Source: Aureimonas sp. AU22
GTDB taxonomy: Bacteria > Pseudomonadota > Alphaproteobacteria > Rhizobiales > Rhizobiaceae
Assembly: GCF_001463745.1 (NCBI RefSeq)
Contig: NZ_BBWJ01000004.1
Location: 310,001 to 374,000 of the forward strand
Direction of reading: 5' to 3'
DNA length: 64,000 bases
Part shown: positions 1 to 64,000 of the stretch, one piece after another
Layout: the number at the start of each line of letters is the position of its first letter
Numbering within the stretch: the stretch's first letter is position 1
Notes under the pieces: generated by a model
The model's database searches: none
Seen by the model: only the letters and a program-made list of their open reading frames with translations
Told to the model about the DNA's origin: nothing
Program-made: the position numbers and the translations under genes

Positions 1-219
1 GCCCCCGCCAGCCTGGTTCGTCCGGATATAGTAGGTGCCGAGAACGGCACCGTCCTCTTCGGCTACGAACGTGCGCTTGTCGGGCCCCATCCAGTAGGCG
101 ATCAGTTCGTCGTCGCCGATCGTGGAATCGATCGCGTATGTCTCCCCCGCGGCGACCACGGGTCGGATGGCGGCGAGGATGCCGGAAACGTCGTCGGGTC
201 GAGCAGGCCGAATGTGCAT
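1..219 (-). CDS. GNAT family N-acetyltransferase, 3' end cut off by the window
   Basis: The first 73 codons of a gene that runs off the left edge. The translation opens MHIRPARPDDVSGILAAI and continues to TYYIRTNQAGGG. An opening of the form IRPA-x-x-D followed by a beta strand ending in a VLGTYYIR-like segment is typical of GCN5-related acetyltransferases, which transfer acetyl from acetyl-CoA to an amine. The acetyl-CoA-binding R/Q-x-x-G-x-G/A loop would lie beyond the edge and cannot be checked. The start is the ATG at 219; no upstream gene is close, so it is probably read from its own promoter in the gap before the pao operon. The substrate is unknown. Confidence 0.75.
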   Translation of the reverse strand, partial: MHIRPARPDDVSGILAAIRPVVAAGETYAIDSTIGDDELIAYWMGPDKRTFVAEEDGAVLGTYYIRTNQAGGG

Positions 220-558
220 GCCGGACCGATAGTGGGTTCGCGCCGGGATCGGAAGCCCCTTCTCCGGCGTCCCCATTCGGTCCTGACGTCCGACCGACGG
301 CGGGAGCGCTCCGGCGATCCAGCGAACGGACGACGAGGCAGCGGGCGATCCGCGGCGCATGCTCACGCATTGATGAGCGTTCTTGATGACGGCATGTGGC
401 CGCACGGGGGTAATCGGCCCGCCTGTTTGGACTAATTACAAACTGGATCGGTGGAAACGGGGTGCCGGGCCGCGAGGCGGCCGTCCGCAAACAACGCATC
501 GGCCGAGCCGCCCACGTCACCGTCGCCGCCCTCGAACGACCTACGGAATGGGATCGCC
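220..558. other. Divergent intergenic region, GNAT / paoA
   Basis: A 339-base gap between two divergently read genes. Open frames on both strands here have Arg-rich translations without recognisable domains and are treated as GC-rich noise. A short AT-rich patch around 425-442 (TTTGGACTAATTACAAACTG) is the likeliest promoter or operator area, but no convincing -35/-10 pair with 16-18 base spacing was found. Confidence 0.4.
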
Positions 559-1203
559 ATGTCGAGATTTCCCGAACTCACGATGAACCGACGCGAGCTG
601 ATGGCCAGCGCATCGGCCTGCGCCGCGACCACCGCGCTGCCGTCCGCCGCGATGGCGCAGGCGCCTTCGGCAGGCGCCGCCGACACGCCCGTCGTCTCCA
701 CCGTCTCCCTGACGGTGAACGGCGAGCGTCGCGAGCTTGATCTCGACCTGCGCACCACGCTGCTCGACGCCCTTCGCGAGCATCTGGATCTGACGGGGAC
801 GAAGAAGGGTTGCGACCATGGCCAGTGCGGCGCCTGCACGGTGATGGTGAACGGGCGGCGCATCAACGCCTGCCTGACGCTCGCCGTCCTGCACGGGGGC
901 GACGAGGTCACGACGATCGAAGGGCTCGGCACGCCGGACAGCCTCCATCCGATGCAGGACGCCTTCGTGAAGCACGACGGCTACCAGTGCGGCTACTGCA
1001 CGCCGGGCCAGATCGTCTCGGCGGTCGCCGTGCTCGACGAGGTGAAGGCGGGCATCCCGAGCCACGTGACGGCCGACCTCGCCGCCGCGCCCGAGGCGTC
1101 CAACGCCGAGCTGCGCGAGCGCATGAGCGGCAACATCTGCCGCTGCGGCGCCTATTCCAACATCGCCGACGCCATGGCCGAGGTCGCCGGGAGGCCCGCA
1201 TGA
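559..1203 (+). CDS. paoA: Aldehyde dehydrogenase iron-sulfur subunit, PaoA/YagT type
   Basis: Small 2Fe-2S subunit of a xanthine-oxidase-family molybdoenzyme that oxidises aldehydes, probably in the periplasm. With the start at ATG 559 the protein has 214 residues. A twin-arginine-like signal (RRELMAS, then an Ala-rich stretch ending AMAQA) covers residues 11-35. The plant-type 2Fe-2S cluster has C85, C90, C93 and C105. The second cluster has C144, C147, C194 and C196 (CGYC and CRC). The frame stays open upstream to 451, but only the 559 start places the Tat signal at the N-terminus. The stop overlaps the paoB start (ATGA), so the subunits are translationally coupled. The family is clear; the true substrate is not. 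Confidence 0.88.
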
Positions 1204-2150
1204 GATCCTTCACCTTCGAGCGGGCGGAAAGCCCGCAGGCCGCGGCGCAGGCGGCGGCCGCCAAGCCGGGCGCCAAGTTCATCGCCGGCGGCACCAACCT
1301 TCTCGACCTGATGAAGCTCGAGATCGAGACGCCGCGCCACCTCATCGACGTCAACGGCCTCGGCCTCGACACGATCGAGGCGATCGAGGACGGCGGCTTG
1401 CGGATCGGCGCGCTTGTGCGCAACACGGACATGGCGGCCGACGAGCGGGTCCGCCGCGACTACGGCGTCCTGACGCGGGCCGTGATGGCCGGTGCGTCGG
1501 GCCAGTTGCGCAACAAGGCGACCACGGCGGGCAATCTTCTGCAGCGTACGCGCTGCCCCTACTTCTACGACACCAACATGGCCTGCAACAAACGCGCCCC
1601 CGGCTCCGGCTGCTCGGCGCTGGAGGGCTATTCCCGCCAGCTCGGCGTCGTCGGCGTCAGCGACGCCTGCATCGCCACCAACCCCTCGGACATGAACGTC
1701 GCGCTGCGCGTTCTCGACGCGAGCGTCGAGACGGTGAAGCCGGACGGCGAGACGCGCGCGATCCCGATCGCGGACTTTCACTGCCTGCCCGGCGACACGC
1801 CGCACGTCGAGACCGCGCTGGAGCCGGGCGAGCTGATCACCGCCGTGACGCTCCCCCCGCCGATCGGCGGCCGGCACGTCTATCGCAAGGTCCGCGACCG
1901 CGCCTCCTACGCCTTCGCCCTCGTCTCGGTGGCTGCCGTCGTGCAACCGGACGGGACCGGACGGGTGGCGGTGGGCGGCGTCGCCCACAAGCCGTGGCGC
2001 GTCGAGGCGGCCGATGCCGCGCTTGGCGACGGCGCGCGCCCCGCCGCCCAGCACCTCTTCGCCGACGCGCGACCGACCGAACACAACGCCTTCAAGGTCG
2101 CGCTGGCCGAGCGCACGCTCGCCGCGGTCCTTTCCGAAGCGAGGAGATGA
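1200..2150 (+). CDS. paoB: Aldehyde dehydrogenase FAD-binding subunit, PaoB/YagS type
   Basis: Medium FAD subunit that passes electrons from the 2Fe-2S subunit to an acceptor. 316 residues. The FAD loop [13 protein letters not shown] lies near residues 27-39, and a second flavin-contact segment ([17 protein letters not shown]) near 108-124. Four cysteines at C119, C129, C138 and C157 match the extra 4Fe-4S insertion that marks PaoB among xanthine-dehydrogenase FAD subunits. This is the strongest evidence for the Pao assignment over an ordinary CO- or xanthine-dehydrogenase subunit. The ATG at 1200 overlaps the paoA stop by 4 bases. The frame is open far upstream within paoA, but those extra codons are Arg-rich shadow sequence. 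Confidence 0.87.
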
Positions 2151-2154
2151 TCCG

Positions 2155-4380
2155 ATGAAGTTCGACAGCCCCGCAGGCACCAATCCCATCGACCGGATGA
2201 CGGTCGTCGGCCAACCGCACGAGCGCATCGACGGCCGCTTCAAGGTGACGGGCACGGCACACTACGCCTACGAGCACAACGACCTCGGTCCCGAGTTGGC
2301 CTACGGCTGCGTCGTCGGCTCGGCCATCGCCAAGGGCCGCATCGGGTCCATCGACACGCGTGCGGCGCGCCGCTCGCCGGGGGTCCTCGCGATCGTGACG
2401 CACGAGAACGCCGGCCCCCTCGGCAAGGGCAAGTTCAACGTCGCCCGGCTCCTTGCCGGTCCCGCCGTCGATCACTACCACCAAGCGGTCGCGGTCGTCG
2501 TGGCCGAGACCTTCGAGCAGGCGCGAGCCGCCGCCAACCTCGTGCGGGTCGACTACGTCCGCGAGGACGGGCGCTTCGACCTCGGCGCGCTCGCGCCGGA
2601 CGCGCCGCCCGTCGGCGGCAACAGCGACGAGGGCAGCGCCACGCCGGCCGAGGACCGGATCGGCGACTTCGAGCGCGCCTTCGCGCAGGCCGCGGTGAAG
2701 CTCGACGAGACCTACACGACGCCGGACCAGAGCCATTCGGCCATGGAGCCCCACGCTTCCACGGCGCGCTGGGACGGGGACGAGCTGACCGTCTGGATGT
2801 CGAACCAGATGGTGGACTGGAGCCGGACCGACCTTGCGGCGACGCTGAACGTCCCGAAGGAGAAGGTGCGTCTGGTCGCGCCCTTCGTCGGCGGCGGGTT
2901 CGGCGGCAAGCTGTTCCTGCGCTCCGACGCCTTGCTGGCGGCGCTGGGCGCGAGGGAAGCGAGGCGTCCGGTGAAGGTCGCCCTCGCCCGTCCCCTGATC
3001 GCCAACAACACGACGCACCGCCCCGCCACGATCCAGCGCATCCGCATCGGCACCGGGCAGGACGGCAGGATCACCGCCATCGCGCACGAGAGCACGTCCG
3101 GCAACCTCCAGGGCGGCGATCCGGAGACGGCGGTGGCCCAGACGAAGCTCCTCTACGCCGGCGAGCATCGCCTGGCCGCCATGCGGCTGGCCGAGATGGA
3201 CCTGCCGGAGGGCAACGCCATGCGCGCGCCCGGCGAGGCGCCGGGCCTGATGGCGCTCGAGATCGCCATGGACGAGATGGCCGAGAAGCTCGGGATGGAC
3301 CCGGTTGAGTTCCGCGTCGTCAACGACACGCAGGTCGACCCGATGAAGCCGGAGCGCCGCTTCTCGCAGCGCCAGCTCGTCGAGTGCCTGCGCCGGGGAG
3401 CCGAACGCTTCGGATGGAACGCGCGCGTCGCGACGCCCGGCCAGGTGCGCGACGGCCAATGGCTGGTGGGCATGGGTGTCGCCGCGGCCTTCCGCAACAA
3501 CCTCACCCTCCCCTCGGGCGCCCGCGTGCGGCTCGGGTCCGACGGCGTCGTCACCGTCGAGACCGACATGACCGACATCGGCACGGGCTCCTACACGATC
3601 ATCGCGCAGACGGCGGCGGAGATGATGGGGCTGCCGCTGAGCCGGGTGCAGGTGACGCTCGGCGACTCCGACTTTCCCGTCTCGGCCGGGTCCGGCGGCC
3701 AGTTCGGCGCCAACTCCTCGACGGCGGGCGTCTATGCGGCCTGCGTCAAGCTGCGCGAGGCGGTGGCCGCCAAGCTCGGCTTCAACTCGGCGGACGACGT
3801 CGAGTTCACGGAGGGGGCTGTGCGCTCCGGCAACCGCTCCGTGCCGCTGGCCGAGGCGGCCGCCGACGGGGAGATCGTCGCCGAGGACAGGATCGAGTTC
3901 GACCAGGCCTTCTCCGAGGCCGAGCAGCAGTCGACCTTCGGCGCCCATTTCGTCGAGGTCGGCGTCGACATGGCGACGGCCGAGGTGCGAGTTCGCCGGA
4001 TGCTGTCGGTCTGCGCGGCCGGGCGCATCCTCAACCCGGTGACGGCCCGCAGCCAGGTGATCGGGGCGATGACCATGGGCGTCGGCGGCGCGCTGATGGA
4101 GGAGCTCGCGGTCGACACGCGCCACGGCTTCTTCGTCAACCACGACCTTGCGGGCTACGAGGTGCCCGTCCATGCCGACATCCCCCACCAGGAGGTCGTC
4201 TTCCTCGACGAGACCGATCCCCGCTCCTCGCCGATGAAGGCCAAGGGCGTCGGCGAACTCGGCCTGTGCGGCGTCGGCGCGGCGGTCGCCAACGCCATCC
4301 ACAACGCAACCGGCGTCCGGGTGCGACAGTACCCCATCACGTTGGACAAGTTGCTCGACGGCATGCCCGAAATGGCATGA
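2155..4380 (+). CDS. paoC: Aldehyde dehydrogenase molybdenum-binding subunit, PaoC/YagR type
   Basis: Large catalytic subunit carrying the molybdopterin cofactor. 741 residues, the usual PaoC length and shorter than standalone xanthine dehydrogenase large chains. The start ATG at 2155 follows a strong Shine-Dalgarno (GAGGAG at 2141-2146) inside the end of paoB. Visible hallmarks are the fold signature GGGFGGK in the first half, the substrate/cofactor segment AMRAPGEAPG, and KAKGVGELGLCG near the C-terminus. In that last motif E701 corresponds to the catalytic base glutamate. The enzyme needs molybdopterin cytosine dinucleotide and a PaoD-like chaperone for insertion; no such chaperone is encoded in the window. 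Physiological role (aldehyde detoxification) is inferred from the family. Confidence 0.88.
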   Translation: MKFDSPAGTNPIDRMTVVGQPHERIDGRFKVTGTAHYAYEHNDLGPELAYGCVVGSAIAKGRIGSIDTRAARRSPGVLAIVTHENAGPLGKGKFNVARLLAGPAVDHYHQAVAVVVAETFEQARAAANLVRVDYVREDGRFDLGALAPDAPPVGGNSDEGSATPAEDRIGDFERAFAQAAVKLDETYTTPDQSHSAMEPHASTARWDGDELTVWMSNQMVDWSRTDLAATLNVPKEKVRLVAPFVGGGFGGKLFLRSDALLAALGAREARRPVKVALARPLIANNTTHRPATIQRIRIGTGQDGRITAIAHESTSGNLQGGDPETAVAQTKLLYAGEHRLAAMRLAEMDLPEGNAMRAPGEAPGLMALEIAMDEMAEKLGMDPVEFRVVNDTQVDPMKPERRFSQRQLVECLRRGAERFGWNARVATPGQVRDGQWLVGMGVAAAFRNNLTLPSGARVRLGSDGVVTVETDMTDIGTGSYTIIAQTAAEMMGLPLSRVQVTLGDSDFPVSAGSGGQFGANSSTAGVYAACVKLREAVAAKLGFNSADDVEFTEGAVRSGNRSVPLAEAAADGEIVAEDRIEFDQAFSEAEQQSTFGAHFVEVGVDMATAEVRVRRMLSVCAAGRILNPVTARSQVIGAMTMGVGGALMEELAVDTRHGFFVNHDLAGYEVPVHADIPHQEVVFLDETDPRSSPMKAKGVGELGLCGVGAAVANAIHNATGVRVRQYPITLDKLLDGMPEMA

Positions 4381-4410
4381 CGCCGCCCGCCACCGGATCG
4401 GAAGCGACCC

Positions 4411-4439
4411 GATCGAGGCCATCCCCGGCGGCCTCGATC
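4411..4439 (+). terminator. Hairpin downstream of paoC, possible terminator
   Basis: A perfect 10-base inverted repeat, GATCGAGGCC and GGCCTCGATC, with a 9-base loop, 30 bases after the paoC stop. There is no T-run, so it may act as a 3' stability hairpin or an atypical terminator between the pao operon and the antiporter gene. Confidence 0.4.
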
Positions 4440-4662
4440 ACCGGCACCGGGTCTACGCGCGTGCCCACCGAGCGTTCCCGCAAGGGGCATACGAGCCCGG
4501 TCAGGTAGACGTGGGGTGCGGGTTTCCCCGCGACGCGGCAGAGGCGCCGGCACGGCGCCATCGCAACGACACGGTCGCCGCGCCCAGACCGGGAGGGCAT
4601 GGCGTGGCGAATGCGCAGCCCTAACTCACGCATCTGTCGAAGTCGTGACCGAGAACTCGCGC

Positions 4663-6213
4663 ATGATCGTGTTCGAAACCGTCCTCGGGATGCTGGCCGT
4701 GGGTGTGCTCGTCCTCGGGCTCGCGCGCCGGGGACATCTTCCCTATCCCGTGCTCCTCGCCCTGGCAGGCGTCGCGATCGCCTTCGCGCCGTTCCATGTC
4801 GAGTTCCACCTGGAACCTTCGCTGGTTCTCGCCCTCTTCGTCGCGCCGGTTCTCCTGGATGCCGCATACGACACCTCGCTTCGCGATCTTCGGCGCAACT
4901 GGGGTGCGGTCCTCAGTCTTGCGCTGGTCGCGGTCGGATTGACCACCGCGGCGGTCGCGCTCGTCGTCCACGCGCTCGTGCCGACCATACCCTGGGCCGC
5001 CGCCATCGCCATCGGTGCCATCGTCGCCCCACCCGACGCGGTCGCGACGACGACGGTGTTGCAGGACGTGCGACTGCCGCATCGCGTGTCGGTGATCCTG
5101 CGCAACGAGGCGTTGCTCAACGACGCGTCGACCCTTCTGATCTACCGTCTCGCCTTGACGGCGGTCGCATCCGGAGGCGGCGTCGGCGCCGAGGTGATCG
5201 CTCCGGCCTTTCTGCTTTCGGCGGTCGGCAGCGTCGTCGCCGGCCTAGGCTTCGCCTGGGTCGTCGGCAGCCTGACGCGCCGTATCGCCGACGCCCCGTC
5301 GTCGATCATCTTCCAGTTCGTCTCGACGTTCGGGGTCTGGACGGTGTCGGAACGGCTCGGCATGTCTCCGATCCTGACGATCGTCGCCTATGGGATGACG
5401 CTCGCGAGGCTTCCCGCCGCCTACCAGTCCGCGCGTCTGCGCATTCCCTCCTTCGCCGTCTGGGAAACGGCCGTGGTGGTTCTCAACGTCCTCGCATTCC
5501 TGATCATAGGCCTGGAACTGGGCGCCGTGATCGCATCGGCGCCGCCGGGAGAGCTCGGACGCTGGACGATCGTCGGCGCAGCGGTGCTCGCCACCGTGAT
5601 CGCGGTGCGGCTGGCCTGGACGCTCGCGGCCGCCCTCTGGAGCCGGCGGCAGCTCAAGCGGAACGGCCGCGCCGATCTCGACGGAGCCGCCGCGCCGGAC
5701 TGGCGCTCCGGCCTCGTGATCGGTTGGGCAGGCACACGCGGCATCGTCACGGTCGCGACGGCGCTGGCCCTGCCCGGCGACTTTCCGGAGCGAGGGATGC
5801 TCCTGTTCTGCGCCTTCGCCGTCACGCTCGGCACGCTGGTCATCCAGGGCCCTACCCTGCGACCGCTGGTGCGCATGCTTCGGCTGCGCGACGATGGTCC
5901 CGTGGAACGGGAGGTCAGAACGGCACGTGTCGCGATGGCCGATGCCGGGCTCGCTGCCGTGCAGGGCGATGCGGGACCTGGAGCGGCGGCCCTCCGCCAG
6001 GAATTGGAGTTCGAGCGACGCGTGGCGTCGGAAGCCAGCGACGGCGACGGGCGGCCCACGCCCCCGGAGAAGACGTTCCGCGCTTCGGTGCTGGCCAAGC
6101 GCCGGCTCCGTCTGCTCGAGTTGCGGCGGGACGGCACGATCGGCGACGACGCCTTCCATGTCCTGGAAGAGGAACTCGACCTCGCCGACCTCGCTACCGC
6201 GACACGAACCTGA
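4663..6213 (+). CDS. Cation/proton antiporter, CPA1 family
   Basis: Inner-membrane monovalent cation/proton exchanger. 516 residues from ATG 4663; GTG 4645 is in frame and possible. About the first 430 residues are alternating hydrophobic segments, consistent with 12 or so helices. The ion-binding core is visible as PPDAVA (D125) and the downstream ELLND-like motif NEALLNDAS (N153, D154), typical of NhaP/CPA1 exchangers. A later segment GWAGTRGIVTVATALALP matches the conserved region before the last helices. The C-terminal 85 residues are hydrophilic and charged, probably a cytoplasmic regulatory tail. It may serve pH or salt homeostasis; whether Na+ or K+ is moved cannot be told. The next gene begins 13 bases after the stop. 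Confidence 0.85.
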   Translation: MIVFETVLGMLAVGVLVLGLARRGHLPYPVLLALAGVAIAFAPFHVEFHLEPSLVLALFVAPVLLDAAYDTSLRDLRRNWGAVLSLALVAVGLTTAAVALVVHALVPTIPWAAAIAIGAIVAPPDAVATTTVLQDVRLPHRVSVILRNEALLNDASTLLIYRLALTAVASGGGVGAEVIAPAFLLSAVGSVVAGLGFAWVVGSLTRRIADAPSSIIFQFVSTFGVWTVSERLGMSPILTIVAYGMTLARLPAAYQSARLRIPSFAVWETAVVVLNVLAFLIIGLELGAVIASAPPGELGRWTIVGAAVLATVIAVRLAWTLAAALWSRRQLKRNGRADLDGAAAPDWRSGLVIGWAGTRGIVTVATALALPGDFPERGMLLFCAFAVTLGTLVIQGPTLRPLVRMLRLRDDGPVEREVRTARVAMADAGLAAVQGDAGPGAAALRQELEFERRVASEASDGDGRPTPPEKTFRASVLAKRRLRLLELRRDGTIGDDAFHVLEEELDLADLATATRT

Positions 6214-6226
6214 GACACCGATCCGC

Positions 6227-7474
6227 ATGACCCGAGATGTCGACTTCCTGATCGTTGGAGCCGGAGCCGCCGGTGTCGGCGCGGCCCGGCGCCTCTGCGC
6301 GCTGGGCGCATCCCCGCTGCTCCTCGAGGCGAGCGAGCGCATCGGCGGCCGGGCCGAGACCCGGCACGTGAACGGACATGTGCTGGATCTTGGCTGCGGC
6401 TGGCTCCATTCGGCAGCCCGCAACGCCTGGACGACGATCGCCGAAACGGCGGGCTTCGCCATCGATCGCCGCATGTCCGCCTGGGGACGACAGTTTCGAA
6501 ACCTCGGATTTCCGCAAGCCGACCACGCGGCGGCCGCCGACGCCATGGAGCGCTGGTACGAACGGCTCGCCGACGTCCCCCCGCCCAGTGACCGCGCCAG
6601 CGACGCGATGGAGCCGAACGGGGCCTGGAACGCGTTCATCGAGGCGCTGGCCGGGTACATCAGCGGTGTCCGTCCCGACCGGATCTCGGTCGAGGACTAT
6701 GTCGCCTATGACGAAGCCTCCACGGACGACAATTGGCGGCTCCCGGCGGGCTACGGGACGCTGGTCGCCGAAAGCCTGCCGGCTCGCGCGACGTTGCGGA
6801 CGAACACCGCGGTTCGCCGTCTCGAAACCGAAAGGGACGGCGTGGTGGTCGTCACCAATGCGGGCACGGTCCGGGCGCGCGCCGTGATCCTCACCGTCTC
6901 GACCGACGTGCTCGCCGGCGACGCCATCGCCATGCCGGCCGCCCTCGATCCTTGGCGGGCCGCCGCCGCCCTCCTGCCGCTCGGTCGCAACGAGAAGGTG
7001 TTCCTGGAAATCGTCGGCGGCGCGCCGTTCGAGGACGAAACGCACGTGACCGGCGATCCGCGCAACCCTTCGACGGGAAGCTACTACATCCGCCCGCTCG
7101 GCGCGCCCGTGATCGAATGCTTCCTCGGAGCGGATGGTGCCAGGGTTCTGGACGAAGGCGCGGATGCCGGTTTCGCCTTTGCGCGTGACGAACTCGTGCG
7201 GCTCTTCGGGTCGGAGGTCGGGCGCCATCTACGCCCGCTGGCGGCCACGCACTGGAGCGGATTGCCGACGATCGGCGGCGGCTACAGTTGCGCCTTGCCG
7301 GGACATGCCTCCGCGCGCGCAACTCTCGCCCAGCCGTTCGAAGGGCGCGTGTTCTTCGCCGGGGAAGCGACGAGCCATTCCGACTTCTCCACCGCGCACG
7401 GGGCTCATGACACCGGGGTCCGTGCGGCGGACGAGGCCTTCGCGTCGCTCACGCACGATCGCAGCAGTCGATAG
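6227..7474 (+). CDS. FAD-dependent amine oxidase (flavin monoamine oxidase family)
   Basis: 415-residue soluble flavoprotein. The N-terminal dinucleotide-binding fold is clear: VGAGAAGVGAARRL (residues 10-23), then LLEASERIGGRAET, the amine-oxidase version of the Rossmann E plus GGR motif. The C-terminal flavin contact FFAGEATS followed by TAHGAHDTG is also diagnostic. The family oxidises primary or secondary amines to imines with release of peroxide, and includes monoamine and polyamine oxidases; the exact substrate cannot be assigned. No signal peptide is seen. The start ATG 6227 lies 13 bases after the antiporter stop, so the two are probably cotranscribed, an unusual pairing. Confidence 0.85.
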   Translation: MTRDVDFLIVGAGAAGVGAARRLCALGASPLLLEASERIGGRAETRHVNGHVLDLGCGWLHSAARNAWTTIAETAGFAIDRRMSAWGRQFRNLGFPQADHAAAADAMERWYERLADVPPPSDRASDAMEPNGAWNAFIEALAGYISGVRPDRISVEDYVAYDEASTDDNWRLPAGYGTLVAESLPARATLRTNTAVRRLETERDGVVVVTNAGTVRARAVILTVSTDVLAGDAIAMPAALDPWRAAAALLPLGRNEKVFLEIVGGAPFEDETHVTGDPRNPSTGSYYIRPLGAPVIECFLGADGARVLDEGADAGFAFARDELVRLFGSEVGRHLRPLAATHWSGLPTIGGGYSCALPGHASARATLAQPFEGRVFFAGEATSHSDFSTAHGAHDTGVRAADEAFASLTHDRSSR

Positions 7475-7570
7475 TCCTCGGGGATAGGGCGACCCGGCGC
7501 CCGGCGTCCGCTGGAGACCGGCCGCTCTTTTCGTGGCCTGCCTCTTCGACCCGAATTGCCTCGTGTCTCC

Positions 7571-8365
7571 TCAGGCGATGGTATCCACCACACCGCCGTC
7601 GACGCGAAGGGCGGCACCCGTGGTGGCCGACGCCTGCGGCGAGGCGACGTAGACGCAGAGGTTGGCGACCTCCTCCACGGTGGCGGCCCGCTGGATGATC
7701 GACGTCGAACGATGGGCTTTCACGAAGTCGGCGGCGACGTCTTCCAGTGGGCGACCGGACCGCTTCACGTCGTCCGACAGCATCTCCGCGACCCCTTCTG
7801 AAAGGGTCGGGCCGGGAAGGATGGCGTTCACGGTGACCCCCGTGCCGGCCATGCGCTTGGCGAGACCGCGCGAGAGCGCGATGTCGGCCGTCTTGGTGAC
7901 GCCGTAGTGGATCATCTCCACCGGGATGTTGAGACCTGATTCGGACGACAGGAAGAGGACGCGTCCCCAGCCCTTCTCCCGCATCGCCGGCAGGTAGGCG
8001 CGCGAGAGCCGCACGCCGGACAGGACGTTCACGGCGTAGAACCGCTCCCACTCCGCGTCCGGCGTCTCGAAGAAGTCCTGAGGGCCGAAGATCCCGGCAT
8101 TGTTGACGAGGATATCGACGGCCGGCACCGCGGCCACCAGCGCGTCGCACCCGGCGGCGGTCCCGACGTCGCTGGCGACGCCCCGCAGATCGGCCCCGGC
8201 GACGTCCGCGCGGAGCCGTTCGACCGCCGCATCGGTGCGCGCGCCATCCCGCCCGTTCAGGACGACGCGGGCGCCGGCGGCAGCAAGCCCCTTGGCAATG
8301 GCGAAACCGATGCCGGCGGTGGAGCCGGTGACGAGAGCGGTCTTGCCGGACAGGTCGATCTTCAT
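7571..8365 (-). CDS. SDR family NAD(P)-dependent oxidoreductase
   Basis: Classical short-chain dehydrogenase/reductase, 264 residues. The cofactor motif TGSTAGIG is at residues 13-20, NNAG near 88-91, the catalytic Ser in LSSESG near 139-144, and Y154-x-x-x-K158 (YGVTK). The start ATG 8365 is preceded by a good GGAGAG ribosome site; the frame is open further upstream but without a site. Substrate unknown. Its stop faces the amine oxidase stop across about 95 bases with no clear terminator hairpin. Confidence 0.9.
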   Translation of the reverse strand: MKIDLSGKTALVTGSTAGIGFAIAKGLAAAGARVVLNGRDGARTDAAVERLRADVAGADLRGVASDVGTAAGCDALVAAVPAVDILVNNAGIFGPQDFFETPDAEWERFYAVNVLSGVRLSRAYLPAMREKGWGRVLFLSSESGLNIPVEMIHYGVTKTADIALSRGLAKRMAGTGVTVNAILPGPTLSEGVAEMLSDDVKRSGRPLEDVAADFVKAHRSTSIIQRAATVEEVANLCVYVASPQASATTGAALRVDGGVVDTIA

Positions 8366-8667
8366 GAGGTCTCTCCAGAGATGGCGCCGAGGTCTGCGGC
8401 ACACGGCATCGCCAAGGCGAAGGCCGGTCGCCGCCGTCGAGGGAGCCCGCGGAAGCCGGGTCGGGCGCGCGGCGTCGGGGGGTAGCCGGTCGAAGTCGCA
8501 GATGGTGCCGAAGGTTCCCGCGGTGCAGGTCCAGTCGTCGCCCCTTCGTCCATGGCGCACCTCCCTGCCCGTGGCAGTCCACATCGGGAGACGTAGCGAG
8601 GGAAACCGGAGGGCGTCCGGGTCACGTCGAGAATTGTGCCGGAGCTGCGCTAAGCGTTTGAAAGAAT
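8366..8667. other. Intergenic region upstream of the SDR gene
   Basis: About 300 bases between the SDR start and the 3' end of tRNA-Arg. It must hold the SDR promoter. Open frames on the minus strand extend through it but have no ribosome site and no domain. No repeat of the tRNA 3' end was noticed, so there is no visible attachment site. Confidence 0.35.
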
Positions 8668-8744
8668 TGGTGATCCCAGTTGGATTCGAACCAACGACCC
8701 CCAGATTAGGAATCTGGTGCTCTATCCTGCTGAGCTATGGGACC
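8668..8744 (-). tRNA. tRNA-Arg (anticodon CCT)
   Basis: 77 bases including an encoded CCA. On the minus strand the acceptor stem GGTCCCA pairs with TGGGATC (one G-T pair), followed by discriminator A and CCA. The D arm contains AGCTCAGCAGGATAGAGC. The anticodon stem CCAGA/TCTGG encloses the loop TTCCTAA, giving anticodon CCT. The T arm has the invariant GGTTCGAATCC. It reads AGG arginine codons. Confidence 0.97.
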
Positions 8745-8795
8745 CACCCACCGGAAGCATAGACGATCGGAGGCGCAAGGGCCAGTGCCGGACGG

Positions 8796-9431
8796 TCAGT
8801 GCCGGTTCGGGTCCGCCTGGAGAAGCAGAACGGCGCGGCCTTCCGCAAGGTCGATGCGGATGGAGTCTCCCATAGCTTCGTTGCTCTGCGTCAGGATCGA
8901 GGAGAACGGAATATCGGCAAGCGTCAGCGGGAAGCGCGCGCCGGCGATCGTCAGTCCGCGGACGTCGGAGAACTTCAGGATCGAGAACTGTGCGCCGGCT
9001 TCTGTGGGGATCGTCCGGGGGCCTCGGGACAGCGGAAAGGCCCATTCCCGGCCATCGAACAGCACGACCTCCCGGCCCGCTTCCGCTTCGCGCAGCGCGA
9101 TCACGAGATGGGAGAAGACGTGATCGGTGCGCCCGCCGAACGCGCCGACGAGGAGAACCGTCGTCGCGCCGCGGGAGAGGGCTTCCTCGATGGCGATCTC
9201 GCCATCCGTGCGGTCCTTGTCACGGGGCCATTCGAGGCGCGGCACATCGGTGCCGGCGTCTTCGGGCGAATGCGAATCGAAATCGCCGACCCAGAGTTCG
9301 GGCACGAGGCCAAGCGCGGCTGCATGACGGATGCCCGCGTCGGCGGCGATCACGCGCGTGCCGGCCACTTCCGCCAGAAGGCGCGGCGTCGGATGGATCG
9401 GACCGGCCAGAAGGATCGTGAAGCGGCTCAT
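8796..9431 (-). CDS. thiN: Thiamine pyrophosphokinase
   Basis: Cytoplasmic enzyme that transfers pyrophosphate from ATP to thiamine to make thiamine diphosphate. 211 residues from ATG 9431. The family's acidic and arginine motifs are present: AADAGIRHA (D31), WVGDFDS (D50, D52), DKDRTDGEIA (D71, D73, D76) and GGRTDH (R101, D103). It is read away from the TPP riboswitch and thiBPQ, so uptake and activation of thiamine sit side by side. Because it lies on the opposite strand, the riboswitch RNA at 9536-9616 cannot control it. Confidence 0.9.
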   Translation of the reverse strand: MSRFTILLAGPIHPTPRLLAEVAGTRVIAADAGIRHAAALGLVPELWVGDFDSHSPEDAGTDVPRLEWPRDKDRTDGEIAIEEALSRGATTVLLVGAFGGRTDHVFSHLVIALREAEAGREVVLFDGREWAFPLSRGPRTIPTEAGAQFSILKFSDVRGLTIAGARFPLTLADIPFSSILTQSNEAMGDSIRIDLAEGRAVLLLQADPNRH

Positions 9432-9535
9432 CGGGTGAGCGCATAGCGCATCGTCGTCCGCCTGGGGAGAGCGGGTTTCCAATGGGTGCTGCCCCCTTGC
9501 TCTCGCGGCGGGATCGGCGCAACGTGGCCACCGCT

Positions 9536-9616
9536 CACACGGGGTGCCCATACCGGGCTGAGAGGCTATGCGCCAACCCGCAATACCTGATCCGGGTCAT
9601 ACCGGCGGAGGGATGG
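9536..9616 (+). ncRNA. TPP riboswitch (THI element) upstream of thiBPQ
   Basis: Contains the conserved THI-box blocks in order: GGGGTGCC (9541-9548), GGCTGAGAGG, AACCCG, ACCTGATCCGGGT, and ATACCGGCGGAGGGA ending about 9613. This is the most conserved bacterial riboswitch and binds thiamine diphosphate. It precedes a thiamine ABC transporter by 65 bases, so high thiamine diphosphate should shut transporter expression off. No terminator T-run follows; a ribosome-site hairpin does, which points to translational control. Confidence 0.95.
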
Positions 9617-9653
9617 GGGGAGTTCCGCGACCGGGCGTCGACGGAGCGCGCTT

Positions 9654-9676
9654 CGAACTCCGGCACGAGGAGTTCG
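9654..9676 (+). promoter_or_regulatory. Ribosome-site sequestering hairpin of the thiB riboswitch
   Basis: CGAACTCC (9654-9661) pairs perfectly with GGAGTTCG (9669-9676) around a 7-base loop. The right arm covers most of the thiB Shine-Dalgarno GAGGAG (9667-9672), eight bases before the ATG at 9681. An identical GGAGTTC copy at 9619-9625, just after the aptamer, can pair with the same left arm and would free the ribosome site. This is the layout of a switching expression platform. Confidence 0.65.
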
Positions 9677-9680
9677 TCCC

Positions 9681-10700
9681 ATGCGCCTTGCCCCGCTCGT
9701 CTTGTCCGTCGCCGCCGCTGCCGTCGTCGGCTGGCCGCTCGGCGCGGCCGCTCAGGAGGGCGAGCAGCCGGTCCTCACCGTCTATACCTACGAGAGCTTC
9801 ACGCCGGACTGGGGTCCGGGACCGCGCATCGAACAGGCGTTCGAGGCGCAATGCGGCTGCGACCTGCGCTTCGTCGGGCTCGACGACGGGGTGGCGATCC
9901 TCAACCGGCTGAAACTGGAGGGCGAGCGTACGCAGGCCGACGTCGCGCTCGGCATGACGGCGGAACTCATCCCGGAACTGAAGGCGACAGGGCTGTTCGC
10001 GCCCTCGAACGTCGATCTGTCGCCGCTGGAGATCCCCGGCGGGTTCGCGGACGAGACCTTCGTGCCCTTCGACTATTCCTATCTCGCCTTCGTCTACGAT
10101 TCCGAGAGCATCCCGAACCCGCCGAAAAGCCTTGCCGAACTCGTGGCAGGCGATCCCGACCAGAAGATCGCGATCCAGGACGCGCGCACGTCGACCCCGG
10201 GGCTGGGGCTCCTTCTCTGGATGAAGTCCGTGTTCGGCGACCAGGCGGAGGCCAAGTGGGTCGAGCTTTCGCGCCGCATCCTGACCGTGACGCCGGGGTG
10301 GAGCGAATCCTACGGCCTCTTCACCAAGGGCGAAGTGCCGATCGTCCTGTCCTACACGACCTCGCCGGCCTATCACGCGATCGAAGAGGGAACCGACCGC
10401 TACAAGGCGGCGAGCTTCTCCGAGGGACACTACCTCCAGGTCGAACTCGCCGGCGCCCTGCGGACCTCGCGCCATCCCGAACTCGCTCGGCAGTTCCTCG
10501 CCTTCATCCTGACGCCGGAGTTCCAGCGCATCATCCCGACCGGCAACTGGTCGTTGCCCGCCGCCCCGACCGGCGAAGCCTTGCCGGACGCGTTCCGTGC
10601 GCTGGTTCAGCCATCCCGGCCGCTGGAGATCCCGGCGGCCGACGTCGCCGCGCACCGCGCGGAGTGGACGGCGGAATGGCTGCGGGGTCTCGGCCGCTGA
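9681..10700 (+). CDS. thiB: Thiamine ABC transporter, periplasmic substrate-binding protein
   Basis: 339 residues. A Sec signal peptide (MRLAPLVLSVAAAAVVGW...GAAAQEG) covers about 25 residues. The mature part starts LTVYTYESFTPDWGPG, a ThiB-like opening, and contains the family segments FVPFDYSYLAFVYD and SPAYHAIEEG. It captures thiamine, and in the family also its phosphates, in the periplasm and delivers it to ThiP. It is the first gene of thiBPQ and lies directly behind the TPP riboswitch, which settles the substrate class. Confidence 0.93.
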   Translation: MRLAPLVLSVAAAAVVGWPLGAAAQEGEQPVLTVYTYESFTPDWGPGPRIEQAFEAQCGCDLRFVGLDDGVAILNRLKLEGERTQADVALGMTAELIPELKATGLFAPSNVDLSPLEIPGGFADETFVPFDYSYLAFVYDSESIPNPPKSLAELVAGDPDQKIAIQDARTSTPGLGLLLWMKSVFGDQAEAKWVELSRRILTVTPGWSESYGLFTKGEVPIVLSYTTSPAYHAIEEGTDRYKAASFSEGHYLQVELAGALRTSRHPELARQFLAFILTPEFQRIIPTGNWSLPAAPTGEALPDAFRALVQPSRPLEIPAADVAAHRAEWTAEWLRGLGR

Positions 10701-10705
10701 ACGCA

Positions 10706-12319
10706 ATGGCGTTCGCACCGGGCATGAGCCGCGCGGACAGGACGATGCGCCGGCGGATGGGGATCGCTGCGGCCGCGCTCGTGGTCGGCTTCTGCTTCCT
10801 GCCGTTCGCGCTCCTGCCGCTCCTGGCGGGGATCGCGCCCGCCTCCCCTCTCGCGCTTCTATCCGATCCCTATATCCGCGGGATCGTCGGGTTCACGCTC
10901 CGTCAGGCATTGCTCTCGACGCTCCTGTCCGTCGCCATCGGCGTGCCGCTGGCACTGGCCCTCGACCGCCTGCGCTTTCCGGGCCGTGCCCTGCTCCTGC
11001 GCCTGTTCTTCCTACCGCAGGCTCTGCCCGTCCTCGTCGGCGCGCTCGGCCTCGTCACGGTGTTCGGGCGAAACGGCATCGTGGCGGACGCCTTCGTCCT
11101 CGTCGGCCTGCCGCGTCCGTCCATCTACGGCCTGCCCGGCATTCTGATCGCCCACGTCTTCTTCAACATGCCGCTGGTTGCCCGGCTCGTTCTCGGGGGC
11201 CTGTCGGGCGTACCGGCGGAAAGCTGGAAGCTTGCGGGTCAACTGTCGCTGTCGCGCTGGGCGACGTTCCGCGTCATCGAGCTGCCGGTCGTCGCACGAA
11301 CGCTCGGGCCCGCTGCCGGCCTCGTCTTCATGCTCTGCGTTACGAGCTTCACGTTGGTCCTCGTCCTCGGCGGGGGACCGCGCGCAACGACGCTGGAGGT
11401 CGCGATCTACCAGGCGCTGCGCTACGATTTCGATCCCGCGCGCGCCCTCACGCTGTCGGCGGTGCAGATCGCGCTGGTGGCGCTTCTCCTCTTGCCGTCG
11501 CTGAAGTTCGGCGCGGCGGGCGACACGGGGTTCGGGCTGGCGCGCGCCGCACGCCGGTTCGATCGTCCCTCGCCGATCGCCCGCGTCTGCGATGTGGGAC
11601 TGACGACCGCGGCCGTGGCGTTCCTTCTGGCGCCGCTCCTCGCCATCGTGTGGTCGGGCCTTCAGGCCGATCTCGCGCGCATCCTCCTCGATCCGGCCTT
11701 TCAGGACGCCTTGATCCGCAGCCTCACGATCGCGCTCCTGGCAGCCTTACTCGGCCTCCTTCTCTCGGTCTGCCTCGCGATGGCGGCGACGGGCGCGGGG
11801 CACGGTGGCGGCCTGTTCCTCGCCCTGTCCGGAAGTCTCGTTCTCGTCGTGCCTCCCATCGTGGTCGGCGCCGGCTGGTTTCTGACGCTGCGCGAGACCG
11901 GCGACGTCGCCCGCTTCGCCCCCGCGATCGTGGTTCTCGGCAACGCGATCCTCGTCGTCCCCTACGCGACGCGCATCCTGTCGCCGGAGATCGCGTCCGT
12001 CGGGGAACGGCACGGTCGCCTTGCCGAAGCGCTCGGGCTACGAGGGCTTGCCCGCCTGCGCCACGTGGAATGGCCGGCGCTGCGCCGGCCGCTGGCGCTT
12101 GCCGGCGCCTTCGGAATGGCGGTGTCGCTCGGCGATCTCGGCGTGGTGGCCTTGTTCGGCAATTCCGACCTCGTCACCCTCCCCTACCTGCTGCTCCAGC
12201 GGATGGGATCGTACCGATCGACGGATGCGGAAGGCATCGCTCTTCTCCTGGCGCTGCTGTGTCTCGGGCTGATTCTTCTGGCGGAGCGTGGGCTAGGCGG
12301 GAGAAGATCGTCGCGATGA
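10706..12319 (+). CDS. thiP: Thiamine ABC transporter, permease
   Basis: 537 residues from ATG 10706 (a second ATG at 10724 is possible), starting 5 bases after the thiB stop. It is a fused double permease: two homologous halves, each with about six hydrophobic helices and an EAA-type loop, seen as GVPAESWKLAGQLSLSRW in the first half and EALGLRGLARLRHVEWP in the second. This loop contacts the ATPase ThiQ. The stop overlaps the thiQ start (ATGA). Confidence 0.92.
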   Translation: MAFAPGMSRADRTMRRRMGIAAAALVVGFCFLPFALLPLLAGIAPASPLALLSDPYIRGIVGFTLRQALLSTLLSVAIGVPLALALDRLRFPGRALLLRLFFLPQALPVLVGALGLVTVFGRNGIVADAFVLVGLPRPSIYGLPGILIAHVFFNMPLVARLVLGGLSGVPAESWKLAGQLSLSRWATFRVIELPVVARTLGPAAGLVFMLCVTSFTLVLVLGGGPRATTLEVAIYQALRYDFDPARALTLSAVQIALVALLLLPSLKFGAAGDTGFGLARAARRFDRPSPIARVCDVGLTTAAVAFLLAPLLAIVWSGLQADLARILLDPAFQDALIRSLTIALLAALLGLLLSVCLAMAATGAGHGGGLFLALSGSLVLVVPPIVVGAGWFLTLRETGDVARFAPAIVVLGNAILVVPYATRILSPEIASVGERHGRLAEALGLRGLARLRHVEWPALRRPLALAGAFGMAVSLGDLGVVALFGNSDLVTLPYLLLQRMGSYRSTDAEGIALLLALLCLGLILLAERGLGGRRSSR

Positions 12320-13041
12320 ACGCCATCGAACTCGACGCCGTGACCTACCGCTACGACCAGGAGGAGTTGCGCTTCGACCTCACCGCGGCGCCCGGCGAAT
12401 GGCTGGCCGTGATCGGCCCGTCCGGCGCGGGCAAGTCCACGCTCCTCGACATCCTGGCCGGCTTCCTGCGCCCCGACGGGGGTGCGGTGCGCCTGGAAGG
12501 CCGCGACATGACGGCGACCGCGCCGGCGGAGAGGCCCGTGAGCATGGTGTTTCAGGACGACAACCTGTTTCCCCACCTCTCGGCCGAGCGCAACGTGGCG
12601 CTCGGGATCAGCCCCACCTGGCGCCTTCCCGCCTCGGCGCGAGCCCGCGCCAGGGAGGCGCTCGAACGCGTGGGCCTCGCGGGCCTTGCCGACCGCATGC
12701 CCGGCGAACTGTCGGGCGGCGAGCGGCAAAGGGTGGCGCTGGCTCGCGCCTTCCTGCGCGACCGGCCGATCCTGCTCCTGGACGAGCCTTTCGCGGCGCT
12801 CGGCCCGGCACTGCGGATGGAGATGCTGGCGCTGATCGGCGCCCTGCGCGACACACTGGCCAGACCGCCCACGATCGTCATGGTGACCCATCATCCCGGT
12901 GACGCGCTGGGGCATGCCGACCGCGTCGCCTTCCTGGAAGGCGGGCGCATACGGCTTACGGGATCGCCACGGCAGGTCCTGTCGGGAAACGATCCGCGGG
13001 TGGCCGCCTACCTCGGCGCGAGCGCTTCGGCGGAACCCTAA
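12316..13041 (+). CDS. thiQ: Thiamine ABC transporter, ATP-binding protein
   Basis: 241-residue ABC ATPase that powers thiamine uptake. Walker A GPSGAGKST spans residues 34-42, the Q-loop is in VFQDDNLFPHLS, the signature LSGGERQ is at 132-138, Walker B ILLLDEP has D156 and E157, and the switch His is in VTHHPGDA. It lacks the long C-terminal regulatory domain seen in larger transporter ATPases, as is normal for ThiQ. Last gene of the riboswitch-controlled operon. Confidence 0.93.
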   Translation: MNAIELDAVTYRYDQEELRFDLTAAPGEWLAVIGPSGAGKSTLLDILAGFLRPDGGAVRLEGRDMTATAPAERPVSMVFQDDNLFPHLSAERNVALGISPTWRLPASARARAREALERVGLAGLADRMPGELSGGERQRVALARAFLRDRPILLLDEPFAALGPALRMEMLALIGALRDTLARPPTIVMVTHHPGDALGHADRVAFLEGGRIRLTGSPRQVLSGNDPRVAAYLGASASAEP

Positions 13042-13235
13042 TTTCGTCCCTTTCCTAGACCAAGGCAGCCGCCGGACGTGGCACCGTTTCCTTGGCGCTC
13101 TGTGACGCGACGGCCCTTTCATGGGTTGGTCGTAATCGGTTAGACCAAAAGCGATCCCAGGCGGATCGGCATCTTTGGGGAAGATCTGGAATGCGGCACA
13201 AGGCGCGGCCAGTGGGGACGGAATGGCGGACGGGC

Positions 13236-14738
13236 ATGAGCGGACGCGCAATGCGCGCCGGCGTCGTGCTACCGCTGATGCTCCTGCTCGCCGGCTGCAC
13301 CACGCTCGGCGGCAGCCTGGAAGAGGTGGCAAGCGGCGCCGGGACGCAGTCGAGCCTCGTCGCGCCGATGAGCCGCGATCCCGTTTCCTTCGACGCGGTG
13401 CAGTCCAAGGATCCGCAGTCCACGATCGGCAAGTCGCAGCATCCGCGTATTCTCGCCGCCTACGGCGGGGCCTATTCGGATCCCAAGCTCGAGCGCATGC
13501 TGGCCGGCATCGTCGGCAAGCTCAACGCGGTGTCGAACGATCCGGGCCGCGCCTATTCGATCACGGTGCTCAACTCCCCCAACATCAACGCCTTCGCGCT
13601 GCCGGGCGGCTACCTCTACGTGACGCGCGGACTTCTCGCGCTCGCCAACGATTCGGCCGAAGTGGCCGCCGTCCTTTCGCACGAGATGGGCCACGTGAAG
13701 GCCAATCACGGCATCGAGCGCCAGCAGCGCGAGGAGGCGGCGGAGCTGGCCGGGCGCGTGGTGACCGAAGTTCTGGCGAGCGACACGACGGAGGCACGCG
13801 CGGCCCTGGCGCGCGGACGGCTGAACCTCGCCAGCTTCTCCCGCAACCAGGAGCTCCAGGCCGATGCCATGGGCATCAAGCAGACGGGCGACGCGGGCTA
13901 CGACCCCTACGCCGCTGCGCGCTTCCTGAAGGCGATGGACAGCTTCTCGTCCTTCCGCAACGCCTTCCAGGCCAGCAACCCGAACCTCGACTTCCTCGCC
14001 TCCCACCCGGCCGCCCCGCAGCGGGTGGAACTGGCGCGTCGCCACGCCAGCGCCTTCGGGCCGCCAGGCACCGGCGTCACCGACCGCGATCGGTATCTCG
14101 CCGGCATCGACGGGATGCTGTTCGGCGACACGGCCTCGGAAGGCTACGTGCGCGGGCGGACCTTCTTCCACCCGGGCCTCGGCATCACCTTCGGGGTGCC
14201 GGAAGGCTTCGTCATCGACAACACGGCCGAGGCCGTGCTTGCCACCGGACCGGGCGATACCGCGATCCGATTCGACGGCGTCGCTTTGCCGGCGACCACC
14301 CCGCTCACAGACTACATCCAGAGCGGCTGGGTCGGGGGGCTCGACACGGCGACCATCCGCCCCTTCCGCATCGGCGAGCTCGAGGCGGTTTCGGCGCAGG
14401 CGGTCGGCGGCTCCTACGTGTTCAACGTCACGGTGATCCGCGTCGGTGGACAGGCCTACCGGTTCCTCACGGCCTTGCCGGCCGATTCCGCTGCCCGGTT
14501 GCCGCAGATCGCGACCAGCATCGCGGGCTCCTTCCGCCTGCTGCGGCCGGAGGAGCGCGAGCAGCTGAAGCCGCTGCGCGTGCGCGTCGTCACCGCCCGC
14601 GCCGGCGACACGGAGCGCTCGCTCGCCGAGCGGATCCAGGGCGTCGATCGAAAGGTGGAAATGTTCCGCTTGCTGAACGATCTGGAGGACGGCTCCGGCA
14701 TCACCCTCGGCGGTCGCTACAAGATCATCGCCGAATAG
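13236..14738 (+). CDS. M48 family zinc metalloprotease, lipoprotein
   Basis: 500-residue envelope protease of the BepA/YfgC-like group. A start at ATG 13236 gives an ideal lipoprotein signal, MSGRAMRAGVVLPLMLLLAGC, with acylated C21. ATG 13191 is in frame, has a GGGGAAG site and cannot be excluded. Zinc motif HEMGH has H149, E150 and H153, and the third ligand is in ELQADAMG (E206, D210). The C-terminal 60 residues (VVTARAGDTERSLAERI...) resemble a LysM-like module. The likely role is outer-membrane protein quality control in the periplasm. It converges on rpoH2 with a shared terminator between them. Confidence 0.88.
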   Translation: MSGRAMRAGVVLPLMLLLAGCTTLGGSLEEVASGAGTQSSLVAPMSRDPVSFDAVQSKDPQSTIGKSQHPRILAAYGGAYSDPKLERMLAGIVGKLNAVSNDPGRAYSITVLNSPNINAFALPGGYLYVTRGLLALANDSAEVAAVLSHEMGHVKANHGIERQQREEAAELAGRVVTEVLASDTTEARAALARGRLNLASFSRNQELQADAMGIKQTGDAGYDPYAAARFLKAMDSFSSFRNAFQASNPNLDFLASHPAAPQRVELARRHASAFGPPGTGVTDRDRYLAGIDGMLFGDTASEGYVRGRTFFHPGLGITFGVPEGFVIDNTAEAVLATGPGDTAIRFDGVALPATTPLTDYIQSGWVGGLDTATIRPFRIGELEAVSAQAVGGSYVFNVTVIRVGGQAYRFLTALPADSAARLPQIATSIAGSFRLLRPEEREQLKPLRVRVVTARAGDTERSLAERIQGVDRKVEMFRLLNDLEDGSGITLGGRYKIIAE

Positions 14739-14752
14739 CTGCCTCGACACGA

Positions 14753-14796
14753 CAGCATGAAAAAGGCCGCCTCATCGGGCGGCCTTTTTCATGCTG
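14753..14796. terminator. Bidirectional Rho-independent terminator
   Basis: A perfect 19-base inverted repeat (CAGCATGAAAAAGGCCGCC and its complement) around a 6-base loop. A-run and T-run flank the GC stem on both sides, so it serves both the M48 gene and rpoH2, whose stop codons face each other here. Confidence 0.93.
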
Positions 14797-14811
14797 TGAA
14801 GGGAACGATGG

Positions 14812-15678
14812 TCAGGCGATGAACGCCGCCTCGTCGGGGTTCGCCTGGAGTAGTGCGACGCGCAGCTTCTCCATCGCGCGCGTCTCGATCTGCCGGACGC
14901 GCTCCTTGGAAATGCCGAGCTTCGAGCCGAGGGCCTCCAGCGTCGCGCCGTCGTCCTGCAGCCTGCGCTCGCGGATGATCTTGAGTTCGCGCTCCGAAAG
15001 GACGCCGAGCGCCGAACGCAGCCAGACAACGCGGCGCTCGTCGTCGATCGAGGCCGACACCATCTCGTCCGGCAGGGGATCGTTCGAGACGAGAAAGTCC
15101 TGCCGGTCGGCCGAACCCGATTCGTCTTCCATCAGGGGCGCGTTGAGAGAGGAATCGGGGCCCGAGAGACGCGAGTCCATCAACGCGACGTCGCCCTCCG
15201 ACACCTTCAGGGCCGTCGCGATCTCGCGATACATCTCCGTCGAGGAGATCTTCTCGGTGCCCTGGTTCAAGCGCGCGCGCAGACGGCGCAGATTGAAGAA
15301 CAGCGCCTTCTGGGCCGACGACGTTCCGCCGCGCACGATCGACCAGTTGCGCAGGATGTAGTCCTGGATCGAGGCGCGGATCCACCACGTGGCATAGGTC
15401 GAGAAACGGACCTCACGCTCCGGCTCGAAGCGCGCAGCGGCTTCCAGAAGCCCGACATGCCCTTCCTGGATCAGGTCGTTCATCGCCAGTCCGAAATGGC
15501 GGAACTTGGATGCCATGGAGATCACGAGCCGCATGTGAGCGGAGGTGATCTTGTGCAGGGCTGCCTGGTCCTGATGCTCCTTCCAACGCACGGCCAGTTC
15601 GTATTCCTCCTCCCGCTGCAGATAGGGAGCTGCCATGGCGGCCTGGATGAGGTGACGACGCGTCGATTGGGATTTCAT
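14812..15678 (-). CDS. rpoH2: RNA polymerase sigma-32-type factor RpoH2
   Basis: 288-residue alternative sigma factor from ATG 15678. Region 2.3-2.4 reads RFSTYATWWIRASIQDYI (91-108), and the RpoH box QKALFFNLR (123-131) separates it from the housekeeping sigma. The C-terminal region 4 helix-turn-helix contains LEALGSKLGISKERVRQIE. The short N-terminus and the wording of region 2 resemble the rhizobial RpoH2 subgroup rather than RpoH1. In Sinorhizobium, rpoH2 is under the general stress factor RpoE2/EcfG, and an exact EcfG promoter is found 85 bases upstream of this start. A longer reading frame upstream of 15678 would run through that promoter, so it is rejected. Confidence 0.93.
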   Translation of the reverse strand: MKSQSTRRHLIQAAMAAPYLQREEEYELAVRWKEHQDQAALHKITSAHMRLVISMASKFRHFGLAMNDLIQEGHVGLLEAAARFEPEREVRFSTYATWWIRASIQDYILRNWSIVRGGTSSAQKALFFNLRRLRARLNQGTEKISSTEMYREIATALKVSEGDVALMDSRLSGPDSSLNAPLMEDESGSADRQDFLVSNDPLPDEMVSASIDDERRVVWLRSALGVLSERELKIIRERRLQDDGATLEALGSKLGISKERVRQIETRAMEKLRVALLQANPDEAAFIA

Positions 15679-15762
15679 GGGCCCGGACCTTCCATGTCGC
15701 GCATCAAACGCGATGAATTGCAGCGCGGCGTTCCCGGCGGGACACCGCGCTTCCAGGTCAGA

Positions 15763-15787
15763 AACGGCCACCGCGTCGGAACGTTCC
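15763..15787 (-). promoter_or_regulatory. EcfG-type (general stress response) promoter of rpoH2
   Basis: On the minus strand GGAAC (15787-15783) is followed by exactly 16 bases and CGTT (15766-15763). This equals the alphaproteobacterial EcfG consensus GGAAC-N16/17-CGTT. Transcription would start near 15756, giving a leader of about 78 bases. Confidence 0.8.
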
Positions 15788-15916
15788 CAACGGGGCAAAG
15801 TTTTTTTGGCGAAATAGGCAGATCGTATCGCAGGGAAGGGGCGAAACGAAAAAAGTGAGGAATCGGCGGGAGATAGGTCTCGACCGCTTGACGATCTCTA
15901 GCACTGCCGCAGGGTA

Positions 15917-15949
15917 AAGAAAAGCCGGCCGCTGATGACAGCGGCCGGC
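15917..15949 (-). terminator. Rho-independent terminator of carD
   Basis: On the minus strand the 11-base stem GCCGGCCGCTG/CAGCGGCCGGC with a 4-base loop is followed by TTTTCTTT. It lies 28 bases after the carD stop and insulates carD from rpoH2. Confidence 0.9.
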
Positions 15950-15977
15950 CAATCCATCGAATTGCAGGAGGCGGTGG

Positions 15978-16583
15978 TCAGGCGGCCTGCTCGGCTTCGA
16001 CTTCCACCTCGTCCTCGTCTTCGACATCCGCCTCGTCAGCGGTCTTGGCGCCGCGCTTCGGACCCTTGTTGAGGTTCACCTCGATGAGCTGAACGGCCTC
16101 GGTCTCACTGATCTCGTTGACCGCCGCGAGCTCGCGCGCCATGCGCCCGAGTGCCGCCTCGTAGAGCTGCCGCTCGGAATAGGACTGCTCGGGCTGCGAC
16201 TCCGCGCGGTAGAGGTCGCGCACGACCTCGGCGATCGAGATCAGATCGCCCGAGTTGATCTTCGCATCGTATTCCTGCGCGCGGCGGCTCCACATGGTGC
16301 GCTTCACGCGAGCCCGGCCCTGGACGACCTTGAGAGCGCGCTCCACGAAGTCGGTCTCGGACAGCTTGCGCATGCCCACGGCTTCCGCCTTGGCGACGGG
16401 CACCTTCAGGCGCATCTTGTCCTTCTCGAAGTCGATCACGAAGAGTTCGAGCTTCATGCCCGCGACCACCTGCTCCTCGATCGCAACGATCTGGCCGACG
16501 CCGTGGGCCGGATAAACGATGCTCTCGCCGGTCTTGAAACCCTGACGCTGGGAGGTCTTCTTCTGACTGCTCATACGCTTCAT
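15978..16583 (-). CDS. carD: CarD/CdnL family transcriptional regulator
   Basis: 201-residue RNA-polymerase-binding protein. The N-terminal Tudor-like domain (FKTGESIVYPAHGVGQIVAIE, residues 16-36, on to about 75) binds the polymerase beta subunit. The helical DNA-binding part follows and includes the conserved Trp98 (RTMWSRRAQEY), which wedges into the upstream edge of the -10 bubble. A very acidic tail (residues 181-201) ends the protein. In Caulobacter the orthologue CdnL supports rRNA and biosynthetic gene transcription. ATG 16583 has a GGGAG site; the next Met (16574) is an alternative. It is preceded by a strong promoter and a leader of about 235 bases, and followed by its own terminator. 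Confidence 0.93.
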   Translation of the reverse strand: MKRMSSQKKTSQRQGFKTGESIVYPAHGVGQIVAIEEQVVAGMKLELFVIDFEKDKMRLKVPVAKAEAVGMRKLSETDFVERALKVVQGRARVKRTMWSRRAQEYDAKINSGDLISIAEVVRDLYRAESQPEQSYSERQLYEAALGRMARELAAVNEISETEAVQLIEVNLNKGPKRGAKTADEADVEDEDEVEVEAEQAA

Positions 16584-16779
16584 AAACTCCCTGTTGTGCA
16601 GAGCGGGGAAGATCGCTATGCACGAAACGACCCGAGGGTCGCGGATTGAGCATCCCGGTTCGGAGGCCGGCCGCAGTCCGGAACTTCGGGAAATCCCTTC
16701 GCAAACCCCATCGGCGCTCGGCATGAGCGCTGGAAGACGGGGCGAACGGGAGGAGAGCCTTTCAGAAGGACCATGACGC

Positions 16780-16806
16780 CGGATCAGGTCTCATGACCTC
16801 GATCCG
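16780..16806 (-). promoter_or_regulatory. Inverted repeat at the 5' end of the carD transcript
   Basis: CGGATC-AGGTC pairs with GACCT-GATCCG, an 11-base stem with a single bulged base and a TCAT loop. It starts about 13 bases after the predicted transcription start. It could be a 5' stabilising hairpin or an operator for a dimeric regulator. Confidence 0.45.
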
Positions 16807-16825
16807 ATGTCTGACTGTTGCACAA

Positions 16826-16854
16826 ATAATACCCTATCCCGCTGGAAATTTCAA
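16826..16854 (-). promoter_or_regulatory. Housekeeping sigma promoter of carD
   Basis: On the minus strand TTGAAA (16854-16849), a 17-base spacer, then TATTAT (16831-16826). Each hexamer matches consensus at five of six positions with optimal spacing, rare in such GC-rich DNA. Start expected near 16819. Confidence 0.75.
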
Positions 16855-16995
16855 CCGAATTGCGCATATGGCGCATTCCCGCATCCAGGCCCTGCAGTGC
16901 AGCGCTTTGCCCTGCGGCAATGCCATGCGCATGCACCGCGCAAGGGGATCGCCCCCATGCGCTGTCGACGGGTCAAATCGGGAAATCGTCGGGAA

Positions 16996-17334
16996 TTAGT
17001 CGCCCTGGCCAGGCTCGGCCGAGAAGAACTTCTCGAACTTGCCCTCGACCCCGTCCATCGCCTTCGCATCGGCCGGCGCATCGCGCTTGACGGTGATGTT
17101 GGGCCACTTCTCGGCATAGTCTGCGTTGATCTTGAGCCAGTTGTCGAGATTGGGCTCGGTGTCCGGCTTGATCGCCTCGGCGGGGCATTCCGGCTCGCAC
17201 ACACCGCAATCGATGCACTCGTCGGGGTGGATGACGAGCATGTTGTCGCCTTCGTAGAAGCAGTCCACCGGACAGACTTCCACACAGTCCATGTACTTGC
17301 AGCGGATGCAATTGTCGGTGACGACATAGGTCAT
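16996..17334 (-). CDS. fdxA: Seven-iron ferredoxin FdxA
   Basis: 112-residue cytoplasmic electron carrier. The opening [19 protein letters not shown] is the FdxA signature. C9, C17 and C50 are placed to bind a 3Fe-4S cluster, and C21, C40, C43 and C46 a 4Fe-4S cluster. The C-terminal extension without cysteines ([19 protein letters not shown]) is also typical. The gene lies between carD and the S4/helicase pair, all on the minus strand. Redox partner unknown. Confidence 0.95.
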
Positions 17335-17525
17335 GGCGAGTTCCCGGAACTGATGTCCCGCAACGTCGAAACAGCGTGATCGTTGCGGATCGGAGGTCGC
17401 CTGCGGCCCCGTTCGAGGCCTAGAACCGCTCCAGGGCCGGACGTATCGCCTCGCATCCGCGGTTGCAAGAGCGAGAAACGCCGCGGGACGGCGACTTGAG
17501 GGAATGTCTTTCCACCCCCTCCCCG

Positions 17526-17834
17526 TCAGCCCTCTTCGGCGAGGGGCGCCCCGACCAGATCAGCGCGCACCGGCGTGAGATCCTGGAACAGCAGCGCCGC
17601 CTCGGGCGCCGGTCCGCGCCGGTCGCCGGAGTCCAGAACCTTCAGGATGCGAACGCGATCATGGATGGAGATCGTCAGCACGTCGCCCGGTCGAACGATC
17701 CGGGCGGCATGCGAAATCTTCTCGCGGTTGACCCGGACCGCGCCCGATACGGCGAGTTTCTGAGCGAGGCTGCGCGATTTGACCACACGCGCGAAGAACA
17801 GCCATTTGTCGATGCGCTGTTCGCCCGCCGCCAT
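17526..17834 (-). CDS. S4-domain RNA-binding protein (HslR/Hsp15-like)
   Basis: 102 residues. The S4 fold is visible from [25 protein letters not shown] to [22 protein letters not shown] (residues 7-55). The family binds structured RNA; Hsp15 of E. coli binds free 50S subunits carrying nascent chains. The C-terminal 40 residues are not conserved enough to interpret. It begins 15 bases after the helicase stop on the same strand, so the two are probably one transcript, consistent with a joint role on RNA. Confidence 0.85.
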
Positions 17835-17849
17835 GCGCTCGCCCCGCCC

Positions 17850-20800
17850 CTACTTGCCCAGCTTGTCCTTGAGGGCGGCGAGCTTGGCGAACGGCGAATC
17901 GGGATCGATCGGCTTGCTCGCCCGCTCCGGTCGCCGGGCGTCGGACGGGGGACGCGATCCCTCGCGCTCCTTGCCGTACGACGGACGGCCGCCGCGGTTT
18001 GGGCCGCCGCGATCCTCGCGACGCTCCTCGCCCTCGGGACGCTCGCGCCGACCCTGGCCCTGACCCGGTTTGCTGCCATCGCGACGCGGGAAGCGACGCT
18101 CGCCGCCCTCCCCGTCCTCGCGCCGACCACCGCCGCGCCCCTGACGTGCGGGTCCGCGCTCGCCACCGGCTTCGCTGCCGGCCGCTTCGCCGCCGCGCGC
18201 GCCCTGGCCGCGCCCCTGCGGACGCCCGTTGCCGCGGCCCTGCTGGCGCCCACGCGGTTCCCCGCGCGAGGGCTTCCAAAGCAGGATCATCTTGACCGGT
18301 TCCGCATCGCCGACGCTTTCGGCGGCGACAGGCGCGACCTCGTCGGCTGCCGGCTCGGTCACCGAAGATTCGGTCGCGGCGGGCTCGATCGCGGCAGACT
18401 CAGTCGGGCTCGGCTCGGTGCGAGCAGGCTCCGGCTCGGCGTTCGCGCCTTCGGTCTCGACCGCGCTCTCCGCGGCCTCGACCGGCGCAGCCGCTTCGCT
18501 TGCGATTTCCGGCTCGCTCGCGGCGTCGGCATCATCGGTCGAAACCATCGCGGGCGCAGCGGCCTCGACAGGGGCCTCGCCGGCCGTCGCCGTGTCGGCG
18601 GCAGCGGTCTCGGGCACCGGAGCCGCGTCGCTTGCAAGCTTGGCGCGCTGCGCCTCGTCCTGGCGCTTCAGCTCCGCCTCGACCTCGCCCTGCGGCAACG
18701 GGTGGGAGCGATAGCCAAGCCCCTTGAGGATCTCGTCCATGTCGTCGGCGGTGGCACCGAGAATCGACATCATCGCGGGCGTCACGATGAACTCGCGTCC
18801 GTTGAACGCGCCGTCCGGGCGTTTGGCCGCGCCGGGGCTCCAGGCGAGTGCCGGCCGGATCAGATCGGCCAGTCGCTCCAGGATGTCGACGCGCACGGCG
18901 CGGCGCCCGAGCGGGCGATAGCCCGACAGGGCGTAGAAGACGGGGTCGAAGCTCGGATCGGGGGCGACCGAGGTGCGACCTGTGGCCAGAAGCTGCGTCA
19001 CCTCGCCGAAGCCCGGCTTGTCGCGCCCGTCATGGGCGATCGACCAGAGCAGCGTCATCAGCGCGGCCGGCGCCGGCTTCACGAGGGCCGGCACGAAGAT
19101 GTGGTAGGCGCCGAAGCGCACGCCGAGGCGGCGAAGCGCCGCGCGCGCGTCCTGATCGAGCCCGCGCACCTCCTCGGCGATGTCGCGCCGCTGCAGAAGG
19201 CCGAAATTCTCGTAGAGCCGGTAGGCGATGCCGCGTGCAGCCCCTTCGACGCCTTCGGAGTCGCGCAGGTCCGCCAGGGGCTTCAGCACCGTCGAGACCT
19301 GATAGGTCACGAAGCGCTCCGCTCGCTGGGCGACCTTGTCGCGCGCCGGTCCCGCCAGCTGCTCGTCGGCGAGCAGCACGACGCGCGGCTTCAGAGGATC
19401 GTCGCCCGACGTCAGCGACGCGATCGGCGCGCCCAGCCAACGCAGAAGCGCGTCGGAGCCGATCGCGAGATCCCCGTTCGGCGCGTTGGCGAAACGTTCG
19501 GCACGCTTGTCGTATTCGCCACCGAGCGCCTTCTGGGCGGCGGTGCGAACGGCCTTGGCATCCGGGCCGTCGGACTTGGTGTCCGGCGTGAACCTGAACC
19601 CCTGCAGCTCACCGACCTCGTGGCCTTCAACGCGCACGGTGCCGTCGCTGCCGATTTCAGCTTCCATGAATGCGCTCTCTCTCAGCCGCCTCATCAGAAC
19701 GCTTGTCCTGCGATCTACGAAGCGTTTCGTCAACCGCTCGTGCAACGCGTCGGACAGACGGTCCTCGATTGCCTTGGTCTTTTCCTGCCAGTGTGTCGGA
19801 TCGGCCAGCCAGCCCGGACGATGCGAGATGTACGTCCAGGTCCGAATCTCGGCGATACGCTGGGACAGGGTGTCGATGTCGCCTTCCGCCAGATCCGCCC
19901 GGCGCACCTGCTCGGCCATGTAGTCTTCGGCCACATGGCCGCGGCGCACGAGGTCGGCATAGACGGAGGCGATGATCTCGGCGTGCTGGGCGGGCGCGAT
20001 GCGCCGATAGTCCGGAAGCTTGCAGGCCTCCCAAAGCAGCTCGACGTTGCGAGCGCCCCTGGCCTGCGCCATCACCGTTTCGTCGCGCGACAGGAATTCC
20101 AGCGCGCGCTGGTCGACGGCAGGCAGCGATCGGGCGAGCTCGGGGCTGGGAGGCGCCACCTCCAGGCTGGCCTTCAGCGCATCGACGGACGCGAAGTTCA
20201 GGGCGCGCGAGCGCCACTGCACGACCTTCACGGACGCGAAGTCATGCGCCTCGATCGATTCGGCAAGATCCTGCGGCAAGGGGTCGACGCGCCCCGTCAC
20301 CCCGAACGTGCCGTCGCGCACATGGCGTCCGGCACGTCCCGCGATCTGGCCGTATTCGGCCGGATTAAGCTGGCGATACTGGTAGCCGTCGTATTTCCAG
20401 TCCTGCGCGAAGGCGACATGGTCGACGTCGAGGTTCAGGCCCATGCCGATCGCGTCGGTGGCGACCAGGAACTCGACCTCACCGTTCTGATAGAGTTCGA
20501 CCTGCGCGTTGCGCGTGCGCGGGCTCAAGGCGCCGAGCACCACCGCTGCCCCGCCGCGCTGTCGGCGGATCAGCTCGGCGATGGCGTAGACCTCTTCCGT
20601 CGAGAAGGCGACCACGGCCGAGCGCCGCGGCAGGCGGGTGATCTTTTTCGAACCGGCGTAGAGGAGCTGCGACATGCGCGGCCGCGTGACGCACTGGATG
20701 CCGGGCAGCAGGCGCTCGAGCGCCCCGCGCATGGTGGAGGAGCCGAGAAGCAGCGTTTCCTCGCGGCCGCGCGCATGGAGGATCCGGTCGGTGAAGACAT

Positions 20801-21164
20801 GGCCGCGCTCGAGGTCGGCGGCGAGTTGCACCTCGTCGATCGCGACGAAGGCGGCTCCCGGTTCGCGGGGCATCGCCTCCACCGTGCAGACCTGATAGCG
20901 CGCGTTGGGCGGCTTGATCTTCTCCTCGCCGGTGATCAACGAAACGGCGCCGACGCCCACGCGCTCGACGACGCGCTGGTAGACCTCGCGCGCCAGAAGC
21001 CGCAGCGGCAGGCCGATGACGCCCGACGAATGGGCCACCATCCGCTCGATCGCCAGAAAGGTCTTGCCGGTGTTGGTCGGCCCGAGAACGGCGGTGACGC
21101 CACGCCCGCCCGCACCGGTTTCGGGGTTGCGCATCGGCTTGGCGGGGAAATGGCTGTCCATCAT
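17850..21164 (-). CDS. Suv3-like DEAD/DExH RNA helicase with Arg/Gly-rich tail
   Basis: 1104-residue superfamily-2 helicase related to mitochondrial SUPV3L1. Walker A GPTNTGKT is at 28-35, the DExH-type box is DEVQ at 110-113, and motif VI is in QIAGRAGRHV. A conserved Suv3-type helical region follows to about residue 830. Residues 832-957 are an Ala/Glu/Pro-rich acidic linker. The last 147 residues start KMILLWKPSRGEPRG and then become strongly Arg/Gly-rich with many RG and RGG dipeptides, a likely disordered RNA-binding tail. In mitochondria Suv3 partners an exoribonuclease; which nuclease it meets here is unknown. Downstream S4 protein gene 15 bases away. Confidence 0.9.
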   Translation of the reverse strand: MMDSHFPAKPMRNPETGAGGRGVTAVLGPTNTGKTFLAIERMVAHSSGVIGLPLRLLAREVYQRVVERVGVGAVSLITGEEKIKPPNARYQVCTVEAMPREPGAAFVAIDEVQLAADLERGHVFTDRILHARGREETLLLGSSTMRGALERLLPGIQCVTRPRMSQLLYAGSKKITRLPRRSAVVAFSTEEVYAIAELIRRQRGGAAVVLGALSPRTRNAQVELYQNGEVEFLVATDAIGMGLNLDVDHVAFAQDWKYDGYQYRQLNPAEYGQIAGRAGRHVRDGTFGVTGRVDPLPQDLAESIEAHDFASVKVVQWRSRALNFASVDALKASLEVAPPSPELARSLPAVDQRALEFLSRDETVMAQARGARNVELLWEACKLPDYRRIAPAQHAEIIASVYADLVRRGHVAEDYMAEQVRRADLAEGDIDTLSQRIAEIRTWTYISHRPGWLADPTHWQEKTKAIEDRLSDALHERLTKRFVDRRTSVLMRRLRESAFMEAEIGSDGTVRVEGHEVGELQGFRFTPDTKSDGPDAKAVRTAAQKALGGEYDKRAERFANAPNGDLAIGSDALLRWLGAPIASLTSGDDPLKPRVVLLADEQLAGPARDKVAQRAERFVTYQVSTVLKPLADLRDSEGVEGAARGIAYRLYENFGLLQRRDIAEEVRGLDQDARAALRRLGVRFGAYHIFVPALVKPAPAALMTLLWSIAHDGRDKPGFGEVTQLLATGRTSVAPDPSFDPVFYALSGYRPLGRRAVRVDILERLADLIRPALAWSPGAAKRPDGAFNGREFIVTPAMMSILGATADDMDEILKGLGYRSHPLPQGEVEAELKRQDEAQRAKLASDAAPVPETAAADTATAGEAPVEAAAPAMVSTDDADAASEPEIASEAAAPVEAAESAVETEGANAEPEPARTEPSPTESAAIEPAATESSVTEPAADEVAPVAAESVGDAEPVKMILLWKPSRGEPRGRQQGRGNGRPQGRGQGARGGEAAGSEAGGERGPARQGRGGGRREDGEGGERRFPRRDGSKPGQGQGRRERPEGEERREDRGGPNRGGRPSYGKEREGSRPPSDARRPERASKPIDPDSPFAKLAALKDKLGK

Positions 21165-21219
21165 GATCGCAGCATAGGTGGGACGATCTGGACGAAACGC
21201 AAACTCCCCGCCGCGCGGA

Positions 21220-21570
21220 TCAGCGCACGTCGATCACGTCGCCCGTACGGCCGTCGATGATCACGGTCATGTCGTCTCCCCGCCGGTCGGCGCCCTCGAC
21301 GCGGATGGTGCGGCGCTGGCGGAAGACGTCGTCGATCTCGCGCATGCCCTCGCTGCGGGCGATCCGCGCAGCCTGACGTTCGCTGATGCCCGGCGGTCCG
21401 CGACGCGGTGGCGGACGGTCGTAATCGTAGTCGTAGTCCGGGCCGCGACGGGTGTCGGGCGCGACACGCAGGCCATTGGGGCCGAGTTCCAGCGACTGCG
21501 CCACGGCGGGCGCCGTGGCCGCAACGAGGCAGGCTGCGAGGGCAAGGGAAAGGCGAAACGGCTTCGTCAT
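21220..21570 (-). CDS. Periplasmic PepSY-like small protein, copy 1
   Basis: 116 residues from ATG 21570. A Sec signal peptide ends at AVAQ (residue 25). A Pro/Arg/Tyr-rich stretch with DYDYDYD is followed by ISERQAARIARSEGMREIDD and ends VEGADRRGDDMTVIIDGRTGDVIDVR-like sequence. The last part, a strand ending in GDV-x-x-VR, resembles PepSY domains. Its neighbour at 21711 has the same architecture and end, so the two are tandem paralogues. Function unknown; PepSY domains are thought to inhibit or modulate peptidases. Confidence 0.75.
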   Translation of the reverse strand: MTKPFRLSLALAACLVAATAPAVAQSLELGPNGLRVAPDTRRGPDYDYDYDRPPPRRGPPGISERQAARIARSEGMREIDDVFRQRRTIRVEGADRRGDDMTVIIDGRTGDVIDVR

Positions 21571-21651
21571 CGAGATCTCATCGAACGATGTCCCAGAGCA
21601 CCAGAGTTGCCGCACCGCGTGGCAGCTTCAAGACCGAGGAAACGGCACCGC

Positions 21652-21687
21652 AAAAAAAGGGCGAGCCGCAGACATTGCGGCTCGCCC
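21652..21687 (-). terminator. Rho-independent terminator of PepSY-like copy 2
   Basis: GGGCGAGCCGCA pairs over 12 bases with TGCGGCTCGCCC around a 5-base loop, and on the minus strand is followed by seven T. It lies 24 bases after the stop at 21711. Confidence 0.93.
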
Positions 21688-21710
21688 ATCATGCTTTCGA
21701 GAAATGGCGA

Positions 21711-22055
21711 TCAGCGAACGCCGAGCACGTCACCCGAGCGGCGGTCGATGTCGACCTGGATATCGTCGCCGCGACGGTCGGTGCCGATCACGCGATAGGA
21801 CCGGCTGGTGCGACGCACGTCATCGACCTCGCGCACGCCCTCGGCGCGGGCGATGCGCACCGCGTCGCGCTCGCCGATCTCGCGGCCCCGCCGGTCGTCG
21901 CGACGCATGTCGTCGCGTCGCATGTCGTCACGGCGGTTCGGATCGACGAGGCGAACGCCGTCACGGCCGATTTCGATGCCCTGGGCCATGGCCGGAGCGG
22001 CGCTGGCGATGGATGCGGCTGCCAGGATGGCGATGGTGAGATGCTTGCGGATCAT
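21711..22055 (-). CDS. Periplasmic PepSY-like small protein, copy 2
   Basis: 114 residues from ATG 22055, with a strong GGAGG ribosome site. The signal peptide is cleaved after APAMAQ. The next part, GIEIGRDGVRLVDP, matches SLELGPNGLRVAPD of copy 1. A low-complexity DDMRRDDMRRDDRR run follows, then IGERDAVRIARAEGVREVDD and a C-terminal RRGDDIQVDIDRRSGDVLGVR-like strand pair. It has its own terminator, so it is transcribed separately from copy 1. Function unknown. Confidence 0.75.
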   Translation of the reverse strand: MIRKHLTIAILAAASIASAAPAMAQGIEIGRDGVRLVDPNRRDDMRRDDMRRDDRRGREIGERDAVRIARAEGVREVDDVRRTSRSYRVIGTDRRGDDIQVDIDRRSGDVLGVR

Positions 22056-22129
22056 GAGGAATCCTCCACGAACTAGACGGGCGCTTTGGGTTCCAGACGA
22101 TCGCGCGCCCCATATCGGGGGGAAGAACA

Positions 22130-22155
22130 CGGGAGGAACGCTTCGGTTCCTCCCG
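22130..22155 (-). terminator. Hairpin terminator of phaB
   Basis: Perfect 10-base stem CGGGAGGAAC/GTTCCTCCCG with a 6-base GCTTCG loop, 26 bases after the phaB stop. The following minus-strand bases (TGTTCTT) are only moderately T-rich. Confidence 0.65.
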
Positions 22156-22181
22156 TCGATGTGCGAGACGCGGCAGAAGGC

Positions 22182-22907
22182 TCAGTGGAAGTATTGGCCG
22201 CCGTTGACGGTGAGGGTCGATCCGGTGATGAACCCGGCTTCCTCGGCCACGAGATAAAGCACGCTTCGGGCGATCTCCTCGGGCTCCCCGAGACGCCCCA
22301 CCGGAATATGCGGCAGGATGCGCTCATTCAGCACCTTTTCGTCGATCGCGCGCACCATCTCCGTGCCGATATAGCCGGGGCAAATCGCGTTCACGGTGAT
22401 GCCGGCACGCGCCCCTTCCTGCGCCAGCGCCTTGGTGAAGCCGATGTCGCCGGCTTTGGCCGCCGAATAGTTGGCCTGGCCTGCCTGCCCCTTCTGGCCG
22501 TTGATCGAGGAAATATTGACGACACGCCCGAACTTGCGCGTGCGCATGCCCTCCCAGACCTGGCGCGTCATGTTGAAGAGGCCCGTGAGGTTGGTGCCGA
22601 TGACCTGGCTCCACTGCTCCGGGGTCATCTTGTGAAACATGGCGTCACGGGTGATGCCGGCATTGTTGACGAGAATGTCGACCGGCCCGAGCGCCGCTTC
22701 CACCTTGGCGATGCCCTCGCCGCATGAAGCGTAGTCCGACACGTCCCACTTGAAGACGTCGATGCCCGTCTCAGCCTTGAAAGTGTTCGCCGCCTCGTCG
22801 TTTCCGGCATAGTTGGCGGCGACGCTGTAGCCCGCCTCCTTCAGCGCCTTCGATACCGCCGCGCCGATGCCACGCGAGCCGCCGGTGACGATTGCAACCC
22901 TAGCCAT
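22182..22907 (-). CDS. phaB: Acetoacetyl-CoA reductase (PHB synthesis)
   Basis: 241-residue SDR enzyme reducing acetoacetyl-CoA to (R)-3-hydroxybutyryl-CoA with NADPH. TGGSRGIG is at residues 8-15, NNAG at 81-84, and the catalytic S134, Y147 and K151 are present. The segments NISSINGQKGQAGQANYSAAK and the C-terminal NGGQYFH are specific to PhaB within the SDR superfamily. It lies 165 bases downstream of phaA on the same strand, with a hairpin between. No PHA synthase gene is in the window. Confidence 0.95.
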   Translation of the reverse strand: MARVAIVTGGSRGIGAAVSKALKEAGYSVAANYAGNDEAANTFKAETGIDVFKWDVSDYASCGEGIAKVEAALGPVDILVNNAGITRDAMFHKMTPEQWSQVIGTNLTGLFNMTRQVWEGMRTRKFGRVVNISSINGQKGQAGQANYSAAKAGDIGFTKALAQEGARAGITVNAICPGYIGTEMVRAIDEKVLNERILPHIPVGRLGEPEEIARSVLYLVAEEAGFITGSTLTVNGGQYFH

Positions 22908-23030
22908 TCACTTCCTCCCTGACCGATACCCGATAGGCCCGCATCGGCCACCACCGGCTGAGCGGGTATGCACGACGGTTCGCGGGACCTCCATCGAGAG
23001 CCGCCGTCGTATGCCCATTTCGAAGAGGAT

Positions 23031-23065
23031 GCCGGCCCGCCGCAACCGCGGGGCGTCGGGCCGGC
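23031..23065 (-). terminator. Stem-loop between phaA and phaB
   Basis: Nine-base perfect stem GCCGGCCCG/CGGGCCGGC with a 17-base loop, seven bases after the phaA stop. T-poor on the minus strand, so it may attenuate or stabilise rather than fully terminate. Confidence 0.45.
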
Positions 23066-23072
23066 GGATGGA

Positions 23073-24260
23073 TCAGCCGCGCTCGAAGCACATGGCAACG
23101 CCCATGCCGCCGCCGATGCAGAGCGTCGCCAAGCCCTTGCGCGCGTCGCGCCGTGCCATTTCGAACAGCAGCGTGTTGAGGACGCGAGCGCCGGACGCAC
23201 CGATCGGATGACCGATCGCGATGGCGCCGCCGTTCACGTTGACGATGTCGGGGTTCCAGCCAAGGTCCTTGTTGACCGCGCAGGCTTGCGCCGCGAAGGC
23301 CTCGTTGGCCTCGACGAGATCGAGATCGTCGATCGTCCAGCCGGCCTTTTCGAGCGCCTTGCGCGAGGCTGGAATCGGACCGGAGCCCATGACGGCCGGA
23401 TCGACGCCGACGGTCGCCCAGGACACGATGCGGGCGAGCGGCGTCAAGCCACGGCGAGACGCTTCGGCCTCGCTCATGAGGACGGCGACGGCCGCACCGT
23501 CGTTGATGCCCGATGCGTTGCCGGCGGTGACCGTGCCATCCTTGTCGAAGGCGGGCCGAAGCTTCTGCACCTTGTCCAGCGTGGTGCCGGCCTTGATGTA
23601 CTCGTCGTCGGCCACCACGACGTCGCCCTTGCGGCTCTTCACCGTGAACGGCGTGATCTCGTCGCGGAAGCGCCCGGCCTTCTGCGCCTCTTCGGCCTTG
23701 TTCTGCGAGCGGACCGCGAACGCGTCCTGCTCGTCGCGCGTGATCTGCCACTGGCGGGCGACGTTCTCGGCCGTGTTGCCCATGTGGTAGCCCTGGAAGG
23801 CGTCAATCAGTCCATCCTTGAGCATGGAATCGACAAGCTTCAGATCGCCCATCTTGGTGCCGGCCCGCATGTGCGCGACGTGCGGGGCCATGGACATGGA
23901 TTCCTGTCCGCCCGCCACGATGATCCGCGCGTCTCCGCCCGCGATCTGCTGGAGGCCGAGCGCGACCGCGCGAAGACCCGAGCCGCAGAGCTGGTTCAGG
24001 CCCCAGGCCGTCGCCTCCTTGGGAACGCCCGCGGCCATGGCAGCCTGACGGGCCGGGTTCTGGCCCTCGCCGGCACTGAGGACCTGGCCGAGAATCACCT
24101 CGTCGACCTCGCCCGGCTCGACACCGGCGCGACCCAGCGCGGCGGTGATGGCGGCGGCGCCCAGTTCATGCGCCGGAACCGATGCGAAAGCGCCGTTGAA
24201 GGAACCGACGGGAGTACGCGCCGCGCCGACGATGACGATGGACTGTCCAGAAGAACTCAT
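23073..24260 (-). CDS. phaA: Acetyl-CoA C-acetyltransferase (beta-ketothiolase)
   Basis: 395-residue thiolase joining two acetyl-CoA into acetoacetyl-CoA for poly-hydroxybutyrate. Catalytic residues match the biosynthetic thiolase: C92 in [12 protein letters not shown]351 in [11 protein letters not shown], and C381 in [10 protein letters not shown]. Length and motifs are standard. The start is ATG 24260; the frame is open upstream to 24350 but without a ribosome site. It is divergent from phaR across 295 bases, so the regulator probably acts on this promoter. Confidence 0.95.
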
Positions 24261-24445
24261 GGAATGCCTTTCCTCCGCAGGATGCTCGCGGACGTGCCGC
24301 ACCAGCCGCCCTATCTCGCAGACGGCTTTGCCGGCTGTCAAACGCGGCATCCCCGCATTGCGTTGCTGCCCGATGCCGTTCCGACCGGCGCCGGCGCATT
24401 CGAAGCGGACGTCGAAAGAGCATCGCGGACTGCCCTGCGGACAAA

Positions 24446-24455
24446 CACGTACGTG
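24446..24455. promoter_or_regulatory. 10-base palindrome in the phaA-phaR divergent region
   Basis: CACGTACGTG, a perfect palindrome 100 bases upstream of phaR and 186 upstream of phaA. Its position in the 295-base region between repressor and target makes it a candidate operator, but such a short palindrome can arise by chance and it does not match a PhaR site I can name. Confidence 0.25.
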
Positions 24456-24555
24456 CGCCGCGAAACGTTTGGAAAGGCCGCGAAACTGTGGCTAAGTCTT
24501 CGCAGGGGCAGCACGGACGAGATGCCGGCCGTCCGCCAGAGTTGGGAGAGAGTGG

Positions 24556-25149
24556 ATGGCGCGCAACAACGAACCGACGGTCATCAAGAAGTACGCCAAC
24601 CGGCGCCTCTACAATACCGGCACGTCGATGTACGTCACGCTCGAGAACCTCGCCGCCATGGTCAAGGGCAACGAGGACTTCGTGGTCCAGGATGCCAAGA
24701 CGGGCGAGGACATCACCCATGCCGTGCTGACGCAGATCATCTTCGAGCAGGAGAACAAGGGCGGGCAGAACCTGATGCCCATCACCTTCCTTCGCCAGCT
24801 CATCCGTTTCTACGGCGACCAGATGCAGATGGTGGTTCCGGCCTATCTCGAGCAATCCATGGCCGCCTTCCTGCGCGAGCAGGAAAGCTTTCGCGGCACC
24901 GCGGCCAACCCGTTGCAGATGATGGAAACGCAGGTCCGCCGCAACACCGAGATGTTCCGCGAGGCGATGGCCGTGTTCAACCCGTTCATGGCCAATGCGC
25001 TGGGCGAGGCCGCGAACGGGGCGAAGGGCGCGGCCACCGCTCCGGCATCTGCGGCAACGCCGCCGAGCCAGGACGACCTGTCCGCAATGCGCGATCAGCT
25101 CGCCGAGATGCAGCGCCGGCTGGAGGCGCTGGACGCCAAGAAGGCCTGA
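24556..25149 (+). CDS. phaR: Polyhydroxyalkanoate synthesis repressor PhaR
   Basis: 197-residue DNA- and PHB-binding regulator. The N-terminal PHB accumulation domain is unmistakable: IKKYANRRLYNTGTSMYVTLENLA, then FVVQDAKTGEDITHAVLTQIIFEQE. A second conserved segment, FLRQLIRFYGDQMQMVVPAYLE, is followed by an Ala-rich linker and a C-terminal coiled-coil-like end (LSAMRDQLAEMQRRLEAL). In known systems it represses phasin and other PHB genes, and is released by binding nascent granules. The ATG 24556 follows a GGGAGAG site. Confidence 0.95.
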   Translation: MARNNEPTVIKKYANRRLYNTGTSMYVTLENLAAMVKGNEDFVVQDAKTGEDITHAVLTQIIFEQENKGGQNLMPITFLRQLIRFYGDQMQMVVPAYLEQSMAAFLREQESFRGTAANPLQMMETQVRRNTEMFREAMAVFNPFMANALGEAANGAKGAATAPASAATPPSQDDLSAMRDQLAEMQRRLEALDAKKA

Positions 25150-25189
25150 GCGGCCGGCGCGGCACTCGCGCCCGCCTCGACCGCATAGA

Positions 25190-25223
25190 AAAAGGGCCGG
25201 CGCGCGAGGCGTCCGGCCCTTTT
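25190..25223. terminator. Bidirectional terminator, phaR / rpmF
   Basis: AAAAGGGCCGG and CCGGCCCTTTT form an 11-base inverted repeat with a 12-base loop. Flanking A and T runs suit both the phaR and rpmF transcripts, which converge here. Confidence 0.85.
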
Positions 25224-25264
25224 CGATACGTGGCGTCGCTCGACGAGGAGCGCCGCCGGACGGG

Positions 25265-25450
25265 TCAGGCGTTTTCCTTGACCGTCAGGATCTGCTTGCC
25301 GCGGTACATGCCCGTCTTCAGGTCGATGTGGTGCGGACGGCGCAGTTCGCCCGAGTTCTTGTCCTCGATGTAGGTCGGCGCGGCGAGCGCGTCGGCCGAG
25401 CGGCGCATGCCGCGCTTGGAGGGGGAAGTCTTTCGCTTGGGGACGGCCAT
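25265..25450 (-). CDS. rpmF: 50S ribosomal protein L32
   Basis: 61 residues, [18 protein letters not shown] at the start, the universal L32 opening. The alphaproteobacterial C-terminal half ([20 protein letters not shown]...) carries no zinc cysteines, as usual in this class. It is followed by a terminator and read alone, with mtgA upstream on the same strand but 233 bases away. Confidence 0.97.
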
Positions 25451-25631
25451 CGGTCTCTCCGTTCAGGTCGCCGGCATGAGGATCCGCTGGGGAGCCCGAG
25501 CCGTTCAAGGGGTTCATCTTTGGCGGGCCGCCAGCGCGACATGCGCCCGGCCCTTCCCGAACCGACGACCGGCGCCCGACCCGTGACCTCGGATCGATCC
25601 TGCCCTTCGCACTGACGGGAAATCGTGGGTC

Positions 25632-25659
25632 GCCATAGCAAACTCGGCCCGGTTTGCAA
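25632..25659 (-). promoter_or_regulatory. Candidate promoter of rpmF
   Basis: On the minus strand TTGCAA (25659-25654), a 16-base spacer and TATGGC (25637-25632), about 180 bases upstream of the rpmF start. Moderate match; the only plausible pair in this gap. Confidence 0.35.
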
Positions 25660-25683
25660 AGGGGCGGCCGCCAAATCCGTGGA

Positions 25684-26367
25684 CTACACGCCGTCAATGC
25701 AGCCGATATAGTCGCCGGACGCACGCGCCCGCGCCTCCACCGTACCGGCCAGACGCCTCAAGCCGGCGGACGGATTGGCGGGATCGCGCGTCAGCGGCGC
25801 CGGCAGGCTGACGGCCAGGAGGGCGGCCTGGCGCGCGGTGAGCCCGGACGCCGGGCGGTTGAAGTAGTATCGCGACGCCGCCCCGATGCCGTAGATGCCG
25901 TTCCCCCATTCGGCGACGTTGAGGTAGATCTCCATGGTCCGGCTCTTCGACCACACGAGGTCCGCATAGAGCGCCAGCGGCAGTTCCAGGCCCTTGCGCA
26001 CGAACGACCGGCCGTTCCAGAGAAACAGGTTCTTCACCGTCTGCATGGGGATCGTCGAAGCGCCCCGCCCGGCCTCGCCGTCGCCGATCGCCCGATCGAC
26101 CACCGTGCGCATGGCGCTCCAGTCCACTCCGCCATGGAAGCAGTACTGCCCGTCCTCCGACATCATCACCGAGCGTACGAGGACCGGGGCGATCTCCGAG
26201 AGCGGCGTCCACTCGCGCTCGAAGGGCTGGAAGGAGAAATGCTCGGCCAGCATCAGGGTCGAGATCGGGCGAACGACCGGCAGCGCATAGATCGGCACGA
26301 GAAGCGCGGGGATGGCGACCAGAAGCACGATCACGAACGCGGCGACATGGAGCATGCGTCGGATCAT
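25684..26367 (-). CDS. mtgA: Monofunctional biosynthetic peptidoglycan transglycosylase
   Basis: 227-residue GT51 enzyme that polymerises lipid II into glycan strands in the periplasm. One N-terminal membrane anchor (VAAFVIVLLVAIPALLVPIYA) is followed by the catalytic motifs SEDGQYCFHGGVDW and RGASTIPMQTVKNLFLW, then MEIYLNVAEWGNGIYGI. No transpeptidase domain follows, so it is the stand-alone MtgA type and not a class A penicillin-binding protein. Confidence 0.95.
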   Translation of the reverse strand: MIRRMLHVAAFVIVLLVAIPALLVPIYALPVVRPISTLMLAEHFSFQPFEREWTPLSEIAPVLVRSVMMSEDGQYCFHGGVDWSAMRTVVDRAIGDGEAGRGASTIPMQTVKNLFLWNGRSFVRKGLELPLALYADLVWSKSRTMEIYLNVAEWGNGIYGIGAASRYYFNRPASGLTARQAALLAVSLPAPLTRDPANPSAGLRRLAGTVEARARASGDYIGCIDGV

Positions 26368-26522
26368 TCGTGTCCTGTCTTGGGCGAGAGGGCGGAAGGC
26401 GCTCGCCTCTCATAGCAAAGCCTGGGAAACCCCGGCAACACATCCGCTTCCCCCTTGCCGCCCGCGGCGATGATGGGCACACACATCCCCGTTAGCGACC
26501 ACGAGGACACGAGACGCAACCG

Positions 26523-27437
26523 ATGAGCCAGACCGTGGACCCGTCCCTCGACAAGCGCCTCGGCGAAGCCGCAGAACGCCTGGAAGCGGGGCTTGCCGCT
26601 GCCCTGTCCGGCTCGTCCTTCCTGCTCGCCGGCGCGCCCGAGCGGCTGCTCGCGGCCATGCGGCACGGGACGCTCGACGGCGGCAAGCGGCTTCGCCCGT
26701 TCCTGGTCGAGGAGACGGCCGCCCTCTTCGGAGCCGACCCCGCCTTTGCCGCGCCGGTCGCCTTGGCGCTCGAATGCATCCACTGCTACTCGCTGATCCA
26801 CGACGACCTGCCGGCCATGGACGACGACGACCTGCGCCGCGGCCGCCCGACGGTCCACCGTGCCTACGACGAGGCGACGGCGATTCTCGCCGGCGACGCG
26901 TTGCTGACGCTCGCCTTTGGCCTCGTCGCCGAGACGCAGGCGCCGATCGAGCCTGCCGCCCAGCTGACGCTCATTCGCCTTCTGTCGCGCGAGGCCGGTG
27001 CGGCCGGCATGGCGGGTGGACAGGCGCTCGACCTCGCGGCCGAGACGGCGACTCTGGACGAGGCCGAGATCGCCCGTATGCAGGCGATGAAGACCGGTGC
27101 GCTGATCGCCTTCGCGGCGGAGGCCGGCGCGGTCGTTGGAGGCGCCTCGCCCGCCGAGCGCAAGACGCTGCGGCGGTACGGCGAGATCGTCGGCCTCGCC
27201 TTCCAGCTCGCCGACGACCTTCTCGACGAGACCGCCGACGCCGCGACGCTCGGCAAGGCGGCCGGCAAGGATGCCGCGCGCGGCAAGAAGACCCTGCCCG
27301 CCCTTCGCGGGATCGACTGGACGCGCGCCGAGCTCGATCGCCTGGTGGCGGAGGCCGAGGCGCTGCTCGACCCCTTCGGCACGCGCGGCGAGACCTTGCG
27401 CCAGACCGCACGCTTCGTCGCGTGGCGAGCCAAGTGA
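26523..27437 (+). CDS. ispA: Polyprenyl (farnesyl diphosphate) synthase
   Basis: 304-residue trans-isoprenyl diphosphate synthase. The first aspartate-rich motif is at D94-D100 (HDDLPAMDDDDLRRG) and the second at 231-235 (LADDLLDE). Both bind magnesium-diphosphate. GGKRLRP near 53-59 binds isopentenyl diphosphate. The two-residue insertion in the first motif (DD-x4-D) is the bacterial type seen in IspA. Chain length (C15 versus C20) cannot be fixed with certainty. The stop overlaps the azlC GTG start. Confidence 0.92.
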   Translation: MSQTVDPSLDKRLGEAAERLEAGLAAALSGSSFLLAGAPERLLAAMRHGTLDGGKRLRPFLVEETAALFGADPAFAAPVALALECIHCYSLIHDDLPAMDDDDLRRGRPTVHRAYDEATAILAGDALLTLAFGLVAETQAPIEPAAQLTLIRLLSREAGAAGMAGGQALDLAAETATLDEAEIARMQAMKTGALIAFAAEAGAVVGGASPAERKTLRRYGEIVGLAFQLADDLLDETADAATLGKAAGKDAARGKKTLPALRGIDWTRAELDRLVAEAEALLDPFGTRGETLRQTARFVAWRAK

Positions 27438-28147
27438 CCTCGTCCCACGCCGAGGTGGAGCCTGGGGCCGAAGTCGCGGCCGGGCTTCGGCAGGTGCTGC
27501 CCGTCCTGATCGCCGTCGCGCCCTTCGGCATGGTGTTCGGCGCGCTGGCGATGGACGCCGGGCTGACCACGCTTCAGGCCATGGGGTTTTCCGCGGCGAT
27601 CTACGCGGGTGCCTCGCAGCTCGTGGTGCTGCAGCTCGTGGCGCTGGGCACGCCGCTCTGGTCGATCCTTGTCGCCGTCGTCGCGCTGAACTTCCGCCAC
27701 GTCCTGTATTCCGCCTCGCTCGGGCGGCGGCTCGGGCGGTTCAACACGGGCGAGAAGGCGCTCGCCTTCTATTTCTTGGTCGATCCGATCTTCGCGGCCG
27801 CCGAGGAACGCGCAGCGCACCGACCACTGACGAAGCGGTTCTATTTCACCTATGCTGTGCTGCTCTACCTCGCCTGGCTCGCCTCGACCTATGCCGGCAT
27901 CGCCTTCGGCAAGCTGATCGGCGACCAGCGCGCGATCGGTCTCGACGTCCTCCTGCCGATCTACTTCCTGGCCCTGACGCTCGGTTTCCGGCGACGTGCC
28001 GGTTTCGCCGTCGTCTTCGTCGTCTCGGCCATCACCTCGGTCGTCGTCTACCTCACGCTCGGCTCGCCCTGGCACGTGACGATCGGCGGTCTCGCCGGCA
28101 TCGCAGCCGCCGTCCTGCGCACCCCGCCGGAGAGGAGCGTGCCGTGA
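27434..28147 (+). CDS. azlC: Branched-chain amino acid exporter, large subunit AzlC
   Basis: 237 residues from GTG 27434, which overlaps the ispA stop (GTGA). The AzlC family opening GLRQVLPVLIAVAPFGMVFGALA is followed by AAIYAGASQLVVLQLVA and LNFRHVLYSASL, the family signatures. Seven or so membrane helices are expected. With AzlD it forms a two-component exporter for branched-chain amino acids and analogues. A second in-frame GTG lies at 27455. The frame also stays open far upstream inside ispA, as shadow sequence. Confidence 0.92.
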   Translation: MTSSHAEVEPGAEVAAGLRQVLPVLIAVAPFGMVFGALAMDAGLTTLQAMGFSAAIYAGASQLVVLQLVALGTPLWSILVAVVALNFRHVLYSASLGRRLGRFNTGEKALAFYFLVDPIFAAAEERAAHRPLTKRFYFTYAVLLYLAWLASTYAGIAFGKLIGDQRAIGLDVLLPIYFLALTLGFRRRAGFAVVFVVSAITSVVVYLTLGSPWHVTIGGLAGIAAAVLRTPPERSVP

Positions 28148-28440
28148 CCGAGATCTGGTTCCTCGCGATCCTCGCCGCGATCCTGACCTACGGCACGCGC
28201 GTCGCCGGCCATCTCGTCCTGTCGCGCTTCGAGCACGTTCCGCCGCGCGTCGAGGCCGCCCTCGATGCCGTGCCGCCCGCCATGCTCATCACGATCGTCA
28301 CCCCCGTCTTCGTCGACGGCGGCTGGACGGAACGCCTGGTGATCGTCGCCGCCGGCCTTCTGTCGCTGCGCCTCTCGGTGCTGGCGAGCGTGACGGCGGG
28401 CTGCGTCGCCATGGCGACCCTGCGCCATGTCGGGCTCTGA
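28144..28440 (+). CDS. azlD: Branched-chain amino acid exporter, small subunit AzlD
   Basis: 98 residues from GTG 28144, overlapping the azlC stop by four bases. Four hydrophobic helices; ILTYGTRVAGHLVLSRFEHVPPRVEAALDAVPPAML is split by the conserved Arg/Pro region of AzlD proteins. Acts with AzlC in the inner membrane. Confidence 0.92.
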   Translation: MTEIWFLAILAAILTYGTRVAGHLVLSRFEHVPPRVEAALDAVPPAMLITIVTPVFVDGGWTERLVIVAAGLLSLRLSVLASVTAGCVAMATLRHVGL

Positions 28441-28488
28441 CCTGGCGTTCGGGCAGAGACGACAAGCGTCGACACGCCCCAGCGCAGA

Positions 28489-29343
28489 CTACCGGTTGCG
28501 CGTGACGACGCAGGAGCCGCCGACGCCGCGATACTTCGCGCAGAAGGCGTCCGCCTCTTTGCGCGAATTGGCGCCGATGCGAACGGCGGTGATCCGGCGA
28601 GGACCCGAGATCGGCCGGGCTCGCATCACGATCGGCTCGACGCCGCCGAGGACGCCGGGATACCGGTCCTGCAGCTTGCGATAGATGCGCACCGCGATCG
28701 CTTCGTTGGGGTGACCCGCGACCTGCGCGCCCCAGGGCCGCATCGGCGCGCTTTCGGCCACCGCGAAGACCGCGCGCGTCGGCAGGATCGGCAGCCGGCG
28801 GCAGGCGACCGCGAACTCGAGATCGGCCACCAGCGGCTTGACCTCCGCCTCCCGCTTCTCCTCGCGGAACCAGGCGGCGGGCTGGGCGGTGATCGAGAGG
28901 ACATAGTCCTCGGTCTCGTAGGGAAGCCGCCCGCCCGACGCCATCCAGCGCTTCACGCGATTGATGCCGCCATTGTAGGCCGCGGCGGCAAGGCCCCAGG
29001 ATCCGAGCTCGGCGCGCAGGTCGCGAAGATACGTCGCCGAATGACGCAGGGCCTGTTCCTTGTCGTAGGGGTCGGCGAGGCCCCGTTCTTTCGCGGTGTA
29101 GGGCATGAACTGGGCGATGCCCTGCGCGCCGACCGGCGAGCGCGCGCCCTCGTCGAAGCGTGATTCCTTCCAGATCAGCCGGGCGAAGAAGTCCGGCACC
29201 ATGCCGACGGCGGCCGCGTTCTCGGCAATGAGATCGCAGATCTGCCCGACGCGCGGGTCCGCCTTCGGCTCGGCCGCCGTCGCGCTTCCGGCCCCGAGCG
29301 CTGCGCCGGCGACCGCAAGTGTCAGGAGGGCCCGCCGGATCAT
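28489..29343 (-). CDS. Lytic murein transglycosylase (SLT domain)
   Basis: 284 residues. The signal peptide [24 protein letters not shown] is followed by the lysozyme-like domain. Catalytic E60 is in [10 protein letters not shown], followed by [10 protein letters not shown] and AAAYNGG, the three goose-lysozyme-type motifs. It cleaves glycan strands with 1,6-anhydro ring formation. The C-terminal 120 residues are less conserved and end with two cysteines ([14 protein letters not shown]) that may form a disulfide. The start overlaps the ispG stop (ATGA), so it is translated with ispG. Confidence 0.9.
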
Positions 29344-30605
29344 TCCGCCGCGGCGGGCCGCCCGAAGCGGCGATCGATATAGGCGAGCACCATCTGATGG
29401 AATTCCGCCGCGATGTTGGCGCCGCGCAGCGTCGCCACCTTCTCGCCGTCCATGTAGACCGGCGCGGACGGAACCTCCGCGGTGCCGGGCAGCGAGATGC
29501 CGATATCGGCATGCTTGGATTCGCCCGGGCCGTTGACAATGCAGCCCATCACCGCAACCGACAGGGCCTCGACGCCGGGATAGCGCTCGCGCCATACCGG
29601 CATGTTGACCCGGATGTCGGTCTGGATCGTCTCCGCGAGTTCCTGGAAGAGGGTCGATGTGGTCCGTCCGCAGCCGGGACAAGCCGCCACGATCGGGATG
29701 AACTGCCGGAAGCCCATGGTCTGCAGGATTTCCTGCGCGACCTGTACCTCCTTGGTACGATCGCCGCCGGGCTCGGGCGTCAGCGAGACGCGGATCGTGT
29801 CGCCGATCCCCTCCTGCAGGAGGATGCCGAGCGCCGCCGACGAGGCGACGATGCCCTTCGACCCCATGCCGGCCTCCGTCAAGCCGAGGTGCAGGGCATG
29901 GTCGGTGCGACGCGACAGGTCGCGGTAGACGGCGATGAGATCCTGGACGTTGGAGACCTTGGCCGAGAGGATGATCTTCTCGCGCGCGAGCCCCGTTTCC
30001 TCCGCAAGCGCCGCCGAGTGCAGCGCCGACTGAATGATCGATTCGCGCATCACGGCCCGTGCCCCGAGCGGCTTGGCGAGCTTGGAGTTCTCGTCCATCA
30101 ACCGCGTCAGCAGCTCCTGGTCGAGCGAGCCCCAGTTGACGCCGATGCGCACCGGCTTGTCGTGCCGGATCGCCATTTCGATGATCTCGACGAACTGCCG
30201 GTCCTTCTTGTCCTTGAAGCCGACATTGCCGGGATTGATGCGGTACTTGGCGAGCGCCGCCGCGCAATCCGGATGATCAGCGAGCAGCTTGTGGCCGATG
30301 TAGTGGAAGTCGCCGACGAGCGGCACGTCGATGCCGAGGCGCTGGAGCCGGTCGCGGATGCGCGGCACGGCGGCGGCGGACTCGTTGCGGTCCACCGTGA
30401 TGCGCACGATCTCCGACCCCGCCTTGGCGAGTTCGGCGACCTGGCGGACCGTGGCGTCCACGTCGGCCGTGTCCGTATTGGTCATCGACTGAACGATGAC
30501 GGGCGACGGGCCGCCGACCACCACGCCGCCGACATCGACGCCGACCGTCCGGCGGCGCGGAAGGGGATCGGCCAGAACCGGGTCGACGGGGGCTTGCAGC
30601 GTCAT
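29340..30605 (-). CDS. ispG: 4-hydroxy-3-methylbut-2-en-1-yl diphosphate synthase
   Basis: 421-residue enzyme of the MEP isoprenoid pathway. It opens its substrate ring with electrons from a 4Fe-4S cluster held by C309, C312 (CPGCGRT), C355 and E362 (GCIVNGPGE). The N-terminal TIM barrel shows [16 protein letters not shown] and [11 protein letters not shown] 30605 is taken as start; a TTG at 30620 is in frame. With ispA at 26.5 kb the window carries two isoprenoid steps, in separate transcripts. Confidence 0.96.
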
Positions 30606-30808
30606 CGGGGTCCGTCTCAAGGATCAGTCGGGGCGCAGCCGTGCGGCGCGCCTCGGCAGGATGGGTCGAGGCCTATATCGCCGTTCGTCTCGTCCATGAA
30701 AAGAGGATCATCGTGTCGCGACCGTGACGGTCGGCGCCGCGGGGCTTGCCCGACCTCCTCCACGCCCCTATTGCGGCCACGGGTTCCCCCAAGCCAACCG
30801 GAGATCCG

Positions 30809-30967
30809 ATGCCACCCGGCGCCGCCCTTGCCCTCTTCGCGTTCCTCATGCTGGCCGCGCTCCTGCCGATCTGGCCGTGGTCGCGCGGCTGGAGCTACCG
30901 CCCGGCCATCGCATTCGGCGTCTTCTTCACGGTCGTGGTGATGGCCTGGGTCACGGTGCTCATCTGA
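30809..30967 (+). CDS. 52-residue membrane microprotein, DUF3309-like paralogue
   Basis: MPPGAALALFAFLMLAALLP opens the first helix, followed by IWPWSRGWSYRP and a second helix ending VVVMAWVTVLI. A GGAGA site lies six bases before ATG 30809. The central P-x-W-x-x-SR-x-W-x-Y-x-P pattern and exact 52-residue length match the DUF3309 gene 89 bases downstream, so the pair is a tandem duplication. Two helices joined by an aromatic, basic turn suggest an inner-membrane hairpin. No EcfG promoter precedes this copy. Function unknown. Confidence 0.7.
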   Translation: MPPGAALALFAFLMLAALLPIWPWSRGWSYRPAIAFGVFFTVVVMAWVTVLI

Positions 30968-30993
30968 CCGCGGTGCATGCGCGTCGCGCCGGC

Positions 30994-31018
30994 GGAACCG
31001 GTGCGACATAACGTCGTT
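30994..31018 (+). promoter_or_regulatory. EcfG-type (general stress response) promoter of the DUF3309 gene
   Basis: GGAAC (30994-30998), a 16-base spacer, then CGTT (31015-31018): an exact match to the EcfG consensus. Start expected near 31025, about 30 bases before the ATG at 31056. Confidence 0.8.
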
Positions 31019-31055
31019 GTGATGGCGTCCGGTCTCGCGTCACAAGGAGTTGCGT

Positions 31056-31214
31056 ATGTCTCTCGGAACCATCCTCCTCATCATCCTCATCCTGCTCCTC
31101 ATCGGTGCCTTTCCGGGATGGGGCTATTCCCGGTCCTGGGGCTATGGACCGAGCGGCATTCTCGGCTTCCTGCTGGTGGTCGTCCTCGTCCTGCTCCTGC
31201 TCGGCCGTATCTGA
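31056..31214 (+). CDS. DUF3309 family membrane microprotein
   Basis: 52 residues: MSLGTILLIILILLLIGAFP, then the turn GWGYSRSWGYGPSG, then a second Val/Leu-rich helix ending LLLLGRI. This is a textbook DUF3309 sequence, a family common in alphaproteobacteria and without known function. A strong AAGGAG site lies seven bases before the ATG. The EcfG promoter places it in the general stress response. It is too short for routine gene finders set at 60 residues. Confidence 0.85.
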   Translation: MSLGTILLIILILLLIGAFPGWGYSRSWGYGPSGILGFLLVVVLVLLLLGRI

Positions 31215-31242
31215 CGCCTTTTTCGTCGGTTGCCGGAGGCCT

Positions 31243-32451
31243 TCAGGCTTCCGGCGGCCGATCGGCGCCGCCAGTCAGCGGCGACAGCGCCAGGATCACG
31301 AGCAGGCAGGCACTGAGCCCTAGGAACACGGCCTGAAAGCCGAAATGCTCGGCGAGGTAGCCGATCGCCGAGGGCGCGATCAGGATGCCGGAGTAGCCGA
31401 TCGTCGTCGCCATCGAGATGCCGACGCCGGGCTTCAGCCCCGGTACGTTGCCCGCCGCCGAGAAGGCGATCGGCGCGATGTTCGACAGGCCGATGCCGAG
31501 AAGCGCAAAGCCGAGGATCGCCACGGTCAGGTTCGGCGCCAGCCCGACGATGGTCAGCGCGCCGATGCCGGCGAGCGCCGAGAGGCGCAGAGTGCGGACC
31601 GCGCCGAGCCGGTCGCGGATGCCGTCGCCGAGGAACCGGAACAGCGCCATGACGGCGGAGAAGGCGGCGAAGGCGAAGCCCGACATGGCGACGTCCGCGC
31701 CGAGCTCCGAGCGCAGGTAGATCGCGCTCCAGTCGATCGTCGCCCCTTCCGGTACCATGCCGAACAAGGCGCAGACCCCGATGCCAATGACGGCGAGCCG
31801 CGCGCCGGAGGTTGCTCCCGGCGTGCCCTTCCCGTCCGTCGCCCTTGCCGTGGTCTCCGCGGCGTCGCGGTCTTCCAGCATCGACCGGCCGATCGGCCAG
31901 AGTGCGGCAAGAAGGATCGCCGCGACGAGGACGAAGTGCCCGACGCTTCCGAGCGACACGATCAGGAAGCCGCCCGTCGCGGCGCCGATGAAGCCTCCGA
32001 CCGACCAGAAACCGTGACACGACGACATGATGGCGCGCGGGCGCTGCCGCTCCACCGACACGGCGTTGGCGTTCATCGCGACATCCATCCCGCCCATGGC
32101 CGCGCCGAAGAGAAGGATGGCGAGGCCGGCGGTCGCGACGTTGGGCGCCAGGACGAGGATGGGCAGAGAGATCGCGAGCACCGCATGCATCACGAGCGAG
32201 GTCTGGCGTGAGCCGAAGCGCGCGGTCGCCGCGCCGAGGAGCGGCATCGCCAGGACAGCGCCGAGACCGAATGCAAGGATCATGAGGCCTAGCTGCGCTT
32301 CCGAAAGCCCGAGACGCTGCTGCAGCAGCGGGATCTGGGGCGTCCAGTTCCCGAGCACGAAGCCGTTGGCGAGAAAGGCGGCAGAGACGGCCAACCGCTC
32401 GCGCGGCCACGCATGCCGCCAGGATACGGGACGAAGTGCGTCGGCGGTCAT
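31243..32451 (-). CDS. MFS transporter
   Basis: 402-residue inner-membrane protein with about 12 helices. The first conserved loop of the major facilitator family appears as GAATARFGSRQTS, and the layout (FLANGFVLGNWTPQIPLLQQRLGLSEAQLG at the start) resembles the YbjJ/FucP-like group. The start ATG overlaps the stop of the upstream DeoR gene, so the regulator and transporter are coupled. The pairing suggests uptake or export of a sugar or related small molecule; the substrate is unknown. Confidence 0.88.
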   Translation of the reverse strand: MTADALRPVSWRHAWPRERLAVSAAFLANGFVLGNWTPQIPLLQQRLGLSEAQLGLMILAFGLGAVLAMPLLGAATARFGSRQTSLVMHAVLAISLPILVLAPNVATAGLAILLFGAAMGGMDVAMNANAVSVERQRPRAIMSSCHGFWSVGGFIGAATGGFLIVSLGSVGHFVLVAAILLAALWPIGRSMLEDRDAAETTARATDGKGTPGATSGARLAVIGIGVCALFGMVPEGATIDWSAIYLRSELGADVAMSGFAFAAFSAVMALFRFLGDGIRDRLGAVRTLRLSALAGIGALTIVGLAPNLTVAILGFALLGIGLSNIAPIAFSAAGNVPGLKPGVGISMATTIGYSGILIAPSAIGYLAEHFGFQAVFLGLSACLLVILALSPLTGGADRPPEA

Positions 32452-33284
32452 CGGGTCGTGTCCTCAAGGGTGCGCGCGTTTGCGCGGCGAATGGCGGCGG
32501 TTTCGGCATCGGCGCGGGTGACTGCCACCCCCTTCGCCAGGAAGGGCTCCAGCGCTGCGACCGGACAATCGTGCTCGACGAAGAGATGCGCCCGCTGGTC
32601 GATCGGGGTGACATGAAACGATGCGGCGGTGCCGATCTTCTCGTTGGTGACGGCGACGGCGATCTCGCCGGCCCGTGCGGCCAGCAGCGCCTTGAGGTCG
32701 GCCTCCTCGAGATCGTGCGAGGTGACCCCCGCCCCCGCATCGACGCCGCACACGCCGAGCACCAGCACGGACGGTCGCATCCGCTCCGCCTCGCGCAGCG
32801 TCTGCGCCCCGAGGCACGCGCCGCTGACCGGATCGAGACGCCCGCCGAGCAGCACCACGGACACGCCTCGCTTGTCCTGCAGGGCGCAAGCGATGGACGG
32901 GGTGTTGGTGATCACCGTCAGCCCCGAATCCGCCGGCAGGGCCTGGGCCACGGCCATATTCGCGGAACCGGCATCGATGAAAAGCGACGAACCCGGCATG
33001 ATCGTGCGAGCGATCGCACGACCCAGAAGAACCTTGCGACAGCGATCCCGTGTGAGACGCTCGTTGAGCGAGCCATCCACGGGCGCTGGCGGAAGCGCTC
33101 CGCCATAGACACGGCGGCACTCGTCGCGCGCGGCGAGCTCTCGCAGATCCCGGCGCACGGTGTCCTCCGACACGCCGAAGTTGGCGGCCAGCTGGACCGC
33201 GAGCACCCGGCCGTCCCGCTTCAACCATTCGCGGATCACGGCCTGCCGCTGTTCGGCCAAGAGATGTGGCGAAGCCTCGCCCAT
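32448..33284 (-). CDS. DeoR family transcriptional regulator
   Basis: 278 residues from ATG 33284. The N-terminal helix-turn-helix is VLAVQLAANFGVSEDTVRRDLREL (about 31-54), the DeoR signature. The C-terminal sugar-phosphate-sensing domain follows, with FIDAGSANMAVAQAL and VLGVCGVDAGAGVTSHDLEEADLK. The family usually represses sugar or nucleoside catabolism and is released by a phosphorylated sugar. It is read with the MFS gene and probably controls this operon. Confidence 0.9.
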   Translation of the reverse strand: MGEASPHLLAEQRQAVIREWLKRDGRVLAVQLAANFGVSEDTVRRDLRELAARDECRRVYGGALPPAPVDGSLNERLTRDRCRKVLLGRAIARTIMPGSSLFIDAGSANMAVAQALPADSGLTVITNTPSIACALQDKRGVSVVLLGGRLDPVSGACLGAQTLREAERMRPSVLVLGVCGVDAGAGVTSHDLEEADLKALLAARAGEIAVAVTNEKIGTAASFHVTPIDQRAHLFVEHDCPVAALEPFLAKGVAVTRADAETAAIRRANARTLEDTTR

Positions 33285-33386
33285 GGAACGTCTCCTCGTT
33301 CGGAGACCCTCCATGCACGTTCATGCGCGTTCGGTCAAACCGGATGAACTCGGCATCAGTCCGGGCTCATTCCGACAAGCAGGCGC

Positions 33387-36300
33387 CTACTGGAAGACGA
33401 CGAGCAGATCCTTTGCGTCGATCTGATCGCCGGCCTTCACGTGTACGGCCTCGACGGTGCCGTCGGCTTCGGCATGGAGCGCGGTCTCCATCTTCATCGC
33501 CTCGATGGAGAGGAGGACGTCGCCGGCCTTCACGCTCTGGCCGGGGCGGACGGCGAGCGTCGAGACGACGCCGGGCATCGGGGCTGCGACATGGGCGGCG
33601 TTGCCGGGTTCGGCCTTCGGCCGCGCGGTCCCTGAGCCGTTGCCCCTGGCGCGGTCCGGCACCTTGATGCGGCGCGGCTGGCCGTTGAGCTCGAAGAACA
33701 CCGTCTTCTTGCCCTTCTCGTCCGTGTCGGCCGAGCCGAGGCAGCGGATCACCAGCGTCTTGCCGGGCTCGAGATCGACGAGGATCTCCTCCTCCGTCTC
33801 GATGCCGTAGAAGTAGTTCGGCGTCGGAAGCGTCGAGACGGGCCCATAGGTCTCGGCGGCAGACGCGAAGTCGGCGAAGACCTTCGGATACATGAGGTAG
33901 GAGGCGAACTCCTGACTTGAGACCGTGCGGCCGAGCTTCTCCTCGATCTTCGTCCGTTCGGCGCCGAGATCGGCGTCCGGGATCAGCGAGCCGGGGCGCG
34001 CGGTGATCGGCGCCTCGCCCTTCAGTGCCTTGCGCTGCAGCCCTTCCGGCCAACCGCCCGGCGGCTGGCCGAGATCGCCGTGCAGCATGGAGACGACCGA
34101 CTCCGGGAAGGCGATGTCACGCGAGGGGTTCTCGACATCGGCGACGGAGAGGTCCTGCGCCACCATCATCAGCGCCATGTCGCCGACGACCTTCGAGGAC
34201 GGCGTCACCTTGACGATGTCGCCGAACATCAGGTTCGCCTCGGAATAGGCTTTGGCCACCTCGTGCCAGCGCGTGTCGAGGCCGAGCGAGCGGGCCTGCT
34301 CCTTCAGGTTGGTGAACTGGCCGCCCGGCATCTCGTGGAGATAGACCTCCGAGGCCGGCCCCTTCAGGTCGCTCTCGAAGGCGGCGTACTGGTTGCGCAC
34401 GGCCTCCCAGTAGAAGGAGATGCGGCGGATCGCGTCCTGGTCGAGGCCGGGGTCGCGACCTGAGCCCTTCAGCGCCTCGTTGAGCGAGCCGAGGCAGGCC
34501 TGCGAGGTGTTGCCCGAGAGCGCGTCCATCGCCGCGTCCACCGCGTCGACGCCGGCATCCACCGCCGCGAGGATCGTCGCGGCCGCGATGCCCGACGTAT
34601 CATGCGTGTGGAGGTGGATGGGGATGCCCACCTCCTCCTTCAGCGTCCCGATCAGCACGCGGGCTGCGGCCGGCTTGAGGAGCCCCGCCATGTCCTTGAC
34701 GCCGAGGATATGGGCGCCCGCGCGCTCCATCTCCTTGGCGAGATCGACGTAGTACTTGAGGTCGTACTTCGAGCGGGCCGGATCGAAGAGATCGCCGGTG
34801 TAGCAGATCGCGCCCTCGCACAGCTTGCCCGATTCCAGCACCGCGTCCATCGAGACGCGCATGTTCTCGACCCAGTTCAGGCAGTCGAAGACGCGGAAGA
34901 GATCGACGCCCCCCCGTGCCGCCTCCGCCACGAACCGCTTCACGACGTTGTCGGGATAGTTGGTGTAGCCGACGCCGTTGGAGCCGCGCAGCAGCATCTG
35001 GAGAAGGATGTTGGGCGCCTTGTCGCGGATGGCGCTAAGGCGCTCCCACGGGTCTTCGGTGAGGAAGCGCATGGCGACGTCGAAGGTCGCCCCGCCCCAG
35101 CATTCGAGCGACAGAAGCTGCGGCAGCGCGCGGGCATAGGCGTCCGCGATGCCGACGATGTCGTGGGTGCGCATGCGCGTCGCCAAGAGCGACTGATGCC
35201 CGTCGCGCATGGTCGTGTCGGTGACGAGCACCTCGCCCTGCGCCAGCATCCAGTCGGCGAAGCCCTTGGCTCCGAATTCCTCCAGCTTCTGGCGGGAGCC
35301 GGGCCGGATCGCGGCATCGAAGCGCGGCGCCGCCGGCTTCCTCGCGTCCGCTGGCGGCTTTGGGCGTCCGCGCGTCTCCGGATGTCCGTTGACGGTCACG
35401 TCGGCAAGGTACGTCAGGAGCTTCGTGGCACGATCGCGGCGCTTCACCTGCGCAAAGAGCTCGGGCGTCGTGTCGATGAAGCGCGTCGTGTAGCTGTTAT
35501 CGGCAAAGGCCGGGTGCGTGATGATCGCTTCGAGGAAGGTGAGGTTCGTCGCCACGCCCCGGATGCGGAACTCGCGCAGCGCGCGGTGCATGCGCGCGAT
35601 CGCCTCCCCGGGGCTCGGCGCCCAGGCCGTCACCTTCTCCAGAAGCGGGTCGTAGAAGCGGGTGATCACGGCGCCCGAATAGGCCGTGCCACCGTCGAGT
35701 CGGATGCCGAAGCCCGTCGCGCCGCGATAGGCGGTGATGCGGCCATAGTCCGGGATAAAGTTCTGCTCGGGGTCTTCCGTCGTGATCCGGCACTGGAGGG
35801 CGTGGCCGTTGAGGCGGATGTCCTCCTGGGCGGGGACACCCGATTCCGGCGTGCCGATCGCATGCCCGTCGAGGATGTGGATCTGCGCCTTGACGATGTC
35901 GATGCCGGTGACGACCTCCGTCACGGTGTGCTCGACCTGGATGCGCGGGTTGACCTCGATGAAGTAGAAGGCGCCCGTGTCGGCATCCATCAGGAACTCG
36001 ACGGTGCCCGCGCCCACGTAGTTCGTCGCCGCGCAGATCGTTCGCGCATAGGCCGCGAGCTCGCGCCGCTTGGCGTCGTCGAGATAGGGCGCGGGCGCGC
36101 GCTCCACGACCTTCTGGTTGCGGCGCTGGATGGAGCAGTCACGCTCGAAGAGGTCGACGACGGTGCCATGGGTGTCGCCGAGGATCTGCACCTCGACATG
36201 GCGCGCGCGTTCGACGAGCTTTTCGAGATAGACCTCGTCCTTGCCGAAGGCGGCTTTCGCCTCGCGCTTGGCCTCCGTCACCTCGCGCGCGAGGTCCTGC

Positions 36301-36845
36301 GGCTGGCGGATCGCGCGCATGCCGCGCCCGCCCCCGCCCCAGGAGGCCTTCAGCATCAGGGGATAGCCGATCGTCTCGGCAAGGCGCGCGACCTCGGCCA
36401 TGTCCTCGGGCAGCGGGTCGGTCGCCGGCACCACCGGCACCCCGACCTCCACCGCAAGGTTGCGCGCGGCGACCTTGTTGCCCAAGCGGCGCATCGTGTC
36501 CGCCGTCGGGCCGATGAAGGTGATCCCGGCCTCCGCACAGGCATCGACGAACTCCGGGCTCTCCGACAGGAGGCCGTAGCCGGGATGGATGGCGTCCGCG
36601 CCCGACTCCCTGGCGACCCGGATCACCTCCTCGATCGAGAGATAGGATTCGATCGGCCCGAGATCTCGTGCGAGATGCGGCCCGCGCCCGACCTGGTAGC
36701 TCTCGTCCGCCTTGAAGCGATGCAGCGCGTACTTGTCCTCCTCCGCCCAGATCGCCACCGTCCGCAAGCCCAGCTCGTTGGCCGCGCGGAACACGCGGAT
36801 CGCAATCTCTGACCGATTGGCGACAAGGATCTTGGTGATGGGCAC
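33387..36845 (-). CDS. pyc: Pyruvate carboxylase
   Basis: 1152-residue biotin enzyme that makes oxaloacetate from pyruvate, bicarbonate and ATP. The biotin carboxylase domain covers about 1-455 (KILVANRSEIAIRVFRAANE, EVNPRIQVEHTVTE). The carboxyltransferase domain begins near 535 (DTTMRDGHQSLLATRMRT) and contains HTHDTSGI. The biotinyl domain is at the C-terminus with EAMKME, K1118 being the biotinylated lysine. All domains are on one chain and the length is standard. It is transcribed alone and refills the TCA cycle, opposing drain of acetyl-CoA into PHB. Confidence 0.97.
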   Translation of the reverse strand: MPITKILVANRSEIAIRVFRAANELGLRTVAIWAEEDKYALHRFKADESYQVGRGPHLARDLGPIESYLSIEEVIRVARESGADAIHPGYGLLSESPEFVDACAEAGITFIGPTADTMRRLGNKVAARNLAVEVGVPVVPATDPLPEDMAEVARLAETIGYPLMLKASWGGGGRGMRAIRQPQDLAREVTEAKREAKAAFGKDEVYLEKLVERARHVEVQILGDTHGTVVDLFERDCSIQRRNQKVVERAPAPYLDDAKRRELAAYARTICAATNYVGAGTVEFLMDADTGAFYFIEVNPRIQVEHTVTEVVTGIDIVKAQIHILDGHAIGTPESGVPAQEDIRLNGHALQCRITTEDPEQNFIPDYGRITAYRGATGFGIRLDGGTAYSGAVITRFYDPLLEKVTAWAPSPGEAIARMHRALREFRIRGVATNLTFLEAIITHPAFADNSYTTRFIDTTPELFAQVKRRDRATKLLTYLADVTVNGHPETRGRPKPPADARKPAAPRFDAAIRPGSRQKLEEFGAKGFADWMLAQGEVLVTDTTMRDGHQSLLATRMRTHDIVGIADAYARALPQLLSLECWGGATFDVAMRFLTEDPWERLSAIRDKAPNILLQMLLRGSNGVGYTNYPDNVVKRFVAEAARGGVDLFRVFDCLNWVENMRVSMDAVLESGKLCEGAICYTGDLFDPARSKYDLKYYVDLAKEMERAGAHILGVKDMAGLLKPAAARVLIGTLKEEVGIPIHLHTHDTSGIAAATILAAVDAGVDAVDAAMDALSGNTSQACLGSLNEALKGSGRDPGLDQDAIRRISFYWEAVRNQYAAFESDLKGPASEVYLHEMPGGQFTNLKEQARSLGLDTRWHEVAKAYSEANLMFGDIVKVTPSSKVVGDMALMMVAQDLSVADVENPSRDIAFPESVVSMLHGDLGQPPGGWPEGLQRKALKGEAPITARPGSLIPDADLGAERTKIEEKLGRTVSSQEFASYLMYPKVFADFASAAETYGPVSTLPTPNYFYGIETEEEILVDLEPGKTLVIRCLGSADTDEKGKKTVFFELNGQPRRIKVPDRARGNGSGTARPKAEPGNAAHVAAPMPGVVSTLAVRPGQSVKAGDVLLSIEAMKMETALHAEADGTVEAVHVKAGDQIDAKDLLVVFQ

Positions 36846-36969
36846 GAACGCTTCCCCCCGGAACGAATTTCCACTGCAGTTGCCGAGCTAACGACAGAAC
36901 GCTGCCGGTTGCAATGCAACACGACGGCAGCGCAGCAGCCTGCGTCACGGCAATCGAGCGCAGGCTCGT

Positions 36970-37365
36970 TCAGGCGAACCGCCAGCCGCGCTCGAGGACT
37001 TCGATCCGGTAGCCGTCGGGATCGACCACGAAGAAGAAGCGCGCCTCGCCGCCGGACGAGTGCGACAGCACGCGGATCGGCTGAGGCGACAGGCCCTCGG
37101 CTTCGAAGCGCGTATGCTCGGTATCGAGATCGGCGACACTGACCGCCAGATGGCCATAGCCATCGCCGAGATCGTAGGGTGCAGCGCGGTCGTTGTTGAC
37201 CGTCAGCTCCAGTTCGAAGCCGCTCTCGGCGTTCGACAGGTAGATCAGCGTGAAAGTCTCGAACGCCAGCCGCTCGGCCACGGCAAGCGCGAAGGCACGG
37301 GCGTAGAAGTCGACGGAGCGCGCTTCGTCGCGAACGCGGATCATCGAATGAATGAGCTTGGCCAT
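36970..37365 (-). CDS. VOC family protein, glyoxalase I-like
   Basis: 131 residues from ATG 37365. Two beta-alpha-beta-beta-beta modules are visible. Metal-ligand positions of lactoylglutathione lyase are conserved: H6 (IHSMIRVRD), E53 (ELELT), H72 (YGHLAV) and E122 (DGYRIEVLER). It probably isomerises the hemithioacetal of methylglyoxal and glutathione, but it is more divergent than canonical GloA, so another vicinal-oxygen-chelate reaction is possible. Single gene. Confidence 0.8.
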   Translation of the reverse strand: MAKLIHSMIRVRDEARSVDFYARAFALAVAERLAFETFTLIYLSNAESGFELELTVNNDRAAPYDLGDGYGHLAVSVADLDTEHTRFEAEGLSPQPIRVLSHSSGGEARFFFVVDPDGYRIEVLERGWRFA

Positions 37366-37505
37366 CGTGCGTGTCCCTCTGCAGCAGATCTGCCGGAGGC
37401 AATAGGCCGAGCCGACCGCGATGCAAAAGCCTCGATATGAAGAAGCCCGCCGGCGCATGGCGCGGGCGGGCTCGTATCAGGCCGGGAATGGCTGCCGCCA
37501 GCGCG

Positions 37506-38399
37506 TCAGGCGCGCAGGAGGCGCGTTCTCCAGCTGCGGGCAGGCGTCGCCGCGCCGGACGAGCCGCCGCTGAGCGTCGACAGGCCGCAGAAGCCGACGA
37601 GGGCCATGCCGGCCACGGCGATCGGGTCCGGAACCTCGCCGAAGAACAGAGCGCCCAGCACCGCCGCCCAGACGATCTGGCTGTATTGCGTCGGGGCGAT
37701 CTGGCTGGCCTGCGTGATCCGGGCCGCCATCACGATGGTGATGTGGCCGATGCCGGCGCAGAGCCCGCCGAAGACGAGGATCGGCATGTCCGCGACCGTC
37801 GGCACCACGAAGTGCGGGATCATCAGGACACCGTTCACACAGACCGCCGCAAGGAGCACCGCGCCGACGAGCGTCAGACGCTTTTCCGTCGGCCCGAGGG
37901 TGCGCAGGATGATCACCGTGAGCGCCCCGACGAAAGCGCAGATGAGCGCTGCCAGATGGCCGAGCGTCAGCGCGTTGAAGCCCGGCCGCACGACGAGGAT
38001 CACCCCGGCGAGGCCGCCGAGCAGCGACGCCCAGCGCCCGAGACCCACCACTTCCTTCAGGAACACCGCGGAGAGGACCGCAACGAAGACCGGGAGCAGG
38101 AAGATGAGCGCATAGGCCTCGGCCAGCGGCAGAGAGACGAAGGCGTAGGTCGCGGTCATGCCGCCGATCGTGCCGGTGGCCATGCGGGCCAGCACCAGCC
38201 AAGGGCGCTTCGGGCGAACGATCGAGCGCCACGTGTCTTCCGGCCGCTTGGAGAGCAGCGCCGGGAGAAGAGCGAAGAGGGAGATGAAGAAGCCGATTTC
38301 GAAGACCGGCATCGAGGAGGAGCCGAGGGCCTTGGCGGCGGCGTCCGAGCAGGAATAGGCGAGGTACGCCAGGAAGGCGAGTAGGATTCCGGTATGCAT
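37506..38399 (-). CDS. DMT family transporter (EamA domains)
   Basis: 297 residues with ten predicted hydrophobic helices in two EamA repeats; the second repeat begins near HLAALICAFVGALTVIIL. Conserved pieces LPLAEAYALIFLLPVFVAVLSA and QIAPTQYSQIVWAAVLGALFFGEVPD fit drug/metabolite exporters. The substrate is unknown. Its promoter must lie in the AT-richer gap upstream. Confidence 0.88.
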   Translation of the reverse strand: MHTGILLAFLAYLAYSCSDAAAKALGSSSMPVFEIGFFISLFALLPALLSKRPEDTWRSIVRPKRPWLVLARMATGTIGGMTATYAFVSLPLAEAYALIFLLPVFVAVLSAVFLKEVVGLGRWASLLGGLAGVILVVRPGFNALTLGHLAALICAFVGALTVIILRTLGPTEKRLTLVGAVLLAAVCVNGVLMIPHFVVPTVADMPILVFGGLCAGIGHITIVMAARITQASQIAPTQYSQIVWAAVLGALFFGEVPDPIAVAGMALVGFCGLSTLSGGSSGAATPARSWRTRLLRA

Positions 38400-38705
38400 C
38401 GCAGTGCGGCTTCGAGGGTGCGGGAACAGGGACGAGCCGGCGTCGCGATCTGGCGATCATCTGCCCCGTAGGGCGCGTTTTCGTGTTGAGGGCGGTCGGC
38501 ATGCGCAACATCGCGCATGACGGTTGATAGTCCGTTTATGTGCGTCGCCGCAACGACGCCAAATGGCTGATTCCGATCATCTTCTCTTACCGATTGGCAT
38601 GCCGCGTGATGACGATTCGCGGGGCCTCGCCATTGCGGCGAAAGCATGAAATCCGGATGACGGCGGTAAGAATGCGCCGTTGTTGCCGACTTGCGCCGAC
38701 AGGTA
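38400..38705. other. Intergenic region upstream of the DMT transporter
   Basis: 306 bases, less GC-rich than its surroundings. It holds a perfect inverted repeat CATGCGC-N6-GCGCATG at 38500-38519, about 100 bases upstream of the transporter start, a plausible operator for a dimeric regulator. No coding frame with a ribosome site and no terminator with a T-run was found for the thuB transcript that enters from the other side. Confidence 0.4.
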
Positions 38706-39764
38706 TCACGCTACCGTAAGCCAGCGCCCCTCGATGTCCGACACGAAGCACATGTCGAGCAGCTTCTGCACCTCGGCCGCGTGCCGAAAGTCGGGCTGCC
38801 CGTTGTCGCCCGACATCAGCGCCATGGCGAAGCGATGCTCGTTGCGCGGGGTGACCGGACATTCGACGACACGCCAGGTCTGCGTTTCGATATCGGCTCC
38901 GAGACAGGCTTCCAGGCGCGAGTCCGCGTGATTGGCCCAGATGCGCAGAGCCCCCGTCTCGCCGTAGATCGCGAGATTCAGGTCGTTGAGCTTGCCTGTG
39001 GCGTAGCGCGTCATGTGGATGGTGCCGAGCGCGCCGTTCTCCATCTCGACCGTCATCGCCACGCTGTCGTTGACGTCGAGCGCATATGCGCCGATCTTGG
39101 CCCCCTCGGCCTTGTCGTAGGTCTTCATCCTCGCTTGCAGCGCGGCGACGCTCAAGGTCGTGCCGAAGCAGACGAAGTCGAGGATATGAATGCCGATGTC
39201 GCCGAGCACGCCCTTCGATCCGTGAGCCGAGGACAGGCGCCAGAGCCAACGCTCGTCCGTGCGCCAGTCGCCCCAGTGCGGGCTGGTGAGCCAGCTCTGG
39301 AGATAGCTGGCCTCGAAATGCCTGACCGTGCCGATGCGCCCCTCCTCCACCATGCGCCGCGCCATCTGGATGGCATGGGCGTTGCGATAGGTGAGGTTGA
39401 CCATGTTGACGAGGCCGGCGGACTCCGCGGCCTGCGTCATCTCCAGCGCGTCCGGGTGGTTCAGGGCCAGCGGCTTCTCGCAGAAGACCGGCTTGCCGGC
39501 TGCGATCAGCTGGAGGCTCGTCGCTTTATGCGCCCCGTCCGGCGTCGAGTTCACGGCGGCGTCGAACGCTCCCCAGGCGATCGCATCGTCGAGCGAGCCG
39601 AAGGCGTCGGGGATCGCGTGCTCGTCGGCGAACAGACGCGCGCGCGCCTCGTTGGTATCGACCGCCGCCACCAGTCGGCAGCCGGGAATGCCGGCGAAGT
39701 GCTCGGCGTGGCGATGCGCGATCGACCCTGTTCCGAGGATCAGGATGCGCTTCTCGCCACTCAA
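38706..39764 (-). CDS. thuB: Gfo/Idh/MocA family oxidoreductase, ThuB-like
   Basis: 352 residues from an inferred TTG start at 39764. No ATG or GTG exists before the Rossmann motif [19 protein letters not shown]. The TTG has a GAGGAAGG site six bases upstream, and its TTGA overlaps the ThuA stop. The family EKP motif is FCEKPLAL. It oxidises or reduces sugar hydroxyls with NAD(P). Behind a ThuA protein it matches the rhizobial ThuA-ThuB pair of trehalose catabolism via 3-keto-trehalose. The same pairing also occurs in other sugar pathways, so the symbol is tentative. Confidence 0.78.
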
Positions 39765-40546
39765 CGGAAGCCTTCCTCGCCTGCCGCGTGCAGCGACAGG
39801 CCCTTCCTGACGATCTTCTCTCGCGCCGCCTCGACCGGCACGTTGGGCGCGTCGGACACGTCCTTCCAGGGCCTCGCCGGATTGTAGGCCCATCGCACCG
39901 CGTTGCGCAGGACGGTCTGGATCTGCGTGTCATGGTAGATCGGATAGGTCTCGTGTCCGGGCTCGAAGTAGAAGATCCGACCGGCCCCGCGCTGATAGGT
40001 GAGCCCTGAACGGAACACCTCGCCGCCCTCGAACCAGGAGACGAAGACGGTCTCGAGCGGTTCGGGAACCAGGAAGGGCTCGCCGTACATCTCGGAGTTC
40101 GGCAGCTCGATCGCCCGGTCGATGCCTCGGGCGATCGGGTGCGAGGGGTTGATCACCCAGAGCCGCTCCCGCTCGCCCGCCTCGCGCCAGCGCAGCGAAC
40201 AGGGCGTGCCCATCATGCGCTTGAAGATCTTCGAGAAATGCCCGGAATGGAGCACCAGCAGCCCCATTCCCTCGTTCACCCGCTGCTGAACGCGGTCGAC
40301 GATCTCGTCCGACACGCGCCCGTGTGCCTTATGTCCCCACCAGACCAGAACGTCGGTCTCGTCGAGCCGCGCCTGAGGCAGGCCGTGCTCGGGCTCCTCC
40401 AGAGTGGCGGTGCTGGCCTCGATCTCGGCATCCGCGCCGAGCGCGTCGGCGATCGTGCGGTGGATGCCGTCGGGGTAGATCGAACGCACGGCCGCGTTCT
40501 CGTGCTCATGGAGGAACTCGTTCCAGACGACGGTGCGGATCGGCAT
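39761..40546 (-). CDS. thuA: ThuA-like trehalose utilisation protein
   Basis: 261 residues, opening [29 protein letters not shown], the ThuA signature. The glutamine-amidotransferase-like fold shows [19 protein letters not shown] and [18 protein letters not shown]. Start ATG 40546. In Sinorhizobium thuAB mutants cannot use trehalose efficiently. The gene starts 64 bases after the trehalose-synthesis gene treY on the same strand, so breakdown and synthesis may share a transcript. Confidence 0.85.
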
Positions 40547-40610
40547 GAGATCAGGTTCCTCCACTCGTATGCGGTCGGCGGCGCGCATGCGTGCGTGCCG
40601 CCGGTGCTTC

Positions 40611-43319
40611 TCAGTCGGCGATCAGCAGGGCGACGGGCAGATCCGCCAGAAGGGACGCGAGCGGCAGCGAGGGCGCGCCTGCGACGGACTTGAGGTTGAG
40701 GATGTCCTCGAAGCGTGCACCCGACAGCTGCGACGGCAGGCGCACGGCCGTGTCGCCCCAGGCGGCGGGATCCGGCATCGGGGTTTGCGCGCGCTCGCCG
40801 AGCAGCCCGAGCGCCAGACGGGGCGCGACCACGAGCGCATAGCGCCCCTGCTCGTCCGCCCGCGCGAAGGCGACCACGTGGTCGCTCTTCGCTCCCGTCA
40901 CCTCCAGGGCCATGTAGCGGCCGGTGGTGAAGAGCTCCGGGGCCTTGATGCGGGCCTTCAGCGCGGCGGCCGTCAGCTTCGCCTTCACCCGCCCGTCCCG
41001 CCAGGCGGAGAGCGTCTCGGCGACACCGTGCCCGTCCGTCATCGCGGCCTCGCGGGCTCGGAAGTCGATCTTGCGCCGGTTGTCGGGGTCCACGAGGCTG
41101 AGATCGTAGAACTCGGTGCCCTGGTAGATGTCGGGCACGCCGGGCGCCGTCAGCTTGAGCAACGTCTGCGACAGCGACGTCAGCGCGCCGGCCACCACGA
41201 AGGGCTGGACGGCGCGCCAGAACACCTCGAGGAAGTCGCCGCTCTCGCGCTTCGACAGCGCCGCTTCGACGAAGCCTTGCAGCGCGCCCTCGTAGACCTC
41301 GTCCGGTGCGGTCCATGTCGTGTAGCGCTTCGCCTCGCGCGCGGCCTTCTGCGCGAAGGCGACGAGCCGCTGCGAGAGTTCCTTGCGCATCGCTTCGTCG
41401 GCCGGATCGAAGTCGGCCGGGATGACGCCGAGGAGCGCCTGATAGAAGCCCCATTCGGTGGCCGGGTCGGGCGACACGAGCCCCTCGCCCGCGTCCTTGC
41501 GCCATGCCGACATCGCTTCGGCGGCGGTCTTCACGATCTCGGCCCAGCGCTCGGGCGCCTCGCTGATCGTGTAGAGGCGCGCGCGGGCGTCCTCGCCGCG
41601 CTTGGTGTCGTGCGTGGAGGAGGCCATCAGCCCCGCCGGCTGGTCTTCAAGACGGATCGCCATCTCTGCGTGGAACGCCGCCACGTCCGCGCCGTAGTGA
41701 TCGGGCTCGCCACCCACCTCGTTGAGCGCAATCAGGCGGTTGTAGCGATAGAAGGTGGTGTCCTCGACGGCCTTCGCCATCACCGCGCCGGTGGTCTGCT
41801 GGAAGCGCCGGGCGAAGTTCAAGGCACCGGTCACGTCGCGCCCGTCCTCGAAGTCAAGCTTGAGAAGCTTGCCGACGAAGGCGACGGGCCGGTTGGCCTC
41901 CACCTCGCGCCGGCTCTGGGCGAGCGCCACCGCGTCGTCGATCACCTGGATATCCGCCTCCGGCACGCCGTCGACGCTGGCATAGGTGCGGTACACCGGC
42001 AGCGCGGCGGCAACCTCGACGATCGAGCGCGTCATCGCGTCCCGGCCGAAGTCGCGAGTGTCGAGATCGCGCGCCGCCACCGCGAGCGCCTCGTCCGTGA
42101 GGAAGGCCAGTTCGCCCGCCAGGTTGTGGCTGAAGATCAGGCGCTTCTGCTCGACGATCATCTGTCGGAGGTCCTCCTCCGTCCCGACGAAATCGGCATA
42201 GGCCTTCGTCATCGCCTCTTCCTGCGAAGCGTCGACATAAAGGCCGGACAAGGCGGTGATGAACTCGTAGCCGGTGGTGCCGGCGATATTCCAGGATCGA
42301 CGCAGGCGCTCCGGTCCGGTGAGGATCTTCTCGACGTGGATCGTCACGTCGCGCCCGATCGCCTCGAAAGCGCGAGCGAGGTCGGCGAGGTAGTTCTTCG
42401 GGTCCGCGACACCGTCCACATGGTCGATGCGGATGCCGTCGAGCCGTCGCTCGCGCGCAAGACGCAGGATCGTGCGGTGCGATTCGCGGAAAACGCGGCG
42501 CATCTCCTGCCGCACGCCGATGAGATCGGCGATCTCGAAGAAGCGGCGGTAGGACAGCTTCTCACGCGCAAGGCGCCACCAGGCGAGGCGCCAGGCCTGC
42601 GCCTCGTGCAGCGTATGAAGGGCGTTCCTGTCGGCATTGATCGCCTCGACGCCGCGCTTCAGCTCGGCGAGGAAGGTGGGATCGGTCACGTGCTCGGCGA
42701 AGCGCTCGTTCAACTCCTCCCCGTCCGCCGGGACCGCCGCCGAGAAGCGCCGCACCATGCGATCGCGCTCGGCGTGATCGACGAAGGCGAAGACGTGGCT
42801 GAGCGTGCGCGGATCGAGCGGCAGTTCGTAGCCGCCGGCCGAGAAGCGCAACTCCCGGCGTTCCTCGTTGTAGACCACCGACAGGTCGCCGTCCTTCAGC
42901 GCCTCGCCATAGGGCTTGCCGAGGGTTGGAACGAGGATCTTCTCGGCCTCCCAGGAAATGTCGAAGGTCTGCGCGAAATGGCTGTCCTGCCCCCAGCGCA
43001 GGACGTCCTCCCACCAGGCATTGGCCGGCGAGACACCCATATGGTTGGGAACGAAGTCGAGGATCAGGCCGAGATCGGCCGACGACAGGGCATCCGACAG
43101 CTTCTTGAAGCCGGTGTCGCCGCCGAGGTCGTCCTCGAAATGGTTGTAGTCCACGACGTCGTAGCCGTGGGTCGACCCGGGCGAGGCGGCGAAGATCGGC
43201 GAGGCGTAGAGGTGACTGACGCCGAGCGTCCGGAGATAGGGGATCAGCCCCTCGGCCTCCCCGAAGCCGGTGCCTTCCCGGAACTGGAGACGATAGGTGG
43301 CGACGAGGGGTCGGCTCAT
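40611..43319 (-). CDS. treY: Malto-oligosyltrehalose synthase
   Basis: 902-residue GH13 enzyme that isomerises the reducing-end alpha-1,4 bond of malto-oligosaccharides to the alpha,alpha-1,1 bond of trehalose. It opens with [13 protein letters not shown] and [19 protein letters not shown], the TreY signatures. The nucleophile is D299 in [13 protein letters not shown] and the acid/base is E330 in IHVEKIL. Length is typical. The start overlaps the malQ stop (ATGA). Confidence 0.95.
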
Positions 43320-45177
43320 GCGATCTCCGGTCTTTCCTGGCGCATGGCGCGCGCCATCGCCTGGAAACGTGTGTCGGCGCCCAGATCCTCGAGGGTCACC
43401 TCGGATCGGATGCGCCAGTTGGGATATTCGTCCATCGTGCCGGGCAGGTTGGGCTGGCGTTCGGCCATGACCATGTCCTCCACCTGCACGGCAAAGAGCA
43501 TGGAACCCGTGCGCGCGCCGAAGCGATGGATCGCGAGCGCGAGCTCCAGACCGAGGTCGGCGGGCAGTTCACCCTCGCCTCGCGCTGCGGCCATCCATTC
43601 GGGCGGCAGGAGGCCTTCATGGTCCAGTGCGGCGAGGAGCGTGCGCCGATCCCGCGCCCGACCCTTGAGGTCGCGCGCCGTTGCGGCCTCGTCCTGCCGC
43701 CCCGTCTCGGACCGCAAGCGGATGTCGGCCCCGCGCCACCAGCCGGCGAGCGTCGCAAGGTCATGGGTCGAGATGCAGGCGAGCGAACGCTCGGGGTATT
43801 GGTCGATCGACTTGAACAGCCCGTCGTCCCAGCGCTCGAAGTACAGAACCTTGTAGGCCAGGATGTTGGCGTCGTGCATCACGTCGCGGAAGCCCTCGGG
43901 AACGGTGCCGAGATCCTCGCCGATCACCATGCAGCGCATGTCCTGCGACACGCGCGCCACGGCATCCACCATGGCGCCGAGGGGGTAGCGCACATAGCCG
44001 CCACCGCCGGAACGGGCAGTCTCGGGGATCCACCAGAGCCGTGCGAGCCCCATCGCGTGGTCGATGCGGATGGCCCCGGCATGCTCCATCAGCGCTGCAT
44101 AGGCCGAGGAGAGCGGTGCATAGTTGCGCTCCGCCAGCGCCCGCGGCGAGAGCGGCGCGAGGCCCCAGTCCTGGCCGTCCGAGTTGAACATGTCGGGCGG
44201 CGAGCCGACGCGCGCCTCGCGCACCGTGAGGTCCGGGTCGGCCCAGGTTTCCGCTCCGTCGGGGGACACGCCGACCGCAAAGTCCAGGTAGAGGCCGATG
44301 GCCATGCCGGCGCCTCGCGCGCGGCGCTGCGCCTCGCCCAACTGCCGATCGCACTGGAACTGCAGCCATTCGTGGAACCGCACGGCGTCGGCGTTCCCTG
44401 TCTCGAAGGCGCGCACCGCCTCGCTCGACCGCTTGTGGAACGCGTCCGGCCATGCGTGCCAGCCGGCGCTCCCACCCTGCCCCCGCATGTCGGCGGAGAT
44501 CGCCTCGAAGAGGGCGAAGTCGCGCAGCGCGTCGCCGCCCTTTTCGAGATAGGCGCGGAAGTCCTCGTCCGCGGCCAGCCCGTCGCGCGCCGCCCCGTAC
44601 ACGGCGCGCAGGAGCCGATGTTTCAGCGCGCCCATCGCGCCGTAGTCGACGAGATCGCCATCCAGCCGTTCGAAGGACTCCGGCGTTTCGCGCCGCGCGC
44701 GCTCGATGGCCTGTGCGCCGCCGGGAAGCGCGTCGATCGCGAGGTAGAAGGGATTGAGGAAGCGGCGGGTGGACGGCGAATAGGGACTGTAGCGCCCGGC
44801 GTCGGACAGGAAGAGCGCGTGCAGCGGGTTGACCCCGACGAAGCTCGCCCCTTCCGCGGCCGCGATCTCGGCGAGGTGTCCGAGATCCTGGAAATCGCCG
44901 ATGCCGAGGCTGCGCGCGGACCGCAGGGCATAGAGCTGGCAGGTGACGCCCCATCGGCGCGGCGCGGCCGCGCCTTCCGGCAGCATGCAGGCGAGCGAAG
45001 GGCGATGCTCCGCATCACCGAACGTGCCGGTCTCGCCCTCCTCCGGATCGACTTTCAGAGCGCTGAGAAGCGCCGATTTGGCGGCATCGGGGATCTCCTT
45101 CGCCTCGCCGAGCTCCGACTTGTAGCGGATCTGGATGCCGTGGCTTTCGGCAAGCCGGTCAAGCGAGCCGTCCGCCA

Positions 45178-45178
<1 letters not shown>
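43316..45178 (-). CDS. malQ: 4-alpha-glucanotransferase
   Basis: 620-residue GH77 disproportionating enzyme that transfers maltosyl chains between glucans. Signatures include RRWGVTCQLYALRS and GIGDFQDL at the front, INPLHALF-like VNPLHALFLSD, IRIDHAMGLARLWWIP with the catalytic Asp, and GEDLGTVPEGFRD. Start ATG 45178; the GTG at 45181 would add one residue and gives a 4-base overlap with treZ. Placed between treZ and treY it could rebuild longer chains as TreY substrate from the short ones. Confidence 0.94.
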
Positions 45179-47055
<1,877 letters not shown>

Positions 47056-47170
47056 GCCCACTGTGCCTCATGTCGATGCTTGAAACGGGCGCCGGGGCAC
47101 CCACGCTGGATGAAACGCGGCGGACTGGAACTGCGGGCCGCGACGTCGAGCGTTAAGTGGAGCGGGAGAA

Positions 47171-47193
47171 CCGTCCGGCAGGGGGCCGGACGG
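47171..47193. terminator. Hairpin between treZ and the zinc peptidase gene
   Basis: Perfect 9-base stem CCGTCCGGC/GCCGGACGG with a 5-base loop, 53 bases after the zinc peptidase stop. The minus-strand tail is T-poor, so termination of that gene is plausible but not certain. Confidence 0.45.
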
Positions 47194-47246
47194 AGCTTTA
47201 TTGCATAGCGGGATGGACGTTTCGTGCGGGCGCCCGCCGCCCGCCT

Positions 47247-48386
47247 TCAGGCGGCGGCCGACGCCCCGGCGCCCGTCGCGTCCGTCACGACCGGCGCAGC
47301 CCGTTCCAGGGGACGCGCGGCGTGGCCGATCCGGCCGTGGACGAGATCGTGGATGAAGCCGAGCTTGGCGATCACCGTCGGCGACAGGACGAAGGGGTAG
47401 AGGTCCTGCAACCCCATGGCGCGATTCATCGAGTTCAGCGCCTGGCTGACAGCGAGCCAACCGTCGTTGATCTGGGTGATCGTGGTCTCGTCGTCATACA
47501 CCTTGAAGTCGAGGTCGGTGGTCAGAATCCCGTCGCGATCGAGCCGAGGGTGGATCGTCATGCCCCAGGAACCGGCGACTTCCAGCGAATCGACGATATG
47601 AAGGTAGTGCGCCCAGGTCTCGGCGAAGTCCTCCCACGGATGAACGGCGGCATAGGACGAGACGAACTCCTCCTGCCAGTTGGGCTTCGGACCGTTGGCA
47701 TAGTGGATCTTCAGCGCCTCGCCGTAGTCCTGGCGGTCGTCGCCGAACATGGCGCGGCATTCGTCCAGCGCACCGCCGTCGCGCACCAGGATGTCCCAGT
47801 ACCAGTGGCCGACCTCGTGACGGAAATGGCCGAGAAGGGTCCGATAGGGCTCGCCCATCGCGGTGCGTCGCGCCTCGCGCTCGGCATCGTCGGCCTCCGC
47901 CAGAGCGACGGTGATGACGCCCTGATCGTGGCCGGTCATCACTTTCTCGCTCGATGCCGGATCGTCGGCCAGGAACTTGAAGCCCAGACCCTCAGGGTGC
48001 TCGTCACGGGTGTAGAGAGGCAGTTGCAGGCGAAGCAGCGTATAGAACAGACGATGCTTGGCGGCCTCCATCTTGGCCCAGAGCGCCTGGTTCTCCGGGT
48101 TCGAGAGGTCCGGCACCATCAGGTTGTGCCGGTCGGCGAGGCAAAGGAGCTCGGGGTTCTCGGCCGGAATGAGCCAGTTGCAGACGCCGTACTGGTAGTT
48201 GTCGCAATAGCGCCAGTGCGAGCCGTCGCTGCCCCTCCCGACCGACACGAAGTCGGTGCCCGCCGGCTCGAGCGCCAGGACGCGGTTGGTGCGCGGCTCG
48301 TAGCCGAGCGCATGGCCGCACCGCTCGCAGAGCACGTTGTTGAAGAAGACGACCTGATCGCAGGACGGGCAGGAGAACAGCTTCAT
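47247..48386 (-). CDS. Putative zinc-ribbon, zinc-binding metallopeptidase
   Basis: 379 residues from ATG 48386. An N-terminal zinc ribbon has C6, C9, C20 and C23 (CPSC, CERC). Three more cysteines at 61, 69 and 82 lie in a conserved region (HWRYCDNYQYGVCNWL). The gluzincin motif is H190-E191-x-x-H194 (RHEVGHWYWD), followed by ECRAMFGDDRQDYGEAL and WEDFAETWAHYLHI, where the third ligand is expected. This is a family of uncharacterised bacterial metallopeptidases. It is divergent from, and in many genomes near, the transglutaminase/ATP-grasp genes, so it may process their product. A near-EcfG promoter precedes it. Confidence 0.82.
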   Translation of the reverse strand: MKLFSCPSCDQVVFFNNVLCERCGHALGYEPRTNRVLALEPAGTDFVSVGRGSDGSHWRYCDNYQYGVCNWLIPAENPELLCLADRHNLMVPDLSNPENQALWAKMEAAKHRLFYTLLRLQLPLYTRDEHPEGLGFKFLADDPASSEKVMTGHDQGVITVALAEADDAEREARRTAMGEPYRTLLGHFRHEVGHWYWDILVRDGGALDECRAMFGDDRQDYGEALKIHYANGPKPNWQEEFVSSYAAVHPWEDFAETWAHYLHIVDSLEVAGSWGMTIHPRLDRDGILTTDLDFKVYDDETTITQINDGWLAVSQALNSMNRAMGLQDLYPFVLSPTVIAKLGFIHDLVHGRIGHAARPLERAAPVVTDATGAGASAAA

Positions 48387-48435
48387 CGGGGATCCCTCGG
48401 GGCGCCCGCCGGCCGGGAGGCGGGGTCGGCGCGGT

Positions 48436-48460
48436 AACTCGGTCGCGCACAAAGGGTTCC
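48436..48460 (-). promoter_or_regulatory. Near-consensus EcfG-type promoter of the zinc peptidase gene
   Basis: On the minus strand GGAAC (48460-48456), 16 bases, then AGTT (48439-48436). It differs from GGAAC-N16-CGTT only in the least conserved -10 base. The distance to the ATG at 48386 (50 bases) is suitable. Confidence 0.5.
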
Positions 48461-48581
48461 AGCGACCAAACCCAAGCGTCCACATGCCAAATCCGACTTT
48501 GCCGCATCGCAGCAGTTTCCGACGCCTCGCCTTGTGCCTACAGTGCGTCTCGTCGAATCCAACGTTCAGGTCCGGGAACCG

Positions 48582-51500
48582 ATGCCGATCCTCGCCGCGC
48601 TGCGTCACCTGACCCACTACCGATACGACCGGCCTGTCGCGCTTGGGCCCCAGACGATCCGCCTGCGCCCGGCGCCCCATTCGCGCACGCGGGTTCCCGC
48701 CTACGCCCTGCGAATCGAACCCGCCGGGCATTTCATCAACTGGCAACAGGACCCGTTCGGCAACTGGCTGGCGCGCGTCGTCTTCCCCGAGAAGGCGCGC
48801 GAGCTGCGCATCGAGGTCGATCTCCTCGCCGACATGACGGTCTACAATCCGTTCGACTTCTTCGTAGAGGAATGGGCCGAGACCTTTCCCTTCGCCTATG
48901 GCGAGGACCTCGCGACCGACCTCAAGCCCTATCTGCAGACCGAGGCCGCCGGCCCGCGCCTCCAGTCGTTCCTTCACGCCGTCGACCTGACGCCCGTTCG
49001 CACGATCGACTTCCTCGTCGCGCTGAACCGCAAGGTGGAACAGGCGATCGACTACACGATCCGCATGGAGCCGGGCGTCCAGACGCCGGAGGAAACGCTG
49101 GAGAAGACGTCGGGCTCGTGCCGCGATTCGTCCTGGCTGCTCGTCCAGGCCTGCCGCCATCTCGGCCTCGCCGCCCGCTTCGTCTCCGGTTACCTCATTC
49201 AGCTGAAGCCCGATCGCGTCGCGCTCGACGGCCCCGCGGGCACGGCCCATGACTTCTGCGACCTCCATGCCTGGGTCGAGATCTACGTGCCGGGCGCTGG
49301 GTGGATCGGCTTCGACCCGACCTCCGGCCTGATGACCGGCGAGAGCCACGTGCCGCTCGCCGCCACGCCGCACTACCGCTCCGCCGCGCCCATTGCCGGG
49401 GCCGTCGAGGCGGCGGAGGTCCAGTTCGACTTCGACATGAACGTCACGCGCGTGTCGGAAGCGCCGCGCGTCTCCAAGCCGTTCTCGGAGGAAAGCTGGC
49501 AGGCGCTGGACGCGCTCGGTGCTGAGGTCGACGCCGGCCTCGAGGCGATGGACGTTCGCCTGACCATGGGCGGCGAGCCGACCTTCGTGTCGATCGACGA
49601 CTTCGAGAGCGGCGAATGGAACGCCGATGCCACCGGACCAGCCAAGGCGGGCCTCGCCGACGGGTTGCTGCGCCGTCTTCAGGCCCGCTTCGCCCCCGGC
49701 GGCTTCCTGCATCACGGCCAGGGCAAGTGGTATCCGGGCGAGACGCTGCCGCGCTGGACCTATTCGATCTACTGGCGCCGAGACGGCCAACCGATCTGGC
49801 GCGATCCGCGGCTGCTCGCCGCCGATGGCGACAAGCCCGCCGCCGCGACGGTGGAAGAGGCGCAGGCGTTGGTCCGCGGGGTCGCCGAGCGGCTTGCCGT
49901 CGATCCGGACAACGCCCTGACCACCTTCGAGGACCCGGCATACTGGCTGACGCGCGAGGCGAGGCTCCCCGAGAACGTCACGGCCGGCGACTCGCGCCTC
50001 GACGATGCCGAGGAGCGCTCCCGCATCGCCAAGGTGTTCGACCGTGGCCTCGCGCAACCGGTCGGGGTGGTGCTTCCCGTTCAGGCTTGGCAGGCCCTGC
50101 CCTCGCGATGGATGTCGGAGCGCTGGACGACGCGGCGCGGCCACGTGTTCCTGGTGCCGGGCGACAGCGCCATGGGCTACCGCCTGCCGCTGGCCTCGCT
50201 CGAGCATCTGCCCCCCGCCCGCTACCCCTACACCCATCCCGCCGACCCGCAGCAGCGGTTCGCGCCCCTGCCGCAACGGGAAGCCCTCGGACAGGTGCAG
50301 GAGCGGATCGAGAAGCCGGATCCTCAACCGGCGTGGAGCCCGCCGGAGGCGGGAGCGGAAGCCGAGATCGGCGGCTCCGTGCGCACCGCGCTCGGCATCG
50401 AGCCGCGCGATGGCATCCTGCACGTCTTCATGCCGCCGCTGGAGACGGTGGAGGCCTATCTCGACCTCCTCGCCGCCGTCGAGGATGCGGCGGCAAGCCT
50501 CGGCCAGCCGGTTCGCATCGAGGGCTACGCGCCCCCCTTCGACCCGCGCCTCGACGTGGTGCGCGTCGCGCCCGATCCCGGCGTGATCGAGGTCAACGTC
50601 CACCCCGCCCGTTCATGGGACGAGGCCGTCGCCATCACCACGGCCGTCTACGAGGCCGCCCGGCAGTCGCGGCTCGGCACCGACAAGTTCATGGTCGACG
50701 GGCGGCATGCCGGAACGGGCGGCGGCAACCATGTGGTGGTCGGCGGCGCGACGCCGGCCGACTCGCCCTTCCTGCGCCGGCCTGACCTCCTGAAGTCGCT
50801 GGTGCTGCACTGGCAGCGCCACCCTTCGCTGTCCTATCTCTTCTCCGGTCTCTTCGTCGGGCCGACGAGCCAGGCGCCCCGGATCGACGAGGCGCGCCAC
50901 GATCAGCTCTACGAGCTCGAGATCGCGATGGCGCAAGTGCCCGCCCCCGCAGAGGGCGCCGCGCCGCCGCCCTGGCTGGTGGACCGCCTGTTCCGCAATC
51001 TCCTCGTGGACGTGACGGGCAACACCCATCGCTCCGAGATCTGCATCGACAAGCTCTATTCGCCGGACGGGCCGACGGGCCGGCTCGGCCTCGTCGAGTT
51101 CCGCGGCTTCGAGATGCCGCCGGACGCGCGCATGAGCCTGGCACAACAACTCCTGATCCGTGCCCTGGTCGCCGCCTTCTGGCGCCGGCCTCTGGCGGGC
51201 CGCTTCGCGCGCTGGGGCACGCAGCTCCACGACCGCTTCATGCTGCCCGAGTTCATCTGGGCCGACTTCCTGTCGGTGCTCGGCGAACTCGGCGACGCAG
51301 GCTATCCCGTCCGACCCGAATGGTTCGAGGCGCAGTGGGAATTCCGCTTCCCCTTCTGCGGCAAGGTCGAACGCGAGGGCGGCGTCTCGCTGGAGCTGCG
51401 CCAGGCGCTGGAGCCCTGGCACGTCATGGGCGAGACGGGTGCGATCGGCGGCACGGTGCGCTTCGTGGATTCCTCGGTCGAGCGGCTTCAAGTGAAGGTG

Positions 51501-51905
51501 GCCGGCTTCGATCCCGCCCGTCACGTCGTCACCTGCAACCGGCGCCCGGTTCCCCTCGCGCCGGGCATCGACATCGGGACCGCGGTCGGCGGCGTGCGGT
51601 TCAAGGCCTGGCAGCCGGCTTCGGGCCTGCACCCGACGATCCCGGTCCATGCGCCGCTGACCTTCGACATCTACGACCGCTGGTCGAATCGCTCGCTCGG
51701 CGGCTGCGTCTACCACGTCGCCCATCCCGGCGGACGCTCCTACGACACGTTCCCGGTCAATGCCAACGAGGCCGAGGCCCGGCGTCTCGCCCGCTTCGAG
51801 GACATCGGCCACACGCCGGGGGCCTTCCACCCCGCGTCCGAGATGCCGGATCCGAGCTTCCCGACGACGCTCGATCTACGGCGGCCGGCCTTCCTTGCGC
51901 TCTGA
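48582..51905 (+). CDS. Transglutaminase-like / DUF2126 fusion protein
   Basis: 1107 residues from ATG 48582. The N-terminal domain ([24 protein letters not shown]) is the beta module of bacterial transglutaminase-like proteins. The papain-like core has the full triad: C180 (SGSCRDSSW), H229 (DLHAWVEIY) and D245 (GFDPTSG). From about residue 310 to the end lies DUF2126 ([18 protein letters not shown]... [18 protein letters not shown]), regarded in comparative studies as related to glutamine-synthetase-fold amidoligases. A protein joining a thiol acyltransferase/peptidase to a possible ligase suggests peptide or amide synthesis and editing. No signal peptide is seen. The next gene starts one base after the stop. 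Confidence 0.88.
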
Positions 51906-51906
51906 C

Positions 51907-54276
51907 GTGTCCCAGACGCAGTCGCAGACGCAAGCGTCCCCCTCGCCCGGCCTGGTCGCGAGACGGGCGGTCGCCGGTGCGTTCGACGAGATGGTCGCAC
52001 CGGACGGAAGCGTGCGCCCCGCCTATCGCCCGGTCGTCGACGCGCTTCAGGCCCTGTCGGGACCGGAGCGCGTGGCACGGTTCGGCGCGGCCGAGCAATA
52101 CCTGCGCGAGGCCGGCGTCTACTACCGCGCCGACGAGGACGGCGGCGCGAGGCTCTGGCCGCTCGCCTTCCCGCCCTTCGTGATCGACCCGGTGGAATGG
52201 CGGGCGCTCGAGGCGGCGCTGGTGCAGCGGGCGACCTATCTGGAGCGGCTGGTCGCCGATCTCTACGGCGAGCGCGCGCTCGTGCGCGAGGGCATTCTTC
52301 CCGGCCGCCTCCTCGGGCACAACCCGGAGTTCCTGCGCCCGCTGTCCCGACAGGGCCTCGGGCCCAAGCCCCTGATCCGCTTTGTGGCCGTGGATCTCGG
52401 ACGCGGCCCCGATGGCACATGGCGTGTTCTGGGAGACCGCACGCAGGCCCCGTCCGGCACGGGCTTCGCACTCGAAAACCGCGTTGCCACGTCGCGTGCG
52501 CTCCCCGACCTCGCCCGCCAGCTCCACGTGCGCCGTCTCGCCGGCTTCTTCGCGCGGTTCCGCGAGACGCTGGAAACCTTGAACGACCAGGACGGGGCGC
52601 GCGTCGGCCTCCTGACGCCCGGACCCTTCAACGAAACCTATTTCGAGCACGCCTATCTCGCCCGCTACCTCGGCTTCCACCTGCTTGAAGGCGGCGACCT
52701 CGTGGTGCAGGGCGACGAAGCGAAGCTACGCACGGTGGACGGGCTGCGGCCCGTCGGCGTCCTGTGGCGACGTCTCGATGCCGACTATGCCGATCCGCTG
52801 GAGCTCTTCTCGCAGTCGCGCATCGGCACGCCCGGCCTCCTGCGGGCGGTGCGCGCGGGCAAGCTCGAACTCGTCAACGCGCTCGGCTCCGGCATCCTTG
52901 AGACCCCGGCCTTCGCCGCCTTCGAAACGGCGCTGGCGAAGCGGCTGATCGGCGAGCCGCTGGCGCTGCGTTCGGTGGATACCCTCTGGTGCGCCGACCC
53001 GGCGAGCCACGCCGAGGTGCGGGGCGGCGATTGGACGCTCGGTCCCGCGTTTCCCGGGCAGACGGGACGCGCCCTCCCCGACCTCGCCCTTCCGCCGGAA
53101 CCGGGCGACGCCGTGCATCTCGTGGCGCGCCGCGTTCCGCCGCTGTCCCGTGCGCCGATGGAGCTGGGCGGCGACATGGTGTCCCGTCCCGTCACGCTGC
53201 GGGTGTTCCTGGCCCGGTCGTCAGAAGGCTGGGATGTCATGCCGGGAGGCTTCGCCCGGGCCTCCCATGCACCAGGCGAGGCTGTGCCGGCGATCGGGGC
53301 CGGCGGGCGATCCATGGATGTCTGGATTCCCGGCGACGAGGCGGACGTGCCGATCACGCTTCTGTCCTCGGCTCGGGATTTCCGCCGCCGCCTTCCGGGA
53401 TCGCTCCCGGCGCGCGCAGCCGACAACCTCTTCTGGCTCGGGCGCAGCGCCGAACGCACCGAGGTCGCGATCCGTCTCTGGCGCGCGAGCCTGGAGCGCG
53501 GCGGCGAGGAGCGAGCGAGCGCCGTCGACGCCGCACGCCGCGCGATCCTGACCCGTTCCGGAATCGCTGCCGCGGACGCGTTGACCGGCATCCACCGCAC
53601 CGCCCGCACGGCCTTCGACATCGCCTCGCGGATCCGCGACCGCTTCTCGCCGGACGCCTGGCGCGTGCTTGCCGAGGTGGTGGAGCTTCTTACCGAAGCG
53701 CGCAGGGCTGCGGCCCCCACCGACCACGCCGCCCTGGCGGGACGACTCCTCACCCGCCTCGCCGGTTTCTCCGGCCTCGTCGAGGAGAACATGTACCAGT
53801 TCGCCGGCTGGCGCTTTCTCCAGTGCGGTCGCCGCATCGAGCGCGGCGAGGCGACGGCGTCGGCCTGTGCCGAATTCCTGGCGGCCGGTGGGGAGGGCGT
53901 CTCCGAGGCGCTGCTCGAATTCACCGACAGCCGCCTCACCTATCGCCGCCGCTTCTCGGTGGAGCTTCATCCCGAGACCGTAGCGGATCTCTGCCTCCTC
54001 GATCCGCTCAACCCGCGTTCCGTGGCCTATCAGGTCGCGGCCGCGCGGCGCGCCATGGCCGACCTTCCGGGCATCCACGCAGGCGAAAGCCTCGACCCGG
54101 CCGCGCGGCGCATCGCAAGGCTTCACGTGCGCCTGGAGACCGCCGTCCCGGCCGAGGTCACACCCGACTTTCTCCGGCGGGTGGCACGGGACCTGCGCGA
54201 CATTTCCGATCTTCTGTCCGCGCGCTATTTCGCGGTGGCCCCCGAAGCCGCGATCGAGCGTCTCGGCAGCGAGTAG
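51907..54276 (+). CDS. Circularly permuted type 2 ATP-grasp / alpha-E fusion protein
   Basis: 789 residues from GTG 51907. Residues about 50-470 are the circularly permuted ATP-grasp domain: RFGAAEQYLREAGVYYRADEDG, ERLVADLYGERALVREG, DLGRGPDGTWRVLGDRTQAPSG and GFALENRVATSR. About 485-785 is the all-helical alpha-E domain (DUF403), opening LPARAADNLFWLGRSAERTE. ATP-grasp enzymes join a carboxylate to an amine or thiol through an acyl phosphate. In many bacteria the two domains are separate adjacent genes, and here they are fused. Substrate and product are unknown. Confidence 0.88.
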   Translation: MSQTQSQTQASPSPGLVARRAVAGAFDEMVAPDGSVRPAYRPVVDALQALSGPERVARFGAAEQYLREAGVYYRADEDGGARLWPLAFPPFVIDPVEWRALEAALVQRATYLERLVADLYGERALVREGILPGRLLGHNPEFLRPLSRQGLGPKPLIRFVAVDLGRGPDGTWRVLGDRTQAPSGTGFALENRVATSRALPDLARQLHVRRLAGFFARFRETLETLNDQDGARVGLLTPGPFNETYFEHAYLARYLGFHLLEGGDLVVQGDEAKLRTVDGLRPVGVLWRRLDADYADPLELFSQSRIGTPGLLRAVRAGKLELVNALGSGILETPAFAAFETALAKRLIGEPLALRSVDTLWCADPASHAEVRGGDWTLGPAFPGQTGRALPDLALPPEPGDAVHLVARRVPPLSRAPMELGGDMVSRPVTLRVFLARSSEGWDVMPGGFARASHAPGEAVPAIGAGGRSMDVWIPGDEADVPITLLSSARDFRRRLPGSLPARAADNLFWLGRSAERTEVAIRLWRASLERGGEERASAVDAARRAILTRSGIAAADALTGIHRTARTAFDIASRIRDRFSPDAWRVLAEVVELLTEARRAAAPTDHAALAGRLLTRLAGFSGLVEENMYQFAGWRFLQCGRRIERGEATASACAEFLAAGGEGVSEALLEFTDSRLTYRRRFSVELHPETVADLCLLDPLNPRSVAYQVAAARRAMADLPGIHAGESLDPAARRIARLHVRLETAVPAEVTPDFLRRVARDLRDISDLLSARYFAVAPEAAIERLGSE

Positions 54277-54284
54277 GCCCATCC

Positions 54285-55178
54285 GTGCTCTACGACATCC
54301 GCCTTCTGATCGCCTATCACTACCCCGGCTTCGTCAACGACGCCCGGCACATCCTTCGCGTCGAGCCACGCGAGGACCGCGGCCAGCGCGTGGTGTCGCG
54401 GCGTCTGGACGTGCGACCGACGCCGGGGGAGATGCACGAAGAAGTCGACTTCTTCGGCAACCGCACGGCCCATCTCCTTCTCGCCCAGCCGCACGACACG
54501 CTGCGTGTCGAACTCGTGACCCGCGTATCGGTGCAACGCCCCGCGCCGCGCCTGGCCGCGACCCCGTCGCCCGGCACCGTCCGCGGTCTCGTCGCGGAGA
54601 GCCGGGCGAGCGAGGGCGACAGTCCGATCCATTTCGGGGGCGCCGGCCAGATCGTCGCTCCGTCCGCGCCGGTTGCTGCCTATGTCGCGGAAACGCTGAA
54701 CGAGGCCCCTTCGATCGGCCTCGGCCTTCTGGCGCTCGCCCGTCGCATCCGCTCGGAGTTTCGGTTCGAAGCCGGCGTCTCGACCGTCGCGACGCGCGTG
54801 GAGGAGACGTTCGCCACACGCCGCGGCGTCTGCCAGGACTTCTCCCATATGATGATCGCGGGGCTGCGCGGCTGCGGCATCCCCGCCGCCTATGCCAGCG
54901 GCTTCCTGCGCACGGAACCGCCCCCCGGACAGCCTCGCCTCGAGGGCGCCGACGCCATGCATGCCTGGGTCGAGGCGTGGGTGGGTCCCGAGGCCGGCTG
55001 GATCGGGCTCGATCCGACCAATGGCTGCCTTGCCGGCGACGACCACGTTCTCGTGGCCCTCGGGCGCGATTACGCGGATGTCGCGCCGATCGACGGGGTG
55101 CTGATCACCACCGGGCCGCAGAAGCATCGCCATTCCGTCGACATGGTGCCGGTCGCCGACGCGTTACCGGATTGTTAG
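54285..55178 (+). CDS. Transglutaminase-like cysteine protein
   Basis: 297 residues from GTG 54285, eight bases after the ATP-grasp stop. It has the same N-terminal beta module as the first gene of the cluster (YDIRLLIAYHYPGFVNDARHILR). The core carries the triad C183 (GVCQDFSHMM), H226 (DAMHAWVEAW) and D243 (GLDPTNG). Such proteins are thiol peptidases or acyltransferases. It is the third member of the cluster and probably acts on the same product, as hydrolase or transferase. No signal peptide. Confidence 0.88.
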   Translation: MLYDIRLLIAYHYPGFVNDARHILRVEPREDRGQRVVSRRLDVRPTPGEMHEEVDFFGNRTAHLLLAQPHDTLRVELVTRVSVQRPAPRLAATPSPGTVRGLVAESRASEGDSPIHFGGAGQIVAPSAPVAAYVAETLNEAPSIGLGLLALARRIRSEFRFEAGVSTVATRVEETFATRRGVCQDFSHMMIAGLRGCGIPAAYASGFLRTEPPPGQPRLEGADAMHAWVEAWVGPEAGWIGLDPTNGCLAGDDHVLVALGRDYADVAPIDGVLITTGPQKHRHSVDMVPVADALPDC

Positions 55179-55273
55179 GGACACCCGCACGTCGCGACAC
55201 GCTCGGCGGGTGCGGGCAAGGATTCGTTCGCTGATGCGCGGGCACAGTGCGGCCGATCGAAAGGCTGTGCTCG

Positions 55274-56410
55274 ATGCAAATCGACCTCTTCACCATCTAC
55301 GTCCTATGCGCCGCAGTGCTCAGCGTGGCGAGCGCCATGGCGTTCGGTGAGAGCCTGTTCAATAAGCGGCACCAGAAGGCCCTGCGGATCTGGTCGGTGG
55401 CCTATCTGATGCTCCTTGCCGGCTTGATGCTGGTGTCGTGGCGCGAGGAGTTGCCGACGGTTCTGGGCTCGGGCCTGTCCAACATCCTGATCTTCAGCGG
55501 CTACGGCCTCATGGTCGCCGGCATCACCTGCATCGGCGGACGCTCCGTGGCGCCGCCGATCGGCGCCGTGGTCGGCGGCACCGCTCTCTGGCTTTGGGCG
55601 GGTCCCAACCTGCCGCTTCCGATCTGGCATGCGATGGCCGCGCTGGTGATCGCGTGCATCCAGTTCGCGGGCGTCGTGGCGCTCTCGGCGCCCCCCTTGC
55701 GCGCCCTGCGCTCTCGGCCGATCGCCGTCGGGGTCTTCGCCCTCCACGGCCTGGTCTACCTGAGCCGCGTCATCGCCATGCCGCTCCTCGACCCCGTGAA
55801 GGACCTCACCATCATCAAGGTCTTTTCCGTGCTGACTATGGGCGAAGGCGTGCTCTATGCGGTCGCCGCCCCCATAGTGCTTCTCGCCATGGTGCGCGAG
55901 GAAGGCGAGAACCGTCTTCTCGTCGCGGCGCAGACCGACTTCCTCACGGGCCTCGCCAACCGGCGCAGCTTCACCCAGCAGGCGGGCGAGAAGATCACGC
56001 CCGAAGGGTCGGCCGGCGTCCTCATGCTTTTCGACCTCGATCACTTCAAGGCGGTCAACGACACGTTCGGCCATCAGATGGGCGACGAGGTGATCCGGCT
56101 GTTCGCGAGGGTGGCGGAAAGCGAGATGAATCCCAACACCGTGATCGGACGCCTTGGCGGCGAGGAGTTCGCCGCCTTCGTTCCCCACTGCGACATGCGC
56201 GAGGGCGAGCAGATCGCGGACCGGCTCCGCCGACGCTTCCAGGACGCGGCCGAGGCCGGCCCCAAGACGGTCGCGGTGACGGTCAGCGTCGGCCTCGCCT
56301 CCAGCATGGGGCGAGGTCTCGACGAGACCATGGCCGCCGCCGACCGCGCGCTCTATCGCGCCAAGCGGCTGGGCCGCAACCGGGTCGAGCCGGAGGCGCT
56401 GGCCGCCTGA
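55274..56410 (+). CDS. Membrane GGDEF diguanylate cyclase
   Basis: 378 residues from ATG 55274 (GTG 55247 also in frame). Residues 1-205 hold about six membrane helices. The GGDEF domain follows, with TDFLTGLANRRSF, FDLDHFKAVNDTFGH and the active-site loop GGEEF at 295-299, so catalysis of cyclic di-GMP formation is expected. The RxxD product-inhibition site that should lie five residues before the loop is missing (SEMN instead). No EAL domain. The signal sensed by the membrane part is unknown. Confidence 0.9.
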   Translation: MQIDLFTIYVLCAAVLSVASAMAFGESLFNKRHQKALRIWSVAYLMLLAGLMLVSWREELPTVLGSGLSNILIFSGYGLMVAGITCIGGRSVAPPIGAVVGGTALWLWAGPNLPLPIWHAMAALVIACIQFAGVVALSAPPLRALRSRPIAVGVFALHGLVYLSRVIAMPLLDPVKDLTIIKVFSVLTMGEGVLYAVAAPIVLLAMVREEGENRLLVAAQTDFLTGLANRRSFTQQAGEKITPEGSAGVLMLFDLDHFKAVNDTFGHQMGDEVIRLFARVAESEMNPNTVIGRLGGEEFAAFVPHCDMREGEQIADRLRRRFQDAAEAGPKTVAVTVSVGLASSMGRGLDETMAAADRALYRAKRLGRNRVEPEALAA

Positions 56411-56424
56411 CGCCCCGGGGTCAC

Positions 56425-56499
56425 GTCCGGTTCGCAAGCCGCGAGCCGGACGCTTGGTCGTCGCACTGTCCGTGCGCGAAAGCCGAGGCGGCTTTCGCG
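56425..56499. terminator. Two stem-loops between the GGDEF gene and glgB
   Basis: The genes converge here. One hairpin (56425-56451) has an 11-base stem GTCCGGTTCGC/GCGAGCCGGAC with one G-T pair. The second (56475-56499) is a perfect 11-base stem CGCGAAAGCCG/CGGCTTTCGCG with a 3-base loop. Neither has a T-run, so termination is likely Rho-aided or the structures act as 3' barriers. Confidence 0.5.
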
Positions 56500-56508
56500 G
56501 GAACGGCT

Positions 56509-58730
56509 CTAGCGCTCGGTCGGAACCAGAACCACGGTCGACAGCGGCGGCAGGCTCAGCGCCACGGAGTACGGCCGGCCGTTGGCGTGGATCTCATCGG
56601 CCTCCTTGCCGCCCATGTTGCCGACGTTCGATCCGCCGTAGATCTCGGCGTCCGTGTTCAGCGCCTCGGACCAGAAGCCGCCGTGCGGCACGCCGATGCG
56701 ATAGTCGTGGTGGACGTTGGGCGTAAAGTTGCAGACCACCAGCGCTACCCCGCCATGCTTGTCCTTTCGCAGGAAGGACAGGATCGACTGGTCGACGTTG
56801 GACGTGTCGACCCACTCGAAGCCATGCGGATCGCAGTCGTTCTCGTAGAGCGCCGGCACGCCGCGATACAGCGTGTTGAGGTCGCGGATCAGGCGCTGGA
56901 CGCCCTGGTGCTCGCCATACTGAAGGAGGTGCCAGTCGAGCGACTGGTCGTGGTTCCACTCCTTCACCTGACCGAACTCGCCGCCCATGAAGAGCAGCTT
57001 CTTGCCGGGATGCGCCCACATGAAACCGTAGTAGGCGCGCAGGTTGGCGAACTTCTGCCACCTGTCGCCGGGCATCTTGTCGAGGATCGAGCCCTTTCCG
57101 TAGACCACCTCGTCGTGGCTGAGCGGCAGGACGAAGTTCTCCGAATACGCATACACCATGCCGAAGGTCATGTGGTGCATGTGGTATTTGCGGTTGATCG
57201 GATCCTCCTGCATGAAATGCAGGGTGTCGTGCATCCAGCCCATGTTCCACTTGAAGTGGAAGCCGAGGCCGCCGGCGTAGGTCGGGCGCGACACGTTGGG
57301 GAACGAGGTCGATTCCTCGGCGTGGGTCGAGGCGTTGGGATACTGCCCGCCGACCTGCTCGTTGGTCTCCTTCAGGAAGGCCATCGCCTCGAGGTTCTCG
57401 CGCCCGCCATAGATGTTGGGCTCCCATTCGCCATGGTTGCGCGAGTAGTCGAGGTAGAGCATCGAGGCGACCGCATCGACGCGCAACCCGTCGACATGAA
57501 AGCGATCGAGCCAGTAGAGGCCGTTGGCGACGAGGTAGTTCTTCACCTCGGTACGCCCGTAGTCGTAGATCAGCGTGTTCCAGTCCTTGTGGAAGCCCCG
57601 CCGCGGATCGGCATGCTCGTAGAGCGCCGTTCCGTCGAATCGCCCGAGGCCGTGCACGTCGGTCGGGAAATGGCCGGGCACCCAGTCGAGAAGAACGCCG
57701 ATATCGGCCTGGTGCAGCGCGTCGACGAGCCGCGCGAAACCGGCCGGATCCCCGAAGCGAGCGGTCGGCGCGTAGAGACCGATCGGCTGGTAGCCCCACG
57801 AGCCGTAGAACGGATGCTCGGAGACCGGCATGAACTCGACATGGGTGAAGCCCATGTCCTTGACGTAGGCGGTGAGTTCCACGGCCAGCGCGTCGTAGTC
57901 GAGGAACGTGTCTCCGTCGCCCCGCTTCCAGGAGCCGAGATGCACCTCGTAGATCGAGACGGGCTTCTCGCGGTCCTGCCAGTCCCGCGGCTTGGCGCGG
58001 AAGGCGTCGTCGTTCCACTCGTGCTCGACGAGCCCGTCCACGATCGAGGCCGTGGAGGGCGCGAGCTCCTGGCGGAAGCCGACCGGGTCTGCCTTCAAAG
58101 GCAGGACGTCGCCGTGCTTGCCGATGATCTCGTATTTGTAGACCTCGCCGCGCTGGAGGCCGGGAATGAAGATCTCGAAGACGCCGGTGTCGAGGCGCTT
58201 GCGCATGACATGGCGCCGCCCGTCCCAGGCGTTGAAGTTGCCGACCACCGAAACGCGGCGCGCGTCCGGTGCCCAGACCGCAAAGGCGACGCCCTTGACG
58301 CCGTCCATCTCGCTGGGGTGGGCGCCGAGCTTCTCGTACAGCTTGTAGTGCCGCCCCTCGGCCAGAAGATAGGCGTCGAAGTCGGACAGGATCGTGCCGA
58401 AGCGGTAGGTGTCCTCCTCCTCCCAGGTCACCTCGCCATGGCGGAAGCGGAAGCGGTAGGACGGCAGCTCCCCGGCGATGAAGCCGGAGAACAAGCCGTC
58501 CACCTCGCCACGCTCCAGAGCACCGAGGACGTTGCCCGACGCGTCGATCACCTCGGCGCGCTCGGCGCCGGGGCGCATCGTGCGGATCACCGCGCCGCCT
58601 TCCGTCCGATGGGCTCCGAGCACGGCGAACGGGTTCTCGTGACGCCCGAGCCCGAGCGCCCGGGCCTCGTCCCCATGCAGACCATGGTCGACGCCGGCAA
58701 ACGCCTGCGAACTGTTGGTTTCAGTCTGGC

Positions 58731-58734
<4 letters not shown>
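56509..58734 (-). CDS. glgB: 1,4-alpha-glucan branching enzyme
   Basis: 741-residue GH13 enzyme that forms alpha-1,6 branches. The N-terminal CBM48 region ([23 protein letters not shown]) is followed by [10 protein letters not shown] and the barrel with nucleophile D420 ([10 protein letters not shown]) and acid/base E473 (AEESTSFP), and by [14 protein letters not shown]. Start ATG 58734 overlaps the maltokinase stop (ATGA); the upstream extension of the frame is shadow. In this operon it branches the glucan made by GlgE. Confidence 0.96.
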
Positions 58735-60215
<1,481 letters not shown>

Positions 60216-60283
60216 GCTGGCACTCTCGCTAGGGGTTCACGCCACCGGGCGGGACCGCGCCTGCGGCCCCGAGCGCCCGAAGG

Positions 60284-62335
60284 TCAGGCCGAGATCCGGA
60301 ACACGGCGTAGGGCCGCTCGTCCGGGCGGAACCACCAATGCTGGATCTTGCCCACCCAGACGAACTGCCGGTCGTCGGCAAGATCCTCGACCTTCACGGA
60401 AGCGTCGTCCCCCAGCCCGAGTTCCCACAGAGGCACCTCGAAATGGCCACCCTGCGGGTTGTGCGGATCGAGGCTCACCATGACGAGGATATAGGACGAG
60501 CGGTCGGCCGTGCGCTTGGCGAAGTAGAGGACGTTGTCGTTCCAGAAATTGAGGAACTCGAGATTGCGGAAGTCCTTGAGCGCCGGTTCGGACCGCCGGA
60601 TCCGGTTGAAGAAGGCGATGTCCTCGCGGATGTTGCCCTCCCGCTTCCAGTCGAAGGCGCGGATCTCGTATTTCTCGGAGTCCTTGTACTCCTCCTTGCC
60701 TTTCACCAGCGGCTCGTACTCGCAGAGCTCGAAGCCGGAATAGACGCCGTAATTGCCCGCGAGCGTCGCCGCCAGCGCCAGGCGGATCTGGAAGCCCGGC
60801 CGCCCGCTCGTGTGGAGGAAGAGCGGGTTGATGTCCGGCGTGTTGACGAAGAAGTTCGGCCGCATGAACTCGGCGCATTCCTCGCGCGTCAGTTCGGTCA
60901 GGTACTCGCGCAACTCCCACTTCTGATTGCGCCACGTGAAGTAGGAATAGGACTGGTTGTAGCCGACCTTGGCGAGCCGCTTCATGAGCTTGGGCCGCGT
61001 GAAGGCCTCAGCCAGGAACACGGCGCCCGGGTCCACCGCCCGCACCTCGGCGATCAGCCATTCCCAGAAGGGAAACGGCTTGGTGTGCGGGTTGTCGACG
61101 CGGAAGATGCGCACGCCCTTGGCGAGCCAGAACAAGACGACGTCGAGCAGTTCCTGCCAGAGCGAGGGGATCGCGCCATCGCGGTAGAAGTCGACGTTGA
61201 CGATGTCCTGGTACTTCTTTGGCGGGTTCTCGGCGTATTTGATCGAGCCGTCCGGTCGCCAGTCGAACCAGTCCGGATGCTGCTTGATCCAGGGGTGGTC
61301 CGGCGAGCACTGAATGGCGAAGTCGATCGCGATCTCGAGTCCGTGGTCGGCCGCGCGGGTGACGAGCCGCTGGAAGTCCGCAAACGAGCCGAGTTCGGGA
61401 TGAAGGTCCTTGTGGCCGCCTTCCGCGGAGCCGATCGCATAGGGGCTGCCGGGCTCGCCTTCCTCCGCCGTGACCGAATTGTTCTTGCCCTTGCGGTTGG
61501 TCTTGCCGATCGGGTGAATCGGCGGGAAGTAGAGGACGTCGAAGCCCATCTCGCGAATGTCGGGCAGGCGCGCGATCACGTCGTCGAACGTGCCGTGGCG
61601 ATTGACGTCGCCCGACTGCGAGCGCGGCATCAACTCGTACCAGGACGAGAAGGCCGCCCGCTCGCGGTCGACCCAGACGGGCACTTCCTTGCCGTAGGAC
61701 GACAGGTTCTCGCGAAGGCCGACGTCGCGAAGGAGCGCGATCGTCGTCTCCTCTTCGAAGGCGGCATAGACGGCCTCCGCGTCACCCTTGGCGGCGAGCT
61801 TGGCGATGCGCTCGCGCAGCACCTTCAGCGCCTTCCCCTGCTCCTTCGTGCCGCGCCCCGACCGGGCAGCCCTCTCCAGAAGGATCGCACCCTCGCGCAG
61901 TTCCAGCGCGATATCGACGCCGGCGTCCCGCTTCTTCCGGGTGTCGCTGGCCCAGGTCGCGAACGTGTCGCGCCAGGCGAGGATGGTGTAGCGATAGGGT
62001 CCCGGCTTGTCGAAGCGCACGGTCGCGCCCCACCGGTCGTTGGCGACGAACGCGAAGGGCGTCTCCTGCCAATGGGCGTCGTCCACCCCACGGGTCAGCA
62101 GCGCGGCTGCGATGATCTCGTGCCCGTCGGAAAAGATGTCGGCGGTGACGGTGAGCGGCTCGCCCTCCGCGCGCTTGACCGCGAAGCGACCGCCGTCGAT
62201 CTCGGGCTCGACGCCCTCGATGGCGACGCGATCGGCAGCCAGACGCTGCAGGCGCTCCAGCGAGGCCGCGGCGGATGCCTTTCGGCCGGCCGCTTCGCGC
62301 TTCTTGGGCTTCGAGTCGGATACGGCCTGGGACAT
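60284..62335 (-). CDS. glgE: Alpha-1,4-glucan:maltose-1-phosphate maltosyltransferase
   Basis: 683-residue GH13_3 enzyme that extends alpha-glucans with maltosyl units from maltose-1-phosphate. An N-terminal Ala/Lys-rich stretch precedes a beta domain; the barrel shows YFPPIHPIGKTNRKGKNN, the nucleophile D414 in FRVDNPHTKPFPFWEWLI and the acid/base E443 in FLAEAFTRP. These are GlgE-specific. First gene of glgE-mak-glgB, with 159 bases upstream holding no EcfG consensus. Maltose-1-phosphate must come from Mak. Confidence 0.96.
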   Translation of the reverse strand: MSQAVSDSKPKKREAAGRKASAAASLERLQRLAADRVAIEGVEPEIDGGRFAVKRAEGEPLTVTADIFSDGHEIIAAALLTRGVDDAHWQETPFAFVANDRWGATVRFDKPGPYRYTILAWRDTFATWASDTRKKRDAGVDIALELREGAILLERAARSGRGTKEQGKALKVLRERIAKLAAKGDAEAVYAAFEEETTIALLRDVGLRENLSSYGKEVPVWVDRERAAFSSWYELMPRSQSGDVNRHGTFDDVIARLPDIREMGFDVLYFPPIHPIGKTNRKGKNNSVTAEEGEPGSPYAIGSAEGGHKDLHPELGSFADFQRLVTRAADHGLEIAIDFAIQCSPDHPWIKQHPDWFDWRPDGSIKYAENPPKKYQDIVNVDFYRDGAIPSLWQELLDVVLFWLAKGVRIFRVDNPHTKPFPFWEWLIAEVRAVDPGAVFLAEAFTRPKLMKRLAKVGYNQSYSYFTWRNQKWELREYLTELTREECAEFMRPNFFVNTPDINPLFLHTSGRPGFQIRLALAATLAGNYGVYSGFELCEYEPLVKGKEEYKDSEKYEIRAFDWKREGNIREDIAFFNRIRRSEPALKDFRNLEFLNFWNDNVLYFAKRTADRSSYILVMVSLDPHNPQGGHFEVPLWELGLGDDASVKVEDLADDRQFVWVGKIQHWWFRPDERPYAVFRISA

Positions 62336-62494
62336 GAACGGACCTTCCTGCTGCCAGTCGAGGGGCCGGGCGGGCAGCTTGATGAGCCCGCCTCGACGCG
62401 CAGAAGGAATAGGGGCCGGGCGCGCCGGTTCCAGTGCAGACGGCCTTTTTGCCCGGCCCTTTCTTTGTCTAGCCGCTCAGGGAATCGTCCCCCC

Positions 62495-63334
62495 TTACGC
62501 GGAGAAGACCTGCCGCTGCTCGCCGAGATGGGCGTTGCCGAGCGTGACGATGTCCCCGCCCTTCAGGAAGACCGGCGGCTTCATGCCGGCGCCCACGCCA
62601 TGCGGCGTGCCGGTGGTGACGATGTCGCCCGGCTCCAGCGCGAAGAACTCGGAGGCATAGGAGACGATGGTGGCGAAATCGAAGATCATGTCGGCGGTGG
62701 AGCCGGTCTGCATCCGCTGGCCGTTGACGTCGAGCCAGAGCTCCAGCTTGCCCGCGTCCTCGATCTCGTCGGCCGTGACCAGCCATGGGCCGAGGGGCCC
62801 GAAGCCGGGCGCGCTCTTGCCCTTCAGCCACTGCCCGCCGCGCTCCTTCTGCCACGTGCGCTCCGACACGTCGTTGCAAAGGCAGAAGCCGGCGACGTGA
62901 TCCATCGCCTGCGCCTTCGACACCTGGTAGCAGCGCTCGCCGATGACGACCGCGACCTCGACCTCCCAGTCAACCTGGCTGGCGCCCTTGGGGATCACGA
63001 CGCCGTCGCGCGGGCCCGCGATCGACGACACCGCCTTGTTGAAGAGCAGCGGTTCCGTCGGAACGTCGGAACCCGTCTCGGCGGCATGCTCGGCGTAGTT
63101 CCGGCCGACGGCGACGAAGTTGCGCGTCCCGCCGACGGGCGCGCCGAGACGGTGGCTCGGGTCGGTCTTGGGCAGGCTTTTCGGATCGAGCGCGCGCAGC
63201 TTCTCGAGCCCGGCGCGCGAAAGCACGGCCCCCGCGATGTCGTCGATCTCGCCCGACAGATCGCGCAGATGGTTCTCGGCATCGATCAGACCGGGCTTCT
63301 CGGCTCCCGGCTCGCCAAATCGTACCAGTCGCAT
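62495..63334 (-). CDS. Fumarylacetoacetate hydrolase family protein
   Basis: 279 residues. Metal-binding signature WEVEVAVVIGERCY with downstream GFCLCNDVSERTWQ, GPWLVTADEI and TTGTPHGVGAG are typical of the FAH superfamily. The arrangement matches the YcgM/ureidoglycolate-lyase-like group (hydrolases and decarboxylases of beta-keto acids) better than true tyrosine-pathway FAH. Substrate not assignable. It is followed 159 bases later by glgE on the same strand but is probably a separate unit. Confidence 0.88.
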   Translation of the reverse strand: MRLVRFGEPGAEKPGLIDAENHLRDLSGEIDDIAGAVLSRAGLEKLRALDPKSLPKTDPSHRLGAPVGGTRNFVAVGRNYAEHAAETGSDVPTEPLLFNKAVSSIAGPRDGVVIPKGASQVDWEVEVAVVIGERCYQVSKAQAMDHVAGFCLCNDVSERTWQKERGGQWLKGKSAPGFGPLGPWLVTADEIEDAGKLELWLDVNGQRMQTGSTADMIFDFATIVSYASEFFALEPGDIVTTGTPHGVGAGMKPPVFLKGGDIVTLGNAHLGEQRQVFSA

Positions 63335-63462
63335 GGGTCACCCTTTCCGTTGCAGGGGCCACGCCCCTTCCGCTTCAGCCATAGGCCGAAGGGGATGGCG
63401 GAAGCCAGAGGCCCAGCCCGACGAGGCGTCTCGCCGACGACAAAACCCCGCGAGGTGCTTCG

Positions 63463-64000
63463 TCAGCGCTCCTGCGCCGTCCCGTCCTGCAGCCCGCCGG
63501 CAAACCCTTGCGCGGCTGCCGGCTGGTCGAGCCGCGCCGGCAGCTCGCCCGCCACATCCCGCACATGGACCCTGCGCCCGTTGGCATAGGTCGCGGCGAC
63601 GTTGCGCTCGTCGCCGGTCGTCATCAGGACGAAGAGTTCTTCTTCCAACGTCTCCACCCGCTCAGCCCGGCGGCGCTGCGCGGGAGTCGCGGTCGTGTCG
63701 AGGATCGCGAAGTCGGCTTCGAAGCCTGGCGCCACCTGCCCGATCCGGTCACCGAACCCGATCGCGTCGGCATTGCCGGCCGTCAGCATGTAGAAAGCCG
63801 CATGGCCGCGCAGCTTCTGGCCGCGCAGCGCCAGCACCTTGTACCCCTCGGCCGCGGTGGTGAGCATCGAATAGGACGTGCCGCCGCCGATGTCGGTGGC
63901 GATGCCGGTCCTCAGGCCGGCCGCGAGCGCCGCGTCGCGGTCGAAGAGGCCGGAGCCGAGGAAAAGGTTGGAGGTCGGGCAGAACACCGCGGTCGCCTGC
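63463..64000 (-). CDS. guaD: Guanine deaminase, 5' end cut off by the window
   Basis: The C-terminal 178 residues of a metal-dependent amidohydrolase. The visible part begins QATAVFCPTSNLFLGSGLFD, the guanine-deaminase signature around the fifth barrel strands. It continues TGIATDIGGGTSYSML, whose Asp is the last metal ligand, and AGNADAIGFGDRIGQVAPGFEADFAILD. The enzyme converts guanine to xanthine. The upstream metal-binding H-x-H motif lies outside the window. The C-terminal 20 residues (QPAAAQGFAGGLQDGTAQER) look unconserved. Confidence 0.88.
   Translation of the reverse strand, partial: QATAVFCPTSNLFLGSGLFDRDAALAAGLRTGIATDIGGGTSYSMLTTAAEGYKVLALRGQKLRGHAAFYMLTAGNADAIGFGDRIGQVAPGFEADFAILDTTATPAQRRRAERVETLEEELFVLMTTGDERNVAATYANGRRVHVRDVAGELPARLDQPAAAQGFAGGLQDGTAQER

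Follow-up and report, generated by a model that had tools for sequence, protein, structure and literature searches.

A conserved TG-DUF2126 gene cluster with an apparently inactive ATP-grasp as a probable module of a predicted modification system whose intact ATP-grasp is encoded elsewhere in the genome

The grouping of ATP-grasp, alpha-E, transglutaminase-like (TG) and Anbu proteins into a peptide-modification set is an existing prediction made by Iyer et al. 2009, as told in PMC5666114, PMC6376114 and PMC3597751. According to the accessible part of PMC6376114, the hypotheses on the product of this system have had no experimental confirmation. The same text describes that the Yersinia ATP-grasp frees phosphate from ATP, through ligation or hydrolysis, and that no peptidase activity was seen for Yersinia Anbu and no stable complexes were found for the proteins of its operon. 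In the portion available of PMC5666114, expression was unchanged under several conditions, and its authors consider that the Anbu structures lower the odds of a role in peptide synthesis and favour protein degradation. At the regulation level, these sources also tell of a rise of Anbu under nitrogen limitation and of an ammonia-release hypothesis (PMC6376114, PMC5666114). Burkholderia cenocepacia I35_5080-83, encoding a DUF404/407 protein, a DUF403 protein and two TG proteins, including a large one, are placed within the NtrC/sigma54 regulon in the available text of PMC5491218, and that of PMC3597751 describes a correlation of these domains with urea metabolism in marine metagenomes. A literature search brought up no product of the predicted modification system and, by the name DUF2126, no paper. 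Pfam calls this last family (PF09899) a 'putative amidoligase', and the original prediction is said to include it already; as M. tuberculosis counterparts we take Rv2566-Rv2569c and Rv2409c-Rv2411c. Another described enzyme of relevance is GspSA, which combines an ATP-grasp synthetase with a thiol amidase, the amidase half reversing the bond made by the synthetase half.

The locus analysed here occupies four genes of the window, the whole stretch of 64,000 nucleotides from Aureimonas sp. AU22. On the plus strand, a TG-DUF2126 fusion (P0002, 48582..51905, 1107 aa; PF08379, PF01841, PF09899) is followed after 1 base (51906) by a CP ATP-grasp/alpha-E fusion with a GTG start (P0003, 51907..54276; PF14403, PF04174, PF04168) and, after 8 bases (54277-54284), by a second TG, also starting with GTG (P0004, 54285..55178, 297 aa; PF08379, PF01841). 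A putative metallopeptidase composed of a zinc ribbon and Peptidase_Mx (P0001, 47247..48386, 379 aa; PF10005, PF15887) is read divergently on the minus strand. Every Pfam assignment of the four proteins lies above the cut-off, none of them being to Anbu, and comparison with NCBIfam and PADLOC gave no match at E 0.01. Reading frames, Pfam and residue positions thereby bear out the genes, gaps and residues, the divergent HEVGH peptidase included, of an earlier sequence-only reading of this DNA. The single-strand order TG-DUF2126, fusion, TG is kept in 73 of the 80 named loci, the best 80 of at least 566 relatives, so the cluster is not a product of chance, and the neighbourhood conservation that had been put forward as a check is indeed found. 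It follows from these neighbourhood data that unrelated housekeeping genes brought together by chance have a negligible probability, in agreement with the confinement of DUF2126 to alpha-E genomes (p 8.5e-31, Fisher's test with kinship ignored). The cluster is a real, conserved and further member of the already predicted modification system. It shares with that system the common neighbourhood and conserved order of the ATP-grasp, alpha-E and TG families as well as the N-terminal fusion of TG to DUF2126 in P0002, and differs from it in that this genome has two loci, the cluster ATP-grasp is inactive by sequence and Peptidase_Mx is adjacent. The Anbu operon (PMC6376114) shares its CP ATP-grasp, alpha-E and TG families with the cluster, but has them as separate genes with an active-type ATP-grasp, and it includes Anbu, which the cluster lacks. 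Other layouts were also seen. TG-DUF2126 and the peptidase lie on one contig and the fusion and TG on another in genome G020 (L073 and L122), while L045 (G042) and L081 (G088) hold TG-DUF2126 and the divergent peptidase but, over the stretch read, neither a fused gene nor a separate TG. In G116 (L082) the DUF2126 match falls into two overlapping pieces and in G095 it is spread over two contigs, and L223 (G383) has separate open frames for TG and a shorter DUF2126.

The ATP-grasp of the cluster is without its catalytic motifs. P0003 comprises a CP ATP-grasp at residues about 24-475 and alpha-E at 500-775, with partial Pfam coverage (best stretches extending to position 285 of 374 for PF14403 and to 284 of 332 for PF04174). 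The E-x-N motif is gone, G176 and R178 standing for E156 and N158 of the ATP-grasp encoded at a second locus of this genome, L004; in the alignment, E-x-N is found in 0/158 fused homologues versus 62/62 stand-alone ATP-grasps. Also missing from P0003 are the lysine and glycine-rich loop of the L004 protein (K364 ... GSGGYG). The strict loop pattern occurs in none of the 158 fused proteins against 41 of the 62 stand-alone ones, all 62 of which have G370, G371 and G373; the loop lysine lines up in 9/158 rows of fused proteins, at a place where the alignment is poor. The ATP-grasp half nevertheless keeps a glutathione-synthetase-like fold, its nearest solved folds being glutathione and glutathionylspermidine synthetases, and residues 481-614 match mainly helical bundles. 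With E-x-N missing in every aligned homologue and the fused ATP-grasp under purifying selection, it appears to be a conserved pseudoenzyme. The Pfam text reportedly notes inactive ATP-grasps fused to alpha-E already. In Gss the ligand residues are D318, E330 and N332; a literature search for these found nothing, and the stand-alone ATP-grasp profile gave no significant alignment with E. coli Gss. The sequence-only reading had two ligases building a product within the cluster and had named loss of ATP-grasp nucleotide-binding residues beforehand as its refutation test; with E-x-N lost in the fused protein and the glycine loop gone here, this part is not supported, while the idea of one co-occurring system stands. 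A second ligase, if one takes part, must be encoded outside the cluster. It could still be argued from the retained fold and the compact gene order that the cluster is self-sufficient, the fused ATP-grasp and DUF2126 both being active and building a tag removed by the TGs and the peptidase. This is very unlikely given the loss of E-x-N in all 158 fused homologues and the fact that DUF2126 was never seen without alpha-E in either of the two genome sets described below.

A profile search located the second alpha-E match of the genome on contig C15. There, L004 brings together an intact ATP-grasp (profile covered over 1-374 of 374), alpha-E and an Anbu that matches PDB Anbu chains at E 9e-66 to 1e-90; the absence of a proteasome-like gene noted earlier is thus true of the neighbourhood but not of the genome. 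L004 is the Anbu operon of this genome. Over the stretch read it carries no TG, and in nine relatives the corresponding stretch likewise shows none (10/10 loci: L004, L102, L103, L108-L111, L113, L114, L120); of the 40 stand-alone loci read, the remaining 30 do have a TG. The ten all belong to DUF2126 genomes of apparently one clade, that of the window genome, which means one event at least and admits no statistic. Among 36 further loci across the phylum, picked partly for a nearby alpha-E match, DUF2126 and intact ATP-grasp/alpha-E lie side by side in 20, and 18 of these have the fused gene too. Such one-locus sets also contain Anbu in L204, L209, L218, L219, L227, L229 and L230, and the peptidase in L210 and L225. 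The 20 one-locus arrangements argue that the two loci of the window genome are parts of one system. On balance we consider it fairly probable that the cluster forms the DUF2126 module within the predicted ATP-grasp/alpha-E/TG/Anbu system, served by an intact ATP-grasp/alpha-E encoded elsewhere.

Co-occurrence was analysed in a family set of 121 genomes and a phylum set of 299, with four DUF2126 genomes common to both, and all p values come from Fisher's test with kinship ignored. The family set holds DUF2126 in 60 genomes, alpha-E in 100, Peptidase_Mx in 57 and Anbu in 72, and every DUF2126 (60/60), Peptidase_Mx (57/57) and Anbu (72/72) genome carries alpha-E. In the phylum set the numbers are 84, 156, 46 and 102, and alpha-E accompanies DUF2126 in 84/84, Peptidase_Mx in 45/46 and Anbu in 101/102, the exceptions being G203 and G211. 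DUF2126 is present in 34 of the 46 phylum-set peptidase genomes (p 1.7e-12), an association that holds inside alpha-E genomes (p 0.0007). Intact-type ATP-grasp, assigned by identity (46-75%), was found in 80/80 phylum-set DUF2126 genomes searched and in the 30 family-set ones whose stand-alone locus was read, the other 30 being seen through alpha-E only. Judged from these matches, DUF2126 accompanies stand-alone alpha-E and, wherever searched, intact-type ATP-grasp in the genomes examined; the earlier claim that these families co-occur as a system is upheld by the constant presence of alpha-E in both sets and by the association of the peptidase with DUF2126. No second alpha-E match was found in G042 and G088, and a single one in phylum-set G156, G168, G182, G202, G214, G270, G329 and G383; six of these (G156, G168, G182, G214, G329, G383) also have a single ATP-grasp match, some assemblies being fragmented. 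DUF2126 genomes such as G042, G088, G156, G182 and G383 give no sign of a fused gene, so the module can dispense with the pseudoenzyme, whereas in these samples it never occurs without alpha-E. DUF2126 or Anbu is present in 97/100 alpha-E genomes of the family set and in 134/156 of those of the phylum set. Anbu as an obligatory partner is ruled out by its absence from 25/60 family DUF2126 genomes. Inside alpha-E genomes the family set shows a negative association between DUF2126 and Anbu (p 0.0002) that the phylum set does not share (p 0.31); a rule of 'DUF2126 or Anbu' fails, since 22/156 phylum alpha-E genomes have neither and the association is limited to the family set.

The other candidate ligase is DUF2126 itself, residues 276-1100 of TG-DUF2126 behind the N-terminal TG domain (Pfam). 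In agreement with the ligase-type fold assigned to it earlier, its predicted structure (mean pLDDT 73) resembles glutamine synthetase (GS), the nearest solved folds being YbdK, GS and GmaS at a best Foldseek E of 2.8e-3, with no match at E 0.001 or better. Its profile gave no significant match to E. coli GlnA with 31 relatives or to YbdK as a single sequence, and 0 matches up to E 10 among all PDB sequences; the GS-like fold therefore rests on the model, and DUF2126 is described here as a GS-like putative amidoligase domain. E332, H717, E839, R841, R767, R772 and E670 are invariant in 116/116 rows, their correspondence to GS being by motif only, and Thr334 occupies the place of the GS metal ligand E131. 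Compared with GS and the GCS2 enzyme YbdK, DUF2126 spans about 830 residues and carries sizeable additional parts, has Thr for E131 and shows no significant sequence match. In the literature PF09899 appears, as far as the accessible text goes, in connection with a gene of M. leprae. The triads of both TG domains are intact, as read earlier: C180, H229 and D245 of TG-DUF2126 in columns conserved in 115/115 homologues, and C183, H226 and D243 of the second TG in 102/103 homologues scoring 240 bits or more, the remaining row being a gap. The peptidase has HEVGH at residue 190 and CxxC at 6 and 20, keeps HExxH in 14/15 aligned rows and adjoins TG-DUF2126 in near relatives. In other lineages Peptidase_Mx adjoins core alpha-E, ATP-grasp or Anbu genes (G383, G303, G219, G404).

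These folds also fit a small-metabolite pathway, in which the core ATP-grasp and DUF2126 would form a soluble gamma-glutamyl- or glutathionylspermidine-like amide, the TG-like domains would be amidases and proteins would stay untagged. Glutathione and glutathionylspermidine synthetases are the nearest folds, with YbdK, GS and GmaS for DUF2126, the fusion of ligase and thiol domain resembles GspSA, and the urea-metabolism correlation described in the available text of PMC3597751 points the same way. However, the core is accompanied by Anbu and a metallopeptidase, a pattern more easily reconciled with peptides or proteins as substrates, and we regard this pathway as possible, if doubtful. GspSA itself differs in that its thiol domain joins the ATP-grasp and not DUF2126; TG-DUF2126 instead pairs a GS-like ligase model with a thiol domain of transglutaminase type. 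Under the preferred reading of a DUF2126 module served from elsewhere, the intact ATP-grasp adjoining Anbu on contig C15 would activate a carboxylate with ATP to give an amide, and the pseudo-ATP-grasp/alpha-E protein may bind substrate, intermediate or partner and would catalyse no ligation. DUF2126, as the module's own GS-type ligase, might amidate the product or add to it. The TG domain of TG-DUF2126 and the second TG could transfer or hydrolyse the same type of bond, like the amidase half of GspSA, and Peptidase_Mx, together with Anbu in many genomes, would clear or recycle the tagged product. As published relatives are nitrogen-regulated, the most likely setting is a reversible tag, amide or peptide, that is produced or used when nitrogen is limiting. 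A more specific scheme, which we hold tentatively and consider rather unlikely as a whole, is a two-locus amide-tagging machine serving nitrogen economy, with an obligate core of active ATP-grasp and alpha-E that serves exchangeable modules, either Anbu or a DUF2126 module having GS-type ligase and thiol amidase in one polypeptide and the dead ATP-grasp/alpha-E as carrier or regulator of the core enzyme. The importance of distinguishing dead from intact ligase is that the stand-alone ATP-grasp and DUF2126, not the fused protein, merit assay in a predicted system that, by DUF2126 counts, spans 60/121 family and 84/299 phylum genomes; finding the module with its core elsewhere in the genome also guides which double deletions to compare.

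The nitrogen data allow a different use of the same genes, nitrogen scavenging, in which, when nitrogen is short, TG-like proteins and peptidases would free ammonia or amino acids from proteins or peptides and the ligases would recycle or store the products. It is in line with the NtrC-regulated Burkholderia genes (PMC5491218) and with the Anbu increase and ammonia-release hypothesis (PMC6376114, PMC5666114), as these sources give them in part. The TG triads by themselves cannot separate hydrolysis from transfer, and this locus lacks an NtrC or sigma54-like site, so that scavenging is judged unlikely. With sigma54-like sites defined as 10 of 11 or better, the regions upstream of the window cluster and of L004 contained neither kind of site, the best sigma54 score being 7 of 11. 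Sigma54-like sites occur upstream of DUF2126 in 2/174 loci (expected 0.75) and of intact ATP-grasp in 4/62 (expected 0.55), and NtrC-like palindromes in 2/62 of the latter (expected 1.35). The cluster splits a trehalose/glucan set (40611-62335), with TreY, MalQ and TreZ upstream and a diguanylate cyclase, GlgB, a maltokinase-like protein and an unassigned alpha-amylase-like protein, probably GlgE, downstream. Close relatives keep TreZ next to the cluster, and 24 named rhizobial loci have a GlgB-like gene a few kb past the final TG; the position between trehalose and glucan genes remarked on earlier, and taken there to add a stress context, is hence conserved in close relatives and partly in rhizobial loci. 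Upstream of DUF2126, NtrC-like palindromes are present in 16/174 loci (expected 5.6), 12 of them in a single genus and so possibly inherited together, and they were given no weight. These 12 lie upstream of TG-DUF2126 in Mesorhizobium, at L133, L134, L142, L153, L158 and L163 and at L164, L169, L173, L176, L177 and L179.
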